This document shows positions 1-64,000 of a stretch of DNA of 64,000 nucleotides, in pieces. This DNA is from Anaerolineales bacterium (GTDB taxonomy: Bacteria; Chloroflexota; Anaerolineae; Anaerolineales; UBA4823): the NCBI GenBank assembly GCA_003105035.1, contig PQAL01000019.1, forward strand, positions 62,001-126,000, given 5' to 3'. The notes beneath the pieces are model-generated. The model was not told the DNA's origin. It did not search any database and saw nothing but the letters and a program-made list of their open reading frames with translations. Within the stretch, counting starts at the first letter, position 1, and every line of letters starts with the position of its first letter. The translations under genes and the position numbers were made by a program.

Positions 1-83
1 GGGGCGAGCTTTTCCAGGGCAGCATCGAGCTGTGCTCGCGATTTTTCCATGCGGGCGATTAATTTATCTATCCTGGCATCCAT
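1..83 (-). CDS. N-terminal fragment of unknown protein, cut by the window edge
   Basis: An open frame starts at an ATG at 83-81 on the minus strand and runs off the left edge. The 27 visible codons begin MDARIDKLIARMEKSRAQ and have a charged, helix-forming composition. A GAGGG ribosome-binding sequence sits five bases before the ATG, which supports the start. The gene is divergent from tyrS. Too little is visible to assign a family. Alpha-helical starts of this kind occur in DinB-like and coiled proteins, but that is only a guess. Confidence 0.55.
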   Translation of the reverse strand, partial: MDARIDKLIARMEKSRAQLDAALEKLA

Positions 84-162
84 TTTTCCCTCGGGTCAAC
101 GATGGTATAATCAGCGCGTGAAATTATTCTGTACAGGATACGCTTATTATACAAGTGATTGA

Positions 163-214
163 CCCCCTGCTGTGGAGAAGCTGACGCGTCTTCCCACAGA
201 GGGCGCGTTTTTTT
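163..214 (+). promoter_or_regulatory. tyrS leader hairpin, possible attenuator
   Basis: CTGTGG and GAAG at 170-180 pair with CTTC and CCACAG at 190-199, with outer CCC/GGG pairing. A seven-T run follows at 208-214. A second, mutually exclusive stem, ACGCG at 184-188 with CGCGT at 204-208, abuts the T run directly. The structure lies about 50 bases before the tyrS start, so it could be an attenuator in the tyrS leader. It could also be a terminator for transcription entering from the left. No T-box core sequence was found. Confidence 0.5.
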
Positions 215-266
215 ATGAAAATATCAGCAGGGAAATCAAGGTCGGTGAGTATACCAGGAGGCGAGA

Positions 267-1499
267 ATGGATAAGACCCAGATGTGCATCGATGAGCAAG
301 TTGAATACTTGATGCGGGGCACAGAATACGGTGATGAGGACCTGAAGCAAGCCATGAAAAATGAGCTGCGCCAGCGCCTGTTGGAAGCCAAGCAGGAGGA
401 ACGGCCGCTGAGGGTGTATTGCGGCTACGACCCGACCAAGCCTGACCTTACCCTGGGCCACACCATCACCATGCGTAAACTGGCCCAATTCCAGGAATTG
501 GGGCATGAGGTGACTTTTCTGATCGGCAACTACACGTCGCTGATCGGGGACCCATCCGATAAAGATAAAACTCGCCCGATACTCTCCCCCGAGCAGGTGG
601 CACAAAACGGACTGACCTACGCCGAACAGGCTTTCCATGTGCTGGATCGCAGCAAGACCCTCCTGCGCTACAATGCCGACTGGTTATCCAAACTGACGTT
701 TGAAAGGCTGATCTACCTGTGCTCCAACTTCACCGTGCAGCAGTTCATCACCCGCGAGAATTTCAAGCTGCGTTGGGAAAACGGTGATCCAATCTTTGTG
801 CACGAGTTTTTCTACGCCATCATGCAGGGTTACGATGCCTACTCCATGAAGGCAGATGTACAGGTGGGCGGCACTGACCAGCTGTTCAACATCATTACTG
901 CGGCGCGCAAGATCATGACCTTCCTGGGAGAAAAGCCCAATATCGGCATCATCATGGGAATCCTTCCGGGCACTGACGGTGAAGTCAAGATGAGCAAATC
1001 CATGGGGAACTACATTCCCATCAACACCACCTCAGATGATATGTATGGCAAGCTGATGAGCGTGCCAGATAAGGCCATGCCCCAGTATTACCGGCTGGTC
1101 ACTCGCTGGTCGGTGGCAGAGATCGATGTCCTTGAAAGGGAGATTGCTTCAGGTAAGCTGCACCCGCGCGATGCCAAGATGAAAATGGCGCGTGAGGTCA
1201 CCGAGATATTTTATGGGGTCGAAGCCGCGCAGCGCGCTGAAGATAACTTCATCAGCGTATTCCAGAAGGGTAGCCTTCCGGATGAAATGCCAGAATATAT
1301 GATAAAAGCCGGGCAGACCGTGCTGGATGTGCTGCTGGAAGGGAACCTGGCAGGTAGCAAAAGCGAGGGCAGGCGCTTACTGGAGCAGAAAGGCGTGCGC
1401 CTGGATGGGGTAACCCTCACCGACGCTAATCAAGTTTTCCCACACCCCGGCGTGTTACAAGCGGGCAAGCGGAAATACCTGAGGGTGATCAGCAAGTAG
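267..1499 (+). CDS. tyrS: tyrosyl-tRNA synthetase
   Basis: This cytoplasmic class I aminoacyl-tRNA synthetase charges tRNA-Tyr with tyrosine. At 410 residues it has the normal length for the bacterial enzyme. The HIGH-type signature is LGHT at residues 63-66 within YDPTKPDLTLGHT, and the KMSKS loop is exact at 241-245. The tyrosine-pocket segment GGTDQLFN lies near 201-208. The last 60 or so residues (LLEQKGVRLDG) form an S4-like RNA-binding domain. The GGAGGCGAGA sequence just upstream of the ATG is a good ribosome-binding site. The domain order and the QVGGTDQ signature fit the TyrZ-like branch, but that subtype call is an inference. The gene stands alone, preceded by a hairpin leader and followed by its own terminator. 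Confidence 0.97.
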   Translation: MDKTQMCIDEQVEYLMRGTEYGDEDLKQAMKNELRQRLLEAKQEERPLRVYCGYDPTKPDLTLGHTITMRKLAQFQELGHEVTFLIGNYTSLIGDPSDKDKTRPILSPEQVAQNGLTYAEQAFHVLDRSKTLLRYNADWLSKLTFERLIYLCSNFTVQQFITRENFKLRWENGDPIFVHEFFYAIMQGYDAYSMKADVQVGGTDQLFNIITAARKIMTFLGEKPNIGIIMGILPGTDGEVKMSKSMGNYIPINTTSDDMYGKLMSVPDKAMPQYYRLVTRWSVAEIDVLEREIASGKLHPRDAKMKMAREVTEIFYGVEAAQRAEDNFISVFQKGSLPDEMPEYMIKAGQTVLDVLLEGNLAGSKSEGRRLLEQKGVRLDGVTLTDANQVFPHPGVLQAGKRKYLRVISK

Positions 1500-1512
1500 T
1501 CAATAAATAGGA

Positions 1513-1550
1513 AAGGGCGCATGGAAATCGCATCATGTGCCCTTAATATT
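1513..1550 (+). terminator. terminator after tyrS
   Basis: AAGGGCGCATG at 1513-1523 pairs with CATGTGCCCTT at 1534-1544, with one mismatch, around a ten-base loop. An A/T-rich tail (AATATTT) follows. It lies 14 bases after the tyrS stop codon. Confidence 0.65.
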
Positions 1551-1615
1551 TAAATAAGCTACTTTTCGGTGTACAAAGCGTATAATAGCTAGAGCTTAAC
1601 TGCAAGGAGGATCTT

Positions 1616-1996
1616 ATGAGTGACAGCAATCCCAATGAAAACAAACCGAAGGAAGAATCGATCAGTGAACAGCTGAATGAGCTGGGGAACAACCTGCGGG
1701 ATGCCCTGCATGCAGCCTGGACAAGTGAAGAACGGCGCAAGCTCCAGCAGGATATTGAAACCGGCCTGGCCAGCCTGGGCGCATCCTTGAGCCAGGCGGC
1801 CAAGGACTTCTCTGGCACATCCACGGGCCAAACAATTAAGGAAGACGTCAAAGACCTGCAAGAGCGGTGGCGCACCGGTGAAGTGGGCTCGAAGGTCCAT
1901 TCTGAGGTCGTCGATGCATTACGCAAAGTGAATGACGAGCTACAAAAAGCTGCCCGAAAGAATACCCCTCCCCCACCGGATCAACCCAGCTCTTAA
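1616..1996 (+). CDS. small helical protein of unknown function
   Basis: This 126-residue protein is highly charged, has no membrane segment and no cysteines. Residues 15-110 read as long amphipathic helices (ISEQLNELGNNLRDAL, KEDVKDLQERW), and the tail is proline-rich (TPPPPDQPSS). An AAGGAGGATCTT ribosome-binding site precedes the ATG, and a TATAAT-like -10 element lies at 1581-1586. It is the first gene of a probable three-gene unit with the membrane protein and GerW-family protein that follow, with only eight bases to the next start. I do not recognise the family. A cytoplasmic scaffold or stress-related coiled protein is possible but unproven. Confidence 0.8.
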   Translation: MSDSNPNENKPKEESISEQLNELGNNLRDALHAAWTSEERRKLQQDIETGLASLGASLSQAAKDFSGTSTGQTIKEDVKDLQERWRTGEVGSKVHSEVVDALRKVNDELQKAARKNTPPPPDQPSS

Positions 1997-2004
1997 GAGG
2001 AACC

Positions 2005-2277
2005 ATGTTGGACATAGAAAACCTTGTCCGCAGCGGAGAACCTCAGCAGGTGGGTGATGTTGAACTCATCCCCCAAACCAATGTGCTGCAGATCAAGCTG
2101 CGTGGGCACAATGCAGGCCTGGTCTGGAACCGGCCCCGGGCAGTATTACTCAGAAGGCCCGATGGCCAGGAAACCATCCTGCCTGTCAAAGATATTACCC
2201 GCACGATCATTTGGGGGATGCTGGCGGGAGGTATCTTAGGGGCGGTCTTAATTGGATTGATGAAGCGAGAAAAATAA
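2005..2277 (+). CDS. small single-pass membrane protein of unknown function
   Basis: This 90-residue protein has a soluble N-terminal part of about 65 residues, rich in beta-forming segments. One C-terminal transmembrane helix (IIWGMLAGGILGAVLIGLM, about residues 68-86) ends in the basic tail KREK. The topology suggests a tail-anchored protein with its N-terminal domain in the cytoplasm. AGAGGAACC precedes the ATG. The gene is tightly spaced between the helical protein upstream and the GerW-family gene 31 bases downstream, which also ends in a membrane helix. The two membrane proteins may act together. No family is recognised. Confidence 0.78.
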   Translation: MLDIENLVRSGEPQQVGDVELIPQTNVLQIKLRGHNAGLVWNRPRAVLLRRPDGQETILPVKDITRTIIWGMLAGGILGAVLIGLMKREK

Positions 2278-2308
2278 AGCCTGAGCGTTGAAAAAAGGAG
2301 GTAATGCT

Positions 2309-2746
2309 ATGACAGATGAACTGGCAAGCACTCAGCCCGAGCTGGCTGGTTATGAAGCATTTCAAGACACAATGGAGGAATTTTTAGCAGCTGGTGACGT
2401 CAGGGTGGTGTACGGTGAACCGATCCAGCACGAAGATACGCTGATCATCCCGACAGCCGAGGTGCTATGCGTGGCTGGTTTCGGTGTCGGAGGAGGTAGC
2501 GGCACGGATACCGAGAAAAACCCCGAAAACCTTTCCCGCGGTTCAGGCAGTGGAGGAGGTGGTGGCGGGCGTATTCTATCAAGACCGGTAGCGGTGGTCG
2601 TCGCTTCACCCGAAGGTATACGGATAGAACCAGTTGTAGATATCACAAAAATCGCCCTGGCGGGCCTGACTGCGATGGGCTTCATGGTTGGCATGCTATT
2701 CCGTATGAGCGGTAGACGGCATAGCTTACCAGAACTGGAAGAATAA
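2309..2746 (+). CDS. GerW/YtfJ-family protein
   Basis: This 145-residue protein resembles the GerW (sporulation protein YtfJ) family. It has an N-terminal helix, the VVYGEPI and TLIIPTAEV segments, a glycine-rich linker (GVGGGSG, then GSGGGGGG), and the RPVAVVVASPEGIRIEPV segment typical of the family. A hydrophobic C-terminal stretch (ALAGLTAMGFMVGMLF) follows. I chose the ATG at 2309 because AAGGAGGT lies at the right distance before it. An in-frame TTG at 2288 would place that ribosome-binding site inside the gene. Family members also occur in non-sporulating bacteria, so its presence does not show that this organism makes spores. Confidence 0.85.
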   Translation: MTDELASTQPELAGYEAFQDTMEEFLAAGDVRVVYGEPIQHEDTLIIPTAEVLCVAGFGVGGGSGTDTEKNPENLSRGSGSGGGGGGRILSRPVAVVVASPEGIRIEPVVDITKIALAGLTAMGFMVGMLFRMSGRRHSLPELEE

Positions 2747-2827
2747 GGTTACAAAGATAGTGAATGATCTGAGCATCAAGCTGGGGTATTGAGCTCAATT
2801 AGCAAATTTTTCCCTCTTCACGACGTA

Positions 2828-2865
2828 AATCCTCATGGGAATTTCCACCCGTGAGGATTTTATTT
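2828..2865 (+). terminator. terminator after the GerW-family gene
   Basis: AATCCTCATGGG at 2828-2839 pairs with CCCGTGAGGATT at 2848-2859, with one mismatch, and a T-rich tail follows. The 336-base gap between 2747 and 3082 contains this terminator. Otherwise it holds only A/T-rich sequence leading to the STAS gene. Confidence 0.75.
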
Positions 2866-3082
2866 CCCTTGAATTGATGTAGGTTAAAGTTGGGCGTAGA
2901 TCTAAAGAAATAACCGATGAGATGTGTTGATAGTAAGATAACCCACTTTGATGAGGAGGTTGCGCTACGAAGAAGACCTGTATTTCATCGTAAGGCTGCA
3001 ATCTGGTAAAATTAACCAGTTATATGGAATGAGTTTTATTCCTTGATATAGAAATAATAGCTATCCTGCGAGGAGGAGTATT

Positions 3083-3412
3083 ATGGATATACAGACAACT
3101 GAATTAAAGCGCTGTACCGTCGTCAAGACCAGCGGCCGCATCGACGGCTCCAACGCCCAGGAGTTTGGTCAAGCCCTTAAAGCCATAACTGCTAAGAACA
3201 CGTACAATATCGTGTTTGATATGAGCGAGGTGAACTTTGTTGCCAGCGCCGGGTGGTGGGTCTTGATCGACACTCAAAAAACATGTAAACCAAGTGGTGA
3301 GCTGGTGCTGGTTAAAGTCGACAAAGGTATCAGGGATTCACTAAACCTGGTGGGGATGGGCTCTTACTTCACCATATTTGAGGACCTCACGACCGCGGTA
3401 GGTAACTTTTGA
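3083..3412 (+). CDS. STAS-domain anti-sigma factor antagonist
   Basis: This 109-residue protein is a single STAS domain of the SpoIIAA/RsbV type, a small cytoplasmic protein that binds an anti-sigma kinase when unphosphorylated. VVKTSGRIDGSNAQEF (about 13-28) is the typical first strand and helix, and VFDMSEVNFVASAGWW (44-59) is the phosphoacceptor loop. The loop reads ASAG instead of the usual DSSG or DSTG, so Ser55 is the likely phosphorylation site and the preceding Asp is missing. A GAGGAGGAG ribosome-binding site precedes the ATG. The stop overlaps the TTG start of the RsbW-like gene by four bases, indicating translational coupling and partnership. Its target sigma factor is not evident in the window. 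Confidence 0.9.
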   Translation: MDIQTTELKRCTVVKTSGRIDGSNAQEFGQALKAITAKNTYNIVFDMSEVNFVASAGWWVLIDTQKTCKPSGELVLVKVDKGIRDSLNLVGMGSYFTIFEDLTTAVGNF

Positions 3413-3837
3413 TAGGCATAATGCCGACACAACGGTTCTCTTGCAGTTTGAATAATCTGGAAAAGATCTGCGATTACGTATCCCAGTATGCCACTGAAGC
3501 CGGGTTGGATGAATCGGAGGTGTATGCGGTCCAGCTAGCCGTTGATGAGGCGACTACCAACATCATCGAGCATGGTTATGGCCAGGAATGTCCAAGTCGC
3601 ATCGATATTACCTGCGAGATCCTGAAAGACGGGCTCAAAGTGGTGATCTATGATGACGCTGAGCCCTTTGACCCATCTTCAGTGCCAGAGCCGGAGGTGA
3701 ACGTGTCTCTGGATGATATTAAACCGCGCGGTCTGGGTATTTTCCTGATGCGTAAAATGATGGATGAGGTCAGCTATGAGGCTAATCCCGAACTCGGCAA
3801 TATTTTGACCATGATCAAGCGTCATAAACCAAAATAA
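3409..3837 (+). CDS. RsbW-like anti-sigma regulatory serine/threonine kinase
   Basis: This 142-residue protein is a GHKL-fold ATPase of the RsbW/SpoIIAB class. The N-box is QLAVDEATTNIIEHGY, the G1-like segment is VIYDDAEPFDP, and the G2 region is PRGLGIFLMRKMMDEVSY. Such kinases phosphorylate their STAS partner, and many also bind a sigma factor. The start is either the TTG at 3409, overlapping the STAS stop, or the ATG at 3421. The TTG would give classic stop-start coupling and is listed here. It forms a two-gene unit with the STAS gene and converges on a SpoIIE-type phosphatase that could reverse its reaction. Confidence 0.92.
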   Translation: MIGIMPTQRFSCSLNNLEKICDYVSQYATEAGLDESEVYAVQLAVDEATTNIIEHGYGQECPSRIDITCEILKDGLKVVIYDDAEPFDPSSVPEPEVNVSLDDIKPRGLGIFLMRKMMDEVSYEANPELGNILTMIKRHKPK

Positions 3838-3853
3838 CAATGAGATAAAAAAC

Positions 3854-3893
3854 AACTGCCCGATGACCTTTGTCGATCACCGGGCAGTTTTTT
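3854..3893. terminator. bidirectional terminator between the RsbW-like and phosphatase genes
   Basis: AACTGCCCG at 3854-3862 pairs with CGGGCAGTT at 3881-3889. A T run at 3888-3893 serves the plus strand. An A run at about 3846-3852 gives the equivalent U tract on the minus strand. It sits between convergent genes and overlaps the last codon of the phosphatase gene. Confidence 0.85.
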
Positions 3894-5943
3894 AACCTTT
3901 TTCTCGCCCCAGGATAACCAGGGTCAGGTCATCAAAACGAGACGCATCGCCTACGAAATGATGGACTTTTTCGAGGATATTTTTTTGCACAACCTGAACT
4001 GATTTCCCGGAATTCTTCTGAACCGTGTTCAAGATGATTTTCCGATCGATGAATTCACCTGCGTTGTTCTGCGCGTCCGTCACACCATCCGTGTACAGCA
4101 GCAAAATCTCACCAGGCAAAATTTCCACCTCATCTTGTGACCAATCGTTTTCTTCATCAATACCAAGTGGCATCCCGGTATTTCCCAGTGTGCGTATCCC
4201 AGTAGAGCCAATTAAAAAGGGTGGATTGTGCCCTGCATTTGCATAACATAACGTGCCCGTGACTGGATCGAGCACGCCAAAAAACACCGTGACGAACAGA
4301 TTCGCACGGGCATTACGCAGGATTTGTTGGTTGGCCGACTTCATGACCTGGGCAGGGTCGCGTGGGTACTGGGTGGCAAATGTGCGAATCAATGTATTGC
4401 TCAAGGCCATGTATAAAGCCGAACCCAAGCCCTTATCAGCAACGTCGGCAATCAGGAAGCCTAATTTTCCGTCAGGCAAGCTGATGAAATCATAAAAATC
4501 TCCTGCGATCTGGCGAGCAGGCTCGAGGGCAGCAGCGATCTCCCAGCCGGGAATTTGTGGAATCGCCTCGGGTAAAAAGCTAGCCTGGATGGAACGAGCC
4601 AGCGAGAGCTCCTGGAGGGTCTTTTGCATCGCCAGAGAATTTCGATACATGCGGGATTGGTGAATGGCCGAGGCTACCTGTGCAGCCAGAGACTGGACGG
4701 CAGGCAGCTGCCTGCGCAAAGCCTGGTTGTTCCATGGTATGTTCAAGGTCTGCAGCTCGATGAACACCTCGCCAATCGGCAGATTGGTTTCTTCGTCCAT
4801 GACCGGGCACAGGATGAGCGGGCCAGCCAGTGTGATAGTCGGGTCCCAGGGCAGGCGTTTACCTGGCATGGAATAATACGCTTCGTTTTTCTCCCGCAGC
4901 CACTGCCAGGCTAATTCACGGTTGAACAAGGAGTTTTCCGGATTCTGAACCAGCACTCCCTTGTCTTCCGTCCACACGAGGATCGCCTGCGATGCGAACA
5001 TGGGCAATACATGGCTTTTCAACACCTCAGCCAGCATAGAGCCATCCGGTGGGGCATCCAGGATGGCGCGCCCTAATTTTTCCAGCTGCTCAATCTGGCT
5101 GGATTGCTGCCGGGAGTATTCCGCTGCCTGGCTTAGGCGGCGTGCCAAAATAGCCACAAGCAGCAGGCCAAGGGTGATGAATAAAAATTCGTCCAGTCCT
5201 TCTGAAACATAAATCCCGGCTGCTAGAATCCCGAATGGATTAGCGAGGGCAGGTAGCGTGAGTGCCATGAAGAAGAATGAAACAGCCGGCCTGGCTGGAG
5301 TGTGTAAAACATTCTTAAGTGACCAGATTACATATCCGATGTAACCTGAGTAGACCACAAGAGAGCACAAATACTGGACAACCACCGCCAGAAATGCTGG
5401 AAGGATGTATTCTATCGAGGGACCTGGTATGGGTATTAAACCCCCAACCCTTTGATACACTACCAATGCCACCAGGGTTGCCAGTAGATCTATCGATAGG
5501 TCTGCGGATAGCAACCGGCTGCGGTTCCAATACGATTGGGTTGTCTTATCCTTGTTTATTGAGGTGACAAAGGTCATGAAATCCCATAAAACCTTCAACC
5601 ATAAGGCGGTTGGACCGAGGGTAAGTATTGCAGCCCAAACCGCAATCCCATCCATCGCCCCGTCAGAATTGGCATAGCCACCCGAGCGGATTTCAGTGAT
5701 GAAGAAGAAACGCAGGCGGTTAAATAAGTAAAGTATTACCGCCATCAGGAGGTAGTCTTTCCAGTAGAGGCGTATAGAAGACCAATCTGACACCCGCAGC
5801 AACCAGACCAGGCCGGCCACAGCCATAGGGAAGGTATAGATCAACGTAAGCACGTCGGCTGTACTTGACATGCGTTGCTGGCCAGTCAGGTTTTTTAACT
5901 CAGGTCGGATTTTTAGGGCGAGATTATATATGATATCGTTCAT
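3892..5943 (-). CDS. membrane-anchored SpoIIE-type PP2C phosphatase
   Basis: This protein of about 683 residues combines three regions. The N-terminal third has several transmembrane helices (for example MAVAGLVWLL and the pair FMALTLPALANPFGILAAG, FLFITLGLLLVAI). A GAF-like region follows, and then a C-terminal SpoIIE/PP2C phosphatase domain with the metal-binding motifs ARQIAGDFYDF, IADVADKGLGSALYMAL and LLLYTDGVTDAQN. Such enzymes dephosphorylate STAS antagonists. The adjacent convergent STAS/RsbW pair is the obvious partner. I placed the start at the ATG at 5943, which has AAGGAAG upstream. An in-frame TTG at 5979 would add 12 residues. The integral membrane domain suggests that an envelope or lipophilic signal is sensed. 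Confidence 0.92.
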   Translation of the reverse strand: MNDIIYNLALKIRPELKNLTGQQRMSSTADVLTLIYTFPMAVAGLVWLLRVSDWSSIRLYWKDYLLMAVILYLFNRLRFFFITEIRSGGYANSDGAMDGIAVWAAILTLGPTALWLKVLWDFMTFVTSINKDKTTQSYWNRSRLLSADLSIDLLATLVALVVYQRVGGLIPIPGPSIEYILPAFLAVVVQYLCSLVVYSGYIGYVIWSLKNVLHTPARPAVSFFFMALTLPALANPFGILAAGIYVSEGLDEFLFITLGLLLVAILARRLSQAAEYSRQQSSQIEQLEKLGRAILDAPPDGSMLAEVLKSHVLPMFASQAILVWTEDKGVLVQNPENSLFNRELAWQWLREKNEAYYSMPGKRLPWDPTITLAGPLILCPVMDEETNLPIGEVFIELQTLNIPWNNQALRRQLPAVQSLAAQVASAIHQSRMYRNSLAMQKTLQELSLARSIQASFLPEAIPQIPGWEIAAALEPARQIAGDFYDFISLPDGKLGFLIADVADKGLGSALYMALSNTLIRTFATQYPRDPAQVMKSANQQILRNARANLFVTVFFGVLDPVTGTLCYANAGHNPPFLIGSTGIRTLGNTGMPLGIDEENDWSQDEVEILPGEILLLYTDGVTDAQNNAGEFIDRKIILNTVQKNSGKSVQVVQKNILEKVHHFVGDASRFDDLTLVILGREKG

Positions 5944-6107
5944 AAACCGAGTACTTCCTTGACCATCATCGCAGGACAATCATCCCGGAATCAAGTTTTC
6001 CCACTAGCGAGATAAATCCGTTTATGTACTATTCTTTGGCTGAAGATTATAACTGATGCTTGAGTGATGCAGGTTAGGAAAATTTAACCCTTTTTTCTAC
6101 TCCGACC

Positions 6108-6608
6108 TTACTTGAGCCTCAAGTAGAACTCACCCGTTGTTATCTCAACTTTGATCTGGTCGAATACTTTCCTGGCTTGATGATATTGAAATGGGGTCAG
6201 GCCTCCTGCCTGAAATGCAAGCTCAAATTCATCCTGGTCGAGCTCAACCATCCTGCCGTATGGTCCCACCCATATATCCAGAAACAGGTCGGTGAGCTAG
6301 TACTCTCCATCTTTTTTTTCCAGCGGTGTGTCGATATCAACATAGTATCCAAGATGTTTTCCTTGGGTATCGATTAACTCCATTACCGAAAACCACTCCT
6401 CGAAAAATAGATGTTTCTGGACTGAGCCGATTAATACTCCTTTGGGAACACTGCCATTCTGCCACCATACCTGTTCACACCAGGCCTGGCTGAATTCCTG
6501 GGAGATCTCAGTACGGGTTTTAAGGAAATCCTGAGTTTCTTGTGCCAAACCATCAATATAACGAGTGATGCCTTTACCAGGACGGTAGAAATTAATGATT
6601 ATCTCCAT
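6108..6608 (-). pseudogene. DUF402-family protein gene with one in-frame TAG
   Basis: Read from the ATG at 6608, which has AGGAG five bases before it, the frame encodes a DUF402-type protein. The first 103 codons end with GYYVDIDTPLEKKDGEY, the family's conserved segment. Codon 104 is TAG (6299-6297). The same frame then continues for 62 codons, LTDLFLDIWVGPYGRMVELD and onwards to YLRLK, ending at a TAA (6110-6108). That continuation is the expected C-terminal half of the domain, including the acidic LDQDEFE helix. A single-base change of TGG or CAG would explain the stop. DUF402 proteins include metal-dependent nucleotide phosphohydrolases (FomD/Ntdp). Alternatives are a sequencing error or stop-codon readthrough. 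Confidence 0.85.
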
Positions 6609-6629
6609 ACACACTCCTGGAGAGAAGAT

Positions 6630-6669
6630 TTAATAAAAATAAAAGACCCGGCTGATGTCGCACCGGGTC
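6630..6669 (-). terminator. terminator of the nuo operon
   Basis: On the minus strand, GACCCGG (6669-6663) pairs with CCGGGTC (6651-6645). It is followed by TTTTATTTTTATT. It lies 28 bases after the nuoN stop and just before the DUF402 gene. Confidence 0.9.
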
Positions 6670-6696
6670 CATGGGTATTTTGGATAGTTTTTCCCT

Positions 6697-8154
6697 TTAA
6701 TAAGTCAACATTACAGCTTGGCTGGCCAGGCTCAATAACGGTTGGGCAAAGAGGGTCAGCAGAACCACCAACACAGCTGTCAAAGCGGCAGTAAACTGCA
6801 CCCAAAACTCACGCCTGGCTTCTGGTTCCCCATCGCGCATGTACATGATCACGATGACACGCAGGTAGTAGTATGCGGAGATCAGTGAGGTGAAAACACC
6901 GATCAATGCCAGGCCTAGGTAGCCTCCTTCAATGACGGTGCGGAAGAGATAAAATTTCCCCATAAAGCCCAGGGTGGGCGGGACACCCGTGAATGACAGC
7001 ATGAACACAGCCATGCAGGCAGCCAGGAGGGGGTATTTGCGCGATAGGCCGGCATAATCATCGAGCTCCAGGCCCTTACCTTCGGCTTTCTCCAGGGCGA
7101 TGACCACTGCCCAGGCTCCAAAGCTGGTCAGGGCATAGGCTACGAGATAGAATAAGGCCGCACTGATGGTATCAGAGCTCACCGTAGAATTACCGTACGG
7201 GACCAGTGCCATCAGGATATACCCCGCATGCGCGATGCTTGAGTAAGCCAGCATGCGCTTAATATTCTTCTGAGCGATGGCCACCACATTCCCCAGGAAC
7301 ATGGTCAGGGCGGAAACAGCCCATAGGACCATCGTGAGATCGGTGGACAGGGCGGGGAAAGCAGAAACGAAGATACGCAGCAGAGCTGCAAACCCGGCCG
7401 CCTTGGCACCCACCGACATGAAAGCTGTGACTGCGCTGGGTGAGCCGTGGTATACGTCGGGCGTCCACATGTGGAATGGAACGGCTGCGACTTTGAAGCC
7501 GAATCCCACCAGGATCAAGGCAGCACCCATCACCAATATGGGGATGTTCGCGATGGAAGCTCCGATTGAAGCGAAGATGGCCGTCAGGTTGGTCGTGCCC
7601 GTGGCACCGAATACCAGGGCGATCCCGAAAACAACAAAACCACCCGCAAAAGCACCCATCAGGAAGTATTTAAGCGAGGCTTCTTCTGATTCCACCTGAG
7701 GGCGGGCAAAACCAGCCAACACATACAGCGGGATGGAAAGCAGCTCAAGGGCCAGGAAAACCACGATCAGGTCATTGGCCATGGACATGAGAAGCATGCC
7801 ACTGACAGAGAACAGTAGCAGGGTGTAATACTCACCTTTCTCTATATTCATGCGTTTGAGATAATCGTATGCCAGGACGATGCCTGCCAAACCGCTGCTG
7901 AGAAACAAGATGATCAGGAAGGATGAAAAGTCATCGTTGATGACCATGCCATCAAAGGAAGCGGTTGGCTTACCGACCCGCAGGATGGTTAATCCCAGGC
8001 TAACAATCAGTCCCACTGCCGCCAGTAGGGCTGTCCAACCCTTGCGCCCTTTGGGTATGAACAGGTCAACAATGAGCAGGATGCAGCTCCAGGCAACCAA
8101 TACCGCCAGGGGAAGGATGCTATCTAGGTTGTGCAGCAGGTCATTTAATGTCAT
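6697..8154 (-). CDS. nuoN: NADH-quinone oxidoreductase subunit N
   Basis: This 485-residue antiporter-like membrane subunit of complex I is predicted to carry one proton-pumping channel. About 14 hydrophobic helices are visible. KRMLAYSSIAHAGYILMAL (helix 8 region) and FKVAAVPFHMWTPDVYHGSPSAV carry the conserved lysine, histidine and tryptophan of the Mrp/NuoLMN family. It is the last gene of the operon, 86 bases after nuoM, with a terminator downstream. Length and motifs are normal. Confidence 0.97.
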   Translation of the reverse strand: MTLNDLLHNLDSILPLAVLVAWSCILLIVDLFIPKGRKGWTALLAAVGLIVSLGLTILRVGKPTASFDGMVINDDFSSFLIILFLSSGLAGIVLAYDYLKRMNIEKGEYYTLLLFSVSGMLLMSMANDLIVVFLALELLSIPLYVLAGFARPQVESEEASLKYFLMGAFAGGFVVFGIALVFGATGTTNLTAIFASIGASIANIPILVMGAALILVGFGFKVAAVPFHMWTPDVYHGSPSAVTAFMSVGAKAAGFAALLRIFVSAFPALSTDLTMVLWAVSALTMFLGNVVAIAQKNIKRMLAYSSIAHAGYILMALVPYGNSTVSSDTISAALFYLVAYALTSFGAWAVVIALEKAEGKGLELDDYAGLSRKYPLLAACMAVFMLSFTGVPPTLGFMGKFYLFRTVIEGGYLGLALIGVFTSLISAYYYLRVIVIMYMRDGEPEARREFWVQFTAALTAVLVVLLTLFAQPLLSLASQAVMLTY

Positions 8155-8240
8155 GCGTCAGTCTCCTACCAACCATGTGCACTTAAGAAAGTAACCATTA
8201 CCAAAACCTTTACAAACGACAAGTGTCATAGCACTTAACA

Positions 8241-9743
8241 TCATGGAATGACTGAGGCAGTCTGGATGATGGTGACGAGTTTATCGACAGCCGGAGCCAT
8301 GATATTGAAGAAAAACTTGGGGTATAGCCCGATCCAGAAGAACAGGATCAGCAGGGGCACCAGGGTGACAATCTCACGCCAGTTGATATCCTTGAGAAGC
8401 TTGTTGTCTTCCTTGTCAAGCTGCCCGAGGAATAATTTCTGAAACATGAACAGAAGGTAGATGGCTGCCAGGATGACACCGGCTGCGGCAATCCCGGCAA
8501 ACCAGGGGGATATGTACGCCGAGCCAAAGGCACCCAGGAGAATGGTGAATTCACCGACGAAGCCATTCAGACCCGGGAGGCCCATTGAGGATAATGTGAC
8601 AATCATTGTCAGGGCACCGTAGATCGGCATGACCTTCCAAAGCCCTCCAAAGGCATCCATCTCGCGCGTGTGGCGGCGCTCATAGATCATGCCGACGACA
8701 AGGAACAATGCACCCGTGCTCAATCCGTGGTTGACCATCTGCAGGATACCACCCTGGATGCCCTGTGCATTCAGGGCGAACAAGCCCAGCATCACGAAAC
8801 CGAGGTGACTCACCGAGGAATAAGCCACCAGTTTCTTGGCATCTTTTTGAGCATAGGAGACAGCAGCCCCGTATAGGATACCGATTACTGCCAGGCCGGC
8901 GACCCACGGGGCCAGTTTGACCGCCGCATTCGGGAACATGGAAAGGTTAAAGCGCACAAAACCGTAGGTACCAAGCTTCAGCAAGACACCTGCCAGGATT
9001 ACCGAGCCAGCCGTCGGGGCTTCCACATGGGCATCGGGCAACCAGGAGTGTAACGGCCACATAGGCACTTTGATGGCAAACGCGGCCCCAAAGGCAATGA
9101 ACAACCAGAATTGAATATTCGCCGGGATACCACCACGGGCGATCAGCTCGGTCACCGAGAAGGTGCCCTGGTTGATCCCCAGCCACAGGATAGCCAGCAG
9201 CATGAGAACGGAGCCGGCCATGGTGTACAAGAAGAACTTCAAGGCTGCGTACATGCGACGCGGTCCACCCCACATGCCAATGATGAAATACATCGGGATC
9301 AGGGTGAACTCCCAGAAGATGTAGAACAGGAAGAGGTCAAGAGACACGAAAACGCCCACCATACCCACCTCAAGCAGCAGGAAGAAGATCATGAATTCCT
9401 TGACCCGATCTTCAATGGCCGTCCAGGTGGATAGGATAGAGAGTGGGGTCAGCAAGGTGGTGAGCACGACCAGCAAGATGCTCAAGCCATCCACACCCAG
9501 GTGGAAGTAAATGGTCCAGTTGGCAAAATTGAACCAGGGTGTGTTAATTTCCATCTGGATATCCGGGTTGCCAACTTGGAAGTAAGTCAGCATCACCACG
9601 GATATGGCAAATGTCGCAGTTGAGGTAAGCAGGGCGACCCACCGTATGGCATTTTTCCATTCGGGTTTTAGGAAAAGGATCACCAAAATGCCTACCAGGG
9701 GCAGGAAGGTGGTAAGTATGAGCGGGTGGAGTACTAAGTTCAT
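8241..9743 (-). CDS. nuoM: NADH-quinone oxidoreductase subunit M
   Basis: This 500-residue antiporter-like membrane subunit has about 14 transmembrane helices. Diagnostic stretches are FFLLLEVGMVGVFVSLDLF with its conserved glutamate, FAIKVPMWPLHSWLPDAHVEAPTA, and KKLVAYSSVSHLGFVMLGL. It forms a proton channel together with NuoL and NuoN. The start is the ATG at 9743, preceded by GAGGAACA. An upstream in-frame start would add nine residues without a ribosome-binding site. It follows nuoL by 52 bases. Confidence 0.97.
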   Translation of the reverse strand: MNLVLHPLILTTFLPLVGILVILFLKPEWKNAIRWVALLTSTATFAISVVMLTYFQVGNPDIQMEINTPWFNFANWTIYFHLGVDGLSILLVVLTTLLTPLSILSTWTAIEDRVKEFMIFFLLLEVGMVGVFVSLDLFLFYIFWEFTLIPMYFIIGMWGGPRRMYAALKFFLYTMAGSVLMLLAILWLGINQGTFSVTELIARGGIPANIQFWLFIAFGAAFAIKVPMWPLHSWLPDAHVEAPTAGSVILAGVLLKLGTYGFVRFNLSMFPNAAVKLAPWVAGLAVIGILYGAAVSYAQKDAKKLVAYSSVSHLGFVMLGLFALNAQGIQGGILQMVNHGLSTGALFLVVGMIYERRHTREMDAFGGLWKVMPIYGALTMIVTLSSMGLPGLNGFVGEFTILLGAFGSAYISPWFAGIAAAGVILAAIYLLFMFQKLFLGQLDKEDNKLLKDINWREIVTLVPLLILFFWIGLYPKFFFNIMAPAVDKLVTIIQTASVIP

Positions 9744-9795
9744 ATCTGTTCCTCGGTAGCAAAGTAGCATTCTAAGGTTACACAGTAACCCCGGT

Positions 9796-11955
9796 CTATC
9801 CCAAACGCAAGATCAAGTAGCCGATGATAAAAATCACACCGATAAAGATGGAAAGAGCATAATTCCGTACGAAACCCGACTGCAGCTTGCGCATCTGGGC
9901 TGCCAGTTCTTTGAAACCATCTCCCAGGAAATTGGCGAAGCCATCGATGATGCCCAGGTCTATTGGTCCGGCAAGGATGCGCGTAATGCCATTGTAGGCA
10001 CCCACCAGGATCTTATCGTGGACAAAATCGTGCCAGAAATCCCAATCCACCTTCTCAGCCAGGAAGTGGGAGAGCCATTGGTAGGGCTTCACGATGACAT
10101 ATCCATACAGCTCGTCCACCCAGTATTTATTCTCCAGGAGGGTGAAGACCGGGCCAAGCATGGATCGCAACGGGTCATCGGGTCGTTGATTCAAGGGCAG
10201 ATGCTCACTCTGGCGGGCACGACGCATATACAGGTACCATGCCAGCAGGATACCCCCGACAGCGATCACGGTGGAGCCGATGGCAATCATGAAATTAAAG
10301 CCCACCGCCTCAGCCTCCCCCGCTGCACCGCCTTCCACAACAGCCTTGAAGATATGATCCAGCCAGGTGGTAAAGGTGTGTAAGGTGGGGAAATTTAGAA
10401 AACCACCGGTGAGGGATAACAAGGCCAGGATGATTAACGGGATGGTGATGATCGCTTTGCTTTCCACCGCATGTGCGCTCGGTTCCGTGCGTGGCTCACC
10501 GAAAAACACCATGAATACCTGGCGACCCATATAAAACGCAGTGAAAAATGCAGCGATCACCAGTAACCATAACACAACCGGGTTCAACGCGTTGGCTTCC
10601 GTAAGGATCTCATCCTTTGACCAGAAACCTGCCAGTGGCACGATGCCCGCTAAAGCCAGTGAACCGATCAGATACACCCAAAAGGTGGTTTTCATCTTGG
10701 TACGCAGGCCACCCATATTACGCATGTCTTGTGGGTCGAAGTGCGCCTCATGCTTCATGCGCTTGCGTAGGGTTGGGTCATGCATCACATGGTGCTCACC
10801 GCGTTCGACGCCCTGGATGACCGAGCCAGCGGAAAGGAAGAGCAGGGCTTTGAAGAAGGCATGCATGACCAGGTGGAACATCCCAGCCACATAAGCCCCC
10901 ATGCCCACCGCAGCCACCATAAAGCCCAGCTGGCTGATTGTGGAATATGCCAGCACTTTCTTGATATCGAACTGGCCCACAGCAATGGTCGCAGCGAACA
11001 GGGCAGTCACCCCACCGACAATTGCCACCCAGTTCTGCGCAACAGGGACAAGTGAGTACATGGCATGTGACCGGGTGATCAAGTACACACCGGCTGTGAC
11101 CATGGTTGCGGCATGGATCAGTGCAGACACAGGGGTTGGGCCTGCCATGGCATCCGGCAACCAGACGTAAAGGGGGAGCTGGGCAGATTTGCCGGTCACT
11201 CCGAGTAGCAGGAACAAGGTGATGGCGATAATGATCGTGGCCGGTACTTGTGGAGCAAGCTCAGCTACCATCTGGAAATCAAACGTGAAGACTCCGCCTG
11301 GAGCCAGGGGCTGGAAATACTTGAACATCAGGAAGGCTGCGATCAGGAAGCCAAAATCACCAATACGGTTGACTATGAAAGCTTTCTTGCCTGCCAGGGC
11401 ATTGCCAATCCCATCCTTGCCCTTGTCATACCAGAAGCTGATCAGCAGGTATGAGCACAACCCTACGCCTTCCCAGCCGATAAACAGCATCATGTAGTTA
11501 CTGGCACTGACCAGGATCATCATGGCTGCGATGAACAGGTTGAAGTACACAAAGAAGCGGCGGAAGCGCCCAGGGTCACCGTTGTGACGCACATCATCGT
11601 GCATGTAACCGACGGCGTAAATATGGATCAGCGTGCCCACCCCGCCTACCACCAGCATCATGGTGACCGAGAGGGTATCCACCCGGAAAGCCCAATCGAG
11701 CTGCAGGCTGCCGATTTTGATCCAGTTCAGGTAAGGCAGGGTCATCCCTTCCGGTTGCCCAAGTAGGGCGATGCCCAACAGGACTGCAATGATAAACGAC
11801 GCCCCTGAAGCCAAACAGGCGATCGTCCCAATGCCTTTTTCCCCGAACCATTTACCCAGGAACAGGTTGATCAGCAAACCAATTACCGGGAAAAAGACTA
11901 CGAATGGTACCAGGTAAAAGAACTGCCCTGCATTCAATGTTTCACTCAATCCCAT
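9796..11955 (-). CDS. nuoL: NADH-quinone oxidoreductase subunit L
   Basis: This 719-residue subunit is the largest membrane component of complex I and carries the distal proton channel and the long lateral helix. Family motifs include FIGWEGVGLCSYLLISFWY, KSAQLPLYVWLPDAMAGPTPVSALIHAATMVTAGVYL and KKVLAYSTISQLGFMVAAVG. The C-terminal 120 residues contain the amphipathic lateral helix region and a final anchor (IFIGVIFIIGYLILRL). The length is somewhat above the 610-residue E. coli homologue because the C-terminal part is extended. It lies 21 bases after nuoK. Confidence 0.97.
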   Translation of the reverse strand: MGLSETLNAGQFFYLVPFVVFFPVIGLLINLFLGKWFGEKGIGTIACLASGASFIIAVLLGIALLGQPEGMTLPYLNWIKIGSLQLDWAFRVDTLSVTMMLVVGGVGTLIHIYAVGYMHDDVRHNGDPGRFRRFFVYFNLFIAAMMILVSASNYMMLFIGWEGVGLCSYLLISFWYDKGKDGIGNALAGKKAFIVNRIGDFGFLIAAFLMFKYFQPLAPGGVFTFDFQMVAELAPQVPATIIIAITLFLLLGVTGKSAQLPLYVWLPDAMAGPTPVSALIHAATMVTAGVYLITRSHAMYSLVPVAQNWVAIVGGVTALFAATIAVGQFDIKKVLAYSTISQLGFMVAAVGMGAYVAGMFHLVMHAFFKALLFLSAGSVIQGVERGEHHVMHDPTLRKRMKHEAHFDPQDMRNMGGLRTKMKTTFWVYLIGSLALAGIVPLAGFWSKDEILTEANALNPVVLWLLVIAAFFTAFYMGRQVFMVFFGEPRTEPSAHAVESKAIITIPLIILALLSLTGGFLNFPTLHTFTTWLDHIFKAVVEGGAAGEAEAVGFNFMIAIGSTVIAVGGILLAWYLYMRRARQSEHLPLNQRPDDPLRSMLGPVFTLLENKYWVDELYGYVIVKPYQWLSHFLAEKVDWDFWHDFVHDKILVGAYNGITRILAGPIDLGIIDGFANFLGDGFKELAAQMRKLQSGFVRNYALSIFIGVIFIIGYLILRLG

Positions 11956-11976
11956 GGTGTCTCTCCGTCTACCAGA

Positions 11977-12279
11977 TTAACCCTTCAATGTGCTGATCTG
12001 ATCCACATCGATGCTGGCCTTGGTGCGGAAGATGGTCACGATCAAAGCCAGGCCGATGGCTACTTCAGCTGCAGCCACCGTCATGATGAAGAAGACGAAA
12101 ATTTGACCATTCATCGACTGCCAGTACAATGCATAAGCAACGAATGCCAGATTTGCAGCATTTAGCATCAGCTCGATTGACATGAAAACGACGATGGCGT
12201 TGCGACGGATAAGCACACCAAGCGTACCGATAATGAACAAAATTACTGAAAGACCAAGGTAGTAATGAACAGGTAGCAT
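11977..12279 (-). CDS. nuoK: NADH-quinone oxidoreductase subunit K
   Basis: This 100-residue, three-helix membrane subunit carries the conserved proton-pathway glutamates in the [19 protein letters not shown] and [17 protein letters not shown] segments. The ATG at 12279 is preceded by GGAAGG at proper spacing. A GTG six bases further upstream would be too close to it. The gene lies 12 bases after nuoJ and has the usual length for the family. Confidence 0.96.
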
Positions 12280-12291
12280 GTGCACCTTCCG

Positions 12292-12801
12292 TTATTTCTT
12301 TTCACCCTTGGTGAGGATGATGGCCCCCACCATGGCAACCAGCAGTAAGACCGAAGTGATCTCAAACGGCAGCAGGTAGCTGGTGTATAAACTCGTGCCC
12401 ACCTGGGAGGGGCTGCCAAATCCCTCGGGCAGCGGTGTGGTCACCAGCGGTGTCACACCCCTCTGGGTGAAGATGATATAGCCTGCTTCTAAAAAGAGGA
12501 TTACAGCCAGCGCAATCGCCAGGGGGCGCTGCCATTGAATAGCCTGTACTGAGCCGGCCCTCTCTGCTCCCAGGAGCATAATCACAAACAAGAACAGAAC
12601 CATAATGGCCCCCGTGTACACGCTCACCTGGGCAACGGCGATAAATGGGGCATTCAGCAGTAAGAAGTACACCGCTACTGTGGCAAAGTTCAGCACTAGG
12701 AAAAGCGCAGAATAGATCGCGTTGCGGCTGATGAGCATCCCCAGGGCTGATGCAATGGCGACCAGGGCTAACACAAGGAAGAGGAGCAGTTGTATGGTCA
12801 T
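12292..12801 (-). CDS. nuoJ: NADH-quinone oxidoreductase subunit J
   Basis: This 169-residue membrane subunit has five hydrophobic helices. NAIYSALFLVLNFATVAVYFLLLNAPFIAVAQVSVYTGAIMVLFLFVIMLLG spans residues 28-79 and is the typical NuoJ core, which includes the deformed helix involved in coupling. It lies between nuoI (21 bases upstream) and nuoK. Nothing unusual was seen. Confidence 0.96.
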   Translation of the reverse strand: MTIQLLLFLVLALVAIASALGMLISRNAIYSALFLVLNFATVAVYFLLLNAPFIAVAQVSVYTGAIMVLFLFVIMLLGAERAGSVQAIQWQRPLAIALAVILFLEAGYIIFTQRGVTPLVTTPLPEGFGSPSQVGTSLYTSYLLPFEITSVLLLVAMVGAIILTKGEKK

Positions 12802-12822
12802 AATCTTATTTATCTCTAGAGG

Positions 12823-13329
12823 TCAATCCTTAGGATTTTCCATCACGGGTATTGAGCGGGTGAATTTACCTGGCTCAACTTTCTGGGGAGTGGGTTTCCC
12901 CGCTTCAGGCACGGGCATGATCAGCATTTCCTTGGTGTAGATGGCAGAGCGCCGGTCATAGAAGGAGAGCTCGTAATTATCGCCCAACACGATCGCTTCG
13001 GTTGGGCAGGCATCTTCACAGTAACCGCAGAAGATGCAGCGTAGCATGTTGATCTCGTACGTGCTGGCATAACGCTCACCCGGTGAATAGCGTACCTCAT
13101 CGGTATTTTCCGCCGATTCCACAAAAATCGCATCGGATGGGCAGGCAGCTGCGCACAACGCACAACCGATGCATTTTTCCAATCCGTTCTCATAACGATG
13201 CAGGTTATGCCGGCCTTTGAAACGGGCATGCACTGGGCGTTTGACTTCAGGATACTGGTAAGTCACCGGCTTCTCGAACATCGAGCGCAGGATGACCCAC
13301 AATCCACGAGCTAATTCAACAATGAACAT
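12823..13329 (-). CDS. nuoI: NADH-quinone oxidoreductase subunit I
   Basis: This 168-residue peripheral subunit holds two 4Fe-4S clusters, N6a and N6b, which pass electrons toward NuoB. Both ligand sets are intact: CIGCALCAAACP and CIFCGYCEDACP. The N-terminal hydrophobic stretch (FIVELARGLWVIL) is the usual amphipathic membrane-surface helix. It starts five bases after the nuoH stop. The C-terminal tail after residue 130 is typical for the family. Confidence 0.97.
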   Translation of the reverse strand: MFIVELARGLWVILRSMFEKPVTYQYPEVKRPVHARFKGRHNLHRYENGLEKCIGCALCAAACPSDAIFVESAENTDEVRYSPGERYASTYEINMLRCIFCGYCEDACPTEAIVLGDNYELSFYDRRSAIYTKEMLIMPVPEAGKPTPQKVEPGKFTRSIPVMENPKD

Positions 13330-13333
13330 GCCA

Positions 13334-14356
13334 CTAACCTCCCCTCAACACAGTGACGACTGCGGCAATAAATACGTTGAGGAATCCCAGTGGGAGCAAT
13401 ACTTTCCAACCAAAAGCCATCAATCGGTCGTACCTGAAGCGTGGCCAGGTTGCCCGTATCCAGATGAAAACAAAGATCACGATCAAAGTCTTGATAAATA
13501 AGTAGATTGGTCCCAACCAGGGTAACTGGTTGATGAATGGACCCAAATAGCCTCCCAGGAAGAGCGTGGCTGCGATCATGCTGATGGCAATGATCTTGAT
13601 GTATTCAGCCATATAGAACATGGCGAATTTCATGCCTGAATATTCAGTGTGGTACCCTGCAGTCAGCTCGTGTTCTGCTTCAGGTAGATCGAATGGAGCC
13701 CGGTTAGTCTCCGCCAGGCCAGCAATCATAAACAGGACGAACCCCAGAGGTTGGGAGAGGTTCCACACGATCCAACCCAGGATGCCATTTGTACCCTGGG
13801 CGTTAACGATATCCACCAGGCTCATCGAGCCAGCCAGCAAGGTGACCGACACGAACGATAAGCCAAGTGCCAGCTCGTACGAGATCATCTGGGCAGTTGA
13901 GCGCAATCCGCCCATCATGGCATACTTGTTGTTCGATGACCAGCCCGCCAGCACAATCCCGTACACGGCGATGGAAGCGACCGCACCTAGGTAGAGAATG
14001 GCCACATTCACGTTTGCCAGGTAAAGGTTGATCTGCCTGCCCAATACCTCGATCGTCGGTCCCCAGGGTACCACTGCAGTGATGATCAGGGCAGGGATGA
14101 CGGTGATCACAGGAGCCAGCAAGAACAGCAGTTTATCGGCCTTCGCAGGGATGAATTCTTCTTTGAAGATCAGTTTAATGCCATCGGCGACAGGCTGGAA
14201 TAATCCCCAAGGCCCAGCACGGTTGGGTCCGATGCGGGTTTGCATGCGCGCCAGTGCTTTGCGTTCATAATAGGTGACATAAGCAAAGCCAGCCGTCATA
14301 ACCAGCAGGATAAGCACGGATTTGATGATATATTCTATGAGTAAGGCAGCTGTCAT
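13334..14356 (-). CDS. nuoH: NADH-quinone oxidoreductase subunit H
   Basis: This 340-residue membrane subunit forms part of the quinone-binding chamber. The signature ERKALARMQTRIGPNRAGP (about 31-49) and GLFQPVADGIKLIFKEE follow the first helix. NRAPFDLPEAEHELTAGYHTEYSG is the conserved loop lining the quinone path. About eight transmembrane helices are visible. It follows nuoG by 48 bases and precedes nuoI by five. Confidence 0.97.
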   Translation of the reverse strand: MTAALLIEYIIKSVLILLVMTAGFAYVTYYERKALARMQTRIGPNRAGPWGLFQPVADGIKLIFKEEFIPAKADKLLFLLAPVITVIPALIITAVVPWGPTIEVLGRQINLYLANVNVAILYLGAVASIAVYGIVLAGWSSNNKYAMMGGLRSTAQMISYELALGLSFVSVTLLAGSMSLVDIVNAQGTNGILGWIVWNLSQPLGFVLFMIAGLAETNRAPFDLPEAEHELTAGYHTEYSGMKFAMFYMAEYIKIIAISMIAATLFLGGYLGPFINQLPWLGPIYLFIKTLIVIFVFIWIRATWPRFRYDRLMAFGWKVLLPLGFLNVFIAAVVTVLRGG

Positions 14357-14404
14357 GCAAACCTCGTTCTGCTAAGCATTCGTCGAGCCTTTAATCAAAC
14401 AAAA

Positions 14405-16930
14405 TTACTTACTAACGAACTCAATCGCCGCTGGTGAATTGACCGGCAAACCAAGGCTGCGTGGAACCAGGGCAACACCGGCAGGAATTTCGTCATTCGT
14501 ACGCAGCTCTGCGCTATACTGGCGTCCATCCATGGTGAAGTGCACGGTGGTTCTTTCGGAAATATTAAACCGTATGGCATCCGCTGGATTCATTACCAGG
14601 TGTGCCTCAGGCGTGCGTTGGTGCAACAGTTTACTACGATAAATCGTTTGGCCCTGGTCGTACAGGATCGTGACCGGCACCCCAAGGACACTGCCCTCAG
14701 GGATTTTCGTTTCGGGCATCTCCAGCCAGGTCAATGCCGGCGTTTGCGATGGCAGGGATAACTGCACCCCTAAACCCTGTTCGTTGGCATACAGGGTGCC
14801 GCCGTAATACATTTCACCGCGGCCGACGATCGGCCATTGCTCAGTTACTTCTGCGAGCAGGCGATAATTAAGGCCTTTATAATCCGGAACCTTGGCTGCC
14901 AGGCGGTTGAAAATGCGTAACGGGATCGTTTCCAGGTCTACCCCTGCCAGCTTTCCAATGCTTGCAGTGATAGCGTAATCTGCCATATACTCACCGCGAG
15001 GCACGCCCGGGTAAAAGCGCTGTACCCTGCGTTCACCACTGGTGAAGGTGCCTTCCCGTTCCGTCCACGGTTGGGCTGGCAGGATGACATCTGCCAATCG
15101 GGCAGTCTCAGTCATGAACAGGTCCTGTACAACAACAAATTCGGCATCTTTCAGGGCCTCAGCCAGCGCAGGATCATCCGCAGCCGGGTCAGCCCCTGCA
15201 ATATAAATCGATTCGGATTGCTTGATTGCTGCCATGAGGTCAGGTGTTGGGCGGAAACCAACTTCCCAGGCTCCCTGGTCATTACCGCGTGACCAGACGG
15301 CGATCAAGCCATTGTTCACCTTGCGGACGTGGTTTGTGGTGATCAGCAGGTTGGCGCAGGCTTGTGCGAGGGCTTGTGAGCCTTCCAGGCCGAGCCCCTC
15401 ACTGCCATAGAAGATGACCAGGTTCTCTGCGGCAGAAATTGCCTCGGCAGCAGTTTTCACTACACTTCCAGCCTGGCTCACCTTGGGTGCCTTGGTTTCT
15501 TTCGAAACGTTTTGCCTGGTAGATAAGCTGTTGACCATACCCAACACGATATTGGCTTCAGCGCTATAGTTGTAGCGCACCACCTGGCTGGCATATCGTT
15601 CAAGCTTGGTAGGTCGTGGGTTGGCGACGATCAAGGTTGCGCCACGTTCAGCAGCCTGCTTCACTCGCAGCCACCAGACAGGCGCTTCTTCTTCAAGGTC
15701 TGACGCAACAACCAGGATCACTGAGCCTTTGCCGAGATCAGACAGGTTGCTGCCTTTAGCCACCCCAAGCTGAGAGACCAGGTCGCCACCCGCCATGTGG
15801 GTGTACAGCGCTGAGGTCCCACCCAGACCGGAAGTCAGCTCTTTCAGGTTGAACAAGTCTTCATTGGAGAGGCGTCCGCTGGCGAGGGTCAACAGGCTTT
15901 TACCGGCGTGCTTGAAATTCTCAGCCACATAGCTGAGAACTTCGTCCCAGCCAATCTCCACCAGCTCGCCCTCCCGGCGAACCAGCGGCCTGGCCAGGCG
16001 CTCCCTGCTCTCCGCGTAGTGATAGCCGAAGCGACCTTTATCGCATATCCACAACTCATTTACGGATTCATTCTGGCGGGGCATGATGCGCTTGATCATG
16101 ATATCGCCCCTGGAGCGGGCCTCGCGGCGCTCGTTGATGGCCAGGTTGCAGCCCACCGGGCAGTGCGGGCAGATGGACGACGTCATGCACATCTCCCAGG
16201 GTCGGGCTTCAAAGCGAAAGTCGCGCGTGGTCAATGCACCCACCGGACAGATATCGGTTGTGTTCCCGGAGAAATAGGAGTCGAAGCCTGGATCAGAATT
16301 GGTGAAGATCTGCATGCTGCGCCCGCGATTGGTGAATGAAAGCACCGGATCATCGGCAATGATGCTCTGAAAACGCACGCAGCGGCCGCACTGGATGCAA
16401 CGTTCACGGTCCAGCAAGATCAACTCACCCAGAGGGAACTTCTTAGCCAGGTGGCATTTTTCGTCATAAGTAAATCGGGAGGTGCCAGGACCATGGCGCA
16501 AGGTTAGATTTTGCAGGGGGCACTCGCCACCCTTATCACATATCGGGCAATCCAGTGGGTGCGAAGTAAGCAGGAACTCCAGGATATCCCGGCGCCCTCG
16601 GACAGCGTTGGGGGTCGTCCCATGGACCACCATCCCTTCGGATACGGGGGTTGAACAAGCCGTCTCAAGCTTGGCGCCAAATTGAATCTTTGGTGAGCCA
16701 TCTGCTTCCAACAGAGGGTTCCCCGTGGCACGGTCGATCAGCGGGCGGCCCACTTCCACCAGACACTGGCGGCACATGCCCACTGGCTCCATCTTGGGAT
16801 GGTAACAGAACACCGGAATATCGATGCCAACCTGCTTGGCGGCGTTCACGATCAGGGTGCCTTCCGGCACGCTCACTGGCTTTCCATCAATTGTCAGGCT
16901 AACCATTTTTTTCGTAGGCATATCGACCAT
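14405..16930 (-). CDS. nuoG: NADH-quinone oxidoreductase subunit G
   Basis: This 841-residue iron-sulfur subunit of the peripheral arm has the ferredoxin-like N-terminus (PVFCYHPKMEPVGMCRQC, then a later ACSTPV) that binds the 2Fe-2S cluster N1b. The His-Cys 4Fe-4S set N5 (HPLDCPICDKGGECPLQN) follows, then N4 (RCIQCGRC and ICPVGAL). CPHCPVGC plus the later ICDKGRFGY match the off-pathway N7 cluster ligands. The remainder is a molybdopterin-oxidoreductase-like domain (residues 215-840) that has no catalytic role in complex I. It lies between nuoF and nuoH. Confidence 0.96.
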   Translation of the reverse strand: MVDMPTKKMVSLTIDGKPVSVPEGTLIVNAAKQVGIDIPVFCYHPKMEPVGMCRQCLVEVGRPLIDRATGNPLLEADGSPKIQFGAKLETACSTPVSEGMVVHGTTPNAVRGRRDILEFLLTSHPLDCPICDKGGECPLQNLTLRHGPGTSRFTYDEKCHLAKKFPLGELILLDRERCIQCGRCVRFQSIIADDPVLSFTNRGRSMQIFTNSDPGFDSYFSGNTTDICPVGALTTRDFRFEARPWEMCMTSSICPHCPVGCNLAINERREARSRGDIMIKRIMPRQNESVNELWICDKGRFGYHYAESRERLARPLVRREGELVEIGWDEVLSYVAENFKHAGKSLLTLASGRLSNEDLFNLKELTSGLGGTSALYTHMAGGDLVSQLGVAKGSNLSDLGKGSVILVVASDLEEEAPVWWLRVKQAAERGATLIVANPRPTKLERYASQVVRYNYSAEANIVLGMVNSLSTRQNVSKETKAPKVSQAGSVVKTAAEAISAAENLVIFYGSEGLGLEGSQALAQACANLLITTNHVRKVNNGLIAVWSRGNDQGAWEVGFRPTPDLMAAIKQSESIYIAGADPAADDPALAEALKDAEFVVVQDLFMTETARLADVILPAQPWTEREGTFTSGERRVQRFYPGVPRGEYMADYAITASIGKLAGVDLETIPLRIFNRLAAKVPDYKGLNYRLLAEVTEQWPIVGRGEMYYGGTLYANEQGLGVQLSLPSQTPALTWLEMPETKIPEGSVLGVPVTILYDQGQTIYRSKLLHQRTPEAHLVMNPADAIRFNISERTTVHFTMDGRQYSAELRTNDEIPAGVALVPRSLGLPVNSPAAIEFVSK

Positions 16931-16936
16931 TAAATC

Positions 16937-18196
16937 CTATGCATTGGATTTGGCGGTGGCAGCTTCAAAATCTGCTGGGAAGCGTTCAATGCCTGAGATG
17001 GGGGCTTCAATGGAGAACTCACCCAAGGCACACAGGCATTTACCTTTCATTTGACTGGCAACCTCGTGCAACAGCTCAACATCATTCTTTGTGGCTTCAC
17101 CCGTGCTGATCCGTTCGGTAAGGTGCCTCATCCAGTACGTGCCTTCCCGGCAGGGTGTACACTTGCCGCACGATTCATGAGCAAAAAAGTGGATGGTCTT
17201 GTTAATCAGCCAGGGGATATCAACCGAATCATCGATGACAATAACCGAAGCCGAACCCAGCTGTGCCCCAAGCTTGGGGACACTTTCGTAGTCCATCAAC
17301 GTGTTCAAGGCCTCATCATTGGCAACAATCAATGAGGAGGAGGCGCCAGCCGCCATGATGGCCTTGATCTTATGCCCGCCGGGGATACCGCGCCCATGGT
17401 CCATGATCAGCTCGCGAAAGCTGGTGCCGAGTGGAAGCTCATAATTTCCGGGCCGGTTGACACAGCCGGACAGGCTGAAGATTTTCGGGCCCGGGCTTTT
17501 CTCGGTGCCGATGGTGCGATACCAGGTTGCGCCACGGTTAATTATGAAAGGCACATTGGTCAGGGTTTCAACGTTATTGACGATGGTTGGCTTGTTGTAT
17601 AAGCCCACCGCCGGAGGGAATGGCGGGCGCAAGCGGGGCTGGCCAAGCTTGCCCTCGATCGATTCGAGCATGGCCGACTCTTCCCCACAAATGTAGGCTC
17701 CTGCCCCCAGGTGAGTGTGCAGGTGAAGCGATATGTTGGTGCCAAACAACTTATCGCCCAGGAATCCTGCCGCTTCCATCTCCCTGATGCATTGATCCAG
17801 CTTTTGGGCGATAGGCCAAAATTCACCCCTGAGGTAAATATAACCGTGGTTAGCTTTCACCGCATAGCAGCAAATCGCCACCCCTTCCAGGAACTGGTAG
17901 GGATTACCTTCCAGTATCTCGCGATCTTTAAATGTACCCGGTTCCGATTCATCGGCATTGGCAACAACATAATGTGGCCAGTTGTTCCCATCAATAAATG
18001 ACCACTTCAACCCCGTAGGGAAACCTGCCCCACCCCTGCCCCGCAAGCCGGAAGCCTTGACTTCGTTGGTGACGTCATCGGGGTCCATGCTGGTGACTGC
18101 CTTACGTAAGGCGATAAAACCCTCGTTCTGGCGGTAGGTATCGATCTGGTCCAGGCCGGGGATGACACGGTGACGGAGGAGGATATGTTCTGCCAT
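16937..18196 (-). CDS. nuoF: NADH-quinone oxidoreductase subunit F
   Basis: This 419-residue subunit oxidises NADH, carrying FMN and the 4Fe-4S cluster N3. LRGRGGAGFPTGLKW is the FMN/NADH site, and SCGKCTPCREGTYWM with the later CALG cysteine supplies the N3 ligands. I chose the ATG at 18196, which has GGGAGG ten bases before it. A TTG at 18205 overlaps the nuoE stop, but its ribosome-binding site is too close. Length is normal. Confidence 0.97.
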   Translation of the reverse strand: MAEHILLRHRVIPGLDQIDTYRQNEGFIALRKAVTSMDPDDVTNEVKASGLRGRGGAGFPTGLKWSFIDGNNWPHYVVANADESEPGTFKDREILEGNPYQFLEGVAICCYAVKANHGYIYLRGEFWPIAQKLDQCIREMEAAGFLGDKLFGTNISLHLHTHLGAGAYICGEESAMLESIEGKLGQPRLRPPFPPAVGLYNKPTIVNNVETLTNVPFIINRGATWYRTIGTEKSPGPKIFSLSGCVNRPGNYELPLGTSFRELIMDHGRGIPGGHKIKAIMAAGASSSLIVANDEALNTLMDYESVPKLGAQLGSASVIVIDDSVDIPWLINKTIHFFAHESCGKCTPCREGTYWMRHLTERISTGEATKNDVELLHEVASQMKGKCLCALGEFSIEAPISGIERFPADFEAATAKSNA

Positions 18197-18201
18197 GGCT
18201 G

Positions 18202-18702
18202 TCAAGCCTCCCTCAGCTTGCTGATCACGTCGAGTGCACTCTCAACCGTCTGGTTCTCATGGTATTCAATTCCCTGTGGGCCCTGTACCTGGAACATGGG
18301 GGCCTTATCACACCCCGCCAGGCACATGACCGCTTCGACCTTCACCTTTCCATCTGGCGTAGTTTCGCCAACCTTGATCCCCAGGTTTTCACATAATTTT
18401 TCAAGAAATTGATCAGCCCCGCGCAAGGCACAGGGCAGGTCAGTACAGACCTGGACATGATATTTCCCGGTCGGTTGATCGTAATAAAGTGTATAAAAGC
18501 CGATTATGGAGGCAACTTCCGTGGTGCTCATCTCACATATTTCAGCGATCTGCAGGATCGCATCCTTGGTCACGTAACCGTTATCCAGCTGGGCGAGATA
18601 CATCAGAGGCATGACTGCTGAACGTTTACCCAGCTCGTCGGCAGGATATTTCGCCAGGATTGCCTGGATTTCGTCGGGATGTTTTTCGAGGAATGGATTC
18701 AC
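18202..18702 (-). CDS. nuoE: NADH-quinone oxidoreductase subunit E
   Basis: This 166-residue thioredoxin-fold subunit binds the 2Fe-2S cluster N1a. The four cysteine ligands appear as VCTDLPCAL and MCLAGCDKAP. It starts with GTG, overlapping the nuoD stop by four bases (GTGA), with GGGAG upstream, so translation is coupled to nuoD. It is adjacent to nuoF, with which it forms the NADH dehydrogenase module. Confidence 0.96.
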   Translation of the reverse strand: MNPFLEKHPDEIQAILAKYPADELGKRSAVMPLMYLAQLDNGYVTKDAILQIAEICEMSTTEVASIIGFYTLYYDQPTGKYHVQVCTDLPCALRGADQFLEKLCENLGIKVGETTPDGKVKVEAVMCLAGCDKAPMFQVQGPQGIEYHENQTVESALDVISKLREA

Positions 18703-19931
18703 CGGTCACAATCTCCCAAAACAATATCAACGCTGCCAATGATGGCGACCAGATCAGCGACCAGGTGGCCTTTGGCCAGAACTGGAAGGGCCTGGATGCC
18801 CAGGAAGGACGGTGTGCGCATGTGTATTCGGTAAGGTTGATTGCCCCCGTTGCTTTCCAGGTAGTAGCCTAATTCACCTTTTGGTGATTCAACTGGCAAG
18901 TATGTCGCACCCTTAGGCACCTTAAATCCTTCGGTCCATAATTTAAAGTGGTGGATGACTGCCTCCATGCTGGTGCCCAGTTCAGCCCGGGGTGGAGGTA
19001 CGTACTTGCGGTTGTTCGAGCGGAACGGACCGAGAGGCAGTTTATCCAGGGCTTGCTGGATGATACGCAAGGATTGGCGCATTTCTTCAATGCGCACCAG
19101 GTACCGGTCATAGACATCACCATGGGTACCGGTTGGGATGACAAAATCGTACTGCTCGTACCCTGAATAAGGCTGGGCTTTGCGCACATCATAAGCCACA
19201 CCTGATCCTCTCAGCACAGGACCAGTCAGGGACAAGGATATTGCTTGATCGGCGCTGATCCGACCGATTTTCTTGGTCCGGTCAGTGAAGATTGGGTTCT
19301 TGGTGAGCAACGCTTCATACTGTTTGATGCGGCCAGGGAACATGCGTAGAAAGCGGCGAACCGCGATCTCAAATTCAGCCGGAATATCGCGCCACAGCCC
19401 ACCCGGCCTGAAGAAGGTGGTCATCATGCGCTGGCCTGAACACAATTCCTTGATATCGAGGATGGATTCGCGCTCGCGAAAGCAATAGAGAAACATGGAT
19501 TGGGCAGCCAGGTCGAGCGCCTGCGTCCCCAGCCACACCAGGTGGTTGGAGATGCGTTCCAGCTCAGCCAGAATGACGCGCACCGCCTGTGCACGGGGTG
19601 GGACGTCCAGATCAGCCAGCTTCTCGATGGCCAGGCAGTAGGCCAGGTTATTACCGGTGTTATTGAGATAATCAGTCCGGTCGGTCATCACTTCGGCTAG
19701 CTCCCAACGCTTGGCTTCCATGTTCTTCTCGATCCCGGTGTGCAGGAAGCCAACATCCGGGATGCAGTTCACAATGACCTCACCGTCCAGCTCAAGCAGC
19801 AAGCGCAGCACACCATGTGTGCTGGGGTGCTGGGGGCCCATGTTCAATAAAACAGTCTCACCTTTGAGGGCGCGTTCGGAAACAAGATGCTTCAATTCAG
19901 GAAAATCGTATTCCAGTGGCTGTTCCGTCAT
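18699..19931 (-). CDS. nuoD: NADH-quinone oxidoreductase subunit D
   Basis: This 410-residue 49-kDa-type subunit lines the quinone site with NuoB. NMGPQHPSTHGVLRL carries the conserved His pair at the quinone pocket, and DVGFLHTGIEKNME and DRTDYLN are also typical. The protein ends in IVLGDCDR, where most homologues have an acidic residue before DR (for example GEVDR), a small variation on the usual C-terminus. It is separate from nuoC, not fused, and starts three bases after the nuoC stop. Confidence 0.97.
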   Translation of the reverse strand: MTEQPLEYDFPELKHLVSERALKGETVLLNMGPQHPSTHGVLRLLLELDGEVIVNCIPDVGFLHTGIEKNMEAKRWELAEVMTDRTDYLNNTGNNLAYCLAIEKLADLDVPPRAQAVRVILAELERISNHLVWLGTQALDLAAQSMFLYCFRERESILDIKELCSGQRMMTTFFRPGGLWRDIPAEFEIAVRRFLRMFPGRIKQYEALLTKNPIFTDRTKKIGRISADQAISLSLTGPVLRGSGVAYDVRKAQPYSGYEQYDFVIPTGTHGDVYDRYLVRIEEMRQSLRIIQQALDKLPLGPFRSNNRKYVPPPRAELGTSMEAVIHHFKLWTEGFKVPKGATYLPVESPKGELGYYLESNGGNQPYRIHMRTPSFLGIQALPVLAKGHLVADLVAIIGSVDIVLGDCDR

Positions 19932-19933
19932 CG

Positions 19934-20461
19934 CTAGGCCTCTTCGTAGCGGCCATGGTGCTTCCGCTTATCTATTTCATCATAATTAAAGGTAAACTGA
20001 GGTTCTTCATAACCCAGGGGGTAATCCTTGCGGAGAGGGTGCCCTTCCCAGTCGTAGGGCATCAATACCCGGCGAAGGTCGGGGTGGTTCTCAAACTTGA
20101 TCCCGAACATATCCCACACTTCACGTTCATGCCAGTTTGCCCCCGGATATACACCGGATATGGTTTGAATGGTTGGGTGGTCGCCATTCAACGGTACTCT
20201 GATCGCCATGCGCGAGTTCTCAGAGATCGAATAGTAGCCATAGAGCATGTTGAAACGCGGCTCTTCCTCCGGCCAATAATCCACTGCAGTCAGCTCACAC
20301 AAGAGGTTGAATTTATATTCATCCCGGAGAGCCTGACTGATCTCCACAATCTGTTCCGGCTGGGCGATCAAAGTAGGCGGATAGCTCATGATATCCGACT
20401 CTGTTAGCCCGAACCGTTCCTTGATGGTTCTAATCGTTTTCCTCAGATGCTCTTCTGACAT
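19934..20461 (-). CDS. nuoC: NADH-quinone oxidoreductase subunit C
   Basis: This 175-residue 30-kDa-type subunit is a structural part of the peripheral arm. The family signature WHEREVWDMFGIKFENHPDLRRVLMPYDWEGHPLRKDYP lies at about residues 115-153. The C-terminal tail is short and charged (KRKHHGRYEEA). It starts 15 bases after nuoB. Confidence 0.96.
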   Translation of the reverse strand: MSEEHLRKTIRTIKERFGLTESDIMSYPPTLIAQPEQIVEISQALRDEYKFNLLCELTAVDYWPEEEPRFNMLYGYYSISENSRMAIRVPLNGDHPTIQTISGVYPGANWHEREVWDMFGIKFENHPDLRRVLMPYDWEGHPLRKDYPLGYEEPQFTFNYDEIDKRKHHGRYEEA

Positions 20462-20475
20462 ATTATTTCACCCGA

Positions 20476-20958
20476 TTAAACCCACGAACCAAGCTTTTCG
20501 CCTTTAACTTTTTCGTACAAGGTGATTACCCCGTGAATTAAGGCTTCAGGGCGTGGCGGGCAGCCAGCCACATACACATCGACTGGTACCACTTCATCCA
20601 CTCCCTGGAGCAAGGCGTAATTATTAAAAACTCCACTGCACGAAGCACAGTCGCCCATGGAGATCACCCACTTGGGATCGGGAAGCTGGTCATATAAACG
20701 TCGCAGCACCGGCGCCATCTTACGGGCAACCCTCCCGGCGACAATCATCAGGTCCGATTGCCTGGGGCTGGCGCGCATCAGCTCCATTCCAAAGCGGCTC
20801 ATGTCATAGTGCGAAGCCTGGGCGCTCATCATCTCGATCGCGCAGCATGCCAAACCAAAAAGCATCGGCCACATGGCATTGATGCGCGCCCAGTCAACCG
20901 CTTGTTCAAGGCCGACTGTGACCACACCAAAGTTACCAGCTTTTTGCTCTATTCCCAT
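20476..20958 (-). CDS. nuoB: NADH-quinone oxidoreductase subunit B
   Basis: This 160-residue subunit binds the terminal 4Fe-4S cluster N2. Ligands are the tandem cysteines in [10 protein letters not shown] plus those in [10 protein letters not shown] and [11 protein letters not shown]. The start is the ATG at 20958, with AGGAG eight bases upstream. It overlaps the last codons of nuoA by ten bases. A longer open frame extends upstream inside nuoA but lacks family similarity, so it was not used. Confidence 0.97.
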
Positions 20959-21320
20959 TCCAGTGCTCCTTTCTTCCAGGCGTAAAAAAGGCCGATCATC
21001 AAAATAACAACAAAGATAACCATCTCCACCAGAGCGAATACACCTGAACCGGCCTGAACGAATTGTTTTAGGATCACTGCCCAAGGGATGATAAAAATGA
21101 TTTCAATATCGAAGAGGATGAAGAGGACTGCTACCAGGTAAAAACGCACTGGTACCCGGCGGGTGCCCGGGCCAATGGGGGTCATACCCGATTCATATGG
21201 CATTAACTTGCGCGCCGTTTTTCGCCTGGGACCGAACAGCATGCCTAAAGCGATGATCAGGAAGGCGAATAGGATAGAAAGGATGACAATGACAGCGACA
21301 GGGATATAGGAAGCCAGCAT
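20949..21320 (-). CDS. nuoA: NADH-quinone oxidoreductase subunit A
   Basis: This 123-residue membrane subunit has three transmembrane helices. The loop [39 protein letters not shown] is the classic NuoA signature and contains the conserved acidic residues of helix 2. It is the first gene of the 14-gene operon, about 150 bases after a near-consensus promoter. The start codon has TGAGGTAAA directly upstream. Confidence 0.96.
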
Positions 21321-21467
21321 TTTACCTCAGCAGTCAAGTAGTTGTTAAGCTAGTAACAAGCAGGTTATATCTGGTAAAGCATGCAGCCAGTCAGTATGGG
21401 ATTAACAGACAAATTTTAAGCGGTATACCCCATCCTGGCAAGGTGCTACCCGAGCGCGACCGCGTGA

Positions 21468-21496
21468 AGTTTATCACATGCAAACAGCGGTGTCAA
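21468..21496 (-). promoter_or_regulatory. sigma-70-type promoter of the nuo operon
   Basis: On the minus strand TTGACA (21496-21491) and TAAACT (21473-21468) are 17 bases apart. The predicted transcript has a leader of about 140 bases before nuoA. Nothing else in the 302-base gap between nuoA and the sigma-factor gene (21321-21622) looks like a gene. A bulged hairpin at 21541-21570 may end sigma-factor transcription, but it lacks a clear U tract. Confidence 0.75.
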
Positions 21497-21622
21497 TTTG
21501 AGTTGATAAAAGCAATATTAATGCCACTGCTTACGGTAAACACCAAGCAGTCCACGCGGATGCTTTCGTGATTTTAATTTAATTTAACGTGTCTCTAAGG
21601 TGGATACGGTACGAATGAGCGA

Positions 21623-23314
21623 TCAACTCAAGAAGTCACGCAAGTGCCTGCTGCGAGTCGGGTGGCGCAGCTTGCGCAGGGCTTTGGCTTCAATCTGGCG
21701 GATACGCTCGCGGGTGACATTGAACGCTTGACCAACCTCTTCAAGAGTGTGGTCCTTACCATCCAGCAAGCCAAAGCGCATTTCCAACACCTCACGCTCG
21801 CGCGGCGAGAGCACTGCCAGAGCATTCTTCACTTGCTCACGTAACATTTCCCTGGCAGCCGCGTCCATGGGTTCCTGGGCTTCTTCATCTTCAATAAAAT
21901 CACCCAACATCGAGTTGTCTTCGCTGCCGACCGGGCTCTCCAACGACACCGGTTCTTCAGCTGCCCGCAGTACCTGCACCACCTTGGAAGCCGCCTGGTT
22001 CCAGCGCATATGCACCTCATGGGGTATCAGGCTGGGTTCACCTTTCACTCTCTGGATCAGCTGCTTGTCCTTGGCATCCACGAAATCAGCTTCCAGAGCC
22101 AATTCTTCAGGGGTGGGCGACCGTCCCAAGGTTTGGGTCAGCTGGCGCTGCACCTGCATCAGGCGGTTGAAGGTCTCAAAGATATGCACCGGGATGCGTA
22201 TGGTGCGCGCCTGGTCTGCGATCGAGCGGCTGATGGACTGGCGTATCCACCAGGTGGCATATGTGCTGAATTTATAGCCCCTGGAAGGGTCAAACTTAGA
22301 TACCGCTCGTAGCAAACCAAGATTCCCCTCCTGGATGAGGTCGAGGAATGAGCTGCCTCTCCCAAGGTAGCGCTTGGCGACGCTTACCACTAAACGCAGG
22401 TTTGATCGGATGAGCATCTGGCGCGATTCCTGTGCGCGAAACTGGACCTCTTCAAGGGTGGACCTGAGCTGGCTTTCAGCGGGAAGCCTGACCAAGTCCT
22501 CTTCATGGGTTTTATCTTCAGCTGAGGGGGTTTTCCTGGCTCTCTTTTTCGGCTCACCTTCACTTGCTTGTTCGACTAGATATGGGGCGAGAGAAGGCAT
22601 TTTGTGCTTTTGGGCGAAGAAGTTATCCGCAGCCATGGCAGTTTCTTCTGGCAGCAGGTACAGGAAGATGAAGACTGTCAATGCATTGCGAGCAACCTGG
22701 TCCCAAAAATGATCTACGCCCCACCGCCCATTGTCGAGATATGCACGCAGGTAGGAAGGCGTGGTGATAGCCCAGGTTTGCCTGAGCTGAAGAGCTTCCA
22801 TATGAATCTTTGTAAAATCCGGGGTATCATAACCCAGGCGCTGGGTGTCTTCAGCCAGCCTGCTCCAGCTGATAATGAGCTCATCCGATAGCGCCATATA
22901 GATGTTGGTAGTGATCTGCTGCCCGCGGCGGGCAATTGGGTGGTCACGCATCAACACATTTACCCGGCGGGCAGCTTCGATGCGAGTAGCCAGCCAAAAC
23001 TCGTGATCGACGCTGAGCAGCTCGATCTCGCCAATTTCCCTGAGGTACAGCCTGACCGGGTCTTCGCTAAGCTCACCTTCCAAAGCGGGGCTGAGCATAT
23101 CGAAAGTTTCATCTTCAGCGACCTCGCTCAAACCCTGGCTAGCTTGGGCTATCAGATCCTCATCAGGCTCATCAATGATTACTTCTTCATCCAGCTCCGA
23201 GACCAAATCGTCAACATCATCAACCGAATTGGCCGGCTGTTGCTTGTCATCCTCATCAGTAAAACCCTCAACACCTGCGATTTCTTCGCGGTTAGCATTT
23301 CGCTTGCGAGCCAT
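21623..23314 (-). CDS. rpoD: primary-type RNA polymerase sigma factor (sigma-70 family)
   Basis: This 563-residue sigma factor has all core regions. Region 1.2 is [17 protein letters not shown]. Regions 2.1-2.4 run from [32 protein letters not shown] through [17 protein letters not shown]. Region 3 is [16 protein letters not shown]. Regions 4.1-4.2 run from [15 protein letters not shown] to [20 protein letters not shown]. The N-terminal 70 residues are very acidic ([19 protein letters not shown]). A non-conserved insert of about 200 residues separates regions 1.2 and 2, as in housekeeping sigma factors. It sits downstream of dnaG and a GNAT gene, matching the dnaG-rpoD order of the macromolecular-synthesis operon. 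It may therefore be the main sigma factor, though a second copy elsewhere cannot be excluded. Confidence 0.93.
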
Positions 23315-23431
23315 ACAACAATTATCACCTAATTTATCATTTTTGGCGAATCATCTATTGATCAACGAGCTTACCCGAAGATAGCGGTCTTTCCCCACCT
23401 GGTTAGGTTTACGCCCAGACGGTGGCAATAT

Positions 23432-24043
23432 TTACCCAGGTTTTTCTGTTGGTGAGCGCCACATCAGCCAGGTGGATAAACCAATGAGCTCGATTTGCCT
23501 GGAAATCTGAAAGCCAAAACGCTCATAGATGGGCAAGTTGCGCGGGTTGGCATTCTCAAGGTGACACCCCACCTGGTCTTGATCCGCTTTGTCAACAAGG
23601 TGCTGGAGCATTGCTGAACCCACACCCCGCCCCTGGCATTCTGGATGCACCCCGATATATGCAAGGTAATAATGGGGCTCACGTGGGTGATAATGCTCCA
23701 CTTTACCCAACCAGCTCGTCCAGTCACGGATGTCGTAAAACCCATTTTCTACAAACGACTGGACCAATAACCACCACTGGGCCAGCCTGGGCAATGGGTA
23801 GCGCCCAGGAGGATAGATCACCGCTACACCAAGCAGGTTGCTTCCTTCACTCACCTGGATAGGGTAGGCACGATGCAGGCAAATCCTGATTTCGGCTCGA
23901 AAATCGTTTATTAATGCCTGCAACATCCGCTCAGGTGATAAATCCTTATAGACGGCGAGGCTGACCGGATCAGACATAAACGCCCGGCCCAGCACTTGCG
24001 CGGCCTGGCGGTATGTTTGCCCGGTGACTGGTTGAATATTCAT
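23432..24043 (-). CDS. GNAT-family N-acetyltransferase
   Basis: This 203-residue protein has the GNAT fold. The acetyl-CoA binding motif A reads YIGVHPECQGRGVGSAMLQHL, with the Q/R-x-x-G-x-G/A core at QGRGVG, and motif B follows at NLPIYERFGF. The N-terminal half (QAAQVLGRAFMSDPV) is typical of the broad Acetyltransf_1 group. The substrate cannot be told. The gene lies between dnaG and rpoD on the same strand, about 60 and 120 bases from them. It is therefore probably co-transcribed and inserted into the usual dnaG-rpoD pairing. Confidence 0.9.
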   Translation of the reverse strand: MNIQPVTGQTYRQAAQVLGRAFMSDPVSLAVYKDLSPERMLQALINDFRAEIRICLHRAYPIQVSEGSNLLGVAVIYPPGRYPLPRLAQWWLLVQSFVENGFYDIRDWTSWLGKVEHYHPREPHYYLAYIGVHPECQGRGVGSAMLQHLVDKADQDQVGCHLENANPRNLPIYERFGFQISRQIELIGLSTWLMWRSPTEKPG

Positions 24044-24100
24044 GGATGTGGGCTATTCATCTGAGTGTCTGGATATTGGTTGAAATAAACCGCGGCCTGC

Positions 24101-26002
24101 TTAGCGGGCAATCATGAACTTTTCCTTGGCCTGGTGCAGGTTTCTCAATGACCGGGTACATTTGGTAATACTTTCTTCATATTCCTTACTGCGCGGCTCA
24201 CCGGTCTTCACCGCTTCATCCATTTGATAGCGTAGCTGGTTGATCACCTCCGTAACCTGCCGGCGGCGGATCTCAAGCACTGCCCGCATCATATCTTCCA
24301 ATACGCGCGCTTCGCGTGGATCGAGTTTTTCCGTGCGTTCCAACAATCCATCCACGGTCTCCATTAGCAACAGAGACAAGCGATTTAATACGTAATTCAT
24401 CGGTTCAGTTTGGTCTTGAGCCAGCGATTCCTTCACAAGCATGAAGACTGCCTGGTACTCGGCGCTTTCGAAGTCCTGCCTTGAGAGCGGGATCAGGTGT
24501 GATTCATGCAGGGCACGGTCGACATGGAACAAGAGCTCTGGCCGGCGTACCAGGATCCCCAGGCAATGAGCCTCCAGGCGGGCGTTCCCGGTTTGGACGG
24601 CAATCTCAGGAACAGGCTCCTTCTCGGGCGAAGGCGCTGTTCGAGGGCGCCGGCGAGTGGGGCGAGCGAGGCCTCCCCCGCCTGTTAGCATGCGTTCCTC
24701 TACCCGGATCAGGCGGGCAAGCTGCTGCCGGTAGGCTTCGCGTTCGATGGCGTTGGGCACTTCGTTAATCAGCGGCAACACCTGGGCAGCGATATCGGCT
24801 TTTGTCTTGGGGTCATTCACATCCCGGCCACGCGCCAGGGTCTCCATGACGTGCACGACCACTGGCTTGGCATTCTCCAGGATTTGCTGCCACTCAAGCG
24901 GATCACGCTTGACCACATCATCGGGGTCCATGCCCTCCGGCAGGGTAGTGACACGGATATCCGCATGCAGGCGCGACTCGTGGGCGATCAGTCCATGGGC
25001 ATCAAATACCGGCTCCGTCTCGCGATCCATGGTCTGCCGGGCGATCTGCAAGCCCCGTAGTGTAGCTTTATCCCCGGCAGTGTCGGGATCAAGCGCCAGG
25101 ATATAACGCTGGGTGAGGTGTTTTAACAGGCGCAGCTGGTGTTCGGTAAGGGCGGTGCCCATGGGAGACACAGTGTTGGTGAAACCTGCCTGGTGCAAGG
25201 CGATTACATCGAAGTAACCCTCGACGATCACCACCTGGTCTTGCGCTCGTATGGCATTACGGGCACGTTCCAGTCCATACAGCAGGCCACTCTTATCAAA
25301 AACAGGGGTCTGGGGTGAGTTCAGGAACTTAGGCAGGTCATCTGGGTCGAGAATACGTCCCCCGAAACCTGCCATGCGGCTGCGGCCATCACGTATGGGG
25401 AACATGATGCGGTGCCTGAATTTATCGTAGATCGAGCCATCATCCCGTTCGGATACCAGACCGGCTTCTCGCAGCTGTGACTCTTCCCGGCCTTTGCTCT
25501 TGAAGTATTGGATAAGAGCCTCGCGAGCATCGGGGGCATAACCCAGCCCAAAGGTTTCGATGATCTCATCCGTCAAACCCCGCTTTTTCAGGTAATCCAA
25601 CGCTTTCAGTCCATTGGGCGTATTACGCAGCTGGTGTCTGTAATAGGTAGCCGCTTCATCTAGCAGGGCACGCAGCTGGGCATGCTCTTCTTCAGCAACG
25701 ACCTCCTCGGGAGTCTGGGGTTTGAGCTGTACACCCGCCCGGTCTGCCAGGTAGTTCAGGGCTTCGGCAAAATCCCAGCCCTGTTTTTTCATGGTGAAAG
25801 TAAAGATGTCCCCACCTTCGTTGCACTGCCCAAAACAACGCCACGTGCCGGTGGAGGGAAATACCGCAAACGAAGGCGTGCGCGTGTTGGGGTGGAATGG
25901 GCAGAAACCTGTGTAATTCTTGCCGGAATGCTTGAGCTGCACCGACTCTGACACAAGGTCAACGATATCTATGCGAGATTTGATCTCATCGATGGATGAC
26001 AT
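24101..26002 (-). CDS. dnaG: DNA primase
   Basis: This 633-residue enzyme makes RNA primers at the replication fork. The N-terminal CHC2 zinc ribbon has Cys34, His37, Cys56 and Cys60, the last pair spaced CFGQC rather than the common CFGC. The RNA polymerase core follows (MFPIRDGRSRMAGFGGRIL, then the TOPRIM domain with VIVEGYFDVIALHQAGF and ALDPDTAGDKA). The C-terminal 170 residues are helical and would bind DnaB. A charged linker (RPTRRRPRTAPSPEKEP) separates core and tail. It is divergent from the ArsR genes and leads the dnaG-GNAT-rpoD unit. Confidence 0.96.
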   Translation of the reverse strand: MSSIDEIKSRIDIVDLVSESVQLKHSGKNYTGFCPFHPNTRTPSFAVFPSTGTWRCFGQCNEGGDIFTFTMKKQGWDFAEALNYLADRAGVQLKPQTPEEVVAEEEHAQLRALLDEAATYYRHQLRNTPNGLKALDYLKKRGLTDEIIETFGLGYAPDAREALIQYFKSKGREESQLREAGLVSERDDGSIYDKFRHRIMFPIRDGRSRMAGFGGRILDPDDLPKFLNSPQTPVFDKSGLLYGLERARNAIRAQDQVVIVEGYFDVIALHQAGFTNTVSPMGTALTEHQLRLLKHLTQRYILALDPDTAGDKATLRGLQIARQTMDRETEPVFDAHGLIAHESRLHADIRVTTLPEGMDPDDVVKRDPLEWQQILENAKPVVVHVMETLARGRDVNDPKTKADIAAQVLPLINEVPNAIEREAYRQQLARLIRVEERMLTGGGGLARPTRRRPRTAPSPEKEPVPEIAVQTGNARLEAHCLGILVRRPELLFHVDRALHESHLIPLSRQDFESAEYQAVFMLVKESLAQDQTEPMNYVLNRLSLLLMETVDGLLERTEKLDPREARVLEDMMRAVLEIRRRQVTEVINQLRYQMDEAVKTGEPRSKEYEESITKCTRSLRNLHQAKEKFMIAR

Positions 26003-26120
26003 CCGTTATTCTCACGGTTCAGGGATGATTAAGAACTCGATTAGATTATACCAGCCTGGTCAGCCAGGGGGTTGGATGACCAGTGTATTTACGTTAGGCT
26101 GTGATTGTATTGATTTCCAC

Positions 26121-26148
26121 TTGACATAACATTTATATTATGTATAAT
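26121..26148 (+). promoter_or_regulatory. promoter and candidate operator of the ArsR-DUF2087 genes
   Basis: TTGACA at 26121-26126 and TATAAT at 26143-26148 are both perfect consensus, 16 bases apart. The palindrome ATTAT-GT-ATAAT at 26137-26148 covers the -10 element and would be a natural autoregulatory operator for the ArsR-type repressor downstream. A wider TAATTA repeat flanks it downstream (about 26147-26174). Confidence 0.75.
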
Positions 26149-26227
26149 TAATTCGATAAATATCTAATTAGTTAGAAGACATTTGTGAGGCCATAAACCT
26201 CGCTACAGCGAGCGCAACAAGGAATCG

Positions 26228-26818
26228 ATGATGAACACGCTAAATGTGCAAAATGATGAACAGTTGTTGACCTTTTTCAAGGCCCTGGCGGATGCTAACC
26301 GGTTGAAGATCGTTGGTTTACTTGCCCAAAAACCGTATACCGTCGAGCAACTGGCCGCCATGCTTGAGGTACGCCCTCCCACGGTGTCACATCACCTGAA
26401 GATGCTCTCCGAGGCTGGTTTGGTCAGCGCTAAAGCTGAAAGTTACTACAACCTGTACCAGCTGGAGCCGGGTGTGCTGGAGCAGATCGCCAGGCGGTTG
26501 GTTGCTCAGGACAAGCTTCCCAGCATGGCGGCTGAAGTGGACCTGCAAGCCTATGATCGGATGGTGCTACACAATATATTACTGCCAGATGGCAGGCTGA
26601 AAGTGATCCCTGCTCAACGCAAGAAACGTGAGGTGGTGCTCAAGCACATCCTCAAAGATTTTGAGCCTGGGATACATTACACAGAAGCACAGGTTAATGA
26701 GATCCTTTCTCATTACCACGCAGATACCGCTACCCTGCGGCGCGAGATGATCACATACAAGTTCATGCAGCGGTCTGGTGGAGAATACTGGAGAATCGAT
26801 GGCGAACAGCCATCTTGA
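26228..26818 (+). CDS. ArsR-type regulator with C-terminal DUF2087
   Basis: This 196-residue protein has an N-terminal winged helix-turn-helix of the ArsR family (FFKALADANRLKIVGLL, then PPTVSHHLKMLSEAGLV as recognition helix, about residues 15-70). The C-terminal DUF2087 domain reads LLPDGRLKVIPAQRKKREVVLKHIL and NEILSHYHADTATLRREMI. No metal-binding cysteine motif is present in the HTH domain, so it is probably not a metal sensor. The two ATGs at 26228 and 26231 are both usable. It is followed 13 bases later by a paralogue of the same architecture. Confidence 0.92.
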   Translation: MMNTLNVQNDEQLLTFFKALADANRLKIVGLLAQKPYTVEQLAAMLEVRPPTVSHHLKMLSEAGLVSAKAESYYNLYQLEPGVLEQIARRLVAQDKLPSMAAEVDLQAYDRMVLHNILLPDGRLKVIPAQRKKREVVLKHILKDFEPGIHYTEAQVNEILSHYHADTATLRREMITYKFMQRSGGEYWRIDGEQPS

Positions 26819-26831
26819 AGGAAGAATAAAA

Positions 26832-27392
26832 ATGAACACATCATCTGATAGTCAAGAAGAACTCATGAACTTTATGAAGTCATTGGCAGACGCCGAGCGG
26901 ATGAAGATCGCCGGGCTGCTGGGCGTGGAAGCCCTGACCGCCAGCCAGGTGGCTGAACGGCTGAAGATGAAACCGGCTGAAGCTGCACATCATCTGGAGG
27001 TGCTGGTTCAGGCGGGTTTGGCACAGAAGGAAGGCAATGCCTACTGCTTAGACAGCCGCGCCCTGGAAGCGTTATCGCGCCGCATGTTGGCCCAATCGCG
27101 CCCCCCTGCCCCTCAATATGAAGGAGACGAATTTGAAGTCAAGACTTTACGTTCCTATCTCAACCGTGATGGCACTCTAAAATCCATCCCTAACCAACAC
27201 AAAAAGCTGATGGTGATCCTGAATCACCTGGTGAAAGATTTCGAGCGGGGTGTGAAGTACCCGGAAAGCCAGGTCAACCAGATGCTCCGGCGTTACCATG
27301 AGGATACCGCTGCTTTGCGCCGCTATATGGTGGATAATGGCCTGCTCCAGCGAAACAAGGGCATATACTGGCGAACCGAAGTGGACGTTTAA
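26832..27392 (+). CDS. second ArsR-type regulator with C-terminal DUF2087
   Basis: This 186-residue paralogue of the upstream protein has the same order: an ArsR-like HTH (FMKSLADAERMKIAGLL, AAHHLEVLVQAGLA) and DUF2087 (LNRDGTLKSIPNQHKKLMVILNHL, RRYHEDTAALRRYMV). The recognition helix differs (KPAEAAHH instead of PPTVSHH), so it may bind another site or form heterodimers with the first protein. I took the ATG at 26832, preceded by GGAAGAATAAA. An upstream in-frame start lies inside the previous gene. The two are a tandem duplication that has diverged well beyond nucleotide identity. Confidence 0.9.
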   Translation: MNTSSDSQEELMNFMKSLADAERMKIAGLLGVEALTASQVAERLKMKPAEAAHHLEVLVQAGLAQKEGNAYCLDSRALEALSRRMLAQSRPPAPQYEGDEFEVKTLRSYLNRDGTLKSIPNQHKKLMVILNHLVKDFERGVKYPESQVNQMLRRYHEDTAALRRYMVDNGLLQRNKGIYWRTEVDV

Positions 27393-27439
27393 ACGGTAGT
27401 CACAATATTTTGTGGATATCACGCGACAGTTCAGATCAG

Positions 27440-27470
27440 AGTAAGGGCGCAGCGCCACTGCGCCCTTACT
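27440..27470 (+). terminator. long perfect hairpin after the ArsR genes
   Basis: AGTAAGGGCGCAG at 27440-27452 and CTGCGCCCTTACT at 27458-27470 form a 13-base perfect stem with a five-base loop. No strong T run follows. It may be a terminator or a short palindromic repeat. Its arms share GTAAGGGCG with the outer arms of the palindromic element found inside comM. Confidence 0.6.
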
Positions 27471-27645
27471 CATATGTTTGGAATTCTTACGGGGTGTTGA
27501 GGTGGAATTGCTGCAATGTTTCGCTCCATTTTCGCATATTATTCTATGAAGTGCGCATGCGATGTGTCTATGTGCAGCATGGTTAAGGACAGTCCGACTT
27601 TTCAAAAAGTGCTTTTTTATAGACAACCAGCCGAAATTACCGAAA

Positions 27646-29049
27646 TTAAAACTTTTTCTCCATCAGGTAGAGCACCCGGCCGGAATCGATGATCGGTGTC
27701 CGGTCATCGATATTAAAATACCTGCTGAAGGCAGATTCGAATCCATCCTGATGGTAATCTATGAAAATATCAGACCGGCTGGACAGGAGCACCTGAACCT
27801 GTGAATCATCCTTAGGTACCCATTCGATGATCAGCCAGTGACCAAGTTCATGAAAGTAATCTGCCAGGAGGAAGAGAGGCACATTATTCGAAATCGCCAG
27901 GTGATGGATGATCGCCAGGGCCAGCACTACATCTGCGGAGCCGCGTTGGAGGAGTGACAGGCGTTCGTGGCCATGCCAGCCGAGTGAAGGCGATGGGTTG
28001 CTGAAATCCATGATCAGGGGAAGTAAATTGTGCTCTGCCTGCTCCTTCATACGCAGGTAGTTGATCTCCACTGCAGCCGGGTCGACATCCATCGCCAGGG
28101 TTGAAGCACCCATCTCAGAAGCCAGGCGACTGAAATCACCCGTATTCGCCCCCAGATCCCACACCCTGGCTGGTTGAACACGCTCCAGGTATTGGGTAAC
28201 CACCTGCCGCTTGTGTTCCATGGCAGGAGGAGAATAATGGCCAGCAGATGCAGCGTAGTAGTCGCCCCACTCGGTACCGGCTGGCTTCCAGTCCAGCTTA
28301 CGAGTGGCATTCTCCAGGCTGTCAATCAACCCCAATAACGATAGTTTGCTAATTTTCCTGGATGAAACGACTTTATCCTGCTTGCCACCAGCATAGCGTT
28401 TTTGCGCGGATGCGTGCAAGTGTATGTGCGTGGCCAGGCCAAAGGAATAATGCGTGCGTCTGGGCAGCAGCGCTGAAGCGAGATCGAGTGGCACGCCATC
28501 CAGGTGCACCCGCAGCAGCTGCCCCAAGCGGATATCGCGATGAGCCATGAGTGCCAGGGGCGCCAGGAAATGCTGGCAGTATTGGCGGTAGGCAACCCAG
28601 GGCTCACCTTCCCGGTAACGTTCGAAGGACAGCGTATCGATCAGGATGGGCTTCCCGTCCATAAACTGGATATTGTAGGCGCTGGCATCTTTAAGCACCA
28701 TTCCCGCTTGTAAGGCAAGGTTTTGGATATACAGGGTAGCCAGGGCAGCATCCTTGAGCTGGCTGAAACACCATTCATACGGATAAGAGATGAAAGGCAA
28801 TAACTCGGGTTGGATGACCCGGGAAGCTGCTAATGGGTCGACGGGGGCCGTATCAACTTCGCGATGGGGGATGAGCAGCCCTGCGCCTGCCAACCTGGCG
28901 TACAGCCCAGAGCTCATCAGCAGGTCATATTGTTCCCGGTACACATGGTTGATCTGCCGGTATAAGATCCCGTCGCGTTGGAACAGGAAACCACTCGGGT
29001 CGCGAAACGAAGCACCTAAACGCTGCTCAGGGTTGTTTGGTGAGGTCAT
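27646..29049 (-). CDS. kinase-like/SAM-dependent methyltransferase fusion protein
   Basis: This 467-residue protein has two parts. Residues 90-145 contain KDASAYNIQFMDGKPILIDT, which resembles the catalytic loop and metal-binding aspartate of a small-molecule kinase (Asp121, Asn126, Asp138). Residues 296-410 form a class I methyltransferase with motif I VWDLGANTGDFSRLA and the acidic ribose-binding Asp321 (LAMDVDP), then DVVLALAIIHHLAI. No signal peptide is present. It overlaps the end of the DPGSGS small-protein gene by 23 bases, so the two are coupled. The substrate is unknown. Proteins of this architecture have been noted near polysaccharide and nodulation-type genes, which is family lore rather than evidence here. 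Confidence 0.85.
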   Translation of the reverse strand: MTSPNNPEQRLGASFRDPSGFLFQRDGILYRQINHVYREQYDLLMSSGLYARLAGAGLLIPHREVDTAPVDPLAASRVIQPELLPFISYPYEWCFSQLKDAALATLYIQNLALQAGMVLKDASAYNIQFMDGKPILIDTLSFERYREGEPWVAYRQYCQHFLAPLALMAHRDIRLGQLLRVHLDGVPLDLASALLPRRTHYSFGLATHIHLHASAQKRYAGGKQDKVVSSRKISKLSLLGLIDSLENATRKLDWKPAGTEWGDYYAASAGHYSPPAMEHKRQVVTQYLERVQPARVWDLGANTGDFSRLASEMGASTLAMDVDPAAVEINYLRMKEQAEHNLLPLIMDFSNPSPSLGWHGHERLSLLQRGSADVVLALAIIHHLAISNNVPLFLLADYFHELGHWLIIEWVPKDDSQVQVLLSSRSDIFIDYHQDGFESAFSRYFNIDDRTPIIDSGRVLYLMEKKF

Positions 29050-29233
29050 CCTGGTCTATTTCAGCGCTGCGTTTGAATAAGCCCTTGATCTTCTTCCAGA
29101 AAACCTTGAGAACGATCCCGACCGTCATTAATCCAGCGATCAACACCTGGACAATGATGCTGCCGCTGCCCGGATCCAGGTACGCAAGGGAGCGGAAGTG
29201 GGGAGCAAATAGGTTGAAAAGATTTTCGATCAT
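29027..29233 (-). CDS. small DPGSGS-motif membrane protein
   Basis: This 68-residue protein starts at the ATG at 29233 with GAGG upstream. It has AYLDPGSGSIIVQ at residues 18-30, a transmembrane helix (VLIAGLMTVGIVLKVFW), and a basic segment KKIKGLFKRS. The YLDPGSGS-helix-WKKIK pattern recurs in small proteins of many bacteria but has no assigned function that I know of. Its C-terminal codons overlap the methyltransferase start by 23 bases. The overlap argues that the two products act together, perhaps with this one as a membrane anchor. Confidence 0.8.
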   Translation of the reverse strand: MIENLFNLFAPHFRSLAYLDPGSGSIIVQVLIAGLMTVGIVLKVFWKKIKGLFKRSAEIDQDDLTKQP

Positions 29234-29264
29234 GCAGCCTCGCAGGTAAAAATTTGCCAACAAA

Positions 29265-29951
29265 TCATGCCGGCTGGTGTGAAACCTGTGATTTCACGAT
29301 ACGGACGAGAAAGGCTCCGTGAATAGCCCCTACGATCAGGCCTGTGAGCAGCAAGATGCCAGCCATGAACAGGATGATCGAGGAGAGTTGGGTAAACCTC
29401 ATCGCGTTGTCGATGCCCCAAAAAATGATCGGCATACCGACCAGCCAGGCGAGCATATTGGCGGGAACCCATATTCCAGCCCCCTGGACAGTTTTGCGCA
29501 AGACGAGCCACTGGGCGAAGGATAAAACTGCCCCTCCGACTGCACCAAGGCCAGCCGCCAGCAGCAGGAACACCCATTGCTCCGGTTCGTGGGCAGGGAT
29601 TGAAGCTTGCGCAGTTGCCTCACCCAGGCTCATGAGAGTGGAGGGCAGGTACCCCAGCACGTATGCCAGCAACGCCCCCAGCAGGGTCGCCAGCCACCAG
29701 GCAGCCTGGCGGATTTTTGGAAACCAGGGATGCATGGCCCACCACTGTAGTAATCCGACCAGGGTGGCTTCGATGACGCCACTGACGACCGCCACCAGGA
29801 ATGTAAGTAAAATAGTTATGTAGTTGTTAGTGCTGCCAAGCGAGGCGATGATGGCGGCACCGACGCCAAATGTCAACCCCAGCCCGAACATCTCGCCGAG
29901 ACCGTTGGCAAGCACCCAACGTAACCACAAGGAGGCATAGCGTCCAGGCAT
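29265..29951 (-). CDS. multi-pass membrane protein of unknown function
   Basis: This 228-residue protein has about six hydrophobic helices (for example GLGLTFGVGAAIIASL, ILLTFLVAVVSGVI, WLATLLGALLAYVLGYL, FLLLAAGLGAVGGAVL and IILFMAGILLLTGLIVG). Repeated glycine and small-residue patterns suggest an internal repeat. Its ATG overlaps the stop of the DUF711 gene by one base (TAATG), so the two are translationally coupled. No transporter signature was recognised. The gene ends 31 bases before the DPGSGS gene. Confidence 0.85.
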   Translation of the reverse strand: MPGRYASLWLRWVLANGLGEMFGLGLTFGVGAAIIASLGSTNNYITILLTFLVAVVSGVIEATLVGLLQWWAMHPWFPKIRQAAWWLATLLGALLAYVLGYLPSTLMSLGEATAQASIPAHEPEQWVFLLLAAGLGAVGGAVLSFAQWLVLRKTVQGAGIWVPANMLAWLVGMPIIFWGIDNAMRFTQLSSIILFMAGILLLTGLIVGAIHGAFLVRIVKSQVSHQPA

Positions 29952-31171
29952 TACCTGGCCCTTGGGTGCAGGCTGAATGATTCGTCTTTATTCAAAAAAC
30001 CTCCCAGCGGCTGTGCAGTGAGCGGCAGGATGCGGCTATTGGCAAAATAGGGGAAATCGAAGCCGGTTGGGTCACCAGCTTTTTTGTTTGGGATGGGCAT
30101 CAATCGGGCGGTGAGGGGTTTGGCCAGGCGAGTAGAGAGGCTTGCCAGGTCGAGCAGGACAGCCCCCAGCTGTTCCACGCTGGTGTCACCTGGTAGTGGG
30201 ACCGTATCCAGGCCTGTACCACACACCGCCGAATAAAGCAGCAGGTCTTTCACACCCAGAAGTCCTTCTGCTGCGCGCCGGGCGAGTGTGGCATCTTCAA
30301 GCAAAGGTAACATCAAGCCACTGAAGCCAGCTCGGGGGAATTCAGCCTTGTCCAGCGTGTCTGCCAGGATCGCCGCTGCAGCCAGCGAGCCGTGATTACC
30401 TACGGCCCGAATTCCCAGGCGCTCCAAGGTAGTCCCCAGCGAAATTTCCTCAGAAGGGAAGGGAGCCAGGGAAAAATCTATCCCACCAAAGCTTACCCGG
30501 GTCTGCTTTTCAATGCGCTGGGCGAGCCGGGTCAGCAGCCGTGCATGGGTCTCAATCGATTTCACCAGACTGTCACGCGCTTCCTGAAGGTTGGCAACCT
30601 GGCTGAAGGCGGCGACGGCCAGGTCGGCAGCCTCGGTGGCGAGAGCAAAGGATGGCTCACCCCCCTGGTGATAGGCAGCGGGGAAAAAAGGTGAACCGGC
30701 TGGGACGTTGGCCAGGGCAGCAAAGCGCAGGTTGGCAAAACCATCTGCAGCGATAACGCTGGCCCTGTGAATCACACGGGCACACTCAATAACTGCCGGG
30801 AGTGACACCCGCGCATCCTGAGTGGTTAGCGATCCGGCAAAAAAGGCATTTTTCGTGGCAGCCAGGGCCTCGGGGATAACCGCATAAGCCTCAGGCGTCT
30901 CAGGGAAAGCCGGTCCAACGGACACATAGGAAAATCCCCTTTGAGCAGCTTTGTCTTCGAGCTCATGGGCAAACCTGGAAAGCTTACCTTCTTTAAAATC
31001 TGCCAACAGTTTACTGAACGGGATGATGGCCAGACGGCTGGATTGGACTTCGTAACCGAACTCGCTGAAAATGGGCTGGGCGATGATCAGGAACTCACCC
31101 GCCAGGTCGAGTCGACGCTCATCCAGAGGGTAGGAAGGGTCGATAAAGCAGGTGATGGAGCGGATCTTCAT
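29951..31171 (-). CDS. DUF711/UPF0210-family protein
   Basis: This 406-residue protein starts at the ATG at 31171 and begins MKIRSITCFIDP, the usual DUF711 start. Conserved stretches include the glycine-rich SVGPAFPETPEAYAVIPEAL, RFAALANVPAGSPFFPAAYH and SAVCGTGLDTVPLPGD. The family is thought to have a glycyl-radical-enzyme-like barrel fold without an established reaction. No start with a ribosome-binding site was seen further upstream, so the longer open frame from 31288 was not used. It leads an apparent four-gene minus-strand unit with the membrane protein, the DPGSGS protein and the methyltransferase. Confidence 0.9.
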   Translation of the reverse strand: MKIRSITCFIDPSYPLDERRLDLAGEFLIIAQPIFSEFGYEVQSSRLAIIPFSKLLADFKEGKLSRFAHELEDKAAQRGFSYVSVGPAFPETPEAYAVIPEALAATKNAFFAGSLTTQDARVSLPAVIECARVIHRASVIAADGFANLRFAALANVPAGSPFFPAAYHQGGEPSFALATEAADLAVAAFSQVANLQEARDSLVKSIETHARLLTRLAQRIEKQTRVSFGGIDFSLAPFPSEEISLGTTLERLGIRAVGNHGSLAAAAILADTLDKAEFPRAGFSGLMLPLLEDATLARRAAEGLLGVKDLLLYSAVCGTGLDTVPLPGDTSVEQLGAVLLDLASLSTRLAKPLTARLMPIPNKKAGDPTGFDFPYFANSRILPLTAQPLGGFLNKDESFSLHPRAR

Positions 31172-31270
31172 GCCTGGAATTCTATCAGGGTTGGAAATCC
31201 CGGGCAAGATGAGATTATAAATTCTGATGGGAGAACATGACACATGAATAATGTTGGCAGAGAAAATGTA

Positions 31271-31301
31271 CTGGACAGGCCGACCCATCCAACCTGTCCA
31301 G
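31271..31301 (-). terminator. terminator after the kinase-fold gene
   Basis: CTGGACAGG (31301-31293, read on the minus strand) pairs with CCTGTCCAG (31279-31271). TACATTTTCTC follows. It separates the APH-like gene from the DUF711 unit. Confidence 0.6.
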
Positions 31302-31426
31302 ACGTTATGATGGCACCCCCTTGCTAACTGCCTTTAATACATCAGGCGCACAAGCGCAATAATTTAATTTTTGGTAAATCACTCCTGCATATACATCTTA
31401 TTCAATGGACATCATTCTAACAGTGG

Positions 31427-32761
31427 TCAGATACGGTCCAAGAGTCGGTAGGCTTCATCCGCCATGACCGATTCAAACGGTTGGGGGATCACAGAGGGAT
31501 ACATACTTTGCCCCATGAAATCGGAATTACGATTTATCTGCTCGGTGAGGTGCAACAACCGGCTCAGCCCTACCCGGTAAGCCGCGGATACGACATAACC
31601 GAAGCGGACCAGCTGGGAATCGATACGGCAGCCGCTATCTTGTAATCCATTGACATAGCTGGTGAACAATGTCTCCGAGATATCATGCAGGCGGTAATTA
31701 CGTAGATTCAAGTAGGTGCCATACACCAGCTGGCCAAGGTCATCACCCAGGGCTTCAATACCGGTCAGCGACCAATCCATGGCCACCGTCTGGTCCAGTT
31801 TGCGGGGTGAATGGCGCGAGATGAAATTCACTGGGTTCGTATCACCGTGACTGATCGTTTTTGGCAGCTGTTCTAATTTGGCCAGGAAGCGGTCATGATC
31901 ATTCAGCAAGCTGCGGAAGCTATCCAGCTCAGGGTTGGGATAAACCTGCCACACTTGGGGATGATCCCACGGGAAATCCTGCCATGGGATGAATGACAGC
32001 CACTGCCGCGTACGGTGCCTGGACAGCCAGGGAAAGGTTGGCAGCTGGCGGCGGGAGATATAAATGCCATTGAAACGACCCAGGTGGCGGGCAGCCATTG
32101 CATAACGCGCCAACGGCCAATTCCCCGAGTAGGTATCACTGACATCCTCCAACCACATCCCAGCAATATTCCCCGGGATTTCCTGGGCTTCGTAACAACG
32201 TGGAGCAGTGACACCCTCCGGTAGCCCATCCAGCCAGCCGGATTGGTAGATGAGCAGCTCACGTTTCCAATAATTCCAGTGGGTTGGGTCATTTCCTTCA
32301 CCGTAGTTACTATAACCCAGATTGGCCGGCGACTGGATCACCTTGAGGATCACTGACCAATCCAGCCACTCACCCCGGTCAACACCAACACCTTCAAACC
32401 GGTACAGGCCTGCACTTACCGGGTTAGCTGATTTACCATCCATATTGCGCGTGCGCCATCCCTGGATTTGAAAATTATTCCGGTTCAACGATCTCCTGAC
32501 CACGGAAGATAAGCGCGATTTGTTGATCGAGCGTAGTGCTGCCGGGATGTCATTCTCGAGGGCGAAACAGCCGTGGTAATCGATACAAACACGCAGCGAA
32601 TCAGGCCCACCCATTACATTATTCATTTGATTGGATGGGAGCGGACGTTTGTAGATTTTGGTGCTTGTGACGGGAGGTTTTTCACTTTCTTTTCCATAAA
32701 ACGATAGATACCCAGTGGCTGCTGGGCGCTGCCTCAGGAAGCTACTTTTGTATGTGTCCAT
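31427..32761 (-). CDS. aminoglycoside-phosphotransferase-like kinase-fold protein
   Basis: This 444-residue protein carries the APH catalytic loop ISHGDTNPVNFI (His-Gly-Asp and downstream Asn) and the metal-binding DWSLTGIEALGDDLGQL motif. These are the key residues of the choline/aminoglycoside kinase fold. The first 110 residues are not recognisable and lack a clear ATP-binding lysine loop. GGAGGAAAAAT precedes the ATG. It stands alone between two terminators. The family covers antibiotic kinases, homoserine and choline kinases and many uncharacterised proteins, so the substrate cannot be assigned. Confidence 0.85.
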   Translation of the reverse strand: MDTYKSSFLRQRPAATGYLSFYGKESEKPPVTSTKIYKRPLPSNQMNNVMGGPDSLRVCIDYHGCFALENDIPAALRSINKSRLSSVVRRSLNRNNFQIQGWRTRNMDGKSANPVSAGLYRFEGVGVDRGEWLDWSVILKVIQSPANLGYSNYGEGNDPTHWNYWKRELLIYQSGWLDGLPEGVTAPRCYEAQEIPGNIAGMWLEDVSDTYSGNWPLARYAMAARHLGRFNGIYISRRQLPTFPWLSRHRTRQWLSFIPWQDFPWDHPQVWQVYPNPELDSFRSLLNDHDRFLAKLEQLPKTISHGDTNPVNFISRHSPRKLDQTVAMDWSLTGIEALGDDLGQLVYGTYLNLRNYRLHDISETLFTSYVNGLQDSGCRIDSQLVRFGYVVSAAYRVGLSRLLHLTEQINRNSDFMGQSMYPSVIPQPFESVMADEAYRLLDRI

Positions 32762-32982
32762 ATTTTTCCTCCATAACCCCTCGCTAAGAGTAATTCGTTT
32801 GGATGTAGAACCTCAATTCACCCACAAGATGAATGGAAGATTAAGGATATTTTAAAGAAAAATAACAGAGCTAACATTGGAAAGAATTGGGGTTAATTGG
32901 CATGTTGCCAATTGTCTATCAACTACCCGCTTGAACTAGTGGGAGACATCAATCCAGGGCGAGTTTTAGCAATTGATTAATT

Positions 32983-33013
32983 AAAACAGGCTCCGTACAG
33001 GCAGCCTGTTTTT
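32983..33013. terminator. bidirectional terminator after the multicopper oxidase gene
   Basis: AAAACAGGCT at 32983-32992 pairs with AGCCTGTTTT at 33003-33012, with T-rich tails in both directions. The gap 32762-33065 holds this hairpin and otherwise only A/T-rich sequence. Confidence 0.75.
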
Positions 33014-33065
33014 AGCTTTCGATTTCCCCCTGATTGATTAAGCGCCAATAAATGATTTCAGTTGA

Positions 33066-35372
33066 TTAGTAATCGAGCCCGATACGATATTGACGACTTG
33101 GCTCATCCTGGTTCGGTGTGATCATGTCGGGGCGCATCATCTCGTTGTCTTCATGATCCACAATATGGCAATGCCAGACATACCCACCTCCCCCAGCACT
33201 CGGATCAAAGCTCAGGTGGCAATTTGTAGATGGTGTTGTTGGATCGATACCCTGGGGTGCCCAGCGGATAAGGAAGCGAGTCACCATCCCAGGCGGAGCC
33301 ATCACGGTATCTTTCCAGCCAGCCTCCTGGGGCAAGGCCGCTTTGACAGGACCTTTCAGGAACGGGGTCACATCAGGATTACCACCATATTTTCCACCAA
33401 TCGGTGTGTCATAGGCCAGGGGTGGCCCATAAGCAGGGATGAATACACCCGGTCCAACATTCATTTTCATTGTGAAATCAAACCCGGCAGGAAATGCCGT
33501 GGAATACGCTGCAAAATACTTTTTCGTGTCGTATGCTTGCCTACTTTGGAGCTGGAATTGAGCCAGGTGGGTATGGATAGGGTGGGCATCTGCAGTCGTG
33601 TTGACAATTTCCCATAGCTCCGTATCACCTTCAGTCGGAATTTCTGACAGGTAATTTCCATGCCCATCATCGATGAAGCCCGGAATGGGGCTCTTGGTGT
33701 AGATGGGCATCATGGGATCCGTGTTATCAACACCAGTGATGCGGTACCCGTCCCACTTCGTATTATTGACCAGGATCTCAAGCGGCCCACCAGGATAAGC
33801 AGTCAGGACCCCAGTAACCGGATCAATTGCATTTTGAGGCATGCCCATGATCTCGTTCAGGGTTAGCTGGCGGGTCTTAGCAAGTGGGGCAAGCGTCAAA
33901 TCATTGATCACGGGCCGGATAAACGCAGTAGGGTCCGGATTGTAACTTGTATCGACAACTGCACCACCAGTCACCACAAATTGCATAATCTTACCGGTTG
34001 TGGCACCCTGCGGTGATGCACCGCCGGGATAGGGCGCTTTGGCTGTGTTCTTCAGCAACCATTTTCCTGAATATGGCACTCCATTGGGCCCGACCACTGT
34101 TCCAGCATATCCCGCGAAGTCAACGATTACCCAATAACGCTCGCCGGGCATCATTAATAGCTTGTTGTTTACTGCTGCAGCAGGGTCGATCCTGACCGGT
34201 TTGTTCAGGTAGCCACCATCAGTAGCGACAACCCACAGCGGAGGCCCGAAGTTCTTAGATACCGGATCAACCAGGCTCAGCTCATAGCTTCGGGCATTTG
34301 AGCCATTGATGAACATTAAGAGGTAACGCCGCTGCTCCACGGTCTTGCGTGGCCAGGTCTTGCCATTCACGCAAATGGTGTCACCGATAAACTCCGGCAC
34401 CCAGTAGGGGTGCTCAGGATTCAATGCCCATAACAACCCTCCGGCACTATCGGCAGGGAAGAAGAGCTGCCCATTCGTATCAAACATGCGGTCTTGTATC
34501 ACCAACGGGGTGATGGTATATCCCAGAGGTTGCCCTTCTACAAAAAAAGTAGGCAAGACGGTATCACCTGGATCTAAGATAAGATATGCACCTGCCAGGC
34601 CGCAATATACATTAAGGCGCGTCGCTCCCAGGGTATGGTCATGGAACCAGATCAGGGCTCCTTCCTGGTCGTTAAGATAATTGTAGATGCAGTAATTCTT
34701 TGGTGATAACCCATCCCTTGAATAGTAGCCACTTCCGACCTTCACCCCATCGCTGGTGAACCAGGCATCCGGCCCACCGTCCAATACAGGCGGGATGTAA
34801 CCACCATGCAGGTGTGGGACAGCCGGAATGGCATCCAGGTAGTTTTCGGCTCCTTCCTCACCTTTAACTGGTGGACGAGCCATATGATTCCACATATTCA
34901 TACCGTCATGCATGGGATCTGCCCAATGCAGGGTTTGATCGGTGGAATATTTATATGCCAGCACCTGGGTGCTTGCGGCAGAACCAAGGTTATTGATAAA
35001 TTTTATTTGGGTTGGGCTGTTCTTCGTCGCTAGAACTACCGGTCCAAGATAGCTTGCCCGGTTTGCTTGACCTGAACCAATATATGCCCAGGTAACGGTT
35101 CCTTGATAATTAGGGACGGTTCCAGTAGACAACACCATCGACAGCCTTTCGGTCATAGTTAAGTCGATTTGAGTGCCACTATCCACAAGTAGTGAATCTC
35201 CAGCGAGCAGGTCTGGCAACTCATCCACGAATTGAGGAATATTTTTGGGGTTTAATGGGATTTGGGTCGACTGGACTGCCTGAGCCCGCATCAGGAAGCT
35301 TCCGCGGGTTGCCAGGTAGGTAGTTGCCCCTCCTGCAGCTACTATTTTTATAAAGCCTTTACGTGTAAGCAT
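33066..35372 (-). CDS. multicopper oxidase, probably exported
   Basis: This 768-residue protein has all four copper-ligand segments of multicopper oxidases: HLHGG, IWFHDHTLGATR, HPIHTHLAQF and the type-1 site WHCHIVDHEDNEMM, whose Met is the axial ligand. The order and spacing resemble the bilirubin-oxidase/CotA group. The start is the ATG at 35372, preceded by GGAGGAAAAC. The N-terminus MLTRKGFIKIVAAGG resembles a weak Tat-type signal, with RK rather than RR. It may oxidise metals, phenols or pigments. The nearest partners are the Crp/Fnr gene upstream and the hemerythrin pseudogene beyond it. Confidence 0.94.
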   Translation of the reverse strand: MLTRKGFIKIVAAGGATTYLATRGSFLMRAQAVQSTQIPLNPKNIPQFVDELPDLLAGDSLLVDSGTQIDLTMTERLSMVLSTGTVPNYQGTVTWAYIGSGQANRASYLGPVVLATKNSPTQIKFINNLGSAASTQVLAYKYSTDQTLHWADPMHDGMNMWNHMARPPVKGEEGAENYLDAIPAVPHLHGGYIPPVLDGGPDAWFTSDGVKVGSGYYSRDGLSPKNYCIYNYLNDQEGALIWFHDHTLGATRLNVYCGLAGAYLILDPGDTVLPTFFVEGQPLGYTITPLVIQDRMFDTNGQLFFPADSAGGLLWALNPEHPYWVPEFIGDTICVNGKTWPRKTVEQRRYLLMFINGSNARSYELSLVDPVSKNFGPPLWVVATDGGYLNKPVRIDPAAAVNNKLLMMPGERYWVIVDFAGYAGTVVGPNGVPYSGKWLLKNTAKAPYPGGASPQGATTGKIMQFVVTGGAVVDTSYNPDPTAFIRPVINDLTLAPLAKTRQLTLNEIMGMPQNAIDPVTGVLTAYPGGPLEILVNNTKWDGYRITGVDNTDPMMPIYTKSPIPGFIDDGHGNYLSEIPTEGDTELWEIVNTTADAHPIHTHLAQFQLQSRQAYDTKKYFAAYSTAFPAGFDFTMKMNVGPGVFIPAYGPPLAYDTPIGGKYGGNPDVTPFLKGPVKAALPQEAGWKDTVMAPPGMVTRFLIRWAPQGIDPTTPSTNCHLSFDPSAGGGGYVWHCHIVDHEDNEMMRPDMITPNQDEPSRQYRIGLDY

Positions 35373-35529
35373 GTTTTCCTCCTCAATGAAATCTATTAAA
35401 ATTGCTTTTGACCTAGCTATCTTTGCTTCAACCAAATAGTTCCGATGTGCCAATATTATTTTATAAATTAATACCTGGTAAATAATTGGAAAAAATTTGC
35501 GTTTATTGGCTATTAATCAATTCTTTGCC

Positions 35530-35546
35530 GATCGATTTGTTCGATC
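35530..35546 (-). promoter_or_regulatory. 17-bp palindrome upstream of the multicopper oxidase gene
   Basis: GATCGA-N5-TCGATC is a perfect inverted repeat about 160 bases before the oxidase start. It may be a binding site for a dimeric regulator, for which the neighbouring Crp/Fnr protein is a candidate, though the sequence is not the canonical FNR box. The gap 35373-35871 holds this, a weak GCAGG/CCTGC hairpin at 35591-35611, and no convincing gene. Confidence 0.45.
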
Positions 35547-35871
35547 TCAATACCTACATGAGCTCAAACGAAACTGCAAGAATCAAAGTAGCAGGCTCTT
35601 TTCGAACCTGCCACTTAGTGATGATAAGCTACATATATCCATAAATATTATCTAATGCTCACCTTAAACCTGACCCAGTAGCCTACAAATATCCTCCGAC
35701 TTTTATCAAGAGATAGATTATTACTCTTGAACTTTCCATAAATTGCGGGAGTATGTAAATAACCTACCAAACCATAGCCAGCAGGCAAGTCCGTGGTTTT
35801 TGACACCTGTAAGCCGGCTATCGCGGCTATATATTCCAGCATAAGGAATGAATTGTATTATGAGCGCCAGC

Positions 35872-36576
35872 TTACAGCGAATTATCTTCGATAATCCGGA
35901 TCAGCCCATGCGGGTTACGGATGATGACCTTCTCACGCCCAGCCACGACCAACTCCTGCCCATGCCACTGGCTGAGGGTGCGGCTGGCGGTATAGAGGGT
36001 AGTGCCTGACATTTCTGCCAGGTCCCGGCGGGTGAGCCCGAGGTCGATCATGATCCCCTCCTTGACCCTTTTCCCCGATTGGGCAGCTAGGCGGATCAAA
36101 GTATGTGCCAGGCGCTGCTCCACACGTTGGGTGGTCACCTGGTGGAAGCGCTCCTGGATTTCGCTGAGCTGTTCAGACATGATCTTCATGGCATTCAATG
36201 CCAGCTGCGGGATGTGCATCACCTGTTGCATCATCTCATGCTGGTGCCAGGCAATGGCCTGACAATCCTCCGCTGCCTGGGCAGTCACTGGATATGTGCT
36301 GCCGGTCATTGCAACCAGACCAAATGGCTGGATGGGATTAACCACCTCGATCAATGACTGGCGGCCATCAGAGCCCAGGCGGAGCCTCTTTACCTGACCC
36401 CGCATAAGCACGAACATGTATTCTGCTGGATCACCCTGGTGGTAATAGAACCCGCCTGCATGCAGACGCTTTTCATGGGCTGCTTCGATCAATGACAATA
36501 CATCATTATGTTTCAACCCCATAAACAAGGAAATTCCTTCGATCTTGTCGACAGGAAAATCTGGTGTAATTTTCAT
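35872..36576 (-). CDS. Crp/Fnr-family transcription regulator
   Basis: This 234-residue protein has a cyclic-nucleotide-binding-like domain (GGFYYHQGDPAEYMFVLMRGQVKRLRL, about residues 41-67) and a C-terminal winged HTH (LTRRDLAEMSGTTLYTASRTLSQW, about 176-199). It has no N-terminal cysteine cluster, so it is not an oxygen-sensing FNR type. It is closer to Crp-like or DNR-type nitric-oxide regulators, a family guess from architecture only. It is divergent from the hemerythrin gene, with an inverted repeat in the shared promoter region. Confidence 0.93.
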   Translation of the reverse strand: MKITPDFPVDKIEGISLFMGLKHNDVLSLIEAAHEKRLHAGGFYYHQGDPAEYMFVLMRGQVKRLRLGSDGRQSLIEVVNPIQPFGLVAMTGSTYPVTAQAAEDCQAIAWHQHEMMQQVMHIPQLALNAMKIMSEQLSEIQERFHQVTTQRVEQRLAHTLIRLAAQSGKRVKEGIMIDLGLTRRDLAEMSGTTLYTASRTLSQWHGQELVVAGREKVIIRNPHGLIRIIEDNSL

Positions 36577-36599
36577 GCTCGGAGCAATTCTCCTAATTT

Positions 36600-36661
36600 A
36601 CGCTGGCGCAAAGACAGCTAATGGCGATCCCGATAAAATCTGCACAGTAAGGTGCCAGCGT
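36600..36661. promoter_or_regulatory. inverted repeat between crp-like and hemerythrin genes
   Basis: ACGCTGGC at 36600-36607 and GCCAGCGT at 36654-36661 are perfect inverted arms about 46 bases apart. They lie in the divergent promoter region of the regulator and the hemerythrin gene. Paired operator half-sites or a DNA-looping site are possible. No function is demonstrated. Confidence 0.4.
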
Positions 36662-36744
36662 TCATCGCCTGCATTGAAATCATACTATACACGACTTCCA
36701 TACTGGCAAATATCGTATTAGAAAACAGTTAAAGGATGGGAAAA

Positions 36745-37317
36745 ATGGAAGCAACCGATTTATTAAGCAGTGAACATCGAATAATCGAATGAGTCCTTGA
36801 TACGCTTGAGACTGGTGTGGACTTGCTTGAATCTGGCGAGAAAGTAAATCCTCAGTTCTTCTCCTCGGCTACCGAGTTTATGCGCGGTTTCGCTGACCAA
36901 TGCCACCATGCCAAGGAAGAAGGGATCTTATTTTCACAGATGAAGCAGCAGGGCATTGCCATGGAAGGCTGCCCGCTGGGGGTGATGCTAGCTGAGCATG
37001 AATGCGGCCGGCAGTACACACGTGCCTTGACCTCAGCAACCCAGGCAATGCAGGCAGGGGACGAGAGTGGGTCACGCAGGGCAATCATGAGCTCCCGTAG
37101 TTATATCGCTTTGCTTCGCCTGCATATATACAAAGAAGATAATATCCTGTTCCCGATGGCGGATCAAGTGATCCCGCCTGGCCAGAATGCCCTGATCATG
37201 AATGCGTTTGAGCAAGTTGAAAAAATCGAAACTGGTGAAGGTTTTTACGAAAAATATGAAGCGCTGGCTGAAGCCCTCGAAAGAGATATCCAGTCGTACT
37301 CTCACAAAGCACAATGA
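36745..37317 (+). pseudogene. hemerythrin-like protein gene with one in-frame TGA
   Basis: The frame from the ATG at 36745 (AAAGGATGGG upstream) reads MEATDLLSSEHRIIE, then TGA at 36790-36792, then VLDTLETGVDLL and on to a normal end, 190 codons in all. The rest is a clean HHE hemerythrin with CHHAKEEGILF, LAEHECGRQY and LHIYKEDNILFPMAD, the diiron ligands. The first ligand, in SSEHRIIE, lies before the stop. A GTG restart at 36817 would make a protein missing the first helix and that ligand. A CGA-to-TGA change fits. Sequencing error or readthrough are alternatives. Hemerythrins bind oxygen or nitric oxide through a diiron centre. Confidence 0.85.
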
Positions 37318-37372
37318 CTTGCCCACCATATTGTTCAAACCTGTCTGAATCAGTAATAAATAAAGGAATCCA

Positions 37373-38929
37373 ATGCAACCACAAAAAAAATCCCTGCCTT
37401 TTATACTGACTATAATCATTGTCACCGTCATGGTGGTTTTCGGAGGTGCAGTGCTGGTGAGTGCTGGCGTACTCGCAACCATTACACCGATCCGTGAGGT
37501 CGGGACTCCCGCAAGCTCGCCCGAAGAATCCAGTTCATCTGATGTTCCCACTCCAACACCTTCTGTCCTACCCAATGTGCTGGTAAATCAATTTCACGTG
37601 GAAGTAGGCTTTGGGTCTCCAATCCCAGTCGATGTGGTCGTGGAAGGAGAATGGTCAACTCCCTGCGCTCAGCTGGATCAGGTGAACTTGCATTACCCAG
37701 CCCAATTCCAACTATCCATTGACTTGCTCAGCAACCCAATATCAACCGGTTGCCCAGCATCAACACAAGGGTTGCCATTCATCTTCAGGTTCCCTCTCAA
37801 CATGTCAGGGTTACCTGCCGGAAACTATGCGATCAGTGTCAACGGTGTGCAGGCTAGCTTCGATTGGCCACCAGTTGGAGGCGAGCAGACACCTTCGGAA
37901 ACACCGGTACGGATAGCGTTGGTCGGCCCGGATGGAAACGTATGGATCATGGATGAACCGGATGGGGGGTTACATCAGGTGACAACAGATGGGACTGACT
38001 TGTACACCTTCACCAGCCCGGATATCACTTATGACCAGCCGAGACTCTCATCTGATGGCAGGTTCGTCGCCTACCAGCGAAACGATAGTGTGCAGGTAGG
38101 CAGTGGAATCCAGGTCGATTTTGGCCTGTGGGTGACTGACCTCAGCACAGGGGCAAGCCGTGAAGTGTATGACATGGACCCGGCTAGCTACAGCTGGAAA
38201 CACGGGAGTCACTTGCTGGCATTTGCCAGCGAGCTGAGCCAGGATTATTTCGGCTTACACGCTGGTACACCCGACTCGAACTTCGCCAACCGCATTCAAG
38301 GCTACGATGCCGAATCCCAACAGACCAGTGATCTGGTCTTGCCAGAGCGTGGTTATGCCATGGTACAACCGGTCTGGTCACCGGATGGGCGGTTCCTCAG
38401 TTTCAACGAAGTTCAATATTATGAAGGTCAAGGGCCTCTCGCTTATGTTGATTTCACCAACAATCAATATACTGCCCTGGATATCCCCCTGGGAATTTAC
38501 AGCTGGTCTCCGGATAGTGAATGGTTGGCATATGACAACCTGACATACACCGCCACGGGGAACGAGCGTATCTATATACGCACAAGAGAGAGTGGTGAAG
38601 GCACACCTTTCTCACAAGAATATGACCCCGGATACGCGGCTATGCCAGTATTTTCACCCCAGGATAACCAAATCGCCTACCTGGCGAACCTGACCAACCC
38701 GGATGTGCAGCATTACAGCCTCATCATCCAGCCCTATCCGCAAGGTGATCCGGTTACACTGGGCGAATTCGACAATGTCATCCAGTTGAATTGGTCTCCA
38801 GATGGAACGCGCTTAATATTAAGCTCTGGACCTTACGAGGCACAGCGAATTAGCGAAGTGGATGTGCTCACTGGAGAAACCAAAATCATTGCCCAAGGGA
38901 TGCAGCCCAGCGTCGCATTTATCCCGTAG
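37373..38929 (+). CDS. anchored exported beta-propeller (TolB/WD40-like) protein
   Basis: This 518-residue protein begins with a short basic stretch and a transmembrane helix (FILTIIIVTVMVVFGGAVLVSAG) that probably anchors it. A Ser/Thr/Pro-rich linker follows (SSSSDVPTPTPSV). From about residue 175 on are repeated PD40-type blades such as YDQPRLSSDGRFVAYQR, QPVWSPDGRFLSFNE, SWSPDSEWLAYDN, PVFSPQDNQIAYLA and NWSPDGTRLILSS, giving a six- or seven-bladed propeller. An extracytoplasmic binding role is likely. The ligand is unknown. AAAGGAATCC precedes the ATG, and a strong terminator follows. Confidence 0.88.
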   Translation: MQPQKKSLPFILTIIIVTVMVVFGGAVLVSAGVLATITPIREVGTPASSPEESSSSDVPTPTPSVLPNVLVNQFHVEVGFGSPIPVDVVVEGEWSTPCAQLDQVNLHYPAQFQLSIDLLSNPISTGCPASTQGLPFIFRFPLNMSGLPAGNYAISVNGVQASFDWPPVGGEQTPSETPVRIALVGPDGNVWIMDEPDGGLHQVTTDGTDLYTFTSPDITYDQPRLSSDGRFVAYQRNDSVQVGSGIQVDFGLWVTDLSTGASREVYDMDPASYSWKHGSHLLAFASELSQDYFGLHAGTPDSNFANRIQGYDAESQQTSDLVLPERGYAMVQPVWSPDGRFLSFNEVQYYEGQGPLAYVDFTNNQYTALDIPLGIYSWSPDSEWLAYDNLTYTATGNERIYIRTRESGEGTPFSQEYDPGYAAMPVFSPQDNQIAYLANLTNPDVQHYSLIIQPYPQGDPVTLGEFDNVIQLNWSPDGTRLILSSGPYEAQRISEVDVLTGETKIIAQGMQPSVAFIP

Positions 38930-38949
38930 GGGGACTCGATCGAAGAAGA

Positions 38950-38988
38950 ACAGCCCCAGGTTGCTCTGGGGCTGTTGGGGGATTTTTT
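38950..38988 (+). terminator. terminator after the propeller gene
   Basis: ACAGCCCCAG at 38950-38959 pairs perfectly with CTGGGGCTGT at 38966-38975. A T run follows at 38983-38988. Confidence 0.85.
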
Positions 38989-39073
38989 CCGATTTCAGAA
39001 AGAAATGAATTAATAGGGGTAGTTCGTTTTACTTTACCAGGATTTTGTACCAAATGCCCGTCATTAGTGATGG

Positions 39074-40957
39074 TTATCCGGCGTTCCGACGCACGGCCAG
39101 CATGGTGATATCGTCAACCTGCGTGGCGCCCGTGGAATAATCCTTCACCTGATTTTGGATGTGGGCCAACACATCAGCCAGGTTTTTTCCGCTGGTAAAT
39201 AAGGGGATGAGCTGCTGCTTGTCAAAATATTCGCCGGAGGGGTTTATGGTATCGGTTAGGCCATCGGTGTGCGCAAACAGGATATCACCCGCAGCGATGG
39301 TCACCTCGCACACTTTGTAAATAGCGCCAGCTGCTACACCAACTGCCGGACCACAGACCTTCAGGGCTTCCTTTACACCTGCCTGGTTAATCACCAACGG
39401 AGGCAAGTGACCGCCATTAGAATAGGTGAGCACTCCGGTTTGAATATCCAGCACCCCAAAGAAGATCGTACAGAACATGCTCGCCCGGTTGTGGGTTTCA
39501 GCAATATAGTTGTTGGTGAAAGCCATGGCGTTTTCGATGCGTTGGCCCGGGTTGTTTGTATCAATGCTTTCTACACGGGAGTAAAATTCGATATTTGCCA
39601 CCGCTCTGATCAGGCTGCGGAACAGGGTCATGAACAAGGCCGCACCCAGCCCTTTGTCGCACACATCGGCGATGACCAGCCCAATATTCCCCTCGGGCAG
39701 CTCAAATACATCGTAAAAGTCTCCTGTGACTTCTCGGGCAGATTTTAAGGAAGCAGCGATTTCCCAACCGGGTGGCTGGGGGATGCTTTCGGGAAGAAAA
39801 CCAGCCTGGATCTCATGGCCGATCTCAAACTCGCGTTCCATAGCCTTGCGGTAGAGCGCCTCCTGCTCCCACAAGCGTGCATTTTCCAGGGCTACACTCA
39901 TGGCGTTGGCCAGGGTCCGCATCAGGCGCATGATGGTCTCATCAAAAGCATGTTCGTTGTCCATGTCCTTCAAGACGAGCGCGCCATCGACCCTGCCATT
40001 CATGATCAGCGGAACGAACAAGGCTGATTTCGGAAGCTCACTGGCAGACGAGTATACATTCTGATAGCGGATGACTGCTTCGTCCATATTTTCATCGATC
40101 AACAAAGGCTGAGGGTTTTGTAAAAGGTAAGCAAAAAAGCCTTTTCCCTCCGGGTGATATGGACTGACCTGGATGCGTTTTCCGTTTTCAACCTGGTAAG
40201 GCGTGGAAAGTAGATCGGAAACATGGTCATAGACCATGATCGAAAAGCTGGCTGGCGTAAAGAATTCGCTCAACTTCTCGCCAACCATTTCGTAGATGCC
40301 TGCTTGTTCCAACTTTTGAGCCAGCACCTCCTGGACGCTATTAATCAGGTGCAGCTCAGTGGCGCGTTGCTTTGTTTCATTAAGTAAACGCGCGGTTTCA
40401 TCGAACAGCCTGGCGTTTTCCAGGGCCACGCTCATCGATGAAGCCAGGGTCTGCAACAGGCGCACATCCGACTCGTCGTATGCATATTCACGGTCGATAT
40501 CCTGCAAGCTCAAAATGCCGGTCACCTGGTCACCCACGATCATCGGTACCCCCAGCCATGTTTTGGGAGTGATCGTGCCTGGGATGGTGTGCTGACCCAG
40601 GCGAGCAGCCAGCTCAGCTACGTTCTTACTGACCAGTACAGGTTGGCGGGTTTGCACAATCTGGGTGCGGAAGCCGCGAACCGGGTAATGCCCTGGTGCA
40701 TAGATATGCTCACCGCGCTCGATGGCGTAACGGTGCTCCATGGTATCTGTTACGGCATCGTAAGTGGAGATCATCACCACTGGTGAATCGAAGATATCGC
40801 GGATCTTATCACCCACCAGGTTGTAGATGGCCTGCACATCCAGGTGTGAGGCCAATGCTTGTTGCACGCTGTTGATGAGCATCAATTCTGCTTCTCGCTC
40901 AACCAGCTCCTGGTTAATCGCTTCAGTTGACTGAGATGTTGTTTTCTGGTCGGTCAT
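39074..40957 (-). CDS. GAF-GAF-SpoIIE PP2C phosphatase
   Basis: This 627-residue cytoplasmic protein has two tandem GAF domains, at about residues 30-180 (VSKNVAELAARLG, ITPKTWLGVPMIVGDQVTGILSLQD) and 205-370 (PKSALFVPLIMNGRVDGALVLKD). The SpoIIE/PP2C domain follows (about 395-625) with AREVTGDFYDVF, IADVCDKGLGAALFM and ILFAHTDGLTDTINPSGEY. The metal-binding aspartates are all present. GAF domains suggest sensing of a small ligand or redox state. It likely dephosphorylates a STAS protein. No STAS gene is adjacent, so its partner may be the one at 3.1 kb or elsewhere. Confidence 0.93.
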   Translation of the reverse strand: MTDQKTTSQSTEAINQELVEREAELMLINSVQQALASHLDVQAIYNLVGDKIRDIFDSPVVMISTYDAVTDTMEHRYAIERGEHIYAPGHYPVRGFRTQIVQTRQPVLVSKNVAELAARLGQHTIPGTITPKTWLGVPMIVGDQVTGILSLQDIDREYAYDESDVRLLQTLASSMSVALENARLFDETARLLNETKQRATELHLINSVQEVLAQKLEQAGIYEMVGEKLSEFFTPASFSIMVYDHVSDLLSTPYQVENGKRIQVSPYHPEGKGFFAYLLQNPQPLLIDENMDEAVIRYQNVYSSASELPKSALFVPLIMNGRVDGALVLKDMDNEHAFDETIMRLMRTLANAMSVALENARLWEQEALYRKAMEREFEIGHEIQAGFLPESIPQPPGWEIAASLKSAREVTGDFYDVFELPEGNIGLVIADVCDKGLGAALFMTLFRSLIRAVANIEFYSRVESIDTNNPGQRIENAMAFTNNYIAETHNRASMFCTIFFGVLDIQTGVLTYSNGGHLPPLVINQAGVKEALKVCGPAVGVAAGAIYKVCEVTIAAGDILFAHTDGLTDTINPSGEYFDKQQLIPLFTSGKNLADVLAHIQNQVKDYSTGATQVDDITMLAVRRNAG

Positions 40958-41127
40958 TTTCGTACTCTCTTTGATCGCCGGGGTAGATTGATATGTTTAA
41001 TATACCTCCATCAGGCGACCAAAGCTCAATGTCTTTGCATGAAGTTTTTTATATCTAGGGAGCCGCCTGAATAGTCATCCGCAGGTGAATTCCGACTCTT
41101 ATTTATCGACCCCACATCCGTGCAATC

Positions 41128-41469
41128 TCAAGCTTCGTGACTCTTCGGCTTGCGTGTGTTGTCCTCAATATCCATCAGCAGGTAAATCACCTCCGAGAGT
41201 GCCCGGGAGGCGATCCAAAGGAAGCCCCCTAAGACAAATGGGGTGATGGCAAACAACAAGTAGACCACCAGCTGTTCAACACTGAAGGTGCTTTTAATAT
41301 ACCAATATAGAAACAAAGCTATGAAAATACCCGTCACAGTAAATAATGCCAGGAAGAGCCACGATAATCGGTCAGAAGTCACAGCGATGCGCAATAAATT
41401 TTCCTGGTCATGGTAAGTATCTGTCTCTTGTTTATTATCCTTCAATAAGTCACTCATTTGATCAGTCAT
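41128..41469 (-). CDS. small two-helix membrane protein of unknown function
   Basis: This 113-residue protein has a charged N-terminus and two transmembrane helices (LSWLFLALFTVTGIFIALFLYWYI and LVVYLLFAITPFVLGGFLWIA), ending in a short soluble tail. GGAGGTGTGAG precedes the ATG. It lies 150 bases upstream of the phosphatase on the same strand and may be co-transcribed with it. No family is recognised. Confidence 0.8.
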   Translation of the reverse strand: MTDQMSDLLKDNKQETDTYHDQENLLRIAVTSDRLSWLFLALFTVTGIFIALFLYWYIKSTFSVEQLVVYLLFAITPFVLGGFLWIASRALSEVIYLLMDIEDNTRKPKSHEA

Positions 41470-41725
41470 CTCACACCTCCATTTTATGATCCCTCAAAAC
41501 AATGCACTTCCATTACCCCTTTCACAATGTCGCCAACAACGAGCGCAATGTATCGGGGTATGTGAAATAATCTAGCTCTATATGCTGTAGCCCATAAATT
41601 ATAGCGGAATCCACAGAATCCCATACTGGATTCCCGGGGAGTTTATTTATTGCCACATTGAGTGATGATGATGCATATAAACTAGTTCAGCTGCAGCTGT
41701 GTAGCAGCAGTTGGATTAAGAAAAA

Positions 41726-41754
41726 TTGACTCTCTCCTGATTTTATGTTAATAT
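41726..41754 (+). promoter_or_regulatory. promoter and long leader of the amylase gene
   Basis: TTGACT at 41726-41731 and TAATAT at 41749-41754 are 17 bases apart. The predicted leader is about 180 bases. It contains a stem of GCTGTGC and GCACAGC (about 41771-41806) and an extra AAGGAGGT ribosome-binding-like sequence at about 41868 that is not followed by a long open frame. The true ribosome-binding site is GAGGAGGAG before 41944. Regulation through the leader is possible. Confidence 0.65.
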
Positions 41755-41943
41755 GAGATTAATTCATTAAGGCTGTGCATTACAGAGGATAATAACAACG
41801 CACAGCAGGTTTACCAGGAAACACACATTGGTTATTCACGCGTCTATGTCTCGTTTGTGGGCACACAAGGAGGTAAAAAAAACCTGGGGATCATTTAATG
41901 CCGCCATTTTCTAATAAACGTCAATCAATTTGAGGAGGAGCTC

Positions 41944-44900
41944 ATGTTGAAAAACAAGAAAGTCATTTTTCGCTTTTTATTAGCAATTATGATTGCCTTG
42001 TCAGGCACCTTCGTGGTCGTCGGTGCTTTACAGGCGCGTGGTGATACGATCAATGCATCGTCGGTAAACATTCCGGGCGACTTGCAGAGTGAGCTGGGTT
42101 GTGCGGGCGACTGGGATCCAGCCTGCCCAAACACCAATCTCACCTACGATGCTGCAGATGATGTCTGGCAGGGTATCTTCCCTGTCCCAGCTGGAAATTG
42201 GCAATACAAAGCTGCCCTGGATGCTTCATGGGCTGAAAACTACGGGCTGCACGCTGTGCCTGGTGGAGACAACATCCCGCTTAGCCTGGCAGCACAGACC
42301 TCGGTCAAGTTCTACTACGACGACAAGAGCCACTGGATCACCGACAACCAGTATTCTGTCATCGCGGTCGCCCCAGGTAGTTTCCAATCTGAGCTGGGCT
42401 GCCCCGGCGATTGGGACCCTGGCTGCCTGCGCTCCTGGCTGCAGGATATCGATGGAGATGGCATCTACACACTTTCTACGACCGCTCTTCCAGCTGGCCC
42501 GTATGAGTTCAAAGTGGCCATCGATGAATCATGGGCTGAGAATTACGGCCAAGGCGGTGCTCCGGGTGGTTCAAACATCCCATTCAATGTGCCTGCCGGT
42601 AGCTTCCTCGTAGCGTTTACATACGATAGCATTACCCACATTCCAGCCGTCAGCGTCACTCCTATAGGCACAGCCAGTGTCACCATTGCGGGTGACTTGC
42701 AAAGTGAGCTTGGGTGTGGTGGAGACTGGGACCCAGCCTGCGCAGCTACACACCTCACTTATGATGCATCAGACGATGTCTGGCAGGGTAACTTCCCTGT
42801 CCCGGCAGGCAGCTGGCAATATAAAGCTGCCATTAACGACTCATGGGATGAAAATTACGGCTTACATGCTCTACCTGGTGGAGATAACATCCCCATTAAC
42901 CTGGGTGCGCTAACATCGGTGAAGTTCTACTACGACCAGAAAAGTCACTGGATCACCGATAACCAGTATTCGGTAATCGCGGTGGCTCCCGGGAGCTTCC
43001 AGTCGGAGCTGGGCTGCCCAGGAGATTGGGATCCAGGCTGCCTGCGCTCGTGGCTTCAAGACATCGATGGAGATGGCATCTATATGTTCACAACCGATGC
43101 GATCCCTCCTGGTAGCTATGAGTTCAAGGTGGCTATCAATGAATCATGGGCTGAGAATTACGGCCTGGGTGGGGTTCAAAATGGCTCAAATATTCTCTTC
43201 AGCTTCACTCAACCAGTGACCCTCACCTTTGTGTACAACAGTTACACCCACGTACCTGAGGTTTGGGGAGCCAGCCCTGCGCATGATAACAGCGTCTGGT
43301 GGGATGGTGTACGCCATGACTCGCGTGAGCCGCTTTACCGTACCCCTGGCGGGGCAGTGGAAGCCGGCACACCGGTCATCCTGCGCCTGCGCACCTACCA
43401 CAACGACATAACGGATGTAAAGCTGCGCGTATACGACCTCAACCAGGCTGCCCAAACCATCCTGACCATGAATCTGGTAGCTGAAGACGTGGACTGTTAC
43501 CAGGCTGACTTGCCTTTCACCTGTGATTTCTGGGCGATCACCTTGCCGAACCAGTTTGCAAATAACTTCTGGTACCGATTTATCATCAGCGACGGAACTG
43601 ACACTGACTACTACGCCGATAACACCCCTGCCCTGGATGGTGGCTTAGGTGCCATGTCGGAGGATGCTGTGGATAACAGCTATGCCCTGATGGTTTACGA
43701 CCCGGATTTCATGGTCCCCGATTGGGCCCACAACGCGGTCATCTACCAGATCTTCCCAGACCGCTTCCGCAACGGCCGCAAGGATAACGACCCGAAAACC
43801 GGCCAGCTACGCTATGATGACCCGGTGCTCAAGCTGCCGTGGGGCACTTTACCTGAAGGTTACTGCCGCAATTATAGTGATGCTGGCACCAACTGCCCGT
43901 GGCGTTTCCTCTTCAACCCACCCCCCGGCCCGGAGTCACCCCGAGGCCGTGACTACATGGGCGGTGACCTGAAAGGCATCGACCAATCCCTGCAATACTT
44001 GATGTCACTGGGGGTGAACACGCTTTACTTCAACCCGGTGTTCGATGCGGCTTCCAACCATGGTTACGACACCCAGGACTATTTCCAGATTGACCCATAC
44101 TTCGGTACCCAGAAAGATTGGGAGAACCTGGTCAAGCACGCCAACCAGCTCGGTATGCGCATTATCCTGGATGGAGTGTTCAACCATCTTTCATCTGACA
44201 GCCCGTTCTTCGACCGCTATCATCGCTACCCAATTGTGGGGGCATGCGAATCACTGGACTCACCTTACCGGGATTGGTTCACCTTCCATGAGGTAGCCCA
44301 GGGTACGGGCACATGTGTTGGCACAGGTGGAACTGATTCCGCCACCTATGACGGCTGGTTCGGTTTTGATAGTATCCCAGTGCTCAATAAATCCAACCCT
44401 GAGGTCCAGTTATATTTCATCACAGGCCCGACCAACGTAACCTCCTACTGGCTCAACAAGGGAGCGGGTGGCTGGCGGATGGACGTGATGGGTGATGCTT
44501 CGTTCCCGCCGGGTTACTGGCAAACCTTCAGGGACGTAGTGAAAGATGCCAAAGCCGATGCCCTGATCATCGGAGAGCTGTGGCAGAAGGACAGCACCCT
44601 GCTGAGTTACCTGCGTGGCGAGCGAGCCGACACCACCATGAACTATCGCCTGCGGGACGCCATCCTGGGTTTGCTCACCCCGGGTCCTTTTGACTCGAAG
44701 GGGTTCGCTGACAGTGGTCGTATCCTGCTCCCCTCCGAGTTCGCCTCCCGTCTGGAGTCCATCCAGGAAGATTACCCACAACAGGTGTTCTATGCCTTGA
44801 TGAACCTGGTCGACAGCCACGACACCGAGCGTATCCTGTGGGCACTTACCCCAGGGAGTGAAACCACTGCCGATAAAGAGTTGAATGCAGCCAACCTGGC

Positions 44901-46734
44901 GGAAGGGAAGCAAAAAGTTATGATCGCTTCCCTGATCCAGTTCACCCTGCCTGGTGCGCCAACAGTATATTATGGCGATGAGCTGGCTATGACCGGCGAT
45001 GATGATCCAGATGACCGTCGCACTTACCCAATGGTTCCACTGGCGTCAACGAATATCACGAATCCCATGTTCAGCCATTACCAGGCTCTGGCGAACTTAC
45101 GCAAACTTAACCCGGTGCTCATTAATGGTGACCTGCGCGTGCTCCTGGCAGATGATGCCAGCGGTGTCGTTGCTTATGGGCGCAAGACGGGGGACCGAGC
45201 CGCGGTCATCATCATCAACCGCAGCAATCTTGAGCAAACCGGCGCAGTTCCGGTGGCAGGTTATATCCCCGATGGGGTAGTCTTCAATCCAGCTTACATC
45301 GTAGGAACCGCCGAGCCGGGTGCAATAAGTGTGATCAATGGCGAGCTGGTTGGCAGCCTGGGTCCACTCAGCGCAATCGTGCTGATGACCGGTACGGTCG
45401 ACCTGACTCCGCCAGCTGCTCCGACTGGTTTAAGCGCGGTCGAAGACCCTGGTGCGGTCCTGCTTTCCTGGTATGATGTTCCTGGTGCAACAGGCTACAA
45501 CCTGTATCGCAGCCCACTTACTGGTGGTGGCTATATCAAGGTCAATACCGATCCATTAGCAGATACAAGTTTCTTTGATTCGGGGCTGCGTAATGCGCAG
45601 GACTACTTCTACGTGGTGACCGCTCTCGACGGGTCAGGCAATGAATCAGCTTATTCAACCGAAGTCTTCGCCATGCCGCACCTGATCATTGGGTGGGCTG
45701 GCTTGGTGTGGCCTCCAACAATGAACCATGTGATCAGCGCGGTGAACCGGACGGATGCGGCTTTTGGGCAGGTGTGGATCGATGGTGTGACCCAGCTACC
45801 TGGACTCACCCCTACCTTGCGAGGTCAACTTGGCTTTGGACCTGTGGGTAGCAACCCTGCAGCTAACCTGGACTGGACCTGGGTGGAGGCTGCCTGGAAT
45901 TTGGATAATGGTAATAATGATGAGCTCATGGCCAGCATGCTCCCCGAAAGCACCGGATTGTATGATTATGTCTACCGATATTCAACCACGAATGGACGTG
46001 ACTGGCTGTACGCTGACCTCAATGGGCCAATCAGCGCCGGTTCCCTGCCCCCCAACCCGGGCAAGCTGACGGTGAACCCGAGTGGTGACACCACGCCGCC
46101 CGCCATACCAACAGGTTTGTCGGTTGTTTCAGCATCTCCGGAGGGGGTCAGCCTGGCATGGGATGCCGTGTTGGGCGATCCAACCCTTTACGGCTATGAA
46201 GTCCTACGCAGCGACACAGCTGGCGGCCTGTATACCCTGCTTGCCCGACTGACCGGCACGAGCTTCTTCGATCTCAATGTGGTCGAAGCAGCCACTTATT
46301 ACTATGTAGTCCGGTCGGTTGACCTCTCGTTCAACCGCTCAGCATATTCGGCGGAGCTAAGTGCCACGGCTGAACTACGTACCGTGACCTTAATCTTTGA
46401 CGTAACGGTACCAGCTACGACGGACGGGACAGGGCGCTCGGTATATATCGCCGGCACGCTTGACCGCCTGGATGGTGGCTGGCCAAGTTGGAACCCCGGT
46501 GCCACGGTACTGACCAGGGTCGATGCCACCCATTGGACCATCACCTTGACGGGCAAGGAATCAACCCAGATTGAGTATAAATACACCCTGGGCGATTGGG
46601 AGCACGTCGAAAAGGATGTCAGCTGCGGTGAGATCGGCAACCGGATGCTTACCCTGAGCTATGGCAGCAATGGCACCCAGACCATCAACGATACCGTGCT
46701 CAACTGGCGTAATATTGCTCCATGCGGAAACTAA
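41944..46734 (+). CDS. secreted multidomain GH13 alpha-amylase/pullulanase
   Basis: This 1596-residue protein has a signal peptide (about 1-35). Four pullulanase-type X25-like modules follow, starting near residues 45, 147, 250 and 352, each with SELGC-GDWDP. A starch-binding-like linker leads to a GH13 catalytic domain (about 595-1010): VIYQIFPDRFRNG, RIILDGVFNHLS, nucleophile Asp847 in GWRMD, acid/base Glu878 in IIGELW, and Asp960 in VDSHD. A small beta domain follows, then FnIII (about 1157-1240), an unassigned beta-sandwich module (about 1245-1380), a second FnIII (about 1384-1478) and a CBM20-like starch-binding domain (about 1480-1596). It would degrade alpha-glucans outside the cell. 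The four N-terminal modules are a doubled pair at DNA level. Confidence 0.94.
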   Translation: MLKNKKVIFRFLLAIMIALSGTFVVVGALQARGDTINASSVNIPGDLQSELGCAGDWDPACPNTNLTYDAADDVWQGIFPVPAGNWQYKAALDASWAENYGLHAVPGGDNIPLSLAAQTSVKFYYDDKSHWITDNQYSVIAVAPGSFQSELGCPGDWDPGCLRSWLQDIDGDGIYTLSTTALPAGPYEFKVAIDESWAENYGQGGAPGGSNIPFNVPAGSFLVAFTYDSITHIPAVSVTPIGTASVTIAGDLQSELGCGGDWDPACAATHLTYDASDDVWQGNFPVPAGSWQYKAAINDSWDENYGLHALPGGDNIPINLGALTSVKFYYDQKSHWITDNQYSVIAVAPGSFQSELGCPGDWDPGCLRSWLQDIDGDGIYMFTTDAIPPGSYEFKVAINESWAENYGLGGVQNGSNILFSFTQPVTLTFVYNSYTHVPEVWGASPAHDNSVWWDGVRHDSREPLYRTPGGAVEAGTPVILRLRTYHNDITDVKLRVYDLNQAAQTILTMNLVAEDVDCYQADLPFTCDFWAITLPNQFANNFWYRFIISDGTDTDYYADNTPALDGGLGAMSEDAVDNSYALMVYDPDFMVPDWAHNAVIYQIFPDRFRNGRKDNDPKTGQLRYDDPVLKLPWGTLPEGYCRNYSDAGTNCPWRFLFNPPPGPESPRGRDYMGGDLKGIDQSLQYLMSLGVNTLYFNPVFDAASNHGYDTQDYFQIDPYFGTQKDWENLVKHANQLGMRIILDGVFNHLSSDSPFFDRYHRYPIVGACESLDSPYRDWFTFHEVAQGTGTCVGTGGTDSATYDGWFGFDSIPVLNKSNPEVQLYFITGPTNVTSYWLNKGAGGWRMDVMGDASFPPGYWQTFRDVVKDAKADALIIGELWQKDSTLLSYLRGERADTTMNYRLRDAILGLLTPGPFDSKGFADSGRILLPSEFASRLESIQEDYPQQVFYALMNLVDSHDTERILWALTPGSETTADKELNAANLAEGKQKVMIASLIQFTLPGAPTVYYGDELAMTGDDDPDDRRTYPMVPLASTNITNPMFSHYQALANLRKLNPVLINGDLRVLLADDASGVVAYGRKTGDRAAVIIINRSNLEQTGAVPVAGYIPDGVVFNPAYIVGTAEPGAISVINGELVGSLGPLSAIVLMTGTVDLTPPAAPTGLSAVEDPGAVLLSWYDVPGATGYNLYRSPLTGGGYIKVNTDPLADTSFFDSGLRNAQDYFYVVTALDGSGNESAYSTEVFAMPHLIIGWAGLVWPPTMNHVISAVNRTDAAFGQVWIDGVTQLPGLTPTLRGQLGFGPVGSNPAANLDWTWVEAAWNLDNGNNDELMASMLPESTGLYDYVYRYSTTNGRDWLYADLNGPISAGSLPPNPGKLTVNPSGDTTPPAIPTGLSVVSASPEGVSLAWDAVLGDPTLYGYEVLRSDTAGGLYTLLARLTGTSFFDLNVVEAATYYYVVRSVDLSFNRSAYSAELSATAELRTVTLIFDVTVPATTDGTGRSVYIAGTLDRLDGGWPSWNPGATVLTRVDATHWTITLTGKESTQIEYKYTLGDWEHVEKDVSCGEIGNRMLTLSYGSNGTQTINDTVLNWRNIAPCGN
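42070..43290 (+). repeat. internal tandem duplication in the amylase gene
   Basis: Codons 43-247 and 248-about 450 are two copies of a two-module unit with a period of 615 bases (205 codons). Both carry the same ordered motifs, including SHWITDNQYSVIAVAPGSF and CLRSWLQDIDGDGIY. Differences between the copies are mostly at third codon positions, so the duplication is not very recent. Confidence 0.9.
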
Positions 46735-46821
46735 GAATATAATGTAATGGAAACGCCCCAAGGAGTCATCTTCCTTGGGGCACCAGAAAGACAGACAAAA
46801 ACAAACATAAGGAGATGAATC

Positions 46822-48186
46822 ATGAAAAAGATACTGATTTATGTAATTGTCATCGCAGCTTTGTTAATTTCCAACGTCTCAGCCACGTTGGCTGCACCGC
46901 TGAACAAGCAGATTGGGATAAACGTATTATTGAATACCGGAATCAATAATCGCATCCTGGCAAAATTAGGCACGTATGGCAAAATTAACGAAATGGTCTA
47001 TGAAATTAATGCCGTGACCATGAAAATTGCTGAAAACGACCTGTCCGCCATCCGGGCGCTGCCATTCGTTGCTGCAGCCAACCCTGATGCAGCGCGTAAC
47101 GGGGCACCCATTGATACCGTCTCGGCCAGCGACTTTGCTGACGGATGGAACACATGGGACCAGGATGCGATCAACGTGACTGATTTTGGGGTCGGGAGGA
47201 CTATTGGATATGATGGCACGGGTGTGTACGTGGCAGTGCTGGATACCGGCCTGCTCGACTCTTGGCGGCAGTACTTCCCACAGGAGCGCATCGCCACCCA
47301 GTATGCCAAAGCCTTCCGCGGAGGTGGTGGTGAAAACGGAAATGTATCCGAACCACCCAACATGTGGGAGCATGACCAGAACTCACACGGCACGCACGTC
47401 ACCAGCACCATCCTGGGCTATCAATATGGCACAGCGAAGATTAATGGCGTGGCGCCATTGGCAACAGTCATACCGGTGAAAGTCCTTGGCCAGTCGGGCT
47501 CGGGCTGGTCGTCGGTAGTGGCGCGTGGCATCACATATATCGCTGACCTAAAAGCCGGTCCATTGGCTGATTACCCAGTGGTGATCAACATGAGCCTTGG
47601 GGGATCTATCCTGGACGCCATGGAAAAGGCTGCTATCGATTATGCCATCGAGCAGGGCGTTATCGTTGTTGCCTCAGCTGGGAATGAAGGTACATATGGA
47701 ATGGGTTATCCTGGCGCATACGCACCGGTCATCTCCGTAGCCGCCTCCGGCTGGGTCGGCGAATGGACCGCAGCCAGCTGGTGGCGAACCCTGGATGTAC
47801 TTGAGCCGACCAACCCGGCAGATTTCTATATCACCGATTTCTCGAGCCGGGAGCTGCCTGGGCAGGACCTAGATGTGGCTGCCCCTGGATCGTGGATCGT
47901 TGGCCCCTACCAGACAAATAGCGGGCAGATTTCCTACTACTACCTGGGTGGCACAAGCATGGCCAGCCCACACGTCGCTGGTATCGTGGCTTTGATGGCT
48001 CAGAAGGACGCCACTTTGACTGCCAGCGATGCTGAGGGCATCCTGGAAGGCAGTGCAATAAGCCTGGCTCCTGGCTGCCGGACAGTGAACGATGGTTATG
48101 GAAACCTGGTCGAGTATTGCTGGGAGGCTGATGCTACCGGAGCTGGGCTGGCGACCGCAGATGCGGCATTGGCAGCCACTCCGTAG
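46822..48186 (+). CDS. secreted subtilisin-like serine protease (S8)
   Basis: This 454-residue protein has a signal peptide (MKKILIYVIVIAALLISNVSA) and a prodomain of about 80 residues. The S8 catalytic triad is complete: Asp141 in VAVLDTGLL, His189 in NSHGTHV, and Ser379 in GGTSMASPHVAG. The oxyanion asparagine is in ASAGNEGTYG. The C-terminal part after residue 410 carries paired cysteines (APGCRTVNDG, VEYCWEAD) that may form a disulfide. AAGGAGATGAATC precedes the ATG, 88 bases after the amylase stop on the same strand. It probably degrades extracellular protein. Confidence 0.95.
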   Translation: MKKILIYVIVIAALLISNVSATLAAPLNKQIGINVLLNTGINNRILAKLGTYGKINEMVYEINAVTMKIAENDLSAIRALPFVAAANPDAARNGAPIDTVSASDFADGWNTWDQDAINVTDFGVGRTIGYDGTGVYVAVLDTGLLDSWRQYFPQERIATQYAKAFRGGGGENGNVSEPPNMWEHDQNSHGTHVTSTILGYQYGTAKINGVAPLATVIPVKVLGQSGSGWSSVVARGITYIADLKAGPLADYPVVINMSLGGSILDAMEKAAIDYAIEQGVIVVASAGNEGTYGMGYPGAYAPVISVAASGWVGEWTAASWWRTLDVLEPTNPADFYITDFSSRELPGQDLDVAAPGSWIVGPYQTNSGQISYYYLGGTSMASPHVAGIVALMAQKDATLTASDAEGILEGSAISLAPGCRTVNDGYGNLVEYCWEADATGAGLATADAALAATP

Positions 48187-48231
48187 ACATTAAGATTGAA
48201 ACCTTGGTAGAAGCGTTTCAGGCAACACAAG

Positions 48232-48264
48232 AGCTGCTCGGCGAAATCGCCGAGCAGCTTTTTA
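48232..48264 (+). terminator. terminator after the subtilase gene
   Basis: AGCTGCTCGGCGA at 48232-48244 pairs perfectly with TCGCCGAGCAGCT at 48247-48259. TTTTATT follows. Confidence 0.85.
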
Positions 48265-48415
48265 TTATTAATTCCCTATCATGCGTGCTCACCAGTGTGC
48301 CTGCTCAGCATGGGTATCCGTCTTGCCACGCTAACACGACCTCACCTTACCGATTGCAAGATTTCATAGGTACCAGTAGAATTATTCCTGCACGTCGTAT
48401 GAATGCGGAGGACGC

Positions 48416-49198
48416 ATGGCTATTAATTGGGACGAGGTCCACAAAGCACTCTCCCCCATGAAAGATTATGAGGATTGTTGCCAGCGCTATAAAACGGCGT
48501 TTGGTTACGGTTTCGTCTGCCAGATTTTTAACTATCCACTGAACGATGTCGTCGACTATACGAATAAGCTTTTGCTCGGGGATGCGCGCAACCGCTACCG
48601 CAATTACCACGCGGGGCTGACGAGTATCCTCGGCCGTCTGCAGCAAGCCAGCGTGGCAAATGTGCTGGACTTGAGTGTGCGCACTGCCGATCGCGACAAA
48701 CTGGAAAACTTCACACGGGATAGCGGCATCCCAGCGACAGAGACGGTCGCAGTCCTCAAATATCTCGTCTACTGGTTCATCCCCAACGAGAAATATCTGA
48801 GCGGGCTGGTGCGCAGCAGTTCTGCCATGACCGAGGCGATTAAACAGCTGGGAAAGATGGGGGTGCGCACCAATTTGCAAACCCTGGAGCAGGGTCGCAC
48901 CACAGATGGTCGACGAGCGCTGAGCGATAGCAGCAACCTGCCTGCGAATACTATCCTCGAGCTGGTCAACCGGGCGGATCTGTCACGCCTGCCCTGGGCC
49001 AGCAAGGCGACCATCTCTAATATTATCGGGGCCGGGTATTCCAGCCTGGCTCAATTAGCCAGCGCCGACCCCGACCAACTGTATGCGGATTTCTTTGCCT
49101 ATGGTAAGAAAATTGGTAAAAACCTGAAGCTGGGTAATGAGATTGAAAACAGCTACCGTATCGCCAGGATCGTCCCAAGAATCCTGGAGGATAGCTAG
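48416..49198 (+). CDS. DUF4332-like helix-hairpin-helix protein
   Basis: This 260-residue soluble protein has a C-terminal region of repeated helix-hairpin-helix-like segments (LVNRADLSRLPWASKATISNIIGAGYSSLAQLASADPDQL, about residues 186-225). This resembles DUF4332 and related DNA- or nucleotide-binding helical repeats. The N-terminal half (residues 1-150) is helical, has no signal peptide and is not recognised. GGAGGACGC precedes the ATG. It is flanked by the subtilase terminator upstream and a 216-base gap downstream that holds no gene. A nucleic-acid role is an inference from the repeat type. Confidence 0.75.
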   Translation: MAINWDEVHKALSPMKDYEDCCQRYKTAFGYGFVCQIFNYPLNDVVDYTNKLLLGDARNRYRNYHAGLTSILGRLQQASVANVLDLSVRTADRDKLENFTRDSGIPATETVAVLKYLVYWFIPNEKYLSGLVRSSSAMTEAIKQLGKMGVRTNLQTLEQGRTTDGRRALSDSSNLPANTILELVNRADLSRLPWASKATISNIIGAGYSSLAQLASADPDQLYADFFAYGKKIGKNLKLGNEIENSYRIARIVPRILEDS

Positions 49199-49414
49199 AA
49201 ACGAATAATAGCCTGGTGCAATAGGGTCCCCCGCCAATTCATCAATAAAAAGGCATCTCTACCGGATCAACTGACCACCAAGGCTATAATATCATCGAAC
49301 GCCAACCTCTTGCCTATCCAGCTACGAGTATCCTGGGATAAATCTGATGGGAATCGGTTCTGTCAACTGCCTAAAACACAATACTGAGTGTATAAGCTTC
49401 AATACGAGGAGCTC

Positions 49415-50803
49415 ATGATGATCAAAGATAACCTAACTAGTTTGCAGCACGATGAGAGATTTCAGGCCATCATCGAATTGGCCAGTGCCGAGCAGAAGCG
49501 CTTACCAATCCCAGGTGCAGTGCTGGGTGTGCTGTTCGATGGATTGGAATCCATCGCCCCATTTGGAGTGACCAGCCTTGAACACCCCTTGCCGGTTTCA
49601 GAAGATACCCTCTTCCAGATCGGTTCGATCACCAAGACCTTCCTGGGCACTGCGGTCATGCAGCTGGTGGAGATGGGCAAGCTCGCCTTGGATGCGCCAG
49701 TGCGCACTTACTTACCATCCCTGAAACTGGCCGATGAGAGCGTTGCTGCCCACGTCACGATGCGCCACCTGCTAACACATACGGGTGGCTGGGTGGGAGA
49801 TTATTTCAACGATTTTGGGCCAGGTGAGGATGCCCTGGCGAAAATGGTAGACAAAATGGCCGAGCTCCCCCAACTCACACCGCTTGGTGAAGTCTGGTCA
49901 TATAACAACTCGGGGTTTTACCTGGCCGGGAGGGTGATCGAGGCAGTGACGGGCACTAACTTTGAAGCTGCAATAAAGGAACTGGTTCTTGAACCACTGG
50001 GTATGCACATGTCTTTTTTCTTCACCGATGATGTCATCACGCACCGTGTGGCGATCGGGCATGAAGTACTGGACCGCCAGGCAAAGGTTGCCCGGCCGTG
50101 GGCGATCGGCCGCGCCGCCCACCCGGCAGGAGGGGTCATCTGCACAATCCGAGACCTGTTCCGCTTCGCCCGTTTTCACATGGGGGATGGGCTCACTCCT
50201 GATGGAAAGCGCTTGCTTTCAAGGGATTTGCTTGAGCAGATGCAGACCCCCCTGTTTCCTTCAACGGGGATCAGCAGCATCGGGTTGAGCTGGAGCATCA
50301 CCATGCTGGATAGCACGAAAATGATCAGCCACGGCGGCGGCACGAATGGTCAGTCTTCATATCTCAGGATCATACCGTCGCGGAAATTTGCCGTGGCTAT
50401 CTTCACCAATAGCGACGAAGGCAACCTGCTGTGTGACGAGATCGCCAATCTTTCCATGAAAGCCTATACAGGATTAACCCTACCAGAAGCGCTCCCCATG
50501 GATATCCCGGCTGAAAAACTCCAACCATTGGTTGCCAGGTACGATTCTGCCTCAGGCATATGTGATATCTATGTCAACGAAGGCGTGCTGATGCTGCAGT
50601 ATATCCCGAAAGGTGGCTTCCCCACGCCTGAGTCACCCGCCCCGCAAGCCCCACCTCCCGTGCGGATGGGTATGTATGCCGAAGACCGGGTGATCAGCCT
50701 GGATGAACCCATGAAAAACGCGCGCGGAGAGTTTTTAAGGAACCCTGACGGGAATATTACCTGGCTACGCTTTGGGGGAAGGCTCCATGAAAGGGTAAAC
50801 TGA
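49415..50803 (+). CDS. serine-beta-lactamase-like hydrolase
   Basis: This protein of about 462 residues is of the beta-lactamase/class C penicillin-binding fold. The nucleophile motif SITK lies in QIGSITKTFLG, the YNN motif in SYNNSGFYLAG, and HGG in ISHGGGTNGQSSY. No clear signal peptide was seen, so it may be cytoplasmic or use a non-classical route. Its activity could be an esterase, peptidase or beta-lactamase. Adjacent ATGs at 49415 and 49418 follow GAGGAG. The second has the better spacing. The downstream 177-base gap holds no gene. Confidence 0.88.
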   Translation: MMIKDNLTSLQHDERFQAIIELASAEQKRLPIPGAVLGVLFDGLESIAPFGVTSLEHPLPVSEDTLFQIGSITKTFLGTAVMQLVEMGKLALDAPVRTYLPSLKLADESVAAHVTMRHLLTHTGGWVGDYFNDFGPGEDALAKMVDKMAELPQLTPLGEVWSYNNSGFYLAGRVIEAVTGTNFEAAIKELVLEPLGMHMSFFFTDDVITHRVAIGHEVLDRQAKVARPWAIGRAAHPAGGVICTIRDLFRFARFHMGDGLTPDGKRLLSRDLLEQMQTPLFPSTGISSIGLSWSITMLDSTKMISHGGGTNGQSSYLRIIPSRKFAVAIFTNSDEGNLLCDEIANLSMKAYTGLTLPEALPMDIPAEKLQPLVARYDSASGICDIYVNEGVLMLQYIPKGGFPTPESPAPQAPPPVRMGMYAEDRVISLDEPMKNARGEFLRNPDGNITWLRFGGRLHERVN

Positions 50804-50980
50804 ACATATCGCCATGTAAGTCGGCGTACTTAAGGGGCATATCATCCAAAGAATGTGTGAATACGATCCATACTACGTATGGCAGGATTTCTATACTATA
50901 ATAACCATCATTGACGATCACTACCGATCAATTCCCCGCAAATCTAGCCTACCGCTTGCTTTGATTTCCTGGAGGAACGA

Positions 50981-51463
50981 GTGAGTACAACCACCTTGCT
51001 TGATGCCGTCCGTGTGGTAAAAGAAAACGAGAGACTAGCTGCTCTGCATTATGCTGAAGCCGCGCAGGCAATTCATAACTCGATGGGCCAGAAATTATTC
51101 ATTGAGTTAAGCGAATTCGAGAAATACCACCTGCATCAACTGACCGCCTTGGAAAAGTCACTGATCGACACGGGCGAGTTTATCAGCTACACCGGGAAGA
51201 CTTTTCCCCTTCCACCGAAATTTGAGATCACCGCAGCCGAAGAGCATGACCGAAAAAGCGTGATGAAGATCATCTCGGAGGCCATCGAGCGGGAGAAAAT
51301 TGCGGAAAAGGCTTATGCGGAGCTGGCTGGCCAGATCAGTAATCCTTCTGGCCATAGGATGTTTATGCGGTTGTCAGAGGAAGAGCATAACCATTACCGC
51401 ATCCTTACCGAAGCCTATTGGGTACTGAACGACCTGGGCATCTGGAAGTGGACTCGTTTGTAG
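50981..51463 (+). CDS. ferritin-like/rubrerythrin-type diiron protein
   Basis: This 160-residue protein is a four-helix bundle of the ferritin-like superfamily. It has ENERLAALHYAEAA (first E), SEFEKYHLHQL, AIEREKIAEKAY and SEEEHNHYRILTEAY, the repeated Glu/His pattern of a diiron site. There is no rubredoxin-like cysteine domain, so it is not a full rubrerythrin. GTG is the start, preceded by TGGAGGAACGA. It may detoxify peroxide or store iron. It is 151 bases upstream of comM. Confidence 0.85.
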   Translation: MSTTTLLDAVRVVKENERLAALHYAEAAQAIHNSMGQKLFIELSEFEKYHLHQLTALEKSLIDTGEFISYTGKTFPLPPKFEITAAEEHDRKSVMKIISEAIEREKIAEKAYAELAGQISNPSGHRMFMRLSEEEHNHYRILTEAYWVLNDLGIWKWTRL

Positions 51464-51614
51464 ATCTAGTTACTCATTTACTGGCTGACTATTTTATCGA
51501 TCATTCTCCAAATACTTCTACTCGCCATATTGTGTTTATTGTTCTCCATAGCCAACTCTAATCAGGGTTTTCCTGATGATTATCCATTCTTTGAAATTTT
51601 CCTGAATAATTCCC

Positions 51615-53207
51615 ATGCTCGCAAGAATCTTTTCCTGTGCTGTGATTGGTTTGGAAGGTGTTGTGGTTGAGGTGGAGGTTGACACCGGCCTCGGCCTGCC
51701 AGGGATGACCATCGTTGGATTGCCCGACACGGCTGTGCAGGAAAGCCGCGAGCGCGTCCAGGCTGCCGTCAAAAACGCCGGGATTGAGTTCCCCCGCAAG
51801 CGCATCATCGTCAATCTTGCACCTGCTTCAGTGCGCAAGGAAGGCCCGGCCTATGACCTGCCGATCGCGTTGGGTGTTTTAGTGATGGCGGGACGGCTTC
51901 CCCAGGCTGCCTGCGAGGACGCCCTGGTGGTGGGGGAGTTGTCTCTGGATGGCAGCGTGCGGCACTCGCGTGGCATTCTACCCATGTCCGTGGTCGCCCG
52001 CCAGCAAGGTTTCAAGCGCATCTTCGTCCCGCAGAGCGACGCAGCCGAAGCAGCCTTGATCCCCAACCTGGAGGTTATCCCGGTGACCAGCCTGGCGGAG
52101 CTGTACGGTCACCTCTCTGGCCTGCAGCCCATCCCAGCCCAGCAGCCCATCACGCCCGAGCAGCTGCCGGTGCTGGTTCAGACCGACTTTCAGGAGATCA
52201 AGGGCCAGGAACACGTCAAACGTGCCTTCGAGGTTGCCGCGGCTGGGAGTCATAATCTCCTGATGACAGGCCCACCGGGATCGGGCAAGACCCTGCTGGC
52301 ACGTGCTATGCCAAGTATCCTGCCGCACCTCACTGTTGATGAAGCCCTGGACGTCACCCGCATTTATTCAGTAGCAGACCAGCTCCCCCCAGATGTGCCC
52401 CTAATCCAAAACCGCCCATTCCGCGCCCCGCACCATACCATCAGTCATGCCGGGCTGGTGGGTGGAGGAAATTGGCCTCATCCAGGTGAGATATCCCTGG
52501 CTCACCGTGGGGTACTCTTCCTGGACGAGCTGCCTGAATTCGGCCCGCGCGTCTTGGAAGTGCTACGCCAGCCAATCGAAGATAAGACTGTCACCATCAG
52601 TCGGGCGCAGGGCTCGCTTACCTTTCCTGCCAACTTCCAGCTGATTGGAGCCATGAATCCATGCCCCTGTGGCTACTTCGGTGACCCGGTCAAGGCTTGT
52701 ACCTGCTCGCCAGGCATCGTCACTAAATACCATAAACGTATCTCTGGCCCGCTGCTCGACCGCATCGATATCCACATCGAAGTGCCCAGGGTGGAATACG
52801 ACAAGCTGAGCGACCAACGCCTGGGCGAGCCTTCTGCAACCATCCAGAAACGGGTTGAAGCGGCCAGGCAGATCCAGCGCGAACGCTTCCTTGTTGGGGC
52901 GAAGCATTCGTCAAACGAACCGGAAAATGTAAATAAATATTCACCGGCAAATGCTTCGCCCTTACAAAGTATCCAGTGTAATGCCGACATGCGCCCGGCG
53001 GAGGTGCGCCAATTCTGTGATCTGGATGATACCAGCCGCACCCTGATGCGCTCAGCCATGAGCCAGCTGCAGCTCTCGGCACGTGCTTACCACCGCATCC
53101 TCAAGCTGGCACGGACGATAGCAGATCTTGGAGGAAGCGAAAGGATACAGCCCGCTCACCTGGCCGAAGCACTGCAGTATAGACCGAAGGGGATGGATGC
53201 GAATTAA
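51615..53207 (+). CDS. comM: ComM/YifB-family AAA+ ATPase with an in-frame repeat insertion
   Basis: This 530-residue protein is a Mg-chelatase-type AAA+ ATPase. The N-terminal S5-like domain begins [15 protein letters not shown]. Walker A is [11 protein letters not shown], and Walker B is [22 protein letters not shown] is the family zinc-like motif, and [10 protein letters not shown] is the sensor region. In homologues the C-terminal QRF-NADM junction is short. Here about 27 residues ([20 protein letters not shown] and onwards) lie between RERF and [10 protein letters not shown], encoded by the palindromic repeat at 52891-52967. ComM helicases help branch migration in natural transformation. 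No strong ribosome-binding site precedes the ATG. Decayed copies of its mid and 3' regions lie downstream. Confidence 0.93.
52891..52967 (+). repeat. 77-bp palindromic element inside comM
   Basis: TTGTTGGGGCGAAGCATT at 52891-52908 and AATGCTTCGCCCTTACAA at 52950-52967 are inverted arms matching at 16 of 18 positions. Inside, two CCGG sites flank an A/T-rich core. Short GGGGCGAAGCATT palindromes are known as dispersed repeats in some bacteria, which is general knowledge and not verified here. The insertion keeps the reading frame open. Confidence 0.85.
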
Positions 53208-53336
53208 TAACGTTCTGATTAGCCGTGAACTGCACAATAAAGGGTTTTTGTTTCAATAACCCAAATACTTAATCTTTATATCGGTGTGTAATAAATCATC
53301 CGTCACTAATGGTAAAGGATAAATTATTAATATGAG

Positions 53337-53365
53337 TTGACATCACTTCCATTATTTTCTATAAT
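53337..53365 (+). promoter_or_regulatory. consensus promoter of the FG-GAP gene
   Basis: TTGACA at 53337-53342 and TATAAT at 53360-53365 are exact consensus with a 17-base spacer. Transcription would start near 53372, giving a leader of about 220 bases. The leader contains an AAGGAGGTG motif near 53465 followed by only a four-codon frame (TTG ACC GAA GAA TAA). Confidence 0.85.
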
Positions 53366-53505
53366 GTAACAAGCTGGTTATAAATTTTCTCAACCCAATC
53401 TTCTGATATCGATTGATTTATTAACCGTGGCGATATTCTTATAACAATGGTCCTAAAGATTTCGAAGGAGGTGGGGTAGGATTGACCGAAGAATAAGCTG
53501 TGTAT

Positions 53506-53544
53506 AAACCAGAACGAAGAAAAAGGTGATCGTCTGGTTTTTTT
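53506..53544 (+). terminator. terminator-like hairpin in the FG-GAP leader
   Basis: AAACCAGA at 53506-53513 pairs with TCTGGTTT at 53533-53540, and a run of seven T lies at 53538-53544. It lies downstream of the promoter and upstream of the gene. It could be an attenuator rather than the end of a transcript. Confidence 0.65.
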
Positions 53545-53593
53545 GTTACATCAACCCAATTTTTTAATAACAACTAAGGTGAGGAGGAAGCAC

Positions 53594-55090
53594 ATGAAAC
53601 GATTGTTGTATCTATTAACGTCTCTGATCTTCGTTGCAGGCTTCTTACAGATTACGAATGGTGGGCATAACAACCAGGGTGGACAAGCAGCTGTATTGAA
53701 CCCTTTACTTCAGGGAATAAATACATTACCTTACCCAATGAATCCATTCCTAACGCCAGATTGGATTGGTGAGGCCAATTATGGCGGTGACAGCTACGGT
53801 GCTGCTGTTTCCACGGCTGGCGATGTGAATGGTGATGGGTATGCAGATATCATCCTTGGAGCGCCATATTACATGAATGGGGAAATCATGGAAGGCCGCG
53901 TCTATGCATACTACGGCTCCGCAACAGGCTTAAGCACGACTCCAGATTGGACGTTTGAGAGCAATTTGGCAAAGTGTCAGCTTGGCTGGAAGGTTGCCTC
54001 AGCTGGTGATGTGAATAATGATGGATTTGACGATGTCCTCGCTTCATCCGAATATTGCACCACGGGTGATCCAGACACTCACCGTGAAGGTCGAGTATAC
54101 CTCTTCCTGGGCTCGGCGGACGGTCTTCCAAGCAATTACAATTGGATGAAAAATGGGGGAACATCCGATGAAAGCTTCGGGTGGTCAATTGCATCTGCTG
54201 GTGATGTGAATAATGATGGATTTGATGACGTGATCATCGGTGCTCCCTGGGCGGATTATCCGGAAGGCAACGAAGGTCGGGCATACGTCTTTTATGGCTC
54301 AGCCAGTGGTTTTGCAGATACCGCAAATTGGGTCACTGAAAGCGATATAGCCTGGACCGGTTACGGTACATGGGTGGACTCGGCTGGCGATGTCAATGGA
54401 GATGGCTATGCTGATGTAATTGTCGGTCATCCGGGCTGGAGTAGCCCTGATGAAGCTGAAGGTCGTGCGTATGTTTACCTTGGCTCGGTGTCCGGGCTGT
54501 CACTTACAGCTTCGTGGACCTTTGAGAATAACCACGCGTATAGTGAGCTGGGGATTTCTGTTGCTGGAGTTGGGGACATCAATGGGGATGGATACGACGA
54601 TGTAATGGTTGGCGGTGGCAAGTATCCAAATCCTTTGCCTTACGAGGGCATTGCCTATCTATTCCTTGGCTCTGCAGCTGGACCGTTATCAACTCCAGCC
54701 TGGTCGCAGGAAGGCAACCAAAAATGGGCACAGTTTGGTTGGTCTATTGCCCCAGCAGGAGATGTCAATGATGATGGATATGATGATGTCATCATTGGAT
54801 CACCGTGGTATACCGATACATTACGTGGAGAAGGCGCGTCATTTCTCTTTTTTGGCTCACCCAACGTAAATCCTTTCACAACTGAATATCACATAGGTGC
54901 CAAGCAAACTGATGCCAAATGGGGTTGGTCAGTTAATACAGCTGGAGATGTGAATGGCGATGGTCGTGACGATATTATCGTCGGGGCGCGAGATTATGAT
55001 GGTGGCGAAAACAATGAAGGCCGCGCTGTCGTCTTCTATGGCATGCCCGATTTCATCGCACAGATATTACTGCCAATAACCCTCCGTTGA
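53594..55090 (+). CDS. secreted FG-GAP/VCBS-type beta-propeller protein
   Basis: This 498-residue protein has a signal peptide (MKRLLYLLTSLIFVAGFLQ) and seven FG-GAP repeats, each with the calcium-binding signature in the order GDVNGDGYADIILGAP, GDVNNDGFDDVLAS, GDVNNDGFDDVIIGAP, GDVNGDGYADVIVG, GDINGDGYDDVMVG, GDVNDDGYDDVIIGSP and GDVNGDGRDDIIVG. Seven repeats fit one closed integrin-alpha-like propeller. The C-terminal LLPITLR is typical of Chloroflexota exported proteins, which is an impression. GAGGAGGAAGC precedes the ATG. It lies between comM and the first comM fragment and so is the first cargo gene of that zone. Confidence 0.92.
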   Translation: MKRLLYLLTSLIFVAGFLQITNGGHNNQGGQAAVLNPLLQGINTLPYPMNPFLTPDWIGEANYGGDSYGAAVSTAGDVNGDGYADIILGAPYYMNGEIMEGRVYAYYGSATGLSTTPDWTFESNLAKCQLGWKVASAGDVNNDGFDDVLASSEYCTTGDPDTHREGRVYLFLGSADGLPSNYNWMKNGGTSDESFGWSIASAGDVNNDGFDDVIIGAPWADYPEGNEGRAYVFYGSASGFADTANWVTESDIAWTGYGTWVDSAGDVNGDGYADVIVGHPGWSSPDEAEGRAYVYLGSVSGLSLTASWTFENNHAYSELGISVAGVGDINGDGYDDVMVGGGKYPNPLPYEGIAYLFLGSAAGPLSTPAWSQEGNQKWAQFGWSIAPAGDVNDDGYDDVIIGSPWYTDTLRGEGASFLFFGSPNVNPFTTEYHIGAKQTDAKWGWSVNTAGDVNGDGRDDIIVGARDYDGGENNEGRAVVFYGMPDFIAQILLPITLR

Positions 55091-55103
55091 AAATCTGAAT
55101 TGG

Positions 55104-55162
55104 ACGAAGCGCTCATTTCCTACAGCGTGAAATTCAGTAAGTGTAAATGAGCGCTTCGTTTT
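55104..55162 (+). terminator. 15-bp perfect stem after the FG-GAP gene
   Basis: ACGAAGCGCTCATTT at 55104-55118 pairs perfectly with AAATGAGCGCTTCGT at 55145-55159. TTTT follows. The loop is 26 bases long. Confidence 0.75.
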
Positions 55163-55227
55163 ACATGGTAATTCTGTCAGATCAATCAGTCAGCCTAAAG
55201 AGGGTAGGAAATCATTGTTTCAAGCAA

Positions 55228-55580
55228 ACGACGCGGCCAGGCAGATCCAGCGTAAGCGCTTTCTTGTCGGGGCGAAGCATGCATCAAACGAACCGGAAAA
55301 TATAAATGATCATTCACCGGCAAATGCTTCGCCCTTACAAAGTATCCAGTCTAATGCCGACATGCGCCTGGCGGAGGTGCGTCCATTCTGCGATCAGGAT
55401 GATACCAGCCGCACCCTGATACGCTCAGCCATGTGCCAGCTGCAGCTCTCGGAACGCGCTTACCACCGCATCCTCAAGCTGGCGCAAACAATTGCAGATT
55501 TGGGGGGAAGTGAGAGGATCCAACCAGCGCACCTGGCTGAGGCGCTGCAGTACCGGCCCAGGATGATGGAGATATACTGA
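55228..55580 (+). pseudogene. comM 3'-end fragment 1
   Basis: The segment matches comM 52855-53207 without any net insertion or deletion and includes the 77-bp palindromic element. Of about 348 aligned bases I count about 52 differences (about 85% identity), many at third codon positions in the last third. The two are equally long to the stop codon. It encodes the YifB C-terminus (NADMRLAEVRPFC through [11 protein letters not shown]) but has no upstream ATPase, no ribosome-binding site and no ATG. Some substitutions (C for S at the CQLQLS segment) suggest decay. It is most likely a remnant of a separate, once-functional comM allele. Confidence 0.85.
55264..55340 (+). repeat. second copy of the palindromic element, in comM fragment 1
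   Basis: TTGTCGGGGCGAAGCATG at 55264-55281 and AATGCTTCGCCCTTACAA at 55323-55340 are the arms. The element sits at exactly the same position relative to the comM frame as the copy in comM and has the same length. It must therefore predate the split of the two sequences. Confidence 0.85.
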
Positions 55581-55803
55581 CCCTGGCTTTTCATCCATAG
55601 ATCTATACGGGGTAAACAATAACAAGCTACATACTTCCTCAAAATTTTGTCCGGTAACCAGACCATCATTTTCCCCCTTCCCTCAGACCCTGGAATTCCG
55701 TGGACCAAGATATAATCGAAGGTTAGTATTTTTCATTCTCCTATCGATCTGTCGAGCATTTCATTGATAATAATGCTTATTCTAATCCGGAAGGATCAAA
55801 CCT

Positions 55804-57045
55804 ATTTCACCTCTTACGCGACGTGAATTTCTAAAAGCTCTGGCGATCTTTGCTGCCACACCCGTGTTTGGCCGTAAGCTCAACCGCTTGGATAGACTCG
55901 CCCAGGCCTCGAACCAGAAGGTCGATGTCTATGTAGCGCACAATGGCTCACCCACGACAAATGTAAGAAGAGTCATTGACATAGCTGGCGGCATCCAGCA
56001 TTTCATTGGCAGCGATGATGTGGTTGTGCTCAAACCCAACGGGCAATGGCCAAACCAGGGATATACACATACCCAGTGTATAAAAGCTCTTATTGATGTA
56101 ATCCTCGATAGGCCGGGTGGTTTCACCGGGGAGATCATCCTCACCGAGCATGTACACCGCGACCCGGTAGCCGCCATGTCTGGTAACTATTGTTGGAACA
56201 TGTCAGAAGGTAACCGTGTGAACAACTGGCCTGTTATGAATTACCTTGAGTTGATTGCAGATTATCAAAACCAAGGTTTTCCGAATGTCACCGCTGATCC
56301 CCTGTACGATTCTGGTCAAGGGAATTGGGAAAAGGTCACAGGGCCAGACATGGTTGGACCAGGCAACCAGGGTTGGGTACACAGCCCATACACGACTATC
56401 GCGAACGGTCGCATCGTAGAACTGTCTTATCCCATCCTCCGCTCGAGTTACAGCGATAGATTGATTGACCTAAAAAACGGCGTCTGGCAAGGCGGTGCCT
56501 ATACCGGGCAAAATGTGAAGCTCATCCTCCTGCCCACCCTCAATAACCACGGGAGCTTTAATATTGAAGATTATGCTGGTCCAACCAGCGCACTCAAGAC
56601 CCATATTGGTGTTGTTGATTTTGGTAATCTTTCCAATTACACCTTGCATGGCGTCGGGTATAGCAAACCAATCAGCCCGCAAGCTATGGGAGAATCAGTC
56701 GGACATTTGATTACCCAGCTGCTCAGGCCAGTTTTCTATATGACCTGCGCCGAATTCACCGGCTATCGAAGCCGTACTGACCCGATTGCAGCACATACCA
56801 AAACAGTGGGATTATGCACAGATCCAGTGACGCTAGATTACTGGATGAGCAAGTATGTCATGTACCCGTGCGCCCCAAGCCAGGCTTTTATGAATCCAGA
56901 CAATGACAACAACCTGCGTAAGGCATTAATGGGGTGCAATTCGAAAGGGGTAGGAACAATCGTGGAAGCAGATATTAACGTGCATCTATCCGATTTGAGC
57001 TTTGATAATCGTATCTACATGCCCGTGGTCAATGATTCGCCATGA
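55804..57045 (+). CDS. Tat-exported DUF362-like protein with no ATG/GTG/TTG start for its signal peptide
   Basis: From codon 55804 the frame reads ISPLTRREFLKALAIFAATPVFG, a textbook Tat signal (TRREFLK), followed by a DUF362-like domain: GSDDVVVLKPNGQW, GYTHTQCIKALIDVIL and GEIILTEHVHRD. The nearest upstream stop is TAA at 55783-55785. Between it and the twin arginines there is no ATG, GTG or TTG. The only plausible initiators are ATT at 55804 (eight bases after GGAAGGA) and ATC at 55795. The first canonical start, GTG at 55864, would remove the signal peptide. Either non-canonical initiation or a mutated start is implied. About 413 codons. The role of DUF362 proteins is not established. Confidence 0.8.
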   Translation: MSPLTRREFLKALAIFAATPVFGRKLNRLDRLAQASNQKVDVYVAHNGSPTTNVRRVIDIAGGIQHFIGSDDVVVLKPNGQWPNQGYTHTQCIKALIDVILDRPGGFTGEIILTEHVHRDPVAAMSGNYCWNMSEGNRVNNWPVMNYLELIADYQNQGFPNVTADPLYDSGQGNWEKVTGPDMVGPGNQGWVHSPYTTIANGRIVELSYPILRSSYSDRLIDLKNGVWQGGAYTGQNVKLILLPTLNNHGSFNIEDYAGPTSALKTHIGVVDFGNLSNYTLHGVGYSKPISPQAMGESVGHLITQLLRPVFYMTCAEFTGYRSRTDPIAAHTKTVGLCTDPVTLDYWMSKYVMYPCAPSQAFMNPDNDNNLRKALMGCNSKGVGTIVEADINVHLSDLSFDNRIYMPVVNDSP

Positions 57046-57309
57046 TGATTGCCATATCTTCAGGCTTAAAACATGATCCTGGTCTCTCAGACATTCATAA
57101 AATTTCACAAAGCTCGTCTTACCTGGTAAATATGACCTGCTTTCCATTGAAATCGGGTTGCCGGCAATAATTACACTAGAGCTGGCACGGCCAAGATGGA
57201 ACCGTATTCGTTTATGGTCCTTTCCATTCAAGTATCCCTGTTTTGATAAATCGTAGGATAATAACCCTAATCAACAAGTAGGATGGGGTGGTTGACTCGA
57301 GGAGGGATC

Positions 57310-57984
57310 ATGTTTCGTAAACATCTCTTTCTGGTAGCGGTTACGGGTTTTTTTCTCACTTTCTTGGCAGCTTGTTCCCCGTCACCTCAAGCTTCCAAAA
57401 TAATTAGGCCAACATCTACACAAACCCAAGCACCAGAACGAGTTGCAACATCGACCGTCCAAGGCACAGATATAACAGTTATTGCAACTCCAACGGAAGC
57501 AGCAACCAGTGTCGCTGAGATAGAAGTTCCAGATCTATGCACAAATGCCAGTAACCCATGTGAATGTCTTGGCAAGCGAAATAAGCATGATGAAGAGCTT
57601 GGGGAAATAAAAGAAGGGTATATTGGTAGCTGGCATGCGGCACCCATGGTTGGTTCTGGATATAATGAACGTTTTGTATTTTTCCCTTCAGGCAATTATC
57701 TGTTTTTCCCCTCTCAATATGAATGTGACCTGAATGACTTAGCTTGTTCGCCATCTCCAATTGAGGAAGGAATCTGGGGTATCCAGGATAATCAGATGCA
57801 TCTGGCCACAGGCGGAGATATTGATAAGCTAAGAATTATTTCCATTGGAAAAGTAATTGATTCTTCACCCGATGAGAGTCCATATCCATTTAAAACAACA
57901 TTCGATGGGACGACTTATTGGCTAATGTCAAAAGATACGGATATGTGGAACCCACAAACAGGCGAGTTCTGTGATGGATTCTAA
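57310..57984 (+). CDS. lipoprotein of unknown function
   Basis: This 224-residue protein has a lipoprotein signal peptide with lipobox LAAC at residues 19-22 (FLTFLAACSPSP). A Thr/Ser/Pro-rich linker and a soluble domain follow (GSGYNERFVFFPSGNYLFFPSQ) with four further cysteines (LCTNASNPCECLG, ECDL, LACSP). GAGGAGGGATC precedes the ATG at 57310. An upstream ATG at 57283 would put extra residues before the signal. Composition is more A/T-rich than in most neighbours. The 264-base gap before it holds no gene. No family is recognised. Confidence 0.8.
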   Translation: MFRKHLFLVAVTGFFLTFLAACSPSPQASKIIRPTSTQTQAPERVATSTVQGTDITVIATPTEAATSVAEIEVPDLCTNASNPCECLGKRNKHDEELGEIKEGYIGSWHAAPMVGSGYNERFVFFPSGNYLFFPSQYECDLNDLACSPSPIEEGIWGIQDNQMHLATGGDIDKLRIISIGKVIDSSPDESPYPFKTTFDGTTYWLMSKDTDMWNPQTGEFCDGF

Positions 57985-58198
57985 TTGTTGTGATTAACTT
58001 TTACAGTGCGGTTAAATACGAGGCTTTTGGGTGTGAAGCTTACCCGAAGTTGCATCCAGATAATATATTGTTGTTGCCCTGGGATGGTCATCATTTGATT
58101 ATGGTTCTCGCCGATAAAAAATCCCTGGTTTGAGCATCCTTGGTATGATAATCCTGCTGAAATCAACCCATAAGATCAAATATTGATAAGGAGGAGAC

Positions 58199-58366
58199 AT
58201 GGAATATACAGTGGTCGAAGAACACAATCGTGAAGAACTTATTAGGAAAGTAGCAGAGCTGATAAAGCAAGGTTGGAAGCCTTTAGGTGGCATAGCTGTA
58301 TCGACAGTAGCACCAATGTTAGGGAATTATATATTTTGTCAGGCTATGATTAAAGACCAGCCATGA
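58199..58366 (+). CDS. DUF1737-family small protein
   Basis: This 55-residue gene starts at an ATG preceded by AAGGAGGAG and ends at TGA. The product MEYTVVEEHNREELIRKVAEL, then IKQGWKPLGGIAVS, is a classic DUF1737 protein (EYxVVE, then a helix, then GWxPxGG). The family has no known activity. It is short enough to be overlooked by length filters. It lies inside the comM-fragment zone, between the lipoprotein gene and comM fragment 2. Confidence 0.88.
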   Translation: MEYTVVEEHNREELIRKVAELIKQGWKPLGGIAVSTVAPMLGNYIFCQAMIKDQP

Positions 58367-58475
58367 AATCATAATGCTGTCTTGATAGCATGCCAGATAT
58401 GTGATTTCGATGTGGGGAGAGCGAAAGAGAAATATCATGGGATATCCCCATTATCCATATGATTTTCCCATTTCT

Positions 58476-58643
58476 GCACACTTTCCCATCCGCCATTGTA
58501 TTGCACCACACGCTTGCCCATGCAGGTACTTTGGTGACCCGGTCAAGGCCTGCAGCTACAGCCCCGGTACGGTCACCAAGTATCAGAAGCGCATCAGCGG
58601 CTGGCTCACCTGGCGGAGGCATTACATTACCGGCCATGGATGA
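58476..58643 (+). pseudogene. comM fragment 2, internally deleted
   Basis: The region encodes [19 protein letters not shown] and VTKYQKRISG, homologous to comM codons around [13 protein letters not shown]. It then jumps straight to GCTCACCTGGCGGAGGCATT, homologous to the [11 protein letters not shown] end of comM in another frame. About 390 bases of comM sequence between the two are missing. The flank before CPC (FPIRHCIAPHA) is one codon shorter than in comM and resembles fragment 4, so those two share a source. No ATG or ribosome-binding site was found for it. Confidence 0.8.
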
Positions 58644-58800
58644 TCGAAGCATGTTTATCTATCTCTATCCGTAGAAATTACCTATTTGCAAAAATAAATC
58701 TATAATTAGATTGCATACCTGATAGTAATCAGGAGAGAACTCCATGGTTTGGGCAACCAAGCAATGATAATTGCAATACGCACATTGGGATGAGGAACAA

Positions 58801-59469
58801 ATGGCAATGCCACAGACTGAAGAGAGCCTAAAGTCTAGCCAACACAATCGAAATGTGAAGATTGTGGTGGGTATTGGTTGTGGCTTGATTTTTGTCTTTG
58901 TTATCGTTTTAATCTTGTTTGTAATAAACTTCAATATCCAATTTATGCCTAAAATTGCTCAAGCTTTTTACACACCCACACCTACACCTACTGAGACACC
59001 CACACCGACTGCCACTCGTACACCAGCTCCGACACAAGACCCTAATCGTTATTATGCATCTGACGGAAGCTTCACGATGATCATCCCCGATGGCTGGGTG
59101 CTCCAGCATTCGGGTGGGAAATATGACAATTTGATTGATCCGCGCGTGGAGGAGAAACCTATTATTGGTTTTGCTACACAGGAAATTGATGTCTCCTTAT
59201 CAGAATATTCGTCTCTTGTCCAAGCAGCTGTAAAAAAGAAGTACACAGACCTGACTGCGATTAGTTATGATTCACTGGTAACACAAAATGGAAATCCATA
59301 TATACGGTGGGTAATCGGATACCCTTCGTCAAAGGAGAAATCGACATATTACTTCTTCGAGAATAATGGGATGAAACTACAGATCAATTATGTTCGCGGA
59401 GATCAGATGGGAGCTGAGTATGATGTCTTAGTGCAGGAGGCGATAAATACCCTTAGCTTTAATCCTTAA
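58801..59469 (+). CDS. anchored extracytoplasmic protein with TP-rich linker
   Basis: This 222-residue protein has an N-terminal transmembrane helix (IVVGIGCGLIFVFVIVLILFVI, about residues 20-41) and a Thr/Pro repeat linker (TPTPTPTETPTPTATRTP). A soluble C-terminal domain (SDGSFTMIIPDGWVLQHSGG, then KLQINYVRGD) resembles a small beta-sandwich. It is a signal-anchor protein. The C-terminal domain resembles PsbP-like or SpoIIIAH-like folds only in a general way. GATGAGGAACAA precedes the ATG at 58801. The 434-base gap before it is filled mainly by comM fragment 2. No family is recognised. Confidence 0.78.
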   Translation: MAMPQTEESLKSSQHNRNVKIVVGIGCGLIFVFVIVLILFVINFNIQFMPKIAQAFYTPTPTPTETPTPTATRTPAPTQDPNRYYASDGSFTMIIPDGWVLQHSGGKYDNLIDPRVEEKPIIGFATQEIDVSLSEYSSLVQAAVKKKYTDLTAISYDSLVTQNGNPYIRWVIGYPSSKEKSTYYFFENNGMKLQINYVRGDQMGAEYDVLVQEAINTLSFNP

Positions 59470-59723
59470 CAATTATTTTTAACCGTTATGGCTACCTACT
59501 TCGTTAATACTCTCCCGCTCAAAGCGGATTGGTTTTTATCAAGAGTTATTCGCCCATTCGTATAAATTTTAATCAGGCCAATTTATTATTTGTTATCCAG
59601 TAATGCGTCGGAGCTGCATATCAGATCCACCGCGACCGGTCTATTATTCATATGGAACGCCCAACTTAGTCAGACGAGCTTCCGATTAATGCCAACGAAC
59701 TAATTTTATCTCCAATACATAAT

Positions 59724-59935
59724 AATGCCGATATGCGCCCGGCGGAGGTGCACCAGTTCTGCGAGCTGGATGATACCAGCCGTGCCCTGAGGCGTTCTGC
59801 GATGAGCCAGCTGCAGCTCTCGGCACGCGCCTACCACCGCATTCTCAAGCGAGCCGCACCATCGCCGATCTGGCTGAAGCTATCCAGTACCTCAAGAACT
59901 CTTCAACGGCCTGGATTCCAAAAATGAACAATTAA
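59724..59935 (+). pseudogene. comM fragment 3, frameshifted
   Basis: AAT GCC GAT ATG starts a region homologous to comM from [10 protein letters not shown] to the end (QFCELDDTSRALRRSAMSQL and onwards). A four-base deletion at CTCAAG/CGAGCC shifts the frame. A 33-base in-frame deletion, probably between CTGGC direct repeats, removes the segment before AEAIQY. The last residues, IQYLKNSSTAW, differ from comM, fragment 1 and fragment 2. The gap 59470-60057 holds this fragment and little else. Confidence 0.85.
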
Positions 59936-60057
59936 TTGCCCCGCCTGCCAGAAATTGTTATAATGATTTTATGAAATGCCACAAAAATCGGAAGACAGGA
60001 AATTCCAGAAGATTTTAGATTTTCAGTTTATTTAAATAAAACAAAAAGGAGGAGTAT

Positions 60058-60216
60058 ATGAAGGATAAGTTGCTTCTATCAATAGCCGTCATATTTATTC
60101 CTGCCTCCTCACATTTACCCACCCGCCGTCGAATTGAACTGCACGCCTGCCCATGTGGTTATTATCATAACCCGGCCAGGACCTGCCACTGCTCATCTGG
60201 CATAAGAAACAAGTAA
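60058..60216 (+). pseudogene. comM fragment 4 fused to a short hydrophobic leader
   Basis: A 52-codon frame starts at an ATG preceded by AAAAGGAGGAGTAT, a strong ribosome-binding site. It begins MKDKLLLSIAVIFIPASS, which looks like a signal sequence. It then continues into LHACPCGYYHNPARTCHCSSG, homologous to the [18 protein letters not shown] motif of comM. The homology ends in IRNK and TAA. The chimera could be a decayed comM piece captured behind another start, or a small expressed peptide. It is 11 bases before the dNK start codon. Confidence 0.65.
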
Positions 60217-60227
60217 CGGAAGTACCT

Positions 60228-60848
60228 ATGGGAAAATTAATCGTAGTAGCCGGAAACCTTGGCGCAGGTAAGACAACACTCACCAAGATCATCTGCGATA
60301 AAGCGGGATTTACTCCTTATTGGGAAAAGCCCGAAGAGCATCCTTTTCAAAAGGACTTTACGGCTGATATTCGTAAATGGGCCCTGGCGAACCAGATGGA
60401 TTTTCTGCTCTATCGCGGTGAACAGGAGAGGCTCATCCGGCGGGATGATCAAATCGCGGTTATGGATGGGGGATTCGACCAGGATTTCCATGTATTCACT
60501 AAAAATCTTTACAATAAAGGCCATCTGATTGCAGATGAATACCGGATATGTGAGCGCTTTTATTATTTTGTTAGGGGTTATTTGCCCCCACCAGATATTA
60601 TTATCCGAATCTTGATCGATGCGCCAACTTTGCTGCAGAGGAGATTGCAAAGGGATAGAAAAACAGTTGATCAACGATTTAATCCACATGAATTTGTTGA
60701 TCTTGAGCTGTTGCTGGATGGATGGTTGATGAGCGAGGTTTCATCCCAGGTCTTGCTGTTTCCTTTTCAGCAAGATTTAGACCATTGCACAGACGAAATC
60801 GATGACCTAATCAGGCAAGTCAGGGACATTGTTAACACTTCCCCCTAA
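60228..60848 (+). CDS. deoxynucleoside kinase family protein
   Basis: This 206-residue protein has the P-loop GNLGAGKTT (residues 9-17), then an FPAW-type segment in which WEKPEEHPF carries the usual substrate glutamate, and a lid region LQRDRKTVDQRF. The motif usually read DRS/ERS is DGGFDQDFHVF here, probably normal for this branch. It salvages deoxynucleosides. It begins 11 bases after comM fragment 4, so it may depend on that leader for transcription. No terminator was found between 60849 and 61011; that gap holds only a weak imperfect hairpin near 60899-60921. Confidence 0.9.
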   Translation: MGKLIVVAGNLGAGKTTLTKIICDKAGFTPYWEKPEEHPFQKDFTADIRKWALANQMDFLLYRGEQERLIRRDDQIAVMDGGFDQDFHVFTKNLYNKGHLIADEYRICERFYYFVRGYLPPPDIIIRILIDAPTLLQRRLQRDRKTVDQRFNPHEFVDLELLLDGWLMSEVSSQVLLFPFQQDLDHCTDEIDDLIRQVRDIVNTSP

Positions 60849-61011
60849 TAATTCAGTGACTGAGACGCATCCCAACAGGAATAGATTTAGATATATCTAG
60901 GTGAGCCTATTCAGCTTACCTGGTTTGAGGTTCCTTGGTTTGAGATTCCAGATACTATAAATTGATAGTGAAAGATGTTGAGATATTTGTGGTCGGATGG
61001 ATCTCGAGCAT

Positions 61012-61048
61012 TAAAAACTACAGGGGCACATCCTTACTGTGCCCCTGT
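61012..61048 (-). terminator. terminator after the large subtilase
   Basis: ACAGGGGCACA and TGTGCCCCTGT (61020-61030 and 61038-61048) form an 11-base perfect stem. AGTTTTTA follows on the minus strand. Confidence 0.85.
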
Positions 61049-61117
61049 GTGATCAAATTATTGGTTATTCGATCGATCTGGCCCGGTATTTATTAACCTG
61101 CATGAATCATTAATTAC

Positions 61118-63709
61118 TTATGGCCGGTCGATCACAAAGAGCGGTGAGGTCCAGGTTTCCCAGTCTGCCGGGTTGCTGGCATCACCGAGGGCTTTTAGAA
61201 CGGAAATCTTTGCATAATAGGTCCCATCCGGCACGGTATAAGTCTTGTTGCCTGCAAGGGTGGTGCCATCGAATGGGAAGGCAAAGAAGCCTGTGCTGGT
61301 GCTGTTTCGTCCCAAGTATTCTTCGTTATAGGCACGGTGCCATGCCTTGCCATTCTGAGAAAAGATCTCAATCCGGAACAGGCGCGCCTGGTGCTCAAAG
61401 TGCACCAGGAAGAATGGGATATCGCTACCCTGCATGGTGAAGGTCCAATCCGTGGGATCGGTCAGTTGATAGTATGAACCTCCATAGAGGAGAGCCAGCC
61501 ATGGCATGGGAGCTTCAGCAACGGGTCCAGCAGTTAGCGCCTGGATGCCCTGGTAATCACCAACAAAGCCTGCAAAGGGCACGCGGTAGACCTGCCCGCC
61601 ACCTTGCGGTGTGAAAACGATGTAACCGCCATATTGCCCATAGGTTGGACCGGTGGCAGGATTGATAGTTGCAGTGACACTCGCAGATGCACCAGCGGGT
61701 ACAGTCACACTGGTAGCACTGAAGCTGACGCTGGCATTTGACGTGTAGAAACCAGGATTAATCACGCCCCCAGTAGAGAGTGCATTGACGAACGACAGGT
61801 TGTATGACACAGCTTCGGCACCATTGTTCTTAAGCGTCAGCACCTGTGTAAAGGGTCCAGCGGCTCCTTCACCGGTAGCAATTTTAGCTGGTGAGATCAT
61901 GGTCGTGGCAAGGATGGCTTTATCGATCTGGACCATACCCGCACCCTGGCGATGCACATTATCAAGGTAGCCATATGTTGGACCACCCCACCAGTTCTTT
62001 GGCACTGAGCTATTCTGCAGGATGCCGCGTACAGCCTGTGAGCTGGTGCGCGGCCTGGCTTGCAAGAGCAAAGCCACTGCACCTGCCACGTGAGGTGACG
62101 ACATGGAAGTGCCGCTCATGGTGGTATATCCGCCTAATTCCAGCGGGTAGGTGGAGTAGATGTTTCCGCCTGGTGCACCGAGGTCTGGCTTAAGCGCTAA
62201 ATCAGGTGAGAGGCCATAGGAACTGAAGGACGAGATCAATCCACCAGTTGGGCTGGGAAAGGAATCCATCTGGTCAGTCCAGGTAAGGGTTATGGGTGCA
62301 GTTTGGGTATTCAGGAAATTACCATCTGCTTGAGAAATGCCCACGACCGGTGTAATCCCGTCAAGTGGTCCTCCAAGTGTGCCATTAAAGACACCAGGAG
62401 CATTGTTAGAAATCAATACCGCCACGGCCCCGGCGTTGATTGCATTGGTAGCCTTTATGGCAAATGAGCATGTTCCTCGTACTGCATGGGCTACTTTCCC
62501 TGTGAGTGATCCAGCTGGTAAAGCTGAGCATGCCAAGCCAACATTGACGATTTCACCTGTCCCAGCGGTAGGTGGATTGGGTGAAAATGTCATCGTGATG
62601 TAACCAATTTTCCATCCATTTACCGTAAAGTATGGCAGCATCACATTGGTGTTATCGTAAGATGCTACCCCGATCACTTTATCACCCACACCGGGGGCAC
62701 CGGCAGAATAGAGGCCGTTGGCACCATTGTTGCCGATGGACGCCACAACGACCATGCCCTTGTTAACCAGGCGATTGGCTGCCATAGCTGTTGGATATTG
62801 CGGCCACTGGTAGGCTGAGCCGATGCTCATGTTGAGCACCTGCATGCCATCCGCAAGGGCTCTCTCCATGGCTGCAATCATTATGTCGGCAGTTGTGGAG
62901 CCTTCACAGCCAAAGACACGGTAAGACCCGAACGTGACATCCGGAGCAACACCCTTCAAACCATTGGTTAGATCGTTGGCACCGATGATGCCCGCCACAT
63001 GAGTACCATGTCCATAACAGTCGTCTGGGTATAGATCAGGTGTTGGAACAGGATTATAGGATGGTGAGGTCGAATCGGCATTGAAGGCGTCCCCAACCAG
63101 GTCATAACCATAGGCAACACGGGCAGTTGGGAAAACAGTGCTGTTCGACCGAGCGACTCCGTCACCACCAAATGCCTGGTGATCGTAGTCAATACCGGTG
63201 TCCATCACTGCCACCTTGACCCCCATCCCGGTATAACCGAGCTCTGATTGGGCAACATCCGCGCCAATCATCGCCAAAGAGGTGAAGAGCTCAGGCTCTG
63301 ACGGTGTGGTTACCGGCATGGCAATGGTTTCCACAGGGTAGATGTTCTTCACGCCCGCCATACGGTTAAGCTTGCCTAGCTGGTCAGTTGTGATGGAAAT
63401 CGAGAAACCGTTGAACAGGGTGTCGAAAGCGTAGCGCTCGGTGTAGACCAGGCCTGCCTTTTTCGCATTCACCCGGAAAGCAGCTTTCTCAGCTTTAAGT
63501 GCAGCGAGATTGGTGCCATCCGCGGTGGGAGCGCTGGACAATTCGACAAACCACAATTGGGGTGTTTCGTCAACCATCTCTCCCGTTTCTGCTGAAGGAG
63601 GCGGGAATAATGGCTCGATCGGAACCACATCATCAGCAAAAACAGGCACGACGATCAGGCTTAATAAAAGTGTGACCACAAGCATGGAAAAAATGATTTT
63701 CTTAGACAC
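61118..63709 (-). CDS. secreted subtilase (S8) with PA domain
   Basis: This 863-residue protein has a signal peptide (about 1-25, IIFSMLVVTLLLSLIVVPVFA) and an I9-like prodomain (about 50-130). The catalytic Asp170 is in VAVMDTGIDYDH, His234 in CYGHGTHVAG, and Ser535 in MSGTSMSSPHVAG. A PA domain (about 365-480, CSALPAGSLTGKVAHAVRGTC) is inserted between His and Ser. A fibronectin-III-like region (about 600-700) and a final beta domain follow. The product is an extracellular protease. TTATCCTCCG on the plus strand is the complementary ribosome-binding site (CGGAGGATAA). It is the second S8 protease of the window and is unlike the first in architecture. Confidence 0.94.
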   Translation of the reverse strand: MSKKIIFSMLVVTLLLSLIVVPVFADDVVPIEPLFPPPSAETGEMVDETPQLWFVELSSAPTADGTNLAALKAEKAAFRVNAKKAGLVYTERYAFDTLFNGFSISITTDQLGKLNRMAGVKNIYPVETIAMPVTTPSEPELFTSLAMIGADVAQSELGYTGMGVKVAVMDTGIDYDHQAFGGDGVARSNSTVFPTARVAYGYDLVGDAFNADSTSPSYNPVPTPDLYPDDCYGHGTHVAGIIGANDLTNGLKGVAPDVTFGSYRVFGCEGSTTADIMIAAMERALADGMQVLNMSIGSAYQWPQYPTAMAANRLVNKGMVVVASIGNNGANGLYSAGAPGVGDKVIGVASYDNTNVMLPYFTVNGWKIGYITMTFSPNPPTAGTGEIVNVGLACSALPAGSLTGKVAHAVRGTCSFAIKATNAINAGAVAVLISNNAPGVFNGTLGGPLDGITPVVGISQADGNFLNTQTAPITLTWTDQMDSFPSPTGGLISSFSSYGLSPDLALKPDLGAPGGNIYSTYPLELGGYTTMSGTSMSSPHVAGAVALLLQARPRTSSQAVRGILQNSSVPKNWWGGPTYGYLDNVHRQGAGMVQIDKAILATTMISPAKIATGEGAAGPFTQVLTLKNNGAEAVSYNLSFVNALSTGGVINPGFYTSNASVSFSATSVTVPAGASASVTATINPATGPTYGQYGGYIVFTPQGGGQVYRVPFAGFVGDYQGIQALTAGPVAEAPMPWLALLYGGSYYQLTDPTDWTFTMQGSDIPFFLVHFEHQARLFRIEIFSQNGKAWHRAYNEEYLGRNSTSTGFFAFPFDGTTLAGNKTYTVPDGTYYAKISVLKALGDASNPADWETWTSPLFVIDRP

Positions 63710-64000
63710 ATTATCCTCCGTTTGGTTTGGGTAAGATTTTGTCTTCCAGAAGACACAAGATCATTATCTTATGCAGTACCAATAAACCGTAACTTCACCT
63801 CCTCATATAACAACGGTCCCAATGCCCCCTTTTGTAAAGTTCCAAGAATCGAGTGAGACCTCTAGCTATTGGTATGTCCATCATCCTCCTTTCTGCTCAC
63901 CGAGCATATGCAGGCAGCAAGAAAAAGCTACAACAACATTGACCATACCTGGCCGGCTTCGCAATTGGCTCCCCAATAGGATGCTTCAATAATCTCTGCG
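63710..64000 (-). other. region upstream of the large subtilase, with a possible leader ORF
   Basis: No recognisable gene. A 28-codon frame at 63881-63795, MDIPIARGLTRFLELYKRGH and onwards, starts after AAAGGAGG and stops at TGA within a second GAGGAGG sequence. It has no family match by eye and may be a leader peptide or chance. A GTCTTC/GAAGAC inverted repeat lies at about 63741-63754. Confidence 0.3.

Follow-up and report, generated by a model that had tools for sequence, protein, structure and literature searches.

Arrays of displaced comM ends point to an unrecognised mode of gene collection in Chloroflexota

Integrons hold arrays of small cassettes behind one head site, the cassettes ranging from single genes to toxin-antitoxin pairs and carrying no recombinase. 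In SCC elements the ccr genes are the defining feature, and the AbaR islands of Acinetobacter target comM and interrupt the gene. Islands in tDNA target a short RNA gene and encode an integrase, which the database concerned requires (PMC4383910). The ssrA islands of Dehalococcoides have the tmRNA gene as target, a 20-bp repeat and, in many cases, genes for the serine recombinases DsiA/B; 16 dsiB homologs are reported, as are 15 islands lacking the integration module (PMC3146451). Of predicted large serine recombinases, 12.4% are reported to target genes of the comM type.

Here we describe a comM array in an Anaerolineales bacterium, within a stretch of 64,000 nucleotides (the window), where one spot inside comM appears to have taken up foreign genes in succession, each insertion supplying a new comM end and leaving the old one downstream as a scar (Table 1). 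The original prediction of four decayed comM 3'-half pieces downstream of an intact comM, with unrelated genes between them, was borne out: the BLASTN comparison of comM with the window that it proposed, run together with tblastn, recovered all four on the + strand. Fragment 1 is 85% identical to the window comM in amino acids and 86.5% in nucleotides, and lacks the adjoining non-comM sequence termed the R end (see below) and the first 67 codons. Fragment 2 has an internal deletion with its junction at 58604-58620 and a DNA match at 58515-58595 (73%), and fragment 3 has a DNA match at 59723-59880 (85%) and a protein match at 59592-59855. Chance similarity is ruled out for fragments 1-3 by nucleotide E values of 8e-116 (fragment 1), 3e-45 and 3e-7. 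The comM homology of fragment 4 is confined to the interval in Table 1, and the start predicted for it, 60058, is too early; this piece is weak by itself yet preceded by an R end. The pieces differ clearly from the local comM and are not near-identical copies of it. A DNA search of the bacterium's own genome with comM returned the same sites and none further, fragment 4 not being among the matches listed. The comM reading frame is open in the window and the gene is not interrupted; no tRNA or Rfam family was found near the array. Among the labels given earlier to the cargo, FG-GAP, DUF1737 and deoxynucleoside kinase agree with Pfam, and those of the 393-aa protein (DUF362-like) and the 233-aa and 232-aa proteins are unsupported, because no Pfam match at E 0.001 was found for these three. 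The deoxynucleoside kinase gene may be part of a next, unbounded unit or of the chromosome.

Table 1. Features of the comM array (positions within the window).
Feature	Position	Strand	Details
Intact comM, array head	51615..53207	+	Pfam Mg_chelatase, ChlI, Mg_chelatase_C
Putative insertion point in intact comM	about 52653-52658		codons 347-348; breakpoint from array copies
Unit 1 cargo: FG-GAP repeat protein	53543..55090	+	PF01839
Fragment 1, displaced comM 3' end	55230..55571	+	aa 415-528; Mg_chelatase_C
Unit 2 cargo: 393-aa protein	55864..57045	+	no Pfam family
Unit 2 cargo: 233-aa protein	57283..57984	+	no Pfam family
Unit 2 cargo: DUF1737 protein	58199..58366	+	PF08410
Fragment 2 R end running into core	58493..58519	+	ATTGCACCACACGCTTGCCC type
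Fragment 2, displaced comM 3' end	about 58508..58651	+	aa 346-383 fused to aa 514-529
Unit 3 cargo: 232-aa protein	58771..59469	+	no Pfam family
Fragment 3, displaced comM 3' end	59592..59880	+	aa 409-499, stops present
Fragment 4 R end running into core	60130..60152	+	ATTGAACTGCACGCCTGCCC; resembles that of fragment 2
Fragment 4, displaced comM 3' end	60139..60213	+	aa 347-371, E 1e-4
Deoxynucleoside kinase gene, directly 3' of fragment 4	60228..60848	+	PF01712

The same arrangement is present in many relatives with different cargo, and order and cargo are not the same everywhere. Displaced comM pieces numbered 65 in 35 stretches examined, 31 of which contain at least one. Where comM lies on the stretch, the target is regenerated and the displaced fragment stands at the far end, downstream and on comM's strand, as in target-restoring islands (36 of 38 pieces, leaving aside copies that lie 15 bases or less from the end of a stretch); the exceptions are in genome G264, whose inverted copies count against the explanation favoured below. 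Two of the arrays comprise ten pieces across about 166 kb (G452, whose head copy lacks aa 1-211) and twelve over 50 kb (G300). Some units carry a toxin-antitoxin pair, others blocks of up to 38 kb, and no gene was found in every unit. Units of G452, G459 and G457 have cargo in common, and their left comM ends do not group accordingly, which also counts against the favoured explanation, as does the failure to find an empty comM site in a close relative. No useful conserved genes were found beyond the arrays, the distal flanks not being syntenic. In a sample of 396 genomes of the class, the comM 347-425 segment was found in 332, with at least two copies in 40 of these, counted by hand and with the proviso that extra copies may not all belong to arrays; 9 of 32 show the window's order. 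Assembly artefact is unlikely, because arrays occur in the single-contig assemblies G047 and G406 and on a 1-Mb contig of G300. No circular unit was seen, which counts against the explanation favoured below; one unit contig (G383) has a 40-bp self-overlap, which repeats could also produce.

We favour, with a probability of roughly 0.6, site-specific, target-restoring accretion at comM by a putative recombinase acting in trans. In the window, units that entered comM site-specifically one after another would have piled up and since decayed. A unit would probably travel as a circle in which cargo and an R end are joined to a functioning comM 3' end that runs for about 0.55 kb from codon 348 to the stop codon; the circle's junction between R end and comM would recombine at the core shared with the resident comM, inserting the unit, and the arriving 3' end would complete the gene, which would thus stay open, the old 3' end being shifted downstream behind the R end. 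Repeated insertion would yield a same-strand array in which displaced ends decay. The recombinase would most likely be a large serine enzyme that targets comM and belongs to another element, or else a tyrosine enzyme that has escaped recognition.

Pieces that keep their edge start at codons 347-348 (MN followed by PCPCG), immediately after the R end, and the insertion point within this single-copy gene is fixed, as in target-restoring islands. R ends are similar among units carrying different cargo, and the ATTGCACCACACGCTTGCCC-type R end of fragment 2 is also present in G300. For 22 R ends outside the search pattern, pairwise identity averages 0.53 at positions -10 to -1 and 0.24-0.30 at -90 to -21. 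The exact R pattern occurs in 35 stretches among 84,980 species, of which 25 continue into comM 3' sequence, 24 of these in Chloroflexota records; the R pattern has 0 matches in IMG/VR. Two results count against a site-specific reading: in a scan of the class with three mismatches, 9 of 27 matches clearly continue into comM 3' sequence, and an identity step at codon 347 is absent in seven close comM pairs. Identities of the comM 5' and 3' parts correlate at 0.62 and those of the halves of the 5' part at 0.87, which is suggestive only (27 rows, including one genome twice and one outlier).

In 25 of 33 copies, a share of 0.60 or more of the differences from the resident comM falls on third codon positions, compared with 0.61-0.74 in 13 comM-comM pairs (the G456 rows, in the wrong frame, G453 and copies below 80 codons being set aside). 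Most pieces thus diverge like comM genes of different genomes, and most of the divergence therefore arose in working comM genes. Fragment 1 resembles the comM of its own genome most (86% in nucleotides), with eleven other genomes reaching no more than 72%. This limits the notion of incoming DNA, as the donors would be close relatives.

The second-best explanation, which we consider unlikely, is RecA homologous recombination during natural transformation, in which array DNA of another cell, consisting of cargo between two comM ends, recombines with the resident 3' region and the R ends are hitchhiking remnants of an old event. Copies often group by genome, which counts against the favoured reading and is expected from conversion with the resident end; the mosaic copies in G406, the lack of a recombinase match in the units and the repeats of about 0.5 kb, available as homology arms, fit transformation as well. 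However, transformation has no means of linking an R end with new cargo, and leaves unexplained that R ends next to unrelated cargo remain similar at precisely the same breakpoint. Of the interpretation given with the original prediction, repeated accretion at comM of DNA bringing its own 3' end is supported by the relatives' cargo, the third-position divergence and the lack of PF00589 or PF07508 matches in the units; its suggestion of transformation-mediated recombination is less supported, because the constant breakpoint and the abutting non-comM motif beside unrelated cargo favour site-specific recombination. Transformation could still transfer units from cell to cell.

In 50 bounded units, no match to the recombinase families PF00589 (tyrosine) or PF07508 (large serine) was found, the PF07508 search covering genomes other than G300, and the island-encoded site-specific recombinase of target-restoring islands is thus not seen. 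That no integrase is visible, as predicted, holds on the window's contig for both families. A serine-recombinase profile of our own was negative in 41 stretches, and in five genomes (G004, G005, G383, G458 and G461) a PF07508 match is absent altogether. Neither family is tied to the arrays and the searches yielded no recombinase for them, which counts against the favoured explanation; resident tyrosine enzymes are indistinguishable from ordinary ones. A weak tyrosine-recombinase relative occurs in nearly all array genomes; in the four read, it has IKKSE at what we take to be the place of the catalytic arginine and adjoins a putative tilS-like gene in three, and it was rejected as the enzyme because of these two features. 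Units of about 1 kb with a toxin-antitoxin pair alone are too small to encode a recombinase. It is improbable that ordinary integrase-bearing islands or prophages entered comM, a known serine-integrase target, and that each later lost its integrase: the window units are decayed, which speaks for it, but an integrase is retained in 0 of the 50 bounded units, young units with open comM ends and neat 1-kb toxin-antitoxin units included, and the Dehalococcoides counts (16 dsiB homologs, 15 islands without a module; PMC3146451) speak against it. Local duplication, with the resident 3' end copied at each insertion or tandemly and decaying afterwards, is very improbable, since, although copies often cluster by genome and those in G451 are nearly identical, copies 14-26% diverged retain open frames and a third-position bias where a freely decaying spare copy should approach a share of one third, and it would be unexpected for a constant breakpoint to be flanked by a motif from outside comM.

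The arrays mark comM as a place where genes are repeatedly gained in a large phylum with few cultured members, and the displaced ends form a readable log of acquisitions. Island finders that demand an integrase would miss comM units, because no recombinase was found in them. The arrays also allow a test of which enzyme acts at these codons, which serine integrases of other bacteria favour. More tentatively, the arrays might represent an undescribed integron-like cassette system in Chloroflexota, with comM as head site, each cassette bringing a functional replacement of comM's last third and ending in a lineage-specific R site, the recombinase encoded elsewhere, cargo as small as one toxin-antitoxin pair or as large as entire respiratory operons, and the helicase gene never broken.

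Like integrons, the arrays hold small cassettes behind one head site, with no recombinase match in the cassettes, but their cassettes carry a gene end. They also differ in that six regions upstream of comM share one weak similarity alone, with no integrase gene beside the head site and no PF00589 match nearby, and in that eight R ends show no strongly folded attC-like site, hairpins being rejected at z-scores of -1.7 to +1.8. AbaR islands, which are Tn7-like and have transposition genes and a short target duplication, share the comM target and interrupt the gene, which is intact here. In operation the arrays resemble tDNA islands, SCC and the ssrA islands. Islands in tDNA likewise restore a split target, leave the displaced fragment at the far end and form tandem arrays (PMC4383910), whereas comM units have a long coding end and no integrase was found in them. 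SCC islands, with the serine recombinases CcrAB, also have one constant, single-copy target gene, rlmH (PMC3146451); ccr genes were not found in comM units. The ssrA islands, also of Chloroflexota, stand in tandem behind one single-copy gene, repeat the target 3' end at each boundary with a conserved motif beside the repeat, and in some cases lack an integration module (PMC3146451). By comparison, comM units use an internal site in a protein gene, replace about 0.55 kb and show no recombinase match in those examined. Serine-recombinase prophages also enter comM, namely phage WO sr1 (PMC9203015) and the IMG/VR locus L155, where the same comM codons adjoin a serine recombinase, a point that, like the 12.4% share given above, speaks for the favoured explanation; these prophages carry the recombinase and split comM, whereas in the arrays comM is restored, its frame being open in the window.

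In the window, four displaced comM pieces lie downstream of an open comM (table below) in a genome of 43 contigs and 4.45 Mb. By Pfam search, the cargo between the pieces encodes an FG-GAP protein, a DUF1737 protein and three proteins that match no Pfam family; a deoxynucleoside kinase gene comes after piece 4. No tRNA or Rfam family was found in this array, and neither PF00589 (tyrosine recombinase family) nor PF07508 (large serine recombinase family) has a match in it, in keeping with the original prediction, which saw no integrase. A 31-base repeat (CCTGGTTTGAG... type), with copies 68-84% alike, adjoins cargo genes of the array at 57237-57267, 58124-58154, 58743-58773 and 60919-60949.

comM and its displaced pieces in the window
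Feature	Position	Strand	Remark
comM	51615-53207	+	open frame
comM piece 1	55230-55571	same strand as comM	from comM search of window
comM piece 2	about 58508-58651	same strand as comM	aa 346-383 joined to aa 514-529
comM piece 3	59592-59880	same strand as comM	contains stops
comM piece 4	60139-60213	same strand as comM	length of 25 codons

The decayed pieces and cargo reported behind the intact comM are real and widespread: a count over 35 stretches (genome G300 left out) gave 65 copies, with none in four of the stretches. A search with the window ComM of 61 genomes (its own and 60 relatives) recovered partial 3' copies on the same strand and contig, downstream of comM, in G001, G004 (four), G005 and G047 (two), the last a single-contig genome from a family other than the window's. 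Where the stretch also holds comM or a long part of it, 36 of 38 copies lie downstream on comM's strand (G300 again left out), and both exceptions belong to G264. In G406, a single-contig genome, three open 3' copies come after comM, with gaps of 14.7, 20.5 and 6.3 kb. G452 carries ten comM copies over about 166 kb; its head copy spans aa 212-527 only, and no match to aa 1-211 was found in the stretch. G300 has twelve pieces within 50 kb after comM, separated by small units, one of which carries an APH-type kinase.

Several loci show other arrangements. In L093 (G264; array positions 433-3712) and L208 (G195), comM 5' parts are opposite in orientation to the 3' copies, as if segments had been inverted, and G264 also has a second, truncated comM. 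Two comM parts (aa 203-525) of equal census score lie 13.6 kb apart on G158:C11 (L203; 4683-5582 and 18261-19160), with a truncation point unlike that of the arrays. The whole 12,475-base contig G383:C2 (L101) is one unit with both ends inside comM 3' sequence; its self-overlap of exactly 40 bases may reflect a circle or a repeat collapse.

In a census with a 79-aa comM segment (codons 347-425), 332 of 396 genomes of the class have the segment, 40 of them in two or more copies (counted by hand); some extra copies may instead be split genes or contamination. Among 251 genomes sampled across the phylum, 191 outside the class have a match, seven with two or more (counted by hand). Four of these seven were inspected: G473 has R ends (the non-comM motif directly 5' of a displaced comM 3' end), a single short piece follows comM in G580, G652 has one piece, and G514 was rejected as a rearranged comM.

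Copies that keep their 5' edge start immediately ahead of CCTGYCC, which corresponds to codons 347-350, and the sequence upstream of this breakpoint is not comM. The R ends fall into types: ACATTGTGTGTATC with variants in G004 and G005, ATTGAACTRCACG with variants in the window and G300, TTCAATT[AG]TGTACAC at three G406 junctions despite different cargo, and, in G473, which belongs to a different class of the phylum, a type of its own, repeated in three units. Because many junctions came from an R-end pattern search, 22 R ends outside the pattern were examined as well; their mean pairwise identity, with three G451 rows out of register included, is 0.53 at -10 to -1 vs 0.24-0.30 at -90 to -21. 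With three mismatches allowed, the pattern has 27 matches in 24 of the 396 class genomes (nine clearly continuing into comM 3' sequence), and the reversed pattern five. Over 84,980 species, the exact degenerate pattern occurs in 35 stretches: 25 continue into comM 3' sequence and the other ten have no clear comM 3' copy at the match. Records of 24 of the 25 are titled Chloroflexi, Chloroflexota, Anaerolineae or Anaerolineales, and the remaining one (L141) Omnitrophota. In the G320 array (L200-L202), the palindrome CGGTCTCCAGACCG sits just before comM sequence at three unit ends (array positions 22733, 24530 and 29624); other arrays differ.

These features are best read as target-restoring, site-specific accretion at comM codons 347-348. 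The original prediction of accretion with incoming comM ends was right in its core. Transformation-driven homologous recombination, which it had offered as one conceivable mechanism, is possible but second best.

The origin of the displaced ends was addressed by comparing 33 copies, each spanning 80 codons or more, with the resident comM. Third positions account for at least 0.60 of the differences in 25 copies (maximum 0.82) and for 0.47-0.58 in the other eight, with 0.61-0.74 in thirteen comM-comM pairs between genomes; 25 of the 33 are without an in-frame stop in the aligned part. Window piece 1, claimed earlier to differ mostly at third positions, does so (9, 8 and 30 differences at positions 1, 2 and 3; chi-square against equality, p 5e-5), and it is not the near-identical copy of the local comM that would speak against accretion. 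This bias implies that most divergence arose while the ends belonged to working comM genes, that the ends were brought in, and that decay followed later. Three observations count against wide import: in a tree of 57 copies, the copies tend to group by genome; piece 1 resembles its own comM far more than it resembles the comM of any of eleven other genomes; and no identity step appears at codon 347 in seven close pairs of comM genes. The donors were probably close relatives, and some conversion between copies, for which the mosaic G406 copies are cited, probably also occurred.

Every genome contributing to the fifty bounded units was searched for PF00589 and PF07508, and no match lies inside any unit; for G300, the search covered PF00589 only. 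On two other contigs, a comM copy and a recombinase are present but far apart: on G462:C45 the distance is about 32 kb, to a serine recombinase in which no catalytic part was detected, and on G457:C5 it is at least 26 kb. A purpose-built serine catalytic domain profile, which recognised recombinases in other loci, has no match in 41 stretches. PF07508 has no match anywhere in G004, G005 (56% complete), G383, G458 and G461, which implies that no serine recombinase need be resident today. A tyrosine recombinase encoded elsewhere in the array genomes may be the enzyme. A single-copy tyrosine-recombinase relative (L193 1256-2161, L194 1487-2389, L195 1470-2366, L196 1685-2578) has IKKSE where the catalytic arginine is expected; in three of four genomes inspected, its neighbour is a tilS-like gene.

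Cargo per bounded unit ranges from 976 bases (window unit 3) to 37.7 kb (median 12.5 kb), and no ORF cluster is present in all fifty. The second and third smallest units hold toxin-antitoxin pairs. The one in G456 (1,036 bases) has a MazE-like antitoxin and a DUF3368 protein (the latter match under its cut-off), and the one in G288 (1,247 bases) has PhdYefM with PIN. The G005 unit carries AbiEii-type toxin and XPB-like helicase genes. An oxidoreductase operon, judged from its sequences to be of the molybdopterin type, is shared by units of G452, G459 and G457, and it also occurs in reverse orientation in G001, a member of the window's family (65-79% nucleotide identity).

Of predicted site-specific large serine recombinases, 12.4% target genes for magnesium chelatase/protease, as comM is often annotated (PMC10083194), and the magnesium chelatase gene is split by the sr1 recombinases of phage WO (PMC9203015). 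Among 12 IMG/VR loci, a serine recombinase (L155, 8456-10114) abuts a comM piece at MNPCPCGY, and one lies close to a comM part in L147, L152 and L156; L154 and L155 have a second serine recombinase in common, at comM aa 384. A literature search whose reach took in few subscription papers and preprints turned up nothing on comM islands of Chloroflexota. Restoring the target while leaving a displaced fragment is a classical trait of tDNA islands (PMC4383910), and Dehalococcoides is known to stack islands behind a single gene (PMC3146451). The comM units differ in that they hold no match to the recombinase families searched, are in some cases very small, and carry a long protein-coding replacement end.
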